IMG/VR virus record: IMGVR_UViG_3300036851_000752
Span: 1-28,944 of that record
Origin: a virus
Length of the DNA stretch: 28,944 nt
Strand: one strand, 5' to 3'
Shown: positions 1 through 28,944 of the stretch, one piece after another
Position numbering within the stretch: the stretch's first letter is position 1
How the letters are laid out: every line of letters starts with the position of its first letter
Translations under genes and position numbers: made by a program
Notes under the pieces: model-generated
What the model was told of the DNA's origin: nothing
Database searches by the model: none
The model's input: only the letters and a program-made list of their open reading frames with translations

Positions 1-2
1 TG

Positions 3-164
3 GACAGCTTCTCGCAGGCCCTCAAGCTCCTCGCACACGGCCCGGCGTCGCTGTCGGCGCCCACGGGCACCCTCCCCAGCTCCCGTCGCTCTGGGGCCCC
101 TCCAGGGCCCCGTCCGGGGCCCACGGCCGGCCCGCGCTCGCGCCTGCGTCGCGGTGTAGGGTGA
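3..164 (+). CDS. 3' end of an unidentified upstream gene
   Basis: The frame beginning at base 3 is open from the left edge to a TGA at 162-164. Its first 27 or so codons show the strong G/C third-position bias of the other genes here and read as a plausible helical protein end (it starts DSFSQALKLLAHGP). After that the bias decays into a proline/arginine/glycine-rich tail containing the 23-base repeat shared with the portal gene. Position upstream of portal would suit a terminase large subunit or a small accessory gene, but no terminase motif lies within the 53 visible residues, so the product is unassigned. An alternative frame starting at base 2 is also open through this stretch. Confidence 0.4.
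   Translation, partial: DSFSQALKLLAHGPASLSAPTGTLPSSRRSGAPPGPRPGPTAGPRSRLRRGVG
99..121 (+). repeat. GC-rich 23-base repeat, copy 1
   Basis: These 23 bases are identical to 5257-5279 inside the portal gene. The core is nearly self-complementary (GGCCCC-GT-CCGGGGCC), so it could form a hairpin. Here it lies in the tail of the partial upstream gene; in the portal it lies in a flexible linker. Confidence 0.7.
157..162 (+). promoter_or_regulatory. possible -10 box (TAGGGT)
   Basis: TAGGGT fits the actinobacterial TANNNT -10 pattern. It is followed by an A-rich 32-base leader, unusual for this window, which ends in AGGGAG at 181-186, eight bases before the ATG at 195. No convincing -35 box is visible. 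Confidence 0.35.
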
Positions 165-194
165 GGAAAACAACGAGAACAGGGAGAACACAAA

Positions 195-497
195 ATGGGT
201 GACTACCGAATCACGATCGAGGCGATGGGCGGCCACGGCTGCCAGCGCGAAAAGGGTGACGGCGAGTTCGTTGTCGGCTGCGAGCGCCACAACTGCCCGG
301 ACTGCATGGCCCGAGAGTTGGTACGCCGGTTGAAGCGGGCGAGCGAGAACGTCAAGACGGCCCGCATCGAGCACTGGCCGGCAGACTTGGGGTATGACCC
401 CGCCGGCTCAGTGACCGACGACTTGCTCAGCGGGCGGCGCACCGGCGCGTTCCCTGAGCGCGAACGGTACTTGGCTCAAGCGAGCCCATCGGCTTGA
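195..497 (+). CDS. conserved actinophage hypothetical protein, cysteine-rich
   Basis: A 100-residue protein starting at ATG 195 with a good ribosome site (AGGGAG, eight bases upstream). The N-terminal half has the pattern GGHGCQRE...GCERHNCPDC followed by a basic helix (MARELVRRLKRA). I recognise this as a small protein type common in actinophages, where a GHGC motif and a CPDC motif precede a segment ending near HWP. The cysteines and histidines could bind a metal, but the function is unknown. Its third-position GC is lower than in the structural genes, as is typical of phage accessory genes. The 3' end converges with the minus-strand gene at 476-652. Confidence 0.85.
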   Translation: MGDYRITIEAMGGHGCQREKGDGEFVVGCERHNCPDCMARELVRRLKRASENVKTARIEHWPADLGYDPAGSVTDDLLSGRRTGAFPERERYLAQASPSA

Positions 498-652
498 GGC
501 GCGTCGTCGTCTACCTCGAACGTGCCGCCATCCTCCTCCGCTGACGGCGGGGCGCCGGGCACGCCGAGCAGGGTGTCGGGCTCCTCGTCGTCCTCGTGGT
601 GGCCGCCGGGGCAGCCGTCGTCGAAGTAGTGCGTCCCGTCGTGCTCGCTCAT
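476..652 (-). CDS. small acidic hypothetical protein on the minus strand
   Basis: Fifty-eight codons from an ATG at 652 reading leftward. The product is extremely acidic, with an N-terminus MSEHDGTHYFDDGCPGGH and then long runs of Asp and Glu, ending with the sequence APQADGLA. The H-Y/F-x-DDGCPGGH pattern resembles short acidic proteins I know from other actinophages, which is why this is kept although most minus-strand frames here are shadows. No strong ribosome site is visible. The open frame extends upstream to 1345, but that part overlaps plus-strand genes and is not protein-like. It overlaps the gene ending at 497 tail to tail by 22 bases. Function unknown. Confidence 0.55.
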   Translation of the reverse strand: MSEHDGTHYFDDGCPGGHHEDDEEPDTLLGVPGAPPSAEEDGGTFEVDDDAPQADGLA

Positions 653-689
653 CGCCCCAGCATCCCACACCGCGGCGTCAAGCCCGCTA

Positions 690-695
690 TACGCT
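690..695 (+). promoter_or_regulatory. possible -10 box (TACGCT) for the small-gene cluster
   Basis: TACGCT matches the TANNNT pattern also found before the genes at 18273 and 19038. It lies seven bases before a GTG at 703 and in the gap between the minus-strand gene start (652) and the plus-strand cluster beginning near 729. It would produce a leaderless transcript. Confidence 0.4.
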
Positions 696-702
696 GCGGC
701 CC

Positions 703-732
703 GTGACCCCCTCCCCCGGTCGGCCGAGGTGA
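703..732 (+). other. possible leaderless mini-ORF coupled to the next gene
   Basis: GTG at 703 opens a nine-codon frame (VTPSPGRPR) ending in TGA at 730-732. That stop overlaps the GTG at 729 in a GTGA arrangement, the same overlap used at 1074, 13682 and 26128. If the TACGCT at 690 is a -10 box the mini-ORF would be at the 5' end of the RNA and could feed ribosomes into the next gene. It may equally be chance. Confidence 0.25.
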
Positions 733-965
733 CGATGCGCCTGGCGCTGTCGCGGGCCACGGTCTCGGGCCCGGCGGGCACGTGGCAGAACGCCGTCGTG
801 CTGGCGCGCAACGGGCGCATGGTCGTGCGCTCCTCGGCCGGGGAGGTCCTGCTCGACGCCCAGGCCGACGCGGTGGTCGTGGTGCAGGGGGGCTCGTGGC
901 TGGTGCAGACCGACGGCGGGACGTACTCGGTGGTCAGGGAGCGAAAGGGGTGCGGCTGTGGGTGA
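729..965 (+). CDS. small hypothetical protein, beta-rich
   Basis: Seventy-eight residues. Possible starts are GTG 729 (GTGA overlap with a mini-ORF) and ATG 735 (with GAGG just upstream); both give nearly the same protein. The sequence alternates hydrophobic and polar residues with turns (RNGRMVVRSSAGEVLLDA) and ends CGCG, suggesting a small beta-sheet protein with a cysteine tail. It is the first of a tightly packed run of small genes whose starts and stops overlap. I do not recognise a family. Confidence 0.7.
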   Translation: MTMRLALSRATVSGPAGTWQNAVVLARNGRMVVRSSAGEVLLDAQADAVVVVQGGSWLVQTDGGTYSVVRERKGCGCG

Positions 966-1077
966 GGACGAGGAGGAGTCGTGGCACGACGACGTGGTGG
1001 CGTCGGTGATCGCGGTGGTCGCGGTGCTGCTCGCAACGGGGTTTGGCCTCGCACTGTTGTCGGGCGGGCACCCGTGA
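958..1077 (+). CDS. small single-span membrane protein
   Basis: GTG 958 to TGA 1075-1077 encodes only 39 residues. The N-terminus is acidic (MGEDEEESWHDD), followed by a continuous hydrophobic stretch of about 21 residues (VVASVIAVVAVLLATGFGLA) and a short tail LLSGGHP. This is the profile of a one-pass membrane protein. Both ends fit the local packing: the start overlaps the upstream gene by eight bases and the stop shares GTGA with the next start at 1074. Small membrane proteins of this kind occur in many phages, for example near lysis genes, but nothing here assigns a role. Composition and overlaps support reality. Confidence 0.65.
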   Translation: MGEDEEESWHDDVVASVIAVVAVLLATGFGLALLSGGHP

Positions 1078-1379
1078 CCGGCCAGGGGCCGACCGAGGCG
1101 GACCTCATCGCCGCGGCCAGGGCCATGCCCCCGCCGCCGCACAACCCGTTCGCCGCGGTCGGGCTGGGGCAGAACTGGCAGCCGGGCGCGTGCAACTGGC
1201 ACTGGCTCGGCGAGATCGAGACCGATAAGGGCGCCCGCCTGTTCCTCATCGGCTTCGACACGGTCGCCGGCCGCATCGGCATCGCCTTCGGCGACGAGGG
1301 CCTGCGCCGGTTCGTCGAGCAGGCCCAGGAGAAGCTCACGGGCATCGAGGTCGCGAGGCCGTCGCTGGTGACGCCTTGA
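1074..1379 (+). CDS. conserved hypothetical phage protein
   Basis: A GTG at 1074 overlaps the previous stop as GTGA, giving 101 residues. The frame is open further upstream, but that part is shadow sequence of the neighbouring genes. The product has a proline-rich early part (MPPPPHNPF), a tryptophan-containing core (NWQPGACNWHWLGEIE) and then an alternating strand/helix half (RLFLIGFDTVAGRIGIAFGDEGLRRF is the region around residues 50-75). It ends in a helix with VEQAQEKL. The character is that of a small soluble folded protein. No family is recognised; third-position GC is as high as in the structural genes. Confidence 0.7.
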   Translation: MTGQGPTEADLIAAARAMPPPPHNPFAAVGLGQNWQPGACNWHWLGEIETDKGARLFLIGFDTVAGRIGIAFGDEGLRRFVEQAQEKLTGIEVARPSLVTP

Positions 1380-1437
1380 CCGCCGACCTCAGCGACGACG
1401 CGATCGCCCGCGGGGGGCGCGAGGGGCCGGCGGACTG

Positions 1438-1638
1438 ATGCGCCGCGTCGTGCAGGTCAAGGCCGACGGGGTCTGGCACGCCGTGCGCGCCGACTACTCG
1501 CGCATCACCGCCTGCGGCCTGCCCGAGATGGGCTGGCTCTACTTGCAGGAGTCCGAGCAGCTCGGCCCCGACGACAGGCGGTGCAATGCGGTCGGGTGCC
1601 GGCGCGTCTTCGAGCGATGGGAGGCCGACGGTGGCTAG
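1438..1638 (+). CDS. small hypothetical protein with paired cysteines
   Basis: ATG 1438 gives 66 residues. The early part is strand-like with aromatic residues (VQVKADGVWHAVRADYSR), followed by a cysteine at ITACGL and a second cysteine region CNAVGCRRVFERWEADGG near the end. The C-x4-C spacing with the earlier Cys could bind metal, but this is inference. The 3' end overlaps the next gene by eight bases, consistent with translational coupling. Third-position GC is high. Between this gene and 1379 lies only a 58-base stretch with no convincing gene. Confidence 0.65.
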   Translation: MRRVVQVKADGVWHAVRADYSRITACGLPEMGWLYLQESEQLGPDDRRCNAVGCRRVFERWEADGG

Positions 1639-1831
1639 GAAGATCATCTACATCTGCGACCGTTGCGGCGACGAGGTCGCGCTGGGGTCCGACCTCCGCG
1701 CGTTCGGGGCCAACCTCGGCCCCGGCAAGGACAGGGAGGCCGAGATGGTGTCGGGCGAGGTGTGTCCCTCCTGCGCCTCGATGCTCATGTCGGTGGTGCG
1801 GACGGCATGGGAGAGCCGTGCGGCCATCTGA
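1631..1831 (+). CDS. small zinc-ribbon protein
   Basis: The start chosen is GTG 1631, which overlaps the previous stop and begins just before the first conserved-looking segment, MARKIIYICDRCGDEVALG. The 66-residue product has one CxxC near the N-terminus (CDRC) and a second about 35 residues later (CPSC), the spacing of a four-cysteine zinc ribbon. A helix with MLMSVVRTAW follows. Such small zinc proteins are frequent in phage accessory regions and may bind DNA, RNA or protein, but no function can be given. It overlaps the next gene by 14 bases. Confidence 0.7.
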   Translation: MARKIIYICDRCGDEVALGSDLRAFGANLGPGKDREAEMVSGEVCPSCASMLMSVVRTAWESRAAI

Positions 1832-2183
1832 CCTCGTGCTCGACACGCTCGCCGTTCATAGGCTGACGCGCCTGGTGATCGCCGACACGATCCTGGACCG
1901 GCCGCGGGAGCTGTGGGTCGAGGCGGCCTACATCGCGGCGGGGCGGGCCCAGGAGGTGCGGGAGGTGGCCGAGATGTCGTCGTGGGCCGAGGTCGCCCAG
2001 GACGAGGGCCGCCACGCCCCGAAGCTCGCCACGCTCCTGACCTGCCGCTGGTGCGCCTCAACGCATATCGCTGTGGGTGTAGCGTTGTTGGCGTGGAAGT
2101 TCCCGAAGGTGTGGGCTGCATTGAGGAGACCCCTCGCGTTGTCGTCGGCCGCCACGTTGCTGGCTCGGCTGGAGGAGGATTAG
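1818..2183 (+). CDS. DUF1360 family protein
   Basis: GTG 1818 (alternatively GTG 1836) gives 121 residues. Features of the DUF1360 family are visible: an N-terminal LDTLAVHRLTRLVIADTI, a conserved D and R (TILDRPRE), and a cysteine motif LLTCRWCAST followed by a hydrophobic, possibly membrane-associated stretch (HIAVGVALLAWKF). The family is common in phages and actinobacteria and has no known function. Codon choice changes sharply from about 2059: the last 40 codons use TCA, CAT, GCT, GGT, GTA, GCA, AGA and repeated TTG, whereas the first 80 are almost all G/C-ending. This AT-richer end directly precedes an HNH gene (see findings). Confidence 0.7.
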   Translation: MRPSDLVLDTLAVHRLTRLVIADTILDRPRELWVEAAYIAAGRAQEVREVAEMSSWAEVAQDEGRHAPKLATLLTCRWCASTHIAVGVALLAWKFPKVWAALRRPLALSSAATLLARLEED

Positions 2184-2188
2184 ACGAT

Positions 2189-2587
2189 CTGCCGGTTTCC
2201 CTGCGCTGGCGCGTCAAGGTGCAGGACGACCACTGGCTCTGGAGCGGTGGCGTCACGTCGCAGGGGTATGGGCGCATCGAGCTAGCGATGGTCGAGGGGC
2301 GTCGCCTCGTGTGGTCGCTCCTCGTCGGTCCTCCACCCGAGAATCTGCACCATCGGTGTCCATACAAGCACTGCGTCCGGCCGGTCTGTCTAGAACCCCT
2401 CAACACTGTTGAGCACACCCGCAGGCATCATCCGTTGAAACCGACCTGCGTTCATGGCCACGAGTTCACGGAGGCGAACACCTACTGGCGGAAGGCCCGC
2501 GCCGGGAGGCCCACGGCCGGCAACACCCGGCAGTGTCGCCGCTGCAAGGCGGATCGAATGGCGAAGGCGAAGCGCCAGCCGCGCTAA
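2189..2587 (+). CDS. HNH homing endonuclease
   Basis: A free-standing HNH endonuclease of the zinc-containing phage type. The N-terminal part DDHWLWSGGVTSQGYGRI matches the usual CWLWTG...GYGR start of these enzymes. The catalytic core has NLHHRCPYKHCVRP (the first H of HNH plus paired cysteines) and VCLEPLNTVEHTRRH (the asparagine-containing part). The tail CVHGHEFTEANTYW...CRRCK is the treble-clef C-terminal region shared with the HNH genes at 11854, 26672 and 28709. No ATG is available at the right place; CTG 2189 follows GGAGGAGG (2171-2178) and gives 132 residues of normal length, while GTG 2111 would add 26. It lies five bases after DUF1360. Confidence 0.8.
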   Translation: MPVSLRWRVKVQDDHWLWSGGVTSQGYGRIELAMVEGRRLVWSLLVGPPPENLHHRCPYKHCVRPVCLEPLNTVEHTRRHHPLKPTCVHGHEFTEANTYWRKARAGRPTAGNTRQCRRCKADRMAKAKRQPR

Positions 2588-2617
2588 TCGGTCCCCGCCG
2601 TTCTGGGTTGACCGGTC

Positions 2618-2623
2618 TACGCT
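2618..2623 (+). promoter_or_regulatory. possible -10 box (TACGCT) before portal
   Basis: TACGCT lies in the short gap between the HNH stop (2587) and the portal start (2655). Nine bases after it a GTG at 2633 opens a 12-codon mini-ORF that overlaps the portal start. TTGACC at 2608-2613 is too close to act as a normal -35 box. Confidence 0.35.
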
Positions 2624-2654
2624 CGCCTCACCGTGAAGACGACCGGGAGCCACG

Positions 2655-5600
2655 GTGGCGCGACGCCGTAGAGCCAGGGACGAGGGCGGCACGCTCGTCG
2701 CGGCCGCGTCGCGCATCGACCTGCGGCAGAAGGCCAAGGCCCCGAAGCGCCAGGACTGGCAGGCGGACGCCTGGCTCTACTACGACGCCGTGCCCGAGGT
2801 GAAGCAGCTCATCAACTGGCGGGCGAACCAGATGGCGAAGCTGCGCCTGTTCGTCGCGACCATGCCCCCCGACGGCGGCCCCGAGGCCAGCCCCATCCCC
2901 GCGAGCGACCCCGACAGCGGCATCCCGGAGTCGGTGTGGCGGCGCGCCGAGGAGGAGCTGGCCCGGCTGCGGGCCCGCATCGGGGGTCAGGCCGAGATCA
3001 AGCGCCGGCTCGAGATCAACATGGAGACCGTCGGCGAGGCGCTCGACGTCGCGACGTTGGTCGCGACTCCCACCGGCTTCACGATGATGGGGGACCTGCG
3101 GGCTGGCGACGAGGTGCTCGGTGGCGATGGTCGTCCGTGCACCGTCCTTGTGGCCCATCCCGTGCGCGAAGATCGCGAGTGCTACGAGGTAGGGCTCAGG
3201 GGGGGCGTGCGAGTCGTCGCCGACGCCGAGCACCTCTGGCTGACCCACCAGAGGTTCGACCGCGAGTACGACCGCGGGTTCGGCAGAGCGTACGAGCCCA
3301 CCGTCGTCAGGACCGCCGAGATGGCGGCCTCGGTGAAAGTTGGCGGGGCCTCGAACCACGCAATCGAGCTGGCTCGCATCGTCGGAGGGGAACCAGCCAT
3401 CGGGGCCGAGATCGACCCGTACGTCCTCGGGTACTGGCTCGGCGACGGCACGTCGTCGCAGGGCGCACTGACGATCCATCCCGACGACCAGCCGCACGTC
3501 AGGGAGCGCGTGGAAGCCGCGGGCTATGGGTGGAGCCCGCGTCCCGGCGATGCCCGCGGTTTCTCGATCGGGGTCCTGGGGTTGCACGCCCAGCTCAACC
3601 GCATGGGTCTCCTGCGCGACAAGCACATCCCGCCCGCATACCTCCGCCACACCGAACCGACGCGGTGGTCATTGTTGCAGGGGCTCATCGACAGCGACGG
3701 GCACGTCGACCGGCACGGCAAGGTCGAGTTCTCGAACCGGAGCGAACGCCTGCTGTGGGACGTCGTCGAGCTGGCGGCGTCCCTGGGCTTGAAGCCCTCG
3801 CGGCCTGCCCGGCACCGAGTCCACTTCGTGAGCGCGGGGATGCCGGTGGCGTCCCTCCCGCGCAAGGCCGAGAGGATCGCGGGGGCGGACCGAGCCCAGA
3901 ACCGCTGGCGCTACGTCGAGTCCGTCGAGCGCGTCAAGTCCCGTCCGGTGCGCTGCATCACGGTCGACTCGCCGGACTCGACGTTCCTGGTGACGCAGCA
4001 CCTCGTCCGGACCCACAACTGCTACGTCGTCGGGTTCGCCGAGCGCGAGCCGGACGAGGAGGGCAAGGGGGGCAGCCCCGAGGAGTGGATGGTCTGCTCG
4101 ATCAGCGAGGTCTCGTCCAGGAGCAAGGGCGCGCTCACGCAGTGGACGGTGAAGCTGCGGCCCGACGACGCGAAGGGGCGGGTCCTCGACCCCGAGGCGG
4201 GCGACGACATCTTCCGCATCTGGCAGCCCCACGGCCAGTGGCTCGAGCTGGCCGACTGCGCCCTGCGCAGCGCCCTCGACGAGTGCGAGACGTTGCAGCT
4301 CCTCAGCAACCAGGTGAAGGCCGAGAGCCGGTCCCGCGTGTCGGCCGGCTTCCTGTGCGTGCCGAACGAACTGAGCTTCGCCGGGGTGAAGCCCAAGGTG
4401 GAGCAGCCCGACGGCCAGGGCCAGGACGCGGCCGAGGGCGACAAGTTCCTCGACGAGCTCGTGGACTTCCTCGTCGCGCCGATCGACGACCCCAGCCACC
4501 AGGCCAGCGTGGTCCCCGGCCTGATCCGAGGGCCGGGCGACGCGATGACGGACGACAAGCTCCGCCACCTGGCGATCAGCCGCCAGTCCGACGAGACGCT
4601 CGACAAGCGCATCGAGGCGCGCGTGACGCGCCTGGCCCGCGGCCTCAACGCTCCCGTCGAGGTGGTGCAGGGGCTCATGCAGACGACGTTCGCCAACGCC
4701 GAGCAGGTCGACCAGGACGTGTGGGAGGACTACCTGGAGCCCCGGGCCGTCTTCGACGTCGACGCCTTCACCGTGGGCTTCCTGCTCCCGCGCCTGGCCG
4801 ACGACACGGCGATCCCCGAGGACATGCTGTCGCGGCTGTTCGTGTGGTACGACGCCAGCGACCTGGTGGCGCAGCCCGACCTGGCCGGCAACGCCAGCGA
4901 GGCGCACGACCGCTTCGAGATCAGCGGCATGGCCTACCGCCGCTACAAGGGCTACGACGAGGACGACGCCCCCGAGCCCATCGAGGTGCTGGTGCGGGCC
5001 GCGCTCAGGCGAGGGGCGCTCACGCCCGAGCTGACGAGGGCGCTCCTGCTGGCCCTGGCCGACGAGGCCGGCGTGGAGCTGCCGGTGCCCACGGAGGAGG
5101 CGCCGGAGCCGGGGCAGGCCGCCGCCGCCCGCATCCGCGCCCTGGCCCGGCTGCTCCTCAACGACGCGCGCGCCGAGGCCCTGACGGCCCTGGTTGGCCC
5201 CGGCAACGGCCAGGGCGCCCAGGGCCAGGGCGCCGCCCTCCGGGGCCGCAGCGGGGCCTCCAGGGCCCCGTCCGGGGCCGACGCCGGGCGCCGGCTCGCC
5301 GCCATCGACCGCGACCTGCGCACGCGCCTGCTGGTGGCCACCAACGACGCGATGGGCCGGGCGCTGGAGCGCGCCGGCAACCGCCTCAAGTCGCGGTCCT
5401 CGACCATGCGCGAGCGCCTCCGGTCGGTCCCCCCCGCCCTGGCCGCCAGCACGCTCGGCCCCTCGCTGGTGGCCCAGGCCGGCGTCACCGAGGACGCCTT
5501 GCTCGAGGGGGCGTTCGACGCGCTGGAGGTCGTGTTCAAGGCGTGGGGCGGGACGGCCCAGCGCCAGGCCCTCGACCTCGTGTCCCGCTTCGTCAGCGGC

Positions 5601-6185
5601 TTCTCGGTCGCTCAGCGCGACGGGCTGGGCCTGCGGCTCGCCGAGTCGCTCGACGAGGCCTGGGGCTGGCTGCACGGCTCCCTCGTCACGCTCGCCCGGG
5701 CCCAGCTCTACGACCCGACCCCGCTGGCCGAGACGCTGGGTGAGTTCGACCCGACGCTGCGGGTGCCCCCCGGCCTGGTGCGCCAGGCCATCGCCCGCGC
5801 CGGCGGGACCATGGGGCTCCAGGCGACCGACGGCGGCGGCGCGTACGTCGTGCTGGCCGAAGGCGGCGGACGGCCGCCCGGCGGGATCGCCACCGGGGAA
5901 CTGCTGCGCTCGGCCCTGCGCGACGCGGGGGGCGGCGTCGAGGGCTACGTCTGGGAGTACGGGCCGGCGGTGCGGGCCCGGCCCTTCGAGCCCCACCTGG
6001 AGCTCGACGGCGTGCAGTTCGAGAACTTCGACGACCCGGCGCTGGCGAACGGCGAGGGCTGGCCCGAGTTCGCGTTCTTCATGCCCGGGGATCATGACGG
6101 GTGCCTGTGCGACGCGGTGCCAGTGCTGCTGTCGCCCGAGGGCGCGGCGAGGGTCATACCCGAAGCTGTGTCGGAAGGGGCATGA
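2655..6185 (+). CDS. portal protein with MuF-like C-terminal domain, interrupted by an intein
   Basis: GTG 2655 preceded by GGGAG gives 1176 residues; removing the 327-residue intein leaves 849. The N-extein has portal-like content (WRANQMAKLRLFVA, typical of the clip/stem of siphovirus portals), and the joined site reads VGE-CYVVGFAER, matching the conserved GE(C/S)Y(L/V)VG strand of actinophage portals. The dodecameric portal forms the DNA entry vertex and docks the terminase. After a low-complexity linker around residues 855-880 comes a helical region ending in GDHDGCLCDAVPVLL, which resembles the MuF-type capsid morphogenesis domain often fused to or following portals. The last ten or so codons (ATA, GAA, GCT, GAA, GCA) are AT-richer and overlap the HNH start in ATGA. 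Confidence 0.85.
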   Translation: MARRRRARDEGGTLVAAASRIDLRQKAKAPKRQDWQADAWLYYDAVPEVKQLINWRANQMAKLRLFVATMPPDGGPEASPIPASDPDSGIPESVWRRAEEELARLRARIGGQAEIKRRLEINMETVGEALDVATLVATPTGFTMMGDLRAGDEVLGGDGRPCTVLVAHPVREDRECYEVGLRGGVRVVADAEHLWLTHQRFDREYDRGFGRAYEPTVVRTAEMAASVKVGGASNHAIELARIVGGEPAIGAEIDPYVLGYWLGDGTSSQGALTIHPDDQPHVRERVEAAGYGWSPRPGDARGFSIGVLGLHAQLNRMGLLRDKHIPPAYLRHTEPTRWSLLQGLIDSDGHVDRHGKVEFSNRSERLLWDVVELAASLGLKPSRPARHRVHFVSAGMPVASLPRKAERIAGADRAQNRWRYVESVERVKSRPVRCITVDSPDSTFLVTQHLVRTHNCYVVGFAEREPDEEGKGGSPEEWMVCSISEVSSRSKGALTQWTVKLRPDDAKGRVLDPEAGDDIFRIWQPHGQWLELADCALRSALDECETLQLLSNQVKAESRSRVSAGFLCVPNELSFAGVKPKVEQPDGQGQDAAEGDKFLDELVDFLVAPIDDPSHQASVVPGLIRGPGDAMTDDKLRHLAISRQSDETLDKRIEARVTRLARGLNAPVEVVQGLMQTTFANAEQVDQDVWEDYLEPRAVFDVDAFTVGFLLPRLADDTAIPEDMLSRLFVWYDASDLVAQPDLAGNASEAHDRFEISGMAYRRYKGYDEDDAPEPIEVLVRAALRRGALTPELTRALLLALADEAGVELPVPTEEAPEPGQAAAARIRALARLLLNDARAEALTALVGPGNGQGAQGQGAALRGRSGASRAPSGADAGRRLAAIDRDLRTRLLVATNDAMGRALERAGNRLKSRSSTMRERLRSVPPALAASTLGPSLVAQAGVTEDALLEGAFDALEVVFKAWGGTAQRQALDLVSRFVSGFSVAQRDGLGLRLAESLDEAWGWLHGSLVTLARAQLYDPTPLAETLGEFDPTLRVPPGLVRQAIARAGGTMGLQATDGGGAYVVLAEGGGRPPGGIATGELLRSALRDAGGGVEGYVWEYGPAVRARPFEPHLELDGVQFENFDDPALANGEGWPEFAFFMPGDHDGCLCDAVPVLLSPEGAARVIPEAVSEGA
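3039..4019 (+). mobile_element. class 3 intein with LAGLIDADG endonuclease in portal
   Basis: In-frame insert of 327 residues (portal residues 129-455). It starts A-LDVATLVATPTGFTMMGDL rather than with Cys or Ser, and ends RTHN followed by an extein Cys. The class 3 signature is visible: Trp195 in block B (AEHLWLT), Cys434 in block F (RPVRCITV) and Thr453 beside the terminal His-Asn. In class 3 inteins the block F Cys replaces the first residue as nucleophile. The endonuclease motifs are VLGYWLGDGTS and LQGLIDSDGHVD, both with the acidic catalytic residue, so homing activity may be intact. Boundaries rest on restoring the portal strand VGE-CYVVG. Confidence 0.9.
5257..5279 (+). repeat. GC-rich 23-base repeat, copy 2
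   Basis: Identical to 99-121. Here it is translated as part of the linker GRSGASRAPSGADAGR between the portal body and the C-terminal helical domain, in a longer low-complexity stretch rich in GGGCC and CAGGGC. Confidence 0.7.
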
Positions 6186-6595
6186 TGGCGTCCGTGGCCT
6201 GGCCGGACTGCACGCTCGGAAATCGTCGCACGCGCGTCAACGCGGGATGGTTGCGACGTCGATGGTTAGAAGCCAAGGGGACCGTCGTGCCGAAGGGCAT
6301 GGTGCTCATGCATCGTTGCGACGAGCCGCGCTGCGACAACCTTGACCACCTGCTCATCGGGACACAGGGCGACAACCTGCGCGACGCGTCGATGAAGGGG
6401 CGGCTTCGGGGGTTCGCCCCATTGCGGGGCGAGGAGAACCCGACCGCCAAGCTGACGGAGCAAGAAGTGTTCGCCATCCGAGACCGACGGCGAAATGGCG
6501 AGGGCATCCGTGCCATAGCCCGAGACATGAGGATGGCGCATTCGTCGATCTCCAACATCGTGAGCGGGCGCCGATGGGCGCACGCAGGAGGCTGA
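6182..6595 (+). CDS. HNH endonuclease with C-terminal helix-turn-helix
   Basis: ATG 6182 overlaps the portal stop (ATGA) and has GGAAGGGG just upstream, giving 137 residues. The N-terminal region contains the HNH fold: WLRRRWLEAKGTVVPKGMVLMHRCDEPRCDNLDHLLIG, in which MH is the first catalytic histidine, the cysteines bind zinc and NLDHL supplies the Asn/His. A GTQGDNLRDASMKGR segment follows, typical of this HNH_3-like type. The C-terminal EENPTAKLTEQEVFAIRDR...IARDMRMAHSSISNIVSGRRW is a helix-turn-helix that would set target specificity. The codon bias is weaker than in portal or protease, as expected of an acquired gene. Its last codons hold the AGGAGG that serves the protease gene. Confidence 0.85.
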   Translation: MMASVAWPDCTLGNRRTRVNAGWLRRRWLEAKGTVVPKGMVLMHRCDEPRCDNLDHLLIGTQGDNLRDASMKGRLRGFAPLRGEENPTAKLTEQEVFAIRDRRRNGEGIRAIARDMRMAHSSISNIVSGRRWAHAGG

Positions 6596-6600
6596 TCTTG

Positions 6601-8142
6601 ATGTGGTCGATCAGACAGACCGACAACGGGTGGGAGGTCATCGCCGCCGACGGCAGCGTCTTCGCCACCCAGGCCAGCTACCACGAGGCGCTGGCCGTCA
6701 TCGCCACGCAGTTGCAGATCGTGCCGGCGGAGGGGACCGACGACAACCCCGAGGACGGGCTGCTCCCCGAGGTGTGGGAGGACGCGGGCGGCATCGCGTT
6801 CAGCCAGGAGACGGGCGACGGGCGCGACTTCTCGCAGTGCCTGTGGTCGGCGCGCGACCCCGCCACGATGTTCGTGCCGCTCATGCTCCAGACGGAGACG
6901 GAGTACGGGCACTTCGGCGCCCAGCTCGCCGGCTTCGCCGAGGCCGTGGAGGACCTCGGCCAGTCGACCACCCCGCGGGCCAGCGGCCGGTTCTACGACA
7001 GCGCCGTCGGGCGGCAGTTCCGGGACATGCTGCTCGGCGGCCGCTCGTTCACGGTGTCGGTCGACCCCGGCCACATCTCGGCCGTGTGGGAGTGCCTGCT
7101 CGAGGACGAGAACGGCTGGTGCATCGAGGACCGCATCACCTTCCTGGAGTACGAGATCATCGGCATCACCGGCACCCCGTTCGCCGGCTTCGCCGAGGCC
7201 GCCATCCGGCTCCGGGACGGGTCCGAGGGCTCGGACGAGGGCGCCGGCGAGGAGGAGGTGGCCGCCGCGGCCACCGCGACCGCGCTGTCGATCCCCCTGC
7301 GGCCGCCGGCCACGTGGTTCCACGAGCCCGAGCCCGACCTCGGCGACGAGCGCCTGGTCGAGCAGCGCGACGGCTCCTTCGCCTGCCCGCTGACCATCCT
7401 CGACAGCGGCCAGTTCTTCGGGCACCTCGCCCGGTGGGGCCAGCAGCACTCGGGCGACACGCGCTACCGCCCGCCGCAGAGCGCCGCGGCCTACGCCCAC
7501 TGGCACACCGGCGAGGTGGTGTGCGAGGACGGCACGCGCGTGGCGACCGGCACCTTCACCGTCGGCTGCGACCACGCCCTGCGCGGCCTGCGGGCCCGCG
7601 ACGCCGTCGACCACTACGCCCACGCCGGCCTGGCCTGGGGCGACGGCCGCGCCGTCGACGGCGAGTTCGGCCCCTGGGTGTGCGGCGCGCTCCGCCCCGA
7701 CGTCACCGCCGAGCAGCTCCGGGTGCTGCGGGCCTCCACGATGTCGGGCGACTGGCGCCGCGTCGGCGGCCACCTGGAGCTCATCGGAATCCTGGCCGTG
7801 AACCAGGGCGCCTTCGCCATCGCCCGCGAGACGCTGGTGGCCTCGGGCCTGGAGCAGATGCCGGAGGTGCGCACGGGCGGCGCCACCGAGGACGGGGAGC
7901 TGGTCAGCCTCGTCGCGTCCGGCCTGGTGACGCGGTGCCCCGACTGCCAGCGCCGCGCCGTGGAGGACGCCACCCGCCTCAACGGCCACCGGCGCGGGCG
8001 GGCCGCGGCGGCCGGCGGCCTCACGCGGGAGGCCGAGACGATGCTCCGCCAGATCAACAGCACCCTGGGCGTGATCGAGCGCCGGACCCGGCCCCTGGTG
8101 AGCCAGGCCCGGGAGCAGCTCGCCGAGCGCATCCGCGCCTGA
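6601..8142 (+). CDS. capsid maturation protease
   Basis: ATG 6601 follows GCAGGAGGC at a good distance and starts MWSIRQTDNGWEVI; an in-frame ATG at 6574 lies inside the HNH gene and is unlikely. The product is 513 residues. The second half has the hallmarks of actinophage capsid maturation proteases: GHLARWGQQHSG, then DGRAVDGEFGPWVCGALRPDV, and the block LRASTMSGDWRRVGGHLEL with the presumed catalytic Ser, followed by LIGILAVN. Such serine proteases cleave the scaffold region of the capsid protein during prohead maturation. The C-terminal 70 residues form a basic helix probably used to bind the capsid scaffold. Neighbours (portal upstream, capsid downstream) agree. Confidence 0.85.
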   Translation: MWSIRQTDNGWEVIAADGSVFATQASYHEALAVIATQLQIVPAEGTDDNPEDGLLPEVWEDAGGIAFSQETGDGRDFSQCLWSARDPATMFVPLMLQTETEYGHFGAQLAGFAEAVEDLGQSTTPRASGRFYDSAVGRQFRDMLLGGRSFTVSVDPGHISAVWECLLEDENGWCIEDRITFLEYEIIGITGTPFAGFAEAAIRLRDGSEGSDEGAGEEEVAAAATATALSIPLRPPATWFHEPEPDLGDERLVEQRDGSFACPLTILDSGQFFGHLARWGQQHSGDTRYRPPQSAAAYAHWHTGEVVCEDGTRVATGTFTVGCDHALRGLRARDAVDHYAHAGLAWGDGRAVDGEFGPWVCGALRPDVTAEQLRVLRASTMSGDWRRVGGHLELIGILAVNQGAFAIARETLVASGLEQMPEVRTGGATEDGELVSLVASGLVTRCPDCQRRAVEDATRLNGHRRGRAAAAGGLTREAETMLRQINSTLGVIERRTRPLVSQAREQLAERIRA

Positions 8143-8154
8143 CGCCGGCCCCGG

Positions 8155-8430
8155 ATGCCGCGCACAGCCGAGGAACTGCTGGCCGCCCTGGTCGAGGCCA
8201 CCGCCGAGGGCCAGCGGGTCCTGCGCGACCTCCACGCCGGGCGCCGCGACCTGGTGAGGACGATGAAGGAGCAGCGCCAGGCCGCCGCCGACGCGCTCGC
8301 CGAGGCGGTGGAGGCCGCGGCGAAGGAACTGGGCACGGAGGCGGCGGCCGCCATGCGCCGACGCGTCGAGGAGGTCATCGCCGGCATCGAGGCCGACTGG
8401 CGCCGGGCCCTCGGCCTGCCGGCGGCGTGA
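8155..8430 (+). CDS. small coiled-coil protein between protease and capsid
   Basis: ATG 8155 gives 91 residues that are almost entirely helical, with alanine, glutamate and arginine in heptad-like spacing (LLAALVEATAEGQRVLRDL, then AADALAEAVEAAAKEL, then MRRRVEEVIAGIEADW). It sits 12 bases after the protease, with no clear ribosome site, so coupling to the protease is likely. A role as an accessory scaffold or assembly cofactor is suggested by position and coiled-coil character only. Codon bias matches the head genes. It is the last gene before the capsid leader region. Confidence 0.7.
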   Translation: MPRTAEELLAALVEATAEGQRVLRDLHAGRRDLVRTMKEQRQAAADALAEAVEAAAKELGTEAAAAMRRRVEEVIAGIEADWRRALGLPAA

Positions 8431-8456
8431 TCCACGCATCCCCACGGCGCACGCTC

Positions 8457-8462
8457 TACACT
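8457..8462 (+). promoter_or_regulatory. possible -10 box (TACACT) for the capsid transcript
   Basis: TACACT fits TANNNT and ends seven bases before the 62-base repeat at 8470. The probable major tail gene has the same layout (TAGTCT ends six bases before its repeat copy), so the repeat would begin at or next to the transcription start. No clear -35 box. Confidence 0.45.
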
Positions 8463-8469
8463 CCCGGCT

Positions 8470-8531
8470 CGACAGGTCTGAGCGTCCCGCCATAGTCGGG
8501 CCGTCCGCGAGCGCCAAGCGCCTCGCTCCTC
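8470..8531 (+). promoter_or_regulatory. 62-base leader repeat upstream of the major capsid gene
   Basis: Identical over all 62 bases to 17466-17527, upstream of the probable major tail gene, while flanking sequence differs. Two hairpins can be drawn: CCCG 8486-8489 with CGGG 8497-8500 around a seven-base loop, and GCGAG 8507-8511 plus CGC 8512-8514 with GCG 8518-8520 plus CTCGC 8522-8526 around a CAA loop with one bulged C. Both copies lie in noncoding gaps and 35-39 bases before the start codon, so an RNA leader or a protein-binding site is more likely than a coding repeat. Confidence 0.75.
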
Positions 8532-8570
8532 TCGACCACACGACACACACGAGTCCTGTGGAGGGATCAA

Positions 8571-10292
8571 GTGGACGAGCTCCTGGAACTTCTGGCCCAA
8601 GCCGAGCACCTGGCCGACCTCGACGACGACGCCCTGGCCGAGCTGCTGGCGAACCTCCGCCAGCAGGCGGAGGCGGTGCTCGAAGTCGACCCGACCGACG
8701 AGCAGCTCGAGCAGCTCGAGCGGGTGGCGACCGTCGTCTCCGAGATCGAGACGGAGCAGACGTCGAGGGCGGAGGACGCCCAGGCCCGGGCCGAGCGCGC
8801 CCAGGGCCTGCGCGAACGCATCGTCGGCGAGACCGACGAGACCGACGAGGGCGACGGGGGCGACGGCGCAGGCGACGGCGGAGAGGGCGAGCCGGGCGAC
8901 GGCGGAGAGGGCACCGAGACCCAGGAGCCGGAGGGCATCGCCGCCGCCGCCGGCACCACGCCCCCGTCGCGCCCCCGCGTCACGCGTGCGTCCGCCCGCC
9001 GGCCGGCGTCCATGACGCCCCGGCCCCGGTCCACGCGCCACGAGCCCCTGTCGCTGGTGGCCGCGGCGAACCTCGGCAACGTGCAGGCCGGCTCGTCCCT
9101 GAGCGACCCGACCGACCTCGCCCGCGCCTTCATCAGCGCCTACGACCTGGCCCGCGGCTACCGCGGCCCGAGGGTCAAGGTCCCGATCGCCCGCATCGGG
9201 CGGGAGGACCCGGGCGAGCTGTTCGGCGAGGAGCGCACCCTGCGCATGGGCTCGCCCGAGGCCAACACGGCGAAGATCGCCCAGCTCCAGAGCGTCGAGT
9301 CGATCACGGCGTCGGGCGGCCGCTGCGCCCCCTCGGAGGTCCGCTACGACATGCCGACCATCGGCGTCGAGGACCGGCCGGTGCGGGACGACATGATGCT
9401 GCGCGTCGGGGCCGACCGGGGCGGCATCCGCACCTTCCCCGTGCCGATCCTCAGCGACGTCGAGGGCGCCATCGACGTGTGGACCAACGACAACGACATC
9501 GACCCCGGCAGCGACGGGCCGTCGACCAAGCCGTGCCTCGTGCTCACGTGCCCGGACACCGACGAGACCATCGTCGACGCCGTGACGAAGTGCCTGGAGT
9601 TCGGCAACTTCCGGGCCCGCTTCTTCCCGGAGCAGGTCCAGGCGTGGCTCGACCTGGCGGCCGTCTGGCACGCCCGGTTCGCCGAGACCCGCCTGCTGAC
9701 GGCGATCGGCTCGGGCTCCACGCAGGTCACCAGCGGCCAGGTGCTGGGCGCCACGCCCGACGTGCTGGCCACGCTCAACCGGGCAGTCGCCGCGATCAAC
9801 TCGCGCTGGCGGCTCGGCCGGACCGGCGTGCCCCTGCGCTTCGGCGCCCCGGCGTGGCTCCTGGAGCTCATGCGCACGGACATCGCCCGCCAGCTCCCCG
9901 CCGGCACGCCCGACGAGCGCTACGCGGTCGCCGACGCCTCCATCCAGCGGTGGATCGAGCTGACGGGCGTCAACGTCACGTGGTTCCTCGACGGGGAGAG
10001 CGGCCAGATCTTCGGGCCGCAGGGCGACGGGCCCCTCGTGGGCTGGCCGTCCACCGTGGTCACGTACCTCTACCCGGAGGGCTCGTGGCTGTTCCTGGAC
10101 GGCGGCACGCTCGACCTCGGCATCGTGCGGGACTCGACGCTGAACGCCACGAACGACTACCAGATCTTCTCGGAGACGTTCGAGGCGGCGCACTTCCACG
10201 GCATCGAGTCGTACCGGCTCGTTTTGGATCTCTGCCCCGACGGCACCGTCAGCGGAACAGTCGAGATCTCGCCTTGCGACACGGGTAGCTGA
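8571..10292 (+). CDS. major capsid protein with N-terminal scaffold-like domain
   Basis: GTG 8571 after GGAGGG (8561-8566) gives 573 residues. Residues 1-90 form an acidic coiled coil (MDELLELLAQAEHLADL...), residues 90-125 are a Gly/Asp/Glu-rich linker, and residues 130-155 a basic stretch. This resembles a delta-type scaffold domain that the protease at 6601 would remove. The remainder is an HK97-type capsid body of about 410 residues, with the characters expected of actinophage capsids: a long spine-like segment around EQVQAWLDLAAVWHARF, a LRFGAPAWLLELMRTDIA region and a C-terminal FSETFEAAHFHGIESYRL. The last 24 codons from 10221 become AT-richer (GTT, TTG, GAT, GGA, ACA, CCT, GGT) just before the next HNH gene. 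Confidence 0.9.
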   Translation: MDELLELLAQAEHLADLDDDALAELLANLRQQAEAVLEVDPTDEQLEQLERVATVVSEIETEQTSRAEDAQARAERAQGLRERIVGETDETDEGDGGDGAGDGGEGEPGDGGEGTETQEPEGIAAAAGTTPPSRPRVTRASARRPASMTPRPRSTRHEPLSLVAAANLGNVQAGSSLSDPTDLARAFISAYDLARGYRGPRVKVPIARIGREDPGELFGEERTLRMGSPEANTAKIAQLQSVESITASGGRCAPSEVRYDMPTIGVEDRPVRDDMMLRVGADRGGIRTFPVPILSDVEGAIDVWTNDNDIDPGSDGPSTKPCLVLTCPDTDETIVDAVTKCLEFGNFRARFFPEQVQAWLDLAAVWHARFAETRLLTAIGSGSTQVTSGQVLGATPDVLATLNRAVAAINSRWRLGRTGVPLRFGAPAWLLELMRTDIARQLPAGTPDERYAVADASIQRWIELTGVNVTWFLDGESGQIFGPQGDGPLVGWPSTVVTYLYPEGSWLFLDGGTLDLGIVRDSTLNATNDYQIFSETFEAAHFHGIESYRLVLDLCPDGTVSGTVEISPCDTGS

Positions 10293-10331
10293 CCGGTGGT
10301 GGCCCTTGCGGAGCAGGTGCACGATGCTGGG

Positions 10332-11003
10332 ATGGCCCAGCGCACCTGCTCCGCGTGTGGCGACCGCATGCCCTCGGAGTCGTTCTCGCCGGGAGCCACG
10401 CAGTGCCGCCCATGCAGGAACGAGCGCAACCGCCGCCGCTACCCGGCCGACCGTGAAGCACTGCGGCTGGTAGGGACCAGCACCTGCAACACCTGCGGTA
10501 AGACCAAGCCGGCTGATGACTTCGTCGCGAGCAAGCGGACGCGGTGCAAGACATGCCACAAGCTGGCGCAGAAGGGGCGCTACCACGCGGGGGACAAGGC
10601 TCTTGCCAACGCCAAAGCGAAGGCATGGGCCAACGCCAACCGAGAGAAGCGCCGGGAGAGTGCCGCGGCCTACAACAGACGAAGGCGAGTGCTCGATCCC
10701 ACATGGGCGCGTAGCCATGACCAGCGCAACAACACGGCCCGTCATGCCCGAATTAGCGGCGCAGAGCGGTGCCTCATCACTGACCGGGACTTGGCCCGCC
10801 TCCGTGACCGCCAGCGCGGCTGCTGCGCGTACTGCGACGCCCTCGCTCCGTTGACTGTCGAGCACGTCGTCCCTCTCGTCCGCGGGGGCCGGCACAGCAT
10901 CGGCAACATCGTGCTGGCGTGCGGCCGCTGCAATAGCAGCAAGGGTCGCCGGCTACTCGTCGAGTGGCGTGCCTGGCAGGCCCAATCCGTAGGAGGCCGG
11001 TGA
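10332..11003 (+). CDS. HNH endonuclease with two N-terminal zinc ribbons
   Basis: A 223-residue protein from ATG 10332; GTG 10296 or GTG 10317 are possible earlier starts, the latter with GGAG upstream. Two CxxC...CxxC modules follow each other: CSACGDRMPSESF...CRPC and CNTCGKTKPADDF...CKTC. A basic helical linker with KAKAWANANREKRRES precedes the C-terminal HNH domain CAYCDALAPLTVEHVVPL, RGGRHSIGNIVLACGRCN, SSKGRR. All HNH residues (EH, N of GNIV, and the second Cys pair) are present, so it should be an active nuclease. It sits between capsid and the next virion gene and belongs to a different HNH type from its neighbours. AGGAGG near its end serves the next gene. Confidence 0.85.
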   Translation: MAQRTCSACGDRMPSESFSPGATQCRPCRNERNRRRYPADREALRLVGTSTCNTCGKTKPADDFVASKRTRCKTCHKLAQKGRYHAGDKALANAKAKAWANANREKRRESAAAYNRRRRVLDPTWARSHDQRNNTARHARISGAERCLITDRDLARLRDRQRGCCAYCDALAPLTVEHVVPLVRGGRHSIGNIVLACGRCNSSKGRRLLVEWRAWQAQSVGGR

Positions 11004-11854
11004 TGGCAAGTAGGGAAGGCGTCAGGGCGCCCATCCCCCGCGAGGCCGCGCTCAGCCTCGTCAACGCGATGGCCCCGCTGGACCCGGCCGCGGCCGGCCG
11101 GTGGGAGCTCGGGTTCTCCTTCCAGCCCGAGGCCTGCGGCGACGCGGACGTCGCCGACCCGTGCAACACCACGGCGTTCCAGTTCTCCGACCGCCCGGCC
11201 ATCGTCGAGGGGGAGCCCTTCGCCGTGCGCGCCGGCGACCGGTGCTCCAGCCTCGGCTTCCCGGCCGAGGACTACCAGGGACGGGCCGAGCGCCTGCTGC
11301 TGCGGTGCCAGTCCAAGCAGATCAGCCGGGAGCTGTGGGAGGGGACGCTGGCGCAGGCGGCGGGCTGGCCCAACCTGTTCCTGGCCGACTCTGGCGCCGA
11401 CACGGTGACCACCGGGCCCTCGGGCCTCATCGACTCGCTGGCCTGCCTGGAGCAGGCCCTGGCCGACTGCGCGTGCGGCGAGCGCGGCGTGATCCATGCC
11501 ACGCGCCAGGTCGTGACGCACTGGGCCGCCCTGGGCAACAGCGTGCTCCGGCGCGAGGGCGGCCTGCTGCTGACGGCGCACGACACCATCGTCGTCAGCG
11601 ACGCCGGCTACACCGGCACCGGGCCCGAGGGCCAGGCCGCGGGCGACAGCGTGTGGGCCTACGCCACGGGCCCGATCCAGGTCCGGGTCTCGGCGATCGA
11701 GGTCATCCCCGAGTCCCTGTCCGACGCGATCGACCGGGAGACGAACACCGTCGAGTTCGTCGCCCAGCGCCTGGCGTCCGCGACCTGGGACGGCTGCTGT
11801 AGATTTGCAGCAGAAGTAGACCTAGCGGCGTGTGCTATCGGGGGGGCTTCCTGA
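11003..11854 (+). CDS. virion structural protein, capsid-associated
   Basis: ATG 11003 after AGGAGG (10991-10996) gives 283 residues. The central and C-terminal parts, including GVIHATRQVVTHWAALG, DTIVVSDAGYTGTGPEG and VWAYATGPIQVRVSAIEV, resemble a protein I recognise as regularly following the capsid gene in actinophages; the exact role (decoration, minor capsid or head completion) is uncertain. The last 19 codons from 11795 (TGT AGA TTT GCA GCA GAA GTA ...) are strongly AT-rich compared with the rest. They duplicate, at protein level, a GC-rich remnant at 12236-12283 downstream of the inserted HNH gene. The stop overlaps the HNH start in TGATG. Confidence 0.75.
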   Translation: MASREGVRAPIPREAALSLVNAMAPLDPAAAGRWELGFSFQPEACGDADVADPCNTTAFQFSDRPAIVEGEPFAVRAGDRCSSLGFPAEDYQGRAERLLLRCQSKQISRELWEGTLAQAAGWPNLFLADSGADTVTTGPSGLIDSLACLEQALADCACGERGVIHATRQVVTHWAALGNSVLRREGGLLLTAHDTIVVSDAGYTGTGPEGQAAGDSVWAYATGPIQVRVSAIEVIPESLSDAIDRETNTVEFVAQRLASATWDGCCRFAAEVDLAACAIGGAS

Positions 11855-12283
11855 TGCTTCATCGGTGGGAAGGAAAGTTCATTCGCCTTGCCGATGATGA
11901 ATGTTGGCTTTGGAAGGATGCGCCCAGCAGCGAGGGATACGGTCGGTTTCACGTCGATGGCCGACAGGTCTATGCCCATCGCCTCGCCTACGAGCTGCTC
12001 GTCGGCCCGATCCCGACAGCCCTTGAGCTCGACCACCTTTGCCGGGTGCCGGCTCTGCGTCAACCCGGCACATCTGGAACCTGTGACCCGTGCCGAGAAC
12101 ACTCGACGAGGGGCCGTGGCTCGGACGGCCTTCTGTCCCCGAGGTCATGAGTTCACGCCTGAGAACACGCGGCTCACGCCGATCGGGCATCGCCGTTGTC
12201 GAACCTGCCATCGAGAGGCCGAGAGGCGCAGGCAGTGCCACTTCGCCGCCGAGGTGGACCTGACCGCCTGCGGGGCGAGCTAG
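11854..12283 (+). pseudogene. HNH endonuclease gene broken by a one-base insertion
   Basis: ATG 11854 overlaps the previous stop and is preceded by GGGGGG. The first 66 or so codons encode the HNH N-terminus (DDECWLWKDA, YGRFHVDG, HRLAYELLVGPI, LELDHLCRVPA). The frame then runs into unrelated sequence, while CVNPAHLEPVTRAENTRRG, CPRGHEFTPENT and CRTCHREAERRR continue in the next frame. Alignment with the intact gene at 26672 (75 of 77 bases identical from 11977 to 12053) places one extra base at about 12054. The second half has no stop of its own and reads in frame into the host-gene remnant, ending at 12283. It may be a pseudogene, a sequencing error or, less likely, a programmed shift. Confidence 0.8.
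12236..12283 (+). pseudogene. remnant 3' end of the virion gene displaced by the HNH insertion
   Basis: Sixteen codons including the stop, reading CHFAAEVDLTACGAS, all G/C-ending in the style of the structural genes. The virion gene upstream now ends CRFAAEVDLAACAIGGAS in different, AT-rich codons. The remnant keeps the original spacing to the next gene at 12293. Confidence 0.8.
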
Positions 12284-12292
12284 AGGAGGATC

Positions 12293-12529
12293 ATGCCCGA
12301 CGAGACGACACAACGGCCCCTGCGGGGTTGCGACGTGTGCGGCCGGGTCGACGACCACCCCCGCCACGTCCAGGTCGGTGGCACCGCCGGGCCGGTCATC
12401 CGCCATCATGACTGCTGCGCCTCGCGCGGTTGTCCCACGTGCACCCAGACCGAGGCCGAGAACGCTGGCCGGCGGGGCCAGGACCTAATCGACCACCTGG
12501 CTGCGACCAGGGAGGCCTCCGATGGCTGA
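12293..12529 (+). CDS. small cysteine/histidine-rich protein
   Basis: ATG 12293 with GAGGAGG just upstream gives 78 residues. The sequence has CDVCGRVDDHPRHVQVGG near the start and then HHDCCASRGCPTCTQTEAEN, so up to seven cysteines and several histidines are arranged as in a small zinc-binding protein. The C-terminal helix is GRRGQDLIDHLAATRE. Similar CxxC...H...CC proteins sit among the structural genes of other actinophages, without known function. The end overlaps the next gene start by eight bases, which points to coupled translation. Before the HNH insertion it would have followed the virion gene directly. Confidence 0.75.
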   Translation: MPDETTQRPLRGCDVCGRVDDHPRHVQVGGTAGPVIRHHDCCASRGCPTCTQTEAENAGRRGQDLIDHLAATREASDG

Positions 12530-12890
12530 GGGATGGGGCCCCTCGGGGGCGGGGACCGCGCTCGACGCGCTCACTGCCGCCTACCAGTGGGTCAAGCTCC
12601 ACATCGGCGCGCCCGGCGCCTCGGGCACCGCGAACCCGGCGACGGAGACCACCCGCAAGCAGGCGGCCTTCAACGCCACCGGCACCGACGGGATCGTCGA
12701 GACCTCGGGCGCGCTCACCTGGACGAACATCGCCGGCTCTGAGGACGCCACACACTTCACTGTGTGGACAGCAGCAGCGGCCGGTAACTTCGGCTTCTCC
12801 GGGACGATCACGGCCAACGCCTACACGGCGGGGGACACCTTGACAATCTCGGCTGGTGCACTTTCAGCCAGCGTGACATTAGCCTCGTGA
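12522..12890 (+). CDS. tail-fibre-like virion protein
   Basis: ATG 12522 gives 122 residues. The pattern YQWVKLHIGAPGASGTANPA, TTRKQAAFNA, ALTWTNIAGSEDATHFTVW and NFGFSGTITANAYTAGDTL is one I recognise as a widespread small actinophage protein, usually annotated as tail fibre or minor tail protein and probably beta-rich. The last 18 codons (12837-12890) are recoded: ACC TTG ACA ATC ... GGT GCA CTT TCA ... ACA TTA, in contrast to the rest. A GC-rich copy encoding nearly the same residues lies at 13632-13685, beyond the HNH gene. So the present 3' end appears to have been supplied by the inserted element. Confidence 0.75.
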   Translation: MAEGWGPSGAGTALDALTAAYQWVKLHIGAPGASGTANPATETTRKQAAFNATGTDGIVETSGALTWTNIAGSEDATHFTVWTAAAAGNFGFSGTITANAYTAGDTLTISAGALSASVTLAS

Positions 12891-12901
12891 TGCCTGCATT
12901 T

Positions 12902-12920
12902 GCCGTGATAGTCTCACGGC
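12902..12920 (+). promoter_or_regulatory. inverted repeat enclosing a -10-like box before an HNH gene
   Basis: GCCGTGA (12902-12908) and TCACGGC (12914-12920) are perfect seven-base complements around TAGTC. TAGTCT (12909-12914) fits TANNNT and lies six bases before the ATG at 12921, so the HNH gene may have its own leaderless promoter. The palindrome could be an operator for the HNH protein's own helix-turn-helix domains; this is inference. Confidence 0.5.
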
Positions 12921-13622
12921 ATGAGCGAGATCGTTGACCTCTACATGCAGGGCGTGACTGTCACCGACATCTGCGAGCATGTTGGCCGGTCGAAGACACA
13001 GGTCCATCGCGTACTTCGAGCCGCAGGGGTTCCTCGTCGGCGCCAACCGCACCCACGCCCTTCGGGGGCGACCGCTGCGGAAATCGTCGCGATGTACCTG
13101 GATGGTCACTCCCTGGACGCGATAGGTAGGAGATTCGACGTCAGCGGCGGCACCATCCGCAATGTCCTCATCGAGCAAGGCATCGACCGTCGCGACCCCT
13201 GGGCTGAGATGGTTGTGCCCACCGAATTGCGTTCCCAGATCATCGAACTGCGGGCCGGTGGAGCGAAGATCGCTGACATCGCTCGGGATGTCCACCTCAA
13301 CTACCGGACGGTGTCAAGAGTCCTGAGCAACGCAGGCGGAATGAACAAGAAGCATCGAAAGCCGCGCCTGTTCGAGCGCAAGAGCGGCTATTGGCGGGCT
13401 CTGGCTGATGATGGACGGTACGTTCTTGAGCACCGCCTCGTCATGGAGCGTCACCTCGGCCGGCCACTGCGCTCCGATGAGACGGTGCACCACATCAACG
13501 GCGACAAGGCCGACAATCGTCTGGAGAACTTGCAGCTGCGCCACGGCAAGCACGGCAAGGGCACAGTGCTGCAATGTGTCGCCTGCGGGTCCCACAACAT
13601 CAAGGCGGTGTCTTTGTCATGA
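12921..13622 (+). CDS. HNH endonuclease with N-terminal helix-turn-helix repeats
   Basis: ATG 12921 gives 233 residues. Three similar helix-turn-helix segments occur in the first 140 residues: [40 protein letters not shown] and [20 protein letters not shown]. An HNH_3-type nuclease domain follows: [36 protein letters not shown], with the HH and N...N catalytic pattern intact, and a closing CVACGSHNI zinc-like end. This modular build differs from the short HNH genes elsewhere in the window. It lies 30 bases after the tail-fibre-like gene and is followed six bases later by that gene's original 3' end. A hairpin overlaps its presumed promoter. Confidence 0.88.
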
Positions 13623-13628
13623 GTCCCT

Positions 13629-13685
13629 TACACCCTGACCATCGCGGCGGGGGCGCTGACAGCGTCGGTGACGCTGGCTTCGTGA
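13629..13685 (+). pseudogene. remnant 3' end of the tail-fibre-like gene
   Basis: Nineteen codons including the stop, YTLTIAAGALTASVTLAS, with G/C-ending codons. The intact gene upstream ends TLTI-S-AGAL-S-ASVTLAS. Fifteen of 17 aligned residues agree although 15 of 54 bases differ. The stop overlaps the next gene in GTGA, the original gene junction. Confidence 0.85.
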
Positions 13686-14038
13686 AGCCCGTCGTCCGCG
13701 TCGTCGTCGTCGAGAACACCGACGGAGCCGTTCTCCAGCGTCGCCGCCAGTACGAGTACCCGGAGGACGTCGAGCGGGGCCTGGGGGCCTACGTCGATTC
13801 CCTGGACCTGCTGGGGGAGTGGAAGGACGCCTCGGCCGAGGCGATGGATGCCGAGATGCGTGGCCGCTACGAGCGGTGGGCCCAGGGCCTGCTGGAGGTC
13901 ACCGAGGCCGAGCCGGAGCCCGTCGACCCCCAGGCCATGGGCGACGTCCTCGACGCCACTGCTGCGACCCTCCAGCAGGCCCTGGATGCCATCGCCGCCA
14001 TCCGGCCTCCCGGGGAGCCGCAGCCTCAGGAGGAGTAA
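13682..14038 (+). CDS. small acidic helical protein
   Basis: GTG 13682, overlapping the remnant stop (GTGA), gives 118 residues; the frame is open further upstream only through HNH and remnant sequence. The N-terminus is a short strand (VRVVVVENTDGAVLQ), followed by an acidic helical body (QYEYPEDVERGLGAYVDSLDLLGEW) and a helix-rich end with a proline tail (RPPGEPQPQEE). No family is recognised. Originally it must have been translationally coupled to the tail-fibre-like gene; the remnant preserves the overlap, so its translation may now depend on ribosomes from the HNH gene or on direct initiation. Location between fibre-like genes suggests a virion or assembly role. Confidence 0.7.
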   Translation: MKPVVRVVVVENTDGAVLQRRRQYEYPEDVERGLGAYVDSLDLLGEWKDASAEAMDAEMRGRYERWAQGLLEVTEAEPEPVDPQAMGDVLDATAATLQQALDAIAAIRPPGEPQPQEE

Positions 14039-17000
14039 ATGGGGCGAGCGACCCCGAAGGGCACACGGCCGCCAGCCCGGGCAGCACGCCGCCCGACCTG
14101 GCACTACCCTCGGCCCGCCAAGCGGTGCCCCATCTCGATCCCCGAGGGCCAGTCGTTCCGCCACTGCACCTGCGGCCAGCTCAAGATCGGCACCCAGGCC
14201 GAGGTCGACCGCTGGTGGGGGTACCACCGCCGCGGCGAGGAGGCCCCGGCCCCGACCCGGGCCGACCGCTGGCGCGATGCCGTCGAGGCCGCGCCCGCCA
14301 AGGTCTCCTCGGCGCTGGGTGCCGTCCGCCGCCGGGCCCGGGGGGCAGCTCGCCGCGTCGCCGTGGCGCCGTCGTCGGTCCGGGCGGCGGTCGGCGAGGC
14401 GAGGGCCGTCGTGCGGCTCACGGCAGCCGTCACTCTGCTCGCCGTCGACGCGGCCCGCACCTCTTGGGGCACCGAAGACGAAGCTGAGGTCACCTGGCAC
14501 CAGGAGCTGCTGATCGCCCACCGACGGGGGCGGTGGTGGGTCTACACGGACCGGTGGGGACGCGAGGTCCGCCGGCTGCCGATCCTGACCGGCGCGGCGG
14601 CCATCGCCGCGGCCGGGTCGAACAACTGGAACACCAACGGCGCGTGGGTGGGAGGGGTGCAGCCCACGGCGGCCGACGACGTGACCATCCCGGCCGGCGC
14701 GGTGGTGACGATCCCCTCGGGCGTCACCGCCCTGTGCCGGTCGATCATCGTGGCCGCGGCGGGCACGATCGCGTTCGCGGCCACCTCGTCGAACCTCAAC
14801 GTGGGGGACGCCGGGGGTGGAGCGGCGACATTCTCCTCGGCCTCGACCGTCACCCTGACCGCCATCGGCACCATCAACTTCCTGGCCTCGACCGCGAGCA
14901 CGACCTACCAGCTCAGCACGGGCGGCAAGGTCATGCCCAACCTCACGGTCAACACGGCCAGCACGACCACCATCCAGTTCGCCGACGCGGTCACCGCCAC
15001 GGGGGCCACGGTCACGCTGACGGCGGGCAAGCTCGACACCAACGGGCAGTCGGTGTCGGCGTCGGTGTTCTCATCGACGAACTCGAACACCAGGACGCTG
15101 ACGCTTGGGGCCTCGTCGATGACGTTGAGCGGAACCGGCACTGTTTGGAATACCGGCACGATAACGAATCTGACGATGACATCGAACACGGCGACGATAA
15201 CATTCAGTGGTGCAGGTGTGGTGATAAGCGCCAGTTCCTTGAATTTCAACGGCGCTAGCATCGTGTTGTCGGGCTCAGGCTCTGCGTCCATCGGGGGTCA
15301 AACGATGGCGGCCTTGACCCGAACGGGGACGCCGGCCAAGACCGATTCTCTAATAACCACTGGAACTCCCACGGTCACCGGGACTCTAACCCTCAACAGC
15401 AACAGCGACGTGAACCGGCTACTCGTCCAGTCGAACGTGGTCGGCACCGTCCGCACCATCACCGCTGCTGCGCTGGTGGCCACGAATACCGTCGACTTCA
15501 TGGACATCACCGGGGCCGGGGCCGCGACGTGGACGACCGCCGCGTCCGGGGCCACCGCTTTTGGCGATGCCGGGGGCAACAGCGGGATCACGTTCACGGC
15601 CGCGGTCACCCGCTACGCCGTGGTGGCCGGGAACTGGTCGAGCACCGCTACGTGGGCCACGACCTCGGGCGGCGCGGGCGGGGCCTCGGTGCCGTTGCCT
15701 CAGGACAACGTGTTCCTCGACGCCAACAGCGCGGCGGGGACCTACACGGCCGACATGCCCCGCATCGGCAAGAACGTCGACTGCACGGCGTTCACGCGAA
15801 CTCTGGCCTTCTCGTCACTTGCTACGACCGTGTTCGGGTCGCTAACCCTCTCGTCGGGCATGACTGTCACCGGCACCCAAGGGACGACCTTCGCCGGACG
15901 CGGGTCCCACACCATGACCTTCGCAGGCAAGACGCTGGGCCAGTCCTGCACGCTCAACGGGCCGGGCGGTACCTACACCCTCCAGGACGCCGCCGCCACC
16001 ACGGGGGCGAGCGGGTTCATCCTCGTCAACGGAACCTTCAACACGAACGGCCAGAGCGTCACCTCTCCGGTGATGTCGATGTCTGCGGGGACAAAGACGC
16101 TCACCACCGGCAGCACCACATGGTCCCTCACCTCCACGTCCACAGTGAACATCTGGACGGCGACCACGGCCACCACGACGATCAACGCCAGCTCCGCCAC
16201 GCTGGTCATCGCCAACGCGAGCGCGAACACCCGCACGTTCATCGGCGCCGGCCACACCTACGGCACCTTGACCTACACCGTGGCCGGCTCGACGGGGGCG
16301 CTCGTCCTCACCGGGGCCAACACGTTCAGCACGATCAATGTCGGGTCGGGCCGCACCCTGACGCTCCCGTCGAGCACCACGACCACGGTGACAAACTGGA
16401 ACGTCAACGGTGTGGCAGGCAGTCTCACCACGCTCAACTCCTCCACGCCTGGCACGGCGGCCACGCTTTCGTCCCCGAGCGGGATCATCCGCAGCGACTA
16501 CCTGTCGATCAGGGACTCGAACGCGACGGGCGGGGCGGCTTGGCACGCGGGCAACAACTCCACCGACGTGAGCGGGAACACCGGGTGGATTTTCGCCGCG
16601 CCGACGATCACGGGCACCGCGTCTGCGGCGCTCGGTGGACTTGGCGCCACCGCCGCGGCCACGCCGACGATCGCCGCCCTGGGGGCCGCCACGCTCGGGG
16701 CGCTCAGCAGCACAGCGTCGGCGACGCCCGAGGTCGCCGCCACTGCCACCTCGCCCCTGGGTGGCCTGACAGCGACGGCGGCGGGCACCCTCATGGTTAT
16801 AGGGTCGGCCACGGCGAACCTCGGCAGCCTGACGGGGACAGCTGCCGGCACCCCGACTGTCTACGCCACGCTCACGGCGCCGCTTGGTCCTCTCATGGCC
16901 GCGGCGGCCGGAACGGTCGGCATCCCAGCCACCGCGTCTGCGGCGCTCGGTGGACTTGGCGCCACCGCCGCCGGTTCGGTGTCGGTCACCGGCACCGCGA

Positions 17001-17149
17001 CAGCGCCCCTCGGGCAACTCAGTGCCTCCGCCACCGCGACTGTCTCGGTGGTGGGCTGTGCCACGATGAGGGTGTCGCTGGAGGAGGCCACGATGAGGGT
17101 GTCGCTGGAGGAGGCCACGATGAGGGTGTCGCTGGAGGGCTGCGGCTGA
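14039..17149 (+). CDS. large repetitive fibre protein, probable receptor-binding or appendage protein
   Basis: ATG 14039 with GGAG upstream gives 1036 residues. Residues 1-180 are basic and helical, with a CTCG motif, and probably anchor it to the virion. Two similar beta domains follow, one at NNWNTNGAWVGGVQPTAADDV and the other at AGNWSSTATWATTSGG...PLPQDNVF; both have the W...W...P...D-V pattern of G8-like or parallel beta-helix proteins. Long Ser/Thr/Asn-rich strands with TNGQSV repeats come next, typical of a beta-solenoid. The C-terminus holds seven exact-length 21-residue repeats (ALGGL-type) and then three nine-residue repeats ATMRVSLEE. A tail fibre, capsid appendage or surface-binding role is inferred from this build. 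Confidence 0.75.
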   Translation: MGRATPKGTRPPARAARRPTWHYPRPAKRCPISIPEGQSFRHCTCGQLKIGTQAEVDRWWGYHRRGEEAPAPTRADRWRDAVEAAPAKVSSALGAVRRRARGAARRVAVAPSSVRAAVGEARAVVRLTAAVTLLAVDAARTSWGTEDEAEVTWHQELLIAHRRGRWWVYTDRWGREVRRLPILTGAAAIAAAGSNNWNTNGAWVGGVQPTAADDVTIPAGAVVTIPSGVTALCRSIIVAAAGTIAFAATSSNLNVGDAGGGAATFSSASTVTLTAIGTINFLASTASTTYQLSTGGKVMPNLTVNTASTTTIQFADAVTATGATVTLTAGKLDTNGQSVSASVFSSTNSNTRTLTLGASSMTLSGTGTVWNTGTITNLTMTSNTATITFSGAGVVISASSLNFNGASIVLSGSGSASIGGQTMAALTRTGTPAKTDSLITTGTPTVTGTLTLNSNSDVNRLLVQSNVVGTVRTITAAALVATNTVDFMDITGAGAATWTTAASGATAFGDAGGNSGITFTAAVTRYAVVAGNWSSTATWATTSGGAGGASVPLPQDNVFLDANSAAGTYTADMPRIGKNVDCTAFTRTLAFSSLATTVFGSLTLSSGMTVTGTQGTTFAGRGSHTMTFAGKTLGQSCTLNGPGGTYTLQDAAATTGASGFILVNGTFNTNGQSVTSPVMSMSAGTKTLTTGSTTWSLTSTSTVNIWTATTATTTINASSATLVIANASANTRTFIGAGHTYGTLTYTVAGSTGALVLTGANTFSTINVGSGRTLTLPSSTTTTVTNWNVNGVAGSLTTLNSSTPGTAATLSSPSGIIRSDYLSIRDSNATGGAAWHAGNNSTDVSGNTGWIFAAPTITGTASAALGGLGATAAATPTIAALGAATLGALSSTASATPEVAATATSPLGGLTATAAGTLMVIGSATANLGSLTGTAAGTPTVYATLTAPLGPLMAAAAGTVGIPATASAALGGLGATAAGSVSVTGTATAPLGQLSASATATVSVVGCATMRVSLEEATMRVSLEEATMRVSLEGCG
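16616..17056 (+). repeat. seven 63-base repeats in the fibre gene
   Basis: Exactly seven units of 21 codons, each of the form TA-x-APLGGL-x-ATAAGT-x-x-V-x-A. Most units differ at DNA level, but units one and six share 42 identical bases (16615-16656 and 16930-16971), which suggests recent copying or recombination between them. Confidence 0.85.
17060..17140 (+). repeat. three 27-base tandem repeats at the end of the fibre gene
   Basis: Units start at 17060, 17087 and 17114 and encode ATMRVSLEE twice and ATMRVSLEG once. The first two are identical at DNA level; the last differs only near its end. Each junction reads GGAGGAGGCCACGATG, which is a ribosome-binding site followed by a start codon in the same frame. 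Confidence 0.9.
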
Positions 17150-17427
17150 TGTCGGTGCGTGTCAGGGCCACCGCGAGCTTCGATGTCGAGGGCGTCGCCA
17201 CCGATCCCACCACTGTCGTCTTCACGACAGTGGTGCCGGGCGGTGAGCGCACCACCTACACCTTCGGTGTCGATTCGGAAGTGAGCCACCTCGGCGTCGG
17301 GTCGTTCCGGCTGACCCTTGTTCTCCACGAGGCGGGGATGTGGGGCTTCCACTGCCAGGGGACGGGCGCAGCCGAGGCCGAAGCCGAGGGATGGGCGCGC
17401 GTCGAACGCTCACGGGTCCTGGCTTGA
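17149..17427 (+). CDS. small beta-sandwich-like virion protein
   Basis: ATG 17149 overlaps the fibre stop (TGATG) and follows GGAGGG, giving 92 residues. The sequence alternates strands: VRVRATASFDVEGVA, TTVVFTTVVPGGERTTYTFG, VGSFRLTLVLHEAG and MWGFHCQGTGAAEAEAEGW. This is the profile of an immunoglobulin-like or fibronectin-like small phage protein; a closely similar pattern (GxYRxDFxPxxxGxWxYR...G) occurs in small actinophage proteins located beside fibre or tail genes. A virion role is likely, but no precise family is claimed. It is the last gene before the second copy of the 62-base leader. Confidence 0.7.
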   Translation: MSVRVRATASFDVEGVATDPTTVVFTTVVPGGERTTYTFGVDSEVSHLGVGSFRLTLVLHEAGMWGFHCQGTGAAEAEAEGWARVERSRVLA

Positions 17428-17453
17428 TGCACGTCCTCGCGCCGATGAGCGGG

Positions 17454-17459
17454 TAGTCT
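17454..17459 (+). promoter_or_regulatory. possible -10 box (TAGTCT) for the tail-protein transcript
   Basis: TAGTCT lies six bases before the second 62-base repeat, mirroring TACACT before the capsid copy. A TTGATG at 17424-17429 is too far upstream (24-base spacer) for a normal -35 box. Confidence 0.45.
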
Positions 17460-17465
17460 TTCCCA

Positions 17466-17527
17466 CGACAGGTCTGAGCGTCCCGCCATAGTCGGGCCGT
17501 CCGCGAGCGCCAAGCGCCTCGCTCCTC
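17466..17527 (+). promoter_or_regulatory. 62-base leader repeat upstream of the probable major tail gene
   Basis: Second exact copy of 8470-8531, in a 135-base noncoding gap. After the repeat the two leaders diverge, but each may form a further hairpin close to its ribosome site: here CCTGG and CCAGG flank TGACCGAAC just before AGGAGG (17549-17554). Confidence 0.75.
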
Positions 17528-17562
17528 CGGGCCCTGGTGACCGAACCCAGGAGGACATAGCG

Positions 17563-18210
17563 ATGCCCGAGCAGAGTTGTTTGCCTCAAGTCCAGGCGTG
17601 CAGACTCCGTGTGGCGCTTCTCGAGCCGGATGGCGTCCCGTCGCCGGGTTCGAGCAACCTCTACGTCAGCACCGCGCTGACGACGTTGACCCTCACGCCC
17701 GTCTACGAGGAGGGCGACGAGATCACGGAGAAGAACGCCTGCGGCGAGGTGTGCGTCAACTACAAGAGCCCACCGTCGCTCAAGCGGGTCGACATCGCCC
17801 TGGCCATCTGCACGCCTGACCCGTTCCTGCACGCCATCCTCGTCGACAGCTCCGTGCTCCTGACCGACGGCGACCGCCGTGGTTGGGCCGTCCCGCCCAT
17901 CGGCGTAGTCACGGGCGACGGCGTGTCCATCGAGCTGTGGGCCAAGCGCATCAACGACGGCGACCTCGACGTCGACAGCCCGTACGCCTGGTGGGTGCTG
18001 CCGAAGGTCAAGAACATCCGCATCGGCGAGCGCGCGTTCAGCAACAGCGCGCTGGCATCTCCGTTCGTGGCCGAGGCATACGAGAACTCGAACTGGTTCG
18101 ACGGCCCGCTCAACGACTGGCCGGTCGCCAGCGACCGGGCCGTGCAGTGGTTCCCGACGGACTCGATGCCCGACGCTGAGTGTGCGTACGCCACGCTTGC
18201 CGCCTCATGA
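17563..18210 (+). CDS. probable major tail (tube) protein
   Basis: ATG 17563 with AGGAGG eight bases upstream gives 215 residues. The N-terminal half has the pattern CRLRVALLEPDGVPSPGSS, YVSTALTTLTLTPVYEEGDE and ITEKNACGEVCVNYKSPPSLK followed by IALAICTPDPFLHAIL. This corresponds to actinophage major tail proteins, which have EEGEEI-x-x-K-x-ANGE-x-C-V and then a CxxDP motif. The C-terminus is rich in aromatic residues (NSNWFDGPLNDWPV). The assignment is by remembered family pattern; its place before the head-tail adaptor is unusual, since a tube gene usually lies next to the chaperones. The shared 62-base leader with the capsid gene fits a very abundant virion protein. Confidence 0.65.
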   Translation: MPEQSCLPQVQACRLRVALLEPDGVPSPGSSNLYVSTALTTLTLTPVYEEGDEITEKNACGEVCVNYKSPPSLKRVDIALAICTPDPFLHAILVDSSVLLTDGDRRGWAVPPIGVVTGDGVSIELWAKRINDGDLDVDSPYAWWVLPKVKNIRIGERAFSNSALASPFVAEAYENSNWFDGPLNDWPVASDRAVQWFPTDSMPDAECAYATLAAS

Positions 18211-18219
18211 TGCTCTAGG

Positions 18220-18233
18220 CCACTAGCCACTAG
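18220..18233 (+). repeat. tandem CCACTAG pair
   Basis: CCACTAG occurs twice in direct succession in the 62-base gap between the tail gene and the adaptor gene, 26 bases upstream of the TACGCT box. TAG-rich sequence stands out in this GC-rich window. A protein-binding site is possible. Confidence 0.5.
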
Positions 18234-18259
18234 TCCCCGACCGGCGCAGGACCGAGGTC

Positions 18260-18265
18260 TACGCT
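18260..18265 (+). promoter_or_regulatory. TACGCT box of a probable leaderless promoter
   Basis: TACGCT ends seven bases before the ATG at 18273, the spacing typical of actinobacterial leaderless transcripts. CCGACC (18237-18242) lies 17 bases upstream as a weak -35 candidate. No Shine-Dalgarno sequence precedes this start, which supports leaderless translation. Confidence 0.5.
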
Positions 18266-18272
18266 CCCAGCC

Positions 18273-19016
18273 ATGCCCCTCGCCGGCGAGACCTGCGCAC
18301 CCTGGGCGACAGACGCGGACCTGTGCAGCCCGTGCGACCTCTATGAGCTGGACGCGGTCGACATCGACGACGCGCTCCAGATGGCGACCGACGTCCTGTT
18401 CAACTTCACCGGGCGCCGGTGGCCGGGTGTGTGCGAGGAGACGGTGCGCCCATGTCGGACCGAGCGGTGCGGGTGCCAGGAGACGTGCGGCTGCGGGTGG
18501 CTGTCGGAGGTGCACCTGCCTGGCTACCCCGTCGTCGAGGTCACCGAGGTGCTGGTCGACGGCGACGTTGTACCGGAGAGCGAGTACCGCGTCGACGACG
18601 CCCGCTACCTCGTCGGGCTGACCAAGGCCGACGGCACCCTGCGCCGGTGGCCGTCCTGCCAGCGGCTCGAGCGCGCCGACAGCGAGGACCGCACCTTCTC
18701 GGTGACCTACTCGTGGGGCCTCGACCCGCCGGTGGGCGGCATCCGGTCGGCCGCCTCCCTGGCGTGCCAGCTCCTCATGGCCTGCCAGCCTGAGGCCATC
18801 AAGGACGGCCGCTGCCGGCTCCCCAAGCGCGTCACGACCATCACGCGCCAGGGCATCACCCTCGCCATCCTCGACCCTCTCTCGCTGTTCAGGGAGGGCC
18901 TGACCGGGCTGGCCGAGGTCGACCTGTGGGTCGCCTCGGTGCGTGCGGGCGACAGCCGGCGAGGGGCCACGGTCGTTGACCCGCTGCGCCACCGCTCGGT
19001 CCGCCGACCGGGCTGA
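18273..19016 (+). CDS. head-tail adaptor protein
   Basis: ATG 18273 gives 247 residues. The early helical segment YELDAVDIDDALQMATDVLFNFTGRRWPGVC matches actinophage head-to-tail adaptors (connector proteins of the gp6/gp15 kind, which bind the portal ring). A Cys-rich insertion CRTERCGCQETCGCGW follows, then LSEVHLPGYPVVEVTEVLVDGDVV, a strand pattern also typical of this family. The C-terminal half is helical (RSAASLACQLLMACQPE, LPKRVTTITRQGITLAILDPL). The product would form the ring between portal and neck proteins. The start lacks a ribosome site and fits leaderless translation from TACGCT at 18260. Confidence 0.8.
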   Translation: MPLAGETCAPWATDADLCSPCDLYELDAVDIDDALQMATDVLFNFTGRRWPGVCEETVRPCRTERCGCQETCGCGWLSEVHLPGYPVVEVTEVLVDGDVVPESEYRVDDARYLVGLTKADGTLRRWPSCQRLERADSEDRTFSVTYSWGLDPPVGGIRSAASLACQLLMACQPEAIKDGRCRLPKRVTTITRQGITLAILDPLSLFREGLTGLAEVDLWVASVRAGDSRRGATVVDPLRHRSVRRPG

Positions 19017-19025
19017 CGCCGCCTG

Positions 19026-19031
19026 TACGTT
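19026..19031 (+). promoter_or_regulatory. TACGTT box of a probable leaderless promoter
   Basis: TACGTT ends six bases before the GTG at 19038, again without a Shine-Dalgarno sequence. CCGACC (19004-19009) is spaced 16 bases upstream, as before the neighbouring gene at 18273. This may be the promoter of the whole glycan cluster. Confidence 0.5.
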
Positions 19032-19037
19032 CTCGGT

Positions 19038-21131
19038 GTGACCACCGCTCACACCGTCCTGCAGATCGGGAACTTTTCGAGGCCCTTCTGTACCGAGGTC
19101 CACCTGAAGGCCAGCTTGGAGGAGCTGGGCCACACAGTGGTGCCCCTACAGGAGAACGCGCTGGACTTCGCCACCGTGCCGGGCCTGGCCCGCCAGCACG
19201 GGGCGGCCATGCTGCTGTGGACCCGCACCTGGGACGTGGACCGCGCCCCCGCTCTGGCTGCCCTGGCCGCCCTGCGTGCCCAGGGCGTGGTGACGGTGGC
19301 GTACCACCTGGACCGGTGGCTGGGGCTGGACCGGGAGTACCAGCTGGACAGCGAGCCCTTCTTCCGGGTCGACCACGTGTTCACCGCGGATGGCACCGAC
19401 CCCGAAGCGTGGGAGCGGCGAGGCATCCGGCATCATTGGTCGCCGCCGGGGGTGCTGGGAGCGGAGGCCCGGCGTGCGCCACAGGCCGCCCCACGGTCGC
19501 GCCAGCGGCGCCATGACGTCATCTTCGTGGGCAGCCACCCCTACCCCCACAAGGAGTGGGCGCCGGTGCGGGGGGCGCTCATCGACGGGTTCGCGGCCCA
19601 CTTCGGCCGGCGGTTCGCGGTGTGGCCCAACGGGCGCCGATCCATCCGGGGTCGGCACCTTGCCGCGCTGTACCAGTCGGCCAAGGTGGTGCTGGGCGAT
19701 AGCTGCCTGGTGCCGCCGGTGAGAAGATATTGGTGCGTCGATGAGCAGACGGAGATGCTGACCCGGCGGGGGTGGCTGTGCCACGACCAGGTGGCTGTCG
19801 GGGACATGGCCTACGCCATGGACCCAGAGACGGGCCTGGCACGGTGGTCGCCCGTCCAAGCTGTGAACGTGTACGACCGCGAGCCCCGGCCGATGCTGTC
19901 CATGGAGAGCCGGGGCCACTCGTCCCTGACGACCCTCGACCATCGGTGGCTGGTCGAGTCGGCCCGCAATGTGGCGGTCAACCCGAACCCCACGGATCGC
20001 TGCCCTGAGTGCGGCTTCATGACCCGAGCACCGGGGAGCCCGCGGGCTATCTCGATCCACCGGGCGCACGCCCACGGCGTTCATGTGCCGGCATCAGATC
20101 GGAGGGCCGGGCCCCGAGCCCGCCACTTCCGCACCTCGCGCGAGATCGGGCAGAACGACCGCATCCCGGTGGCCGCCCCATGCCAGACGCTGCCGACCGA
20201 GCCCAAGTACTCGGACGCGCTGGTGGAGCTGATCGCATGGGTGTGGACGAAGGGCAGCTGGGTCAAGAGCGTTGGGCGCTACACGTCGATCACGCAGAGC
20301 CATCGGGTCAACGGCGCCTATGTGGCGCGCATCCGGTTGTGCCTCACTTCGCTGTTCGGCCCTCCCGCCCGAGGCCGCCGTCCAACGCCGGGATGGCACG
20401 AAGCAATCAGTGAGGACCGGGGCATGACGTGGTTCCGGGTCAACGCGCCTGCCGGGCGTCTGCTCGCTCAGATGGCGCCTGACCACACGGTGCCCTCCGA
20501 GTTCATAGCCGAGCTGACGACGGCCCAGCTTAGGCTGTTCGTCGAGACATCCATTGACGCCGACGGCTGCCGTAAGACCTCCACAAAGGGCGGGTCGGCC
20601 TCTACCGGCGTGACCCTGGCGCAGAAGGACCCGGTGCGGCTCGACGCATTCGAGATGGCGTGCGCGCTGCTGGGCATAGCGACCTCTCGGTCGAAGGCAG
20701 AGGGCTGCTGGCTGGTCCACGTGAAGATCCGCACCTTCACTGCGCCGATGCGCAGCGACCTGCCGCTGGCTCGACGAGAGGTGGTGACCCACGACGGGAT
20801 CGTGTGGTGCCCCACGACGAGCGAGGGCACATGGCTGGCCCGGCGCAATGGGACGGTGTATTTCACCGGGAACAGCGATCGGATCCCGGAGACGCTGGGG
20901 CGGGGGGGATGCCTGATCCACCCCTACGTGGAGGGCATCGACGAGTGGTACCCCGAGCTGCCGACCTTCGCGGTGGGGCAGGTGGACGAGGCGATCGAGG
21001 TGGCCGAAAAGCTGCTGGCCGACGACGCCTACCGCCGTGACCTGACGACGCGGCAGCGGGAGCTGGTGCTGGGGCGGGACACCTACACCCACCGCATGCA
21101 GACGATGCTGCAGACGGTGGGGCTGGCATGA
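19038..21131 (+). CDS. CgeB-like glycosyltransferase interrupted by an intein
   Basis: GTG 19038 gives 697 residues; without the 380-residue intein the enzyme is 317 residues. The N-extein starts with a Rossmann-type unit (VLQIGNFSRPFCTEVHLKASLEELGHTVV), followed by LLWTRTWDVDRAP, VAYHLDRWLGL and VIFVGSHPYPHKEW, as in GT-B enzymes of the CgeB/DUF3880 type. Splicing restores VVLGDSCLVPPVRRYW-SDRIPETLGRGG, the nucleotide-sugar-binding end in which SxR-x-x-E-x-x-G-x-GG is conserved. It probably transfers a sugar to a virion protein or to DNA. The stop overlaps the methyltransferase start (ATGA), which begins a run of tightly coupled genes. Confidence 0.85.
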   Translation: MTTAHTVLQIGNFSRPFCTEVHLKASLEELGHTVVPLQENALDFATVPGLARQHGAAMLLWTRTWDVDRAPALAALAALRAQGVVTVAYHLDRWLGLDREYQLDSEPFFRVDHVFTADGTDPEAWERRGIRHHWSPPGVLGAEARRAPQAAPRSRQRRHDVIFVGSHPYPHKEWAPVRGALIDGFAAHFGRRFAVWPNGRRSIRGRHLAALYQSAKVVLGDSCLVPPVRRYWCVDEQTEMLTRRGWLCHDQVAVGDMAYAMDPETGLARWSPVQAVNVYDREPRPMLSMESRGHSSLTTLDHRWLVESARNVAVNPNPTDRCPECGFMTRAPGSPRAISIHRAHAHGVHVPASDRRAGPRARHFRTSREIGQNDRIPVAAPCQTLPTEPKYSDALVELIAWVWTKGSWVKSVGRYTSITQSHRVNGAYVARIRLCLTSLFGPPARGRRPTPGWHEAISEDRGMTWFRVNAPAGRLLAQMAPDHTVPSEFIAELTTAQLRLFVETSIDADGCRKTSTKGGSASTGVTLAQKDPVRLDAFEMACALLGIATSRSKAEGCWLVHVKIRTFTAPMRSDLPLARREVVTHDGIVWCPTTSEGTWLARRNGTVYFTGNSDRIPETLGRGGCLIHPYVEGIDEWYPELPTFAVGQVDEAIEVAEKLLADDAYRRDLTTRQRELVLGRDTYTHRMQTMLQTVGLA
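19734..20873 (+). mobile_element. intein with LAGLIDADG-like region and zinc-finger motif in the glycosyltransferase
   Basis: In-frame insert of 380 residues starting CVDEQTEMLTRRGW and ending NGTVYFTGN before Ser. Block A, block B (TTLDH, the T-x-x-H pattern) and block F (VWCPTTSEGTWLARRNG) are clear, so it is a class 1 intein. The penultimate residue is Gly instead of His, a variant known in some phage inteins. The endonuclease region has one good motif, LFVETSIDADG, and one degenerate motif, LIAWVWTKGSW, lacking the acidic residue. Cys322, Cys325, His341 and His344/346 form a C2H2-like finger in the insert. Joined exteins give an uninterrupted transferase. Confidence 0.9.
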
Positions 21132-22396
21132 CCTGCACCTGCGAGGGCGGCACGCCCCAGGCCCCGTGTCGCATCTGCTCGGCGCCGACCATGGCCCCGG
21201 TGCTGTGCATGGGCGACATGCCCCTGGCCAACGCCCTGCGCTCGCCGGCCGACGTCGACGAGGAACGGCGCTACCCGCTGCACCTGCAGCTATGCACCCG
21301 CTGCGCGACGGTACAGGTGGCCGAGTCGGTGGACCCGGACCTGCTGTTCGGGCACACCTACGCCTACCACAGCAGCGTGAACCGGCCCTACGTGGCCCAG
21401 TGCCACGCCGTGGTGGACCGGCTGGTGGACCGCATGGGCCTGGGGCCCGGTGACGTGGTGCTCGAGGTGGGGAGCAACGACGGGTACCTCCTGGACCGCT
21501 ACGTGGAACGGGGCATGCGGGCGGTGGGGGTGGACCCCGCCAAGAACCTGGCGGAGTTGGCGGCGGCCAAGGGCATCGAAGCGTGGCAGGGCTTCTTCGG
21601 TGCCGACGTGCCCGAGGCGTTGGACATCGACGGCCGGGTGCGGGTGGTGCACGCCAACAACGTGTTGGCCCACGTTCCCGACTTCCACGACGTGCTGGCC
21701 GGGGTCGCAGCAGCCCTGGCCACCGACGGCGTGGCTGTGGTGGAGACCCCGTACGTGGCCCACCTCATGGTGAGCACCCAGTACGACACCGTGTATTCGG
21801 AGCACCTGTACTACTGGTCGGCGCTGGCGTTCACCCGGGCCGTGCGCGCCGCCGGGCTGGCCGTGGTGGACGTGGAACGTCTGCCCAGCCACTGCGGCAG
21901 CCTGCGCCTGTGGGTCATGCACCAGGGAGCGGGGCAACCCACCGAGCGCCTGGCCGAGCTCCTGACCACCGAGCGCCAGCGAGGCATGGACGCCCTGCCC
22001 TTCTACGAGACGTTCGCCAGCCGAGTGGAGATCCTGCGAGGCCGCCTACGGAAGGTGCTGGGCGAGCTGGCGGCTGGCGGCGTGGTGGACGCCTACGGCG
22101 CCGCGGCCAAGGGCACCGTGCTGCTGAACGCCCTGGGCCTGGTACCCGGCACGGTGCGGCGGGTGTACGACAACACCTCCTACAAGCAGGGCCTGCTGAT
22201 GCCGGGCGTGGGGGTGCCGATCGTGGCGCCCGAGGAGCTGGCGGTGGATCCGCCGGCGGTGGTGCTGCTGCTGGCCTGGAACTTCGCCGACGCCATCATG
22301 GCCCAGCACCCGGAGTACCTGGCCAACGGCGGAGCGTGGTTGATCCCCAACCCGTACCCCCGCCTGGTGACCGCCAACGGAGAGCAGGCCCTTTGA
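21128..22396 (+). CDS. SAM-dependent C-methyltransferase of the sugar-modifying type
   Basis: ATG 21128 gives 422 residues, the normal length for NDP-hexose C-methyltransferases of the TylC3/NovU kind. A zinc-binding N-terminal domain has CRICSAPTMAPV and LCTRCATVQVAE, followed by the YHSS motif region. The methyltransferase domain has motif I VLEVGSNDGYLLD and later VVHANNVLAHVPD and VVETPYVAHLM, with TVYSEHLYYWS. The C-terminal domain has VVDAYGAAAKGTVLLNAL and IVAPEEL. Such enzymes methylate carbon 3 of a deoxy nucleotide sugar. Here it would modify a sugar later attached by the neighbouring transferases. The end overlaps the next start in TTGA. Confidence 0.85.
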   Translation: MTCTCEGGTPQAPCRICSAPTMAPVLCMGDMPLANALRSPADVDEERRYPLHLQLCTRCATVQVAESVDPDLLFGHTYAYHSSVNRPYVAQCHAVVDRLVDRMGLGPGDVVLEVGSNDGYLLDRYVERGMRAVGVDPAKNLAELAAAKGIEAWQGFFGADVPEALDIDGRVRVVHANNVLAHVPDFHDVLAGVAAALATDGVAVVETPYVAHLMVSTQYDTVYSEHLYYWSALAFTRAVRAAGLAVVDVERLPSHCGSLRLWVMHQGAGQPTERLAELLTTERQRGMDALPFYETFASRVEILRGRLRKVLGELAAGGVVDAYGAAAKGTVLLNALGLVPGTVRRVYDNTSYKQGLLMPGVGVPIVAPEELAVDPPAVVLLLAWNFADAIMAQHPEYLANGGAWLIPNPYPRLVTANGEQAL

Positions 22397-23100
22397 CCGA
22401 CGACTGGCTTGAAGACCTGGCGGCAGGCTATCCACGAGCTGCCGACCTGGCGCCAAGAGCACGAGATATCGTGAATGACTACCACAGGCTCTACTACAAC
22501 ACGGAGCGCCACGCCCAGACCCGGTGGTTCGGCCACGAGGTGTGGAAGTACCCCACCGACCTGCTGATGTACGTCGAGGCGGTGCACGACCTGCGCCCGG
22601 CGGTCATTGTTGAGTCGGGCGCGTATCGCGGGGGCAGTGCGCTGTTCTTCGCCCACCTGTGCCAGCTGGCCGACCACGGCCGGGTGCTGTCCATCGACGT
22701 CCGCGACTGGGGCCTGGACGAGCGGGGCCAGCCCCTGCCCACGCACCCCCGGTTGACGTACCTGCTGCGGGAGGGCGGCAGCACCGACCCCGCCGTGGTG
22801 GCCGAGGTGGCGGCCTTCATCAACGGCGACGCCCCGGTGATGGTTGTGCTCGACAGCGACCACACCGCGGATCACGTCTACGCCGAGCTCGAGGCGTACG
22901 GCCCCCTGGTGACGTCGGGCAGCCTGCTGGTGGTGGAGGACACCAACCTGGGCGGCAACCCGGTGCTGCCGGGGTGGGGCCCGTCGCCGGCCGATGCGGT
23001 AGCCAAGTGGCTGCCCGAGCACCCCGAGTTCAACCGGGACCCGTCGTTCGAGCGGCTGTTGCTGACGGCGAATCCAGGGGGGTGGCTCAAAAAGTCATGA
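22393..23100 (+). CDS. CmcI/rhamnosyl O-methyltransferase-like protein
   Basis: TTG 22393 overlaps the previous stop (TTGA), giving 235 residues. Recognisable parts are YYNTERHAQTRWFGHEVWKYP, PAVIVESGAYRGGSALFFA (SAM-binding loop), GRVLSIDVRDW, VMVVLDSDHTADHVYAEL and LLVVEDTNLGG. This is the family of cephalosporin hydroxylase CmcI and rhamnosyl O-methyltransferases, metal-dependent SAM enzymes with aspartates in the LDSDH and EDTN segments. With the C-methyltransferase upstream it suggests that a methylated sugar is made or finished by the phage. It ends overlapping the GT2 gene in ATGA. Confidence 0.82.
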   Translation: MTDDWLEDLAAGYPRAADLAPRARDIVNDYHRLYYNTERHAQTRWFGHEVWKYPTDLLMYVEAVHDLRPAVIVESGAYRGGSALFFAHLCQLADHGRVLSIDVRDWGLDERGQPLPTHPRLTYLLREGGSTDPAVVAEVAAFINGDAPVMVVLDSDHTADHVYAELEAYGPLVTSGSLLVVEDTNLGGNPVLPGWGPSPADAVAKWLPEHPEFNRDPSFERLLLTANPGGWLKKS

Positions 23101-23876
23101 GCACCGTCGTGGTGGTGCCGGTGCTGCACCCCGCCGCGCTGCGGCCGTGCGTCGAGACGATGCACCCCGAGCTGCTCGAGCGGCTGCTCATCATCGACAA
23201 CAGCCAGCGCGGCGTGGGGCACCGGGCACCAGGGCGGGTGTACCGGCCCGAGCACCACGGTCACCCGGGCGGCTACCGGCCGGCCTACAACCTGGGGGTG
23301 GCGCGGTCGATGAACGTCGCCGCTGACACCGGTGCCGACGTGGTGGTGTGGGTGTCGACATCGGTTCGGTTCGGGCCCGCAGGCGGAAGGGACCTGATCG
23401 CCGCGGCCGAAGCGTCCGACCTGGGGATGATGGCGGCCACCTGCAAGCTGCACGCCTTCGCCATCACCCGCCGGGGGTTCGACCTGGCCGGCCGGTGGGA
23501 CGCGAACCTGTTCCCGGCCTACTACGAGGACACCGATTGGCGCCGACGTCTGCACCTGGCGTGGACGCAGCCCAGCCCGGGCGACCCCGTGCCCCAGCAT
23601 CCCGACGTCGAGCGGGGCATGGCGCTGCCCGAGGTGGACGTGGATGTGGTGCAAGTACGCGATGGCCACGGCTACGACGTGCTGCGCGAGGCCAACCCCG
23701 GCCGGGTGGCGATCAACTTCGAGGCGCTGCAGGCGTACTATGCGCGCAAGTGGCATGGCCTTCCGGGGGCCGAGACCACCATCTATCCATTCGGCGACCC
23801 CTCTTTGCCGTTGGACTACTGGCCTCCATGTACCCGCAAAGAGTTGATCGACCGGTACGGGCTGGGCTTGGCTTGA
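23097..23876 (+). CDS. GT2-like glycosyltransferase without a normal DxD motif
   Basis: ATG 23097 gives 259 residues. The N-terminal Rossmann strand is STVVVVPVLHPAAL, with LLIIDNSQRG and HPGGYRPAYNLGVARSM, which match the nucleotide-binding part of GT-A family 2 enzymes. At the position where a DxD metal motif is expected the sequence is VVVWVSTSVRFGPAGG, so the acidic residues are missing. The later FPAYYEDTDWRRRLHLAW supplies the usual ED motif. It could be an active enzyme with an altered donor site or a degenerate one. It is the last gene of the coupled run; a 52-base gap follows, with a short hairpin at 23903-23916. Confidence 0.78.
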   Translation: MSTVVVVPVLHPAALRPCVETMHPELLERLLIIDNSQRGVGHRAPGRVYRPEHHGHPGGYRPAYNLGVARSMNVAADTGADVVVWVSTSVRFGPAGGRDLIAAAEASDLGMMAATCKLHAFAITRRGFDLAGRWDANLFPAYYEDTDWRRRLHLAWTQPSPGDPVPQHPDVERGMALPEVDVDVVQVRDGHGYDVLREANPGRVAINFEALQAYYARKWHGLPGAETTIYPFGDPSLPLDYWPPCTRKELIDRYGLGLA

Positions 23877-23928
23877 AGCTCGACAGACCATCCCCCTAGA
23901 GCGTGCGTCGGCGCACCAGCATCACCCG

Positions 23929-24963
23929 ATGCGCACGGGCCTCATAGCACGCGCCGACAATCGCGGGTTGGGCGTGCTCTTGTGGGAGGCGTACCGGCAC
24001 CTGGAGCCCGACCGGACGCTGGTCGTGCGCGAGCCGGGCGCCGAGGCCAAGGGCTTCACCCCCCACCTCGACCGCTACCCCGGCGGGACCGTCGTGACCG
24101 TCGACCCGGCGACCGGCCGGCTCCCCGAGGAGGTGGTCCGTCCCTGGCTGCGCGGGCTCGACGTGGTCTACACGGCCGAGACGCCCTACGACTTCCGGCT
24201 CTACGAGTGGTGCCGGGAACTCCGCGTCAGGACCGTGTGCCACGCCATGCCCGAGTTCTGGCGGCACGAGCTGGAGCGCGGCCTCCCGCGGCCCGACGTC
24301 GCCTGGCTGCCGACGACCTGGCGGGCGGGGCTGATCCCGGACGCCCGCCTCGTGCCCGTGCCCGTGGCCCTCGACCGCCTCGCGACGCGGGTCCGGCGGG
24401 AGCCGGTGTTCCTGCACCCCGTCGGCCACCGCACGGCGGCGGACCGCGCCGGCACGACGTCGGTGGCCCGGGCCCTGCGCCTGGTGCACGCCCCCTGCCG
24501 CGTCGTGGTCGCCACGCAGGACCCCGAGGCCTCCCGCTTCCGCGGCCTGGCGCGGGGGGTCGACGTCGAGGTGCGGACCGGTGGCGTCGAGCACTGGTGG
24601 GACTCCTACGACGAGGCCTCGGTGCTCCTGCACCCCCGGCGCTTCGGGGGCCTGTCCCTCCCCGCCAACGAGGCGGCCGGCGCCGGGCTTGCCCTGGTGC
24701 TCCCCGACGTCGAGCCCAACCGCGAGACCTGGCCCGGGCTCTACGTTCCGGCCCGGCCCCATGGCACGCTGCGGGCGCCCGGTGGCGAGGTCACCGTCTA
24801 TGACACGAACGCACCGGCCCTTGCCCGCGCCATCGACCGGCTGGCCTCCTCGCCAGATGCGGTCGCGGACCTGTCGGCCGCGTCGCTCGCTTGGGCTCAG
24901 GAGCACTCGTGGGAGGCTCTCCTGCCGGTGTACCTCGACGAGCTGGACCGGGCCTGCTCTTGA
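23929..24963 (+). CDS. GT-B glycosyltransferase
   Basis: ATG 23929 gives 344 residues. The N-terminus MRTGLIARADNRGLGVLLWEAYRHLEP matches a phage glycosyltransferase type I recognise from actinophages (GLIARAD-x-x-GLG-x-x-x-WE). The C-terminal domain has VFLHPVGHRTAADRAG, VVVATQDPEASRF and the donor-binding segment SVLLHPRRFGGLSLPANEAAGAGLALVLPD, in which E is the expected nucleotide-sugar ligand of GT4-like enzymes. Codon bias is as strong as in the structural genes, unlike an acquired recent insertion. It probably acts with the neighbouring transferases on a virion glycan. The stop overlaps the next gene in TTGA. Confidence 0.82.
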   Translation: MRTGLIARADNRGLGVLLWEAYRHLEPDRTLVVREPGAEAKGFTPHLDRYPGGTVVTVDPATGRLPEEVVRPWLRGLDVVYTAETPYDFRLYEWCRELRVRTVCHAMPEFWRHELERGLPRPDVAWLPTTWRAGLIPDARLVPVPVALDRLATRVRREPVFLHPVGHRTAADRAGTTSVARALRLVHAPCRVVVATQDPEASRFRGLARGVDVEVRTGGVEHWWDSYDEASVLLHPRRFGGLSLPANEAAGAGLALVLPDVEPNRETWPGLYVPARPHGTLRAPGGEVTVYDTNAPALARAIDRLASSPDAVADLSAASLAWAQEHSWEALLPVYLDELDRACS

Positions 24964-25115
24964 ACCGGTGGAGGTGCCCTGAGTGCGGCGACGAGATGCC
25001 GGAGGGCTTGGTCACCCGGCTGGACCATGAGCGCCTATGCGGCTTCCTCGCTGCCTTCGCCGCCAACGAGGTCGAGCACCTCCTCGCCGAGCTGGGCATG
25101 GAGGCCGACCGTTGA
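24960..25115 (+). CDS. tiny zinc-ribbon-like protein
   Basis: TTG 24960 overlaps the transferase stop (TTGA) and gives 51 residues. The N-terminus is NRWRCPECGDEMPEGLV, with a CxxC, then a His and Cys at LDHERLCGFL, so a C2HC-type zinc site is possible. The rest is a helix, AAFAANEVEHLLAELGMEADR. The TTGA overlaps on both sides (24960 and 25112) make it part of the coupled cluster and support its reality despite the short length. Function unknown. Confidence 0.65.
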   Translation: MNRWRCPECGDEMPEGLVTRLDHERLCGFLAAFAANEVEHLLAELGMEADR

Positions 25116-26131
25116 AGGTCGATGCGTACTCCAGCTACCCGCATTATTGGGCTCACCTTGAACCCATATGGGAGGCGCTCCCTGAGGCCATCCGGGGCAC
25201 GGCCTACTCGCCCGGGCGCAAGACAGACTGGTGGGGGCCGCGCTGGCCGGGCCGGTCCGCAGAGACGAACCCGGTTCTGGTGGCCGCCTACTCGGACTAC
25301 GTGAAGGCCGCCCGACGCCCGGTGTTCTACGTAGAACATGGGGCCGGCCAGTCCTACAGCCAGGACGCGCGCTCGGTGGGCAATCCCAGCTACAGCGGGG
25401 GCCGTGGCCTCGACCGCGTCGCCCTGTTCGTCTGCCCGAACGCAGCGGTGGCCGGGCGATGGAGTGAGGCGTACCCGGAGACGCCGGCGGTGGTCGTGGG
25501 CTGTCCTAAACTCGACCGTTGGCACGGTGATGGGCGTGCGGCCGCGTGTAGGACCCGGCGAACTGCCGCACCCGACCAAGGATCGGGCGCCCTCACCGTC
25601 GCCATCACCTTCCACTGGCACCTCTCCCTCAACGAGGAGACCCGCAGCGCTTGGCCCTACTACGACGCCGCGCTCCCCGGCTTGGTGGCCGCAGCCGCCG
25701 AACGGGGTTGGCGCATCCTCGGCCACGGCCACCCACGGCTGTACGGGAGCATCGTGCGCCGGTGGCGCGCCCTCGCCGTCGACCACACGCCGAACCTCGC
25801 GGACGTGTTCGACCAGGCTGACGTCCTGGTCGGGGACAACACTTCATCTCTGCCGGAGTTCGCCAGCCTCGGTCGCCCGGTGGTCTGGCTCTCGGCGCCT
25901 TGGTATCGCAGGGACGTCGAGCATGGAGGACGGTTCTGGCGGTGGCCCCAAGGCCAGGTCCACGTCGAGCACCCGGCCGACCTCGTCGCCGGCATCGAGG
26001 AGGCGCTGGTGGACCGCGAGGAGGTGGCAGCGGCACGGAGGGCAATGGTGCAGACTGTCTACGCGCAGACCGATGGTCACGCCGCCGAGCGGGCGGCAGC
26101 GGCCATCGTCGAGAGGCTGGAGGCCATGTGA
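25112..26131 (+). CDS. CDP-glycerol glycerophosphotransferase-like glycosyltransferase
   Basis: TTG 25112 (TTGA overlap) gives 339 residues. The N-terminal half has VDAYSSYPHYWAHLEPIWEAL and FYVEHGAGQSYS, then VALFVCPNAAVAGRW and VVVGCPKLDRW. The C-terminal half has VAITFHWHLSLNEET, WRILGHGHPRLYG and the block LADVFDQADVLVGDNTSSLPEFASLGRPVVWL, with SS...E as the donor-phosphate binding motif. This arrangement is that of the CDP-glycerol glycerophosphotransferase superfamily, enzymes that build teichoic-acid-like polymers, and of related GT-B sugar transferases. It may add a glycerol-phosphate or sugar unit to a virion glycan or modify host surface polymer. The end overlaps the next gene in GTGA. 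Confidence 0.75.
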   Translation: MKVDAYSSYPHYWAHLEPIWEALPEAIRGTAYSPGRKTDWWGPRWPGRSAETNPVLVAAYSDYVKAARRPVFYVEHGAGQSYSQDARSVGNPSYSGGRGLDRVALFVCPNAAVAGRWSEAYPETPAVVVGCPKLDRWHGDGRAAACRTRRTAAPDQGSGALTVAITFHWHLSLNEETRSAWPYYDAALPGLVAAAAERGWRILGHGHPRLYGSIVRRWRALAVDHTPNLADVFDQADVLVGDNTSSLPEFASLGRPVVWLSAPWYRRDVEHGGRFWRWPQGQVHVEHPADLVAGIEEALVDREEVAAARRAMVQTVYAQTDGHAAERAAAAIVERLEAM

Positions 26132-26688
26132 GCGACCCGTTTCGCCCGACGAGAAGACGACAAGGCAGCGAGCGCAGGTCCGACGTCGACACCATCGCCG
26201 ACCGCCTCCGCGTCTTCGGTGCCTCGACCGAGGAGGTCATCGAGTTCCGCCAGGCATGGGCCACCGGCAACGGCGACCGCGAACGCCTGCACGAGCTGGT
26301 GACGATGGACGACACCACCCTGCGCCGGATGCTCTCGGCCGCCCGCGGCGACGACCCGGACAACGACCGGCCCGTGGCCATCGACCAGGCCCCGCAGGCG
26401 ACCGTCATGGGCGTCGTCGGCGGGGCCCCTCAGGGCCCTTCTGCGGCCCCGGAACCCCTCGGGGCGCCCCAGCCAGGGGAGGGGGCGGCCGAGGGCTCAG
26501 AAGGGCGTCCAGGGGCCGATGTCGCGCTCCCGCCGCTCGGGTGGAGCGTGCCCAACCTGCTCGGGTGGGTCAACGGCGACCCGGTGCGGGCCCGGGCGCT
26601 GCTGGACGCCGAGCTGGCCCGGGCCGGCGACGCCCGCAAGAGCCTGGTCGGACGGCTCGAGGCGCTGGTCGATGCCGCCGCCGGCTGA
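26128..26688 (+). CDS. conserved actinophage hypothetical protein, probable structural or assembly role
   Basis: GTG 26128 gives 186 residues. The N-terminal third has TIADRLRVFGASTEEVIEFRQAW and LVTMDDTTLRRMLSAARGD; a Pro/Gly/Ala-rich linker of about 60 residues follows; the C-terminus is VPNLLGWVNGDPVRARALLDAELA with KSLVGRLEALV. I recognise this two-part pattern, ending in a W-x-x-DP-x-RA motif and an R-LE-x-L end, from hypothetical proteins beside the connector genes of other actinophages. The linker DNA is full of GGGCCCC-type words. It returns the map from glycan genes to morphogenesis. Its last 17 bases overlap the next HNH gene. Confidence 0.7.
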   Translation: MSDPFRPTRRRQGSERRSDVDTIADRLRVFGASTEEVIEFRQAWATGNGDRERLHELVTMDDTTLRRMLSAARGDDPDNDRPVAIDQAPQATVMGVVGGAPQGPSAAPEPLGAPQPGEGAAEGSEGRPGADVALPPLGWSVPNLLGWVNGDPVRARALLDAELARAGDARKSLVGRLEALVDAAAG

Positions 26689-27118
26689 CCGCCTTCTCCG
26701 CCGCGTGCTCGTCGACGAGGCCACAGGCTGTTGGCTCTGGCAGGGGGCCAAGGTTGGTGCCGGTTACGGGACGATCAAAGTCGACGGTCGAACGATCTTG
26801 ACCCACCGCCTCGCCTACGAGCTGTTCGTCGGCCCGATCCCGACAGCCCTTGAGCTCGACCACCTTTGCCGGGTGCCGGCGTGCGTGAACCCGGCCCACT
26901 TGGAGGCAGTGACCCACGCCGAGAATATGCGTCGTGGTCTCGCTGGTTTCGAGGACCCTGGCAAGTTCCAACGAGCGAAGACCCACTGCTCCGCCGGCCA
27001 CCCCTACGACGAGGCGAACACGCGGTTCAGCCGCATGAGGAATGGCAATCGCCAACGCAGGTGTGGTGCTTGCGAACGCGAACGTGACCGAGAACGTCGC
27101 CATCGGAGCGTGGCCTGA
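26672..27118 (+). CDS. HNH homing endonuclease, intact copy
   Basis: ATG 26672 lies inside the end of the previous gene and gives 148 residues. All family elements are in frame: ATGCWLWQGAKVGAGYGTI, HRLAYELFVGPIPTALELDHLC, RVPACVNPAHLEAVTHAENMRRG, and CSAGHPYDEANTRF with CGACERERDRERR. The DH of LELDHLC and the N of VNPAH are the catalytic core; four cysteines bind zinc. DNA from 26804 to 26880 is 75/77 identical to the broken gene at 11977-12053. Its first residues MPPPADRLL resemble the start of the downstream gene, MPPPPDRLF, so the element may have entered at the 5' end of that gene. The stop overlaps the next start in TGATG. Confidence 0.88.
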   Translation: MPPPADRLLRRVLVDEATGCWLWQGAKVGAGYGTIKVDGRTILTHRLAYELFVGPIPTALELDHLCRVPACVNPAHLEAVTHAENMRRGLAGFEDPGKFQRAKTHCSAGHPYDEANTRFSRMRNGNRQRRCGACERERDRERRHRSVA

Positions 27119-27621
27119 TGCCCCCGCCTCCCGACCGCCTGTTCGACCTGGCCGCCGCCGTCTTCGACGCCGTCGTCGACCACTTCGCGGCGGCGGGCGA
27201 GCCCCTGCCCGACCGGCGCTACATCGCCGACGGCCCCCCCTCGTGGGACTGCCAGCAGCTCACGGTCCACGTCGAGCGCACCTACGGCACGGAGGGCAAC
27301 GTAGCCGCCGAGGTCCTGGCGCCGGTGGCGTGCCTCGTGCTCCGCGGGGCCGTCGTCGCCGTCGAGATCGTGCGGTGCTGCCCGGTGGTGGACAGCTCGG
27401 GGGACGAGGTCATCATCCCGCCCGCCGCGGAGATCGAGGAGACGGCGCACCAGAAGCTGCGCGACGCCGTGCTGATGACCAACGCCATCGTGGCCGCCTA
27501 CCGCGCCGAGGCGCTGCCCGGCTGCCACGGCATCGCCATCGAGAACTGGGTCAACAGCGGGCCCCAGGGGGGCCTGACGGGGGGCGTCCTGCGGGTCAGG
27601 ATCGACCTGGCCGGTGGCTAG
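27118..27621 (+). CDS. probable tail terminator or head-tail connector protein
   Basis: ATG 27118 gives 167 residues. RRYIADGPPSWDCQQLTVHVERTYG resembles the beginning of actinophage tail-terminator or connector proteins, which have a RRY-x-x-G-x-x-x-WDCxQL pattern. A long strand region (ACLVLRGAVVAVEIVRCCPVV) and a helix (QKLRDAVLMTNAIVAAYRAEAL) follow, and strands at the C-terminus (GGLTGGVLRVRIDLAGG). The terminator forms the hexameric ring that caps the tail tube at the neck. Codon bias is very strong. The stop overlaps the next start by eight bases. The exact neck component cannot be fixed by eye. Confidence 0.65.
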   Translation: MPPPPDRLFDLAAAVFDAVVDHFAAAGEPLPDRRYIADGPPSWDCQQLTVHVERTYGTEGNVAAEVLAPVACLVLRGAVVAVEIVRCCPVVDSSGDEVIIPPAAEIEETAHQKLRDAVLMTNAIVAAYRAEALPGCHGIAIENWVNSGPQGGLTGGVLRVRIDLAGG

Positions 27622-28054
27622 CTCCGTCCGCGCCGACCCGGTGGCCGTGGCCGCCCTGCTGCACTCGCCGAACGGGCCCGTCTTCCGCCGGCTGTTCGAG
27701 GCGGCCGAGGTCGTCAAGCAGGGCGCCATCCGCCGGGTCGGCGTGAGCCAGCCCGACCCCGTGCCGCGTTCCTCGCCCCGCCGCCCGAACCACCTGCGCG
27801 ACCTGATCGTCAAGCGGATCAGGCCCGACGGGGCCGGGGGCTTCGTCGTGGAGGTGGGCGTCGAGGACCCCATCGCCCTGTTCCACCACGAGGGGACCGA
27901 GCCCCACGAGATCACGCCGACCAAGTCCCGGTTCCTCGTGTTCTTCTGGCCCCGCGCCGGCCGCGTCGTCTACCTCCGCCACGTCAACCACCCGGGCACC
28001 CGGCCGAATAGGTTCCTGACCGACTCGCTCGCCGACCTGAGAGGACTGTTCTGA
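27614..28054 (+). CDS. head-tail connector of the HK97 gp10-like type
   Basis: GTG 27614 overlaps the previous stop and gives 146 residues. A helical N-terminal part (FRRLFEAAEVVKQGAIRRVGV) is followed by HLRDLIVKRIRPDGAGGFVVEVGVEDPIALFHHEGTEPHEI, in which a strand pair leads to the characteristic YH/FHHEGT-x-PH motif of gp10-like neck proteins. FLVFFWPRAGRVVYLRHVNHPGTRPNRFLTDSL completes the pattern. These proteins bridge the adaptor ring and the tail. Start and stop overlaps with both neighbours indicate coupled translation. Confidence 0.8.
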   Translation: MASSVRADPVAVAALLHSPNGPVFRRLFEAAEVVKQGAIRRVGVSQPDPVPRSSPRRPNHLRDLIVKRIRPDGAGGFVVEVGVEDPIALFHHEGTEPHEITPTKSRFLVFFWPRAGRVVYLRHVNHPGTRPNRFLTDSLADLRGLF

Positions 28055-28413
28055 TGAGCACCGACAACAGCGTCCACCCCGCCCTCTACCGCAACTTCGA
28101 CCTCGACGCGGACCCCCCCGCCACCGGCCAGGGGCCGGTGTTCGACCTCGGGGGCGAGACGTTCCACTGCCTGCCCGAGCCGCCGGGGCTGATCTTCAAC
28201 CAGTGCGTCGCGGCCATCGACAAGGACCTGATGGTCCGAACCGACAGGGCGATCGAGTTCCTCGTGGGCTCGCTGGTGCCGGAGGACGAGGAGCGGTTCA
28301 CCGCCCTGCTCCTCGACAAGACACGGCTCGTGACCTCCCGCAAGCTCGGCGAGCTGTTCAGTTGGCTGATCGAGGCCTACACCGGCCGCCCTACGGTGCC
28401 GCCCTCCGCCTAA
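28054..28413 (+). CDS. tail assembly chaperone (lambda G-like)
   Basis: ATG 28054 gives 119 residues. The segments FDLGGETFHCLPEPPGLIFN and LVPEDEERFTALLLDKT, and the conserved end SRKLGELFSWLIEAYTGRPTVPPSA, match actinophage tail assembly chaperones, which coat the tape measure protein during tail growth. The gene is immediately followed in the -1 frame by a second coding region, as expected for the G/GT pair. It overlaps the connector gene in TGATG. The tape measure gene should lie to the right of the window. Confidence 0.82.
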   Translation: MSTDNSVHPALYRNFDLDADPPATGQGPVFDLGGETFHCLPEPPGLIFNQCVAAIDKDLMVRTDRAIEFLVGSLVPEDEERFTALLLDKTRLVTSRKLGELFSWLIEAYTGRPTVPPSA

Positions 28414-28676
28414 GCGGCTGGGCGGTCCTCCACTGGGGCTACGTCGAAGGCCGGTTCTCGCGGGAACACCTCGATTGGCGAAAGCTCGGGGCCAGGCGCC
28501 TGCTGAACGTTGTGGAGGCCTTGGTGGTCGAGCTAGAGGGGTGGGCGACGGTGCAGGCCTGGCTTGACACCACTCCGACCCTTCATGCCGAAGCGGCCGA
28601 TCCCGAGGCATGGGGGGCGTCATCCGAGGCTCAGGCCGGCCAACGCGCCATGATGGCGATAGTCGACAAGCTCTGA
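28392..28676 (+). CDS. downstream part of a frameshifted tail assembly chaperone (GT-like)
   Basis: The -1 frame relative to the G-like gene is open from before 28203 to TGA at 28674-28676. From about 28400 it has good coding character: GWAVLHWGYVEGRFSREHLDW, LLNVVEALVVELEGWATVQAW and GQRAMMAIVDKL, resembling the T part of actinophage chaperones. It has no good start of its own, so a programmed -1 (or +2) shift near the end of the G-like gene is inferred, producing a fused protein of about 206 residues. No classical XXXYYYZ heptamer is visible between 28321 and 28413, so the slip site is uncertain. Codon bias is weaker than in the G part. Confidence 0.65.
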   Translation, partial: YGAALRLSGWAVLHWGYVEGRFSREHLDWRKLGARRLLNVVEALVVELEGWATVQAWLDTTPTLHAEAADPEAWGASSEAQAGQRAMMAIVDKL

Positions 28677-28708
28677 GGAGGAGGCGGTAGTTGACAGTCG
28701 TGATCAGG

Positions 28709-28944
28709 TCATGTGGGCGAGGTCCTCGCCGCGATGGCGCGTCGCCTTCGTTGCGCCCGCGCCCGATCGCGCTTGCAGGCTCGACATGTACGCTGCCCCC
28801 GGTACCGATAGGTGTTGACCTCGTCGTAGGGATGGCCGGCGGGGCAGTGGGTCTTGGCTGTGTTCGATGCCGCGAAGGTGTCGCCACGTACCAGATTCTC
28901 CCGCAACGTCACTGCCTCCAAGTGGGCCGGGTTCACACATCGCC
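28709..28944 (-). CDS. C-terminal part of an HNH endonuclease, cut by the window edge
   Basis: Reading leftward from the edge, the frame gives RCVNPAHLEAVTLRENLVRG, then THCPAGHPYDEVNTYRYRG and CRACKRDRARAQRR, ending at a stop at 28709-28711. This is the second half of the same HNH type as at 26672; 29 bases around VNPAHLEAV are identical between them, and the KTHC-x-AGHPYDE region is nearly so. It is antisense to the structural genes and converges with the chaperone, 32 bases away. The N-terminal half, with the first catalytic His, lies outside the window, so intactness cannot be judged. Confidence 0.85.
   Translation of the reverse strand, partial: RCVNPAHLEAVTLRENLVRGDTFAASNTAKTHCPAGHPYDEVNTYRYRGQRTCRACKRDRARAQRRRRAIAARTSPT

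What the first reader, a model, noticed from the sequence alone, without database searches (positions are those of the whole stretch)
11795..12283. Second independent HNH insertion with a recoded host-gene 3' end and GC-rich remnant
The virion gene ends C-R-FAAEVDL-A-AC-AIG-GAS in codons such as TGT AGA TTT GCA GCA GAA GTA. After the HNH gene, 12236-12283 encodes C-H-FAAEVDL-T-AC-GAS and a stop in G/C-ending codons. The HNH gene here is of a different type from that at 12921, so two unrelated endonucleases in one genome share the same insertion architecture. This argues for a general strategy, not for a single accident.
Basis: partly seen in the sequence, partly recalled or inferred. Interest (0 to 1): 0.88.

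Follow-up and report, generated by a model that had tools for sequence, protein, structure and literature searches.

The report
Homing endonuclease carries replacement gene end
A selfish DNA-cutting gene sits inside the last codons of a phage capsid gene and seems to have brought its own differently spelled copy of the lost gene end, so the capsid protein stays whole without splicing; the same arrangement recurs in about one in twenty phage HNH genes tested.

Summary
The capsid (pentamer-type, phrog_779) gene 11003-11854 ends in a tail of A/T-ending codons (11798-11854). An HNH_3 endonuclease gene follows, and 12236-12283 still encodes the same tail in G/C-ending codons. Corrections: the HNH gene is frameshifted relative to a sister copy at 26.7 kb; its C-terminal half runs in frame into the old tail; the two HNH genes share the HNH_3 domain, so they are not wholly unrelated.

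Duplicated, divergent gene ends flank 10 of 216 HNH genes but 2 of 608 other genes in the same loci (p=5e-5; the replicate set alone is not significant). A mirror 5' type exists, including HNH4 here. In an M. abscessus prophage the leftover tail is 30/30 nt identical to HNH-less relatives, the expressed tail 18/30. In GageAP and Smoothie the gene start beside the HNH gene is replaced.

Best reading: homing insertion inside a coding end with a carried replacement end, like fungal mitochondrial mORFs; a new phage/HNH variant with an N-terminal mirror form. Whether the end was recoded under selection or is merely foreign is open.

The parts
11003..11797 (+). Body of capsid pentamer-type gene (phrog_779)
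   Evidence: phrog_779 E=5.6e-30; tblastn to actinophage proteins, one annotated 'major capsid pentamer protein'; GC3 0.98
11798..11854 (+). Carried (divergent, A/T-ending) tail of the capsid gene, with stop
   Evidence: GC3 0.37 over 19 codons; aligns to the end of the uninterrupted ortholog L005 through IGGAS
11854..12235 (+). HNH2, HNH_3/phrog_826 endonuclease gene; start codon overlaps the capsid stop; one-base frameshift near 12060
   Evidence: Two frames each hit phrog_826; 86% nt match to HNH4 with one extra base
12236..12283 (+). Remnant of the native capsid gene end (G/C-ending), in frame with the C-terminal half of HNH2
   Evidence: GC3 1.00; in-frame reading
12522..12836 (+). Body of Gp80/phrog_240-like head gene
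   Evidence: Pfam Gp80 E=2e-13, phrog_240
12837..12890 (+). Carried tail of that head gene, with stop
   Evidence: aa identity 0.88, nt identity 0.69 to remnant; GC3 0.53 vs 0.88
12921..13622 (+). HNH3, helix-turn-helix repeats + HNH_3 endonuclease
   Evidence: Pfam HTH_23, HNH_3
13632..13685 (+). Remnant of the native head-gene end, in frame with HNH3 but behind its stop
   Evidence: Terminal-anchored score 67, p=0.0005; frame
10219..10292 (+). Capsid hexamer gene tail with lowered GC3 (0.54 vs 0.98); probably also carried, no remnant found
   Evidence: suggestive only
10296..11003 (+). HNH1 endonuclease gene
   Evidence: Pfam HNH E=4e-11
26672..27118 (+). HNH4, intact sister of HNH2; first codons (26672-26695) look like the native start of the downstream gene
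   Evidence: 5'-type score 40, p=0.0016
27118..27141 (+). Possible carried start of the downstream gene 27118-27621
   Evidence: MPPPPDRL vs MPPPADRL, nt identity 0.79; short, so weak alone

Best explanation
A free-standing HNH homing endonuclease gene inserted inside the last codons of a capsid gene. The incoming DNA was [replacement gene end + stop][HNH gene]; it joined the host gene body on the left and the host's own cut-off end on the right. The capsid protein is completed by the carried end, without RNA or protein splicing, and the original end survives downstream as a remnant read in frame with the endonuclease, which borrows its stop. Because the carried end is spelled differently, the occupied allele would no longer match the endonuclease target and would not easily recombine with the remnant. 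Shown: the anatomy, its recurrence, native origin of the remnant in an isolate with HNH-less relatives, strong divergence of the carried end. Inferred: cutting at the body/remnant junction, homing, protection by divergence. HNH2 itself now looks inactive (frameshift) while the carried end persists.
For: Anatomy and codon usage in the window. Upstream tail matches an uninterrupted ortholog to the last residues. Enrichment of duplicated divergent ends beside HNH genes, 10/216 vs 2/608, p=5e-5. M. abscessus prophage CCUG48898T-2: remnant 30/30 nt identical to HNH-less relatives, expressed tail 18/30. GageAP DNA polymerase I head and Smoothie endolysin head replaced relative to HNH-less relatives. 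50-92% of identical residues differ in codon in 16 pairs. Remnant in frame with HNH in 8/8 3'-type and 7/9 5'-type cases.
Against: No close HNH-less relative of this phage was found, so the direction in the window rests on codon usage and one 45% ortholog. Replicate survey alone not significant. No endonuclease activity tested. HNH2 is frameshifted. Donor of a carried end was not found. The in-frame and codon statistics include related pairs (L132/L145, L025/L030).
Confidence: 0.74

Rival explanations
1. Module-boundary mosaicism: HNH genes simply sit at recombination breakpoints. Crossing with a diverged phage left a foreign gene end on one side and the native end on the other, with no homing at that site and no benefit from the difference.
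For: HNH and other nuclease genes are reported at boundaries of genetic exchange (PMC10448857); Cluster J authors describe a new lysin A 3' end beside an HNH gene and suggest errors in repair (PMC3706429). Carried ends also contain amino-acid changes, as a foreign ortholog would.
Against: The expressed gene is complete and the native end is kept just beyond the HNH gene, in frame with it in 15 of 17 cases. Mere mosaicism does not predict a 4.6% vs 0.3% enrichment of duplicated ends.
Confidence: 0.17
2. Ordinary tandem duplication of the gene end followed by drift; the HNH gene came later between the copies.
For: Two copies flank the HNH gene.
Against: Synonymous differences are near saturation while amino acids are kept, and the remnant is unchanged from HNH-less relatives in the prophage case (30/30 nt), so the expressed copy alone is foreign. 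GageAP and Smoothie heads differ abruptly from relatives that are about 90-100% identical beyond.
Confidence: 0.03
3. A group I intron, intein or translational bypass removes the insert and joins the body to the native end.
For: HNH genes often live in introns and inteins; introns occur in capsid and tail genes of Cluster J mycobacteriophages (PMC3706429).
Against: No intron family in Rfam at E<=1 in 9800-14100; no splicing domain hit; the gene body is already completed by a stop-terminated tail matching the ortholog.
Confidence: 0.04
4. Chance similarity of short peptides in GC-rich DNA.
For: Short peptides; noise in GC-rich frames was high in loose tests.
Against: Two 3' pairs in one window at p=0.0005 each; pooled enrichment; exact native match in the prophage.
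Confidence: 0.02

Closest known systems
Fungal mitochondrial mobile endonuclease ORFs (mORFs) with carried C-termini: Allomyces atp6; Glomus atp6, atp9, cox2, nad3 (PMC3630166)
   Same: Endonuclease gene behind a foreign, mostly synonymous-divergent C-terminal end in phase with the host gene; native C-terminal end left downstream and closer to relatives without the element
   Different: LAGLIDADG or GIY-YIG rather than HNH; mitochondria rather than phages; the N-terminal mirror form was not among the cases read there
ShiLan insertion in phage methylases (PMC11855218)
   Same: HNH gene inserted in coding sequence without splicing signals; first 11 residues of the insert resemble the 11 residues after the insertion site at about 66% nt identity
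   Different: Mid-gene, reads through in the host frame with HNH in another frame; authors did not interpret the repeat as a carried end. I did not re-analyse those sequences
T4-type free-standing homing endonucleases, Seg and Mob (PMC2988022)
   Same: Splicing-free endonuclease genes spread by repair of cuts in phages lacking them; divergent flanks can be resistant
   Different: Insert between genes or split a gene in two (mobE in nrdA, mobA in gene 60); carried gene ends not described in the passages read
Omega gp51 HNH beside lysin A (PMC3706429)
   Same: HNH insertion in a phage gave a new 3' end to the neighbouring gene
   Different: Described as loss of 35 bp with a new end; no remnant or replacement model

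Membership tests
Free-standing HNH homing endonuclease | HNH nuclease domain in its own gene | tested here: met
   HNH2 phrog_826, HNH_3, though frameshifted; HNH1, HNH3 and HNH4 have intact frames
Free-standing HNH homing endonuclease | Presence/absence among close relatives at the same site | tested here: inconclusive
   Not for this window (only a 45-50% relative, L005, without the HNH genes); met for GageAP, Smoothie and the M. abscessus prophage
Free-standing HNH homing endonuclease | Site-specific cutting and transfer in crosses | not testable with these tools
   Needs bench work
mORF-type end replacement | Carried, divergent gene end in phase with the host gene | tested here: met
mORF-type end replacement | Native end left beyond the endonuclease, closest to element-free relatives | tested here: inconclusive
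   Remnant present in the window with native codon usage, no close element-free relative to compare; met in the M. abscessus prophage, 30/30 nt
mORF-type end replacement | LAGLIDADG or GIY-YIG endonuclease in fungal mitochondria | tested here: not met
   HNH genes in phages; so it works like an mORF but is not a member of that set
Group I intron or intein | Self-splicing RNA structure or protein-splicing domain | tested here: not met

The most novel reading that the evidence does not exclude
Phage HNH genes use a third, splicing-free way to live inside coding sequence besides introns and inteins: they carry a replacement for the gene end they cut off, C-terminal or N-terminal, recoded under selection so that the occupied gene resists the enzyme and does not recombine with the remnant. 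That would be a natural counterpart of synthetic gene drives with a recoded rescue.
Probability: 0.4. Interest if true: 0.8.

Novelty: new variant of a known kind. Interest (0 to 1): 0.64.

Why it matters
It explains how homing genes can invade conserved coding sequence (capsid, polymerase, exonuclease and lysin genes) without splicing, and extends an oddity of fungal mitochondria to phages. It offers a candidate explanation for the unexplained 11-residue repeat of the ShiLan element and for abrupt divergence at gene ends beside HNH genes. The junction between gene body and native end predicts where each enzyme should cut, which can be tested in laboratory phages such as GageAP.

Tried and rejected
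A loose flank-similarity survey and wide-window versions were noisy in GC-rich frames; the wide version gave only p of about 0.04-0.12. They were replaced by a terminal-anchored test, then applied with fixed thresholds to a replicate set. The anchored test was designed after seeing the first results, so the first set is partly exploratory. A tblastx self-comparison timed out. No relatives of the window by megablast; pentamer-protein scans gave nothing, then only L005 again. HNH1 gave one weak viral match. Low-GC3 stretches also occur elsewhere in the window, so GC3 alone is not diagnostic. Clean insertion without a replaced end: Mutaforma13. The donor of the GageAP polymerase head was not found in 50,697 phage records. 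The HNH2 frameshift could be an assembly error; not checkable here.

Full report
WHAT IS THERE. The window is a 28,944-base IMG/VR virus record with a virion gene block: portal (6574-8142), capsid hexamer (8571-10292, phrog_777), pentamer-type protein (11003-11854, phrog_779) and a Gp80/phrog_240-like head protein (12522-12890). Each of the last three is followed by an HNH gene. The pentamer gene is G/C-ending in 98% of codons up to 11797, then falls to 37% over its last 19 codons. After HNH2, 12236-12283 encodes the same peptide in G/C-ending codons. The head gene 12522-12890 shows the same with HNH3 and 13632-13685. Both pairs lie at p=0.0005 against shuffled flank pairings.

CORRECTIONS. 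HNH2 has a one-base insertion relative to its 86%-identical sister HNH4 at 26.7 kb, so it is probably dead unless the assembly is wrong. Its C-terminal half runs in frame into the remnant and uses the remnant's stop. The remnant has three residues fewer. HNH2 and HNH3 share the Pfam HNH_3 domain but differ in the rest. HNH4 shows the mirror image: its first codons (MPPPADRL) look like the native start of the downstream gene, which now begins MPPPPDRL. The hexamer tail before HNH1 also loses GC3 (0.98 to 0.54), but no remnant follows, so that case is only suggestive.

WHICH COPY IS NATIVE. L005, an uninterrupted relative (hexamer 50%, pentamer about 45% identical), aligns with the upstream copy through its last residues, IGGAS. 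So the upstream copy is a complete, ortholog-like end. The downstream copy has the phage's own codon usage. No close HNH-less relative of this phage was found, so direction in the window is inferred.

SURVEY. HNH loci were fetched with the HNH types of this window and types met on the way. With a test anchored on stop or start codons, 157 non-redundant HNH genes were compared with 451 other genes in the same loci. A 3' duplicated end scoring at least 60 occurs at 5 HNH genes and 0 controls: L019 (exonuclease), L132 and L145 (PurM-like, related to each other), L201, L031. The 5' mirror type at 50 or more occurs at L078, L198, L030 and L025 (the last two related) against 2 controls, one a tandem HNH gene. 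A replicate set with thresholds fixed beforehand gave 1/59 (L271, 22 residues) vs 0/157, not significant alone, and 3/59 vs 0/157 at the looser threshold of 40 (p=0.02). Pooled at 50: 10/216 vs 2/608, p=5e-5. The arrangement is enriched but is a minority of HNH insertions.

ISOLATES WITH HNH-LESS RELATIVES. M. abscessus prophage CCUG48898T-2: gp38 ends AKRVYPSSELGLT and HNH gp39 ends AKRVYPSEEL. Over these ten codons the gp39 end is 30/30 nt identical to the gp38-homolog end in HNH-less prophiGD02-2 and prophiT49-3; the gp38 end itself matches 18/30. GageAP: the first ~150 nt of DNA polymerase I are 60-80% identical to McGuire, KyMonks1A and Hermia, which lack the HNH gene there; beyond about 180 nt identity is 93-100%. 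Its HNH gene starts with the relatives' native GTGAAGCAAC. That head matches no other phage record. Smoothie: the head of endolysin gp52 is 60-70% identical to HNH-less Aphelion, then 90-100%. Counter-example: Mutaforma13 is a clean insertion.

PROPERTIES OF THE CARRIED END. In 16 pairs, 50-92% of identical residues use different codons. GC3 of the carried copy is below that of the native copy (Wilcoxon p=0.017; sign test p=0.12) and below that of the HNH gene it travels with (p=0.006). The latter hints at selection for divergence rather than plain donor codon usage, but pairs are few and not all independent. The native remnant is in the HNH reading frame in 8/8 3'-type and 7/9 5'-type cases.

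MECHANISM (mostly inferred). The endonuclease cuts near a conserved gene end. Repair copies from a donor in which the HNH gene abuts a divergent version of that end, and the right side joins the recipient's remaining end. Later transfers can use homology on both sides. The host gene works at once because the carried end completes it, and the occupied allele lacks the target because the site is split and the expressed end is spelled differently. Cutting, transfer and protection were not tested.

COMPARISON. The organisation equals that of fungal mitochondrial mORFs, where a foreign C-terminus travels with a LAGLIDADG or GIY-YIG gene and the native C*-terminus lies downstream (PMC3630166). The ShiLan insertion in phage methylases has an unexplained 11-residue repeat of its flank at about 66% nt identity (PMC11855218). 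Omega gp51 gave a new lysin A 3' end (PMC3706429). The passages read of phage homing papers describe intergenic or gene-splitting insertions and boundary positions, not carried ends (PMC2988022, PMC10448857, PMC12724721). Intron and intein readings were tested and not met. The library is open-access only, so an earlier phage report may exist elsewhere.

Noticed in passing
window 26780-26925 and 11953-12099: HNH4 and HNH2 share a block of 86% nt identity, including about 60 nearly identical bases, while their ends differ: spread or gene conversion of one HNH type between two sites in one phage genome.
   Followed up: partly
window 28709-28936 (- strand): Another HNH_3-like reading frame, cut off by the contig end, on the opposite strand.
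   Followed up: no
window 23291-23384: Predicted tRNA-Val (gac).
   Followed up: no
window 931-1081 (- strand frame 476-1345): Stretch of very low GC3 (minimum 0.26 in 19 codons) in an otherwise G/C-ending frame; may be a wrong gene call or foreign DNA.
   Followed up: no
L144 339-908: In a relative of L132 the HNH gene lacks the remnant (ends HGRVTTA) while the upstream carried tail is kept, as expected if only the carried end is needed.
   Followed up: partly
L230 (Gordonia phage Smoothie) 833-1474: The last windows of endolysin gp50 are also less like Aphelion (0.67-0.90) than the rest, so both gene ends beside the HNH gene may have been replaced.
   Followed up: partly
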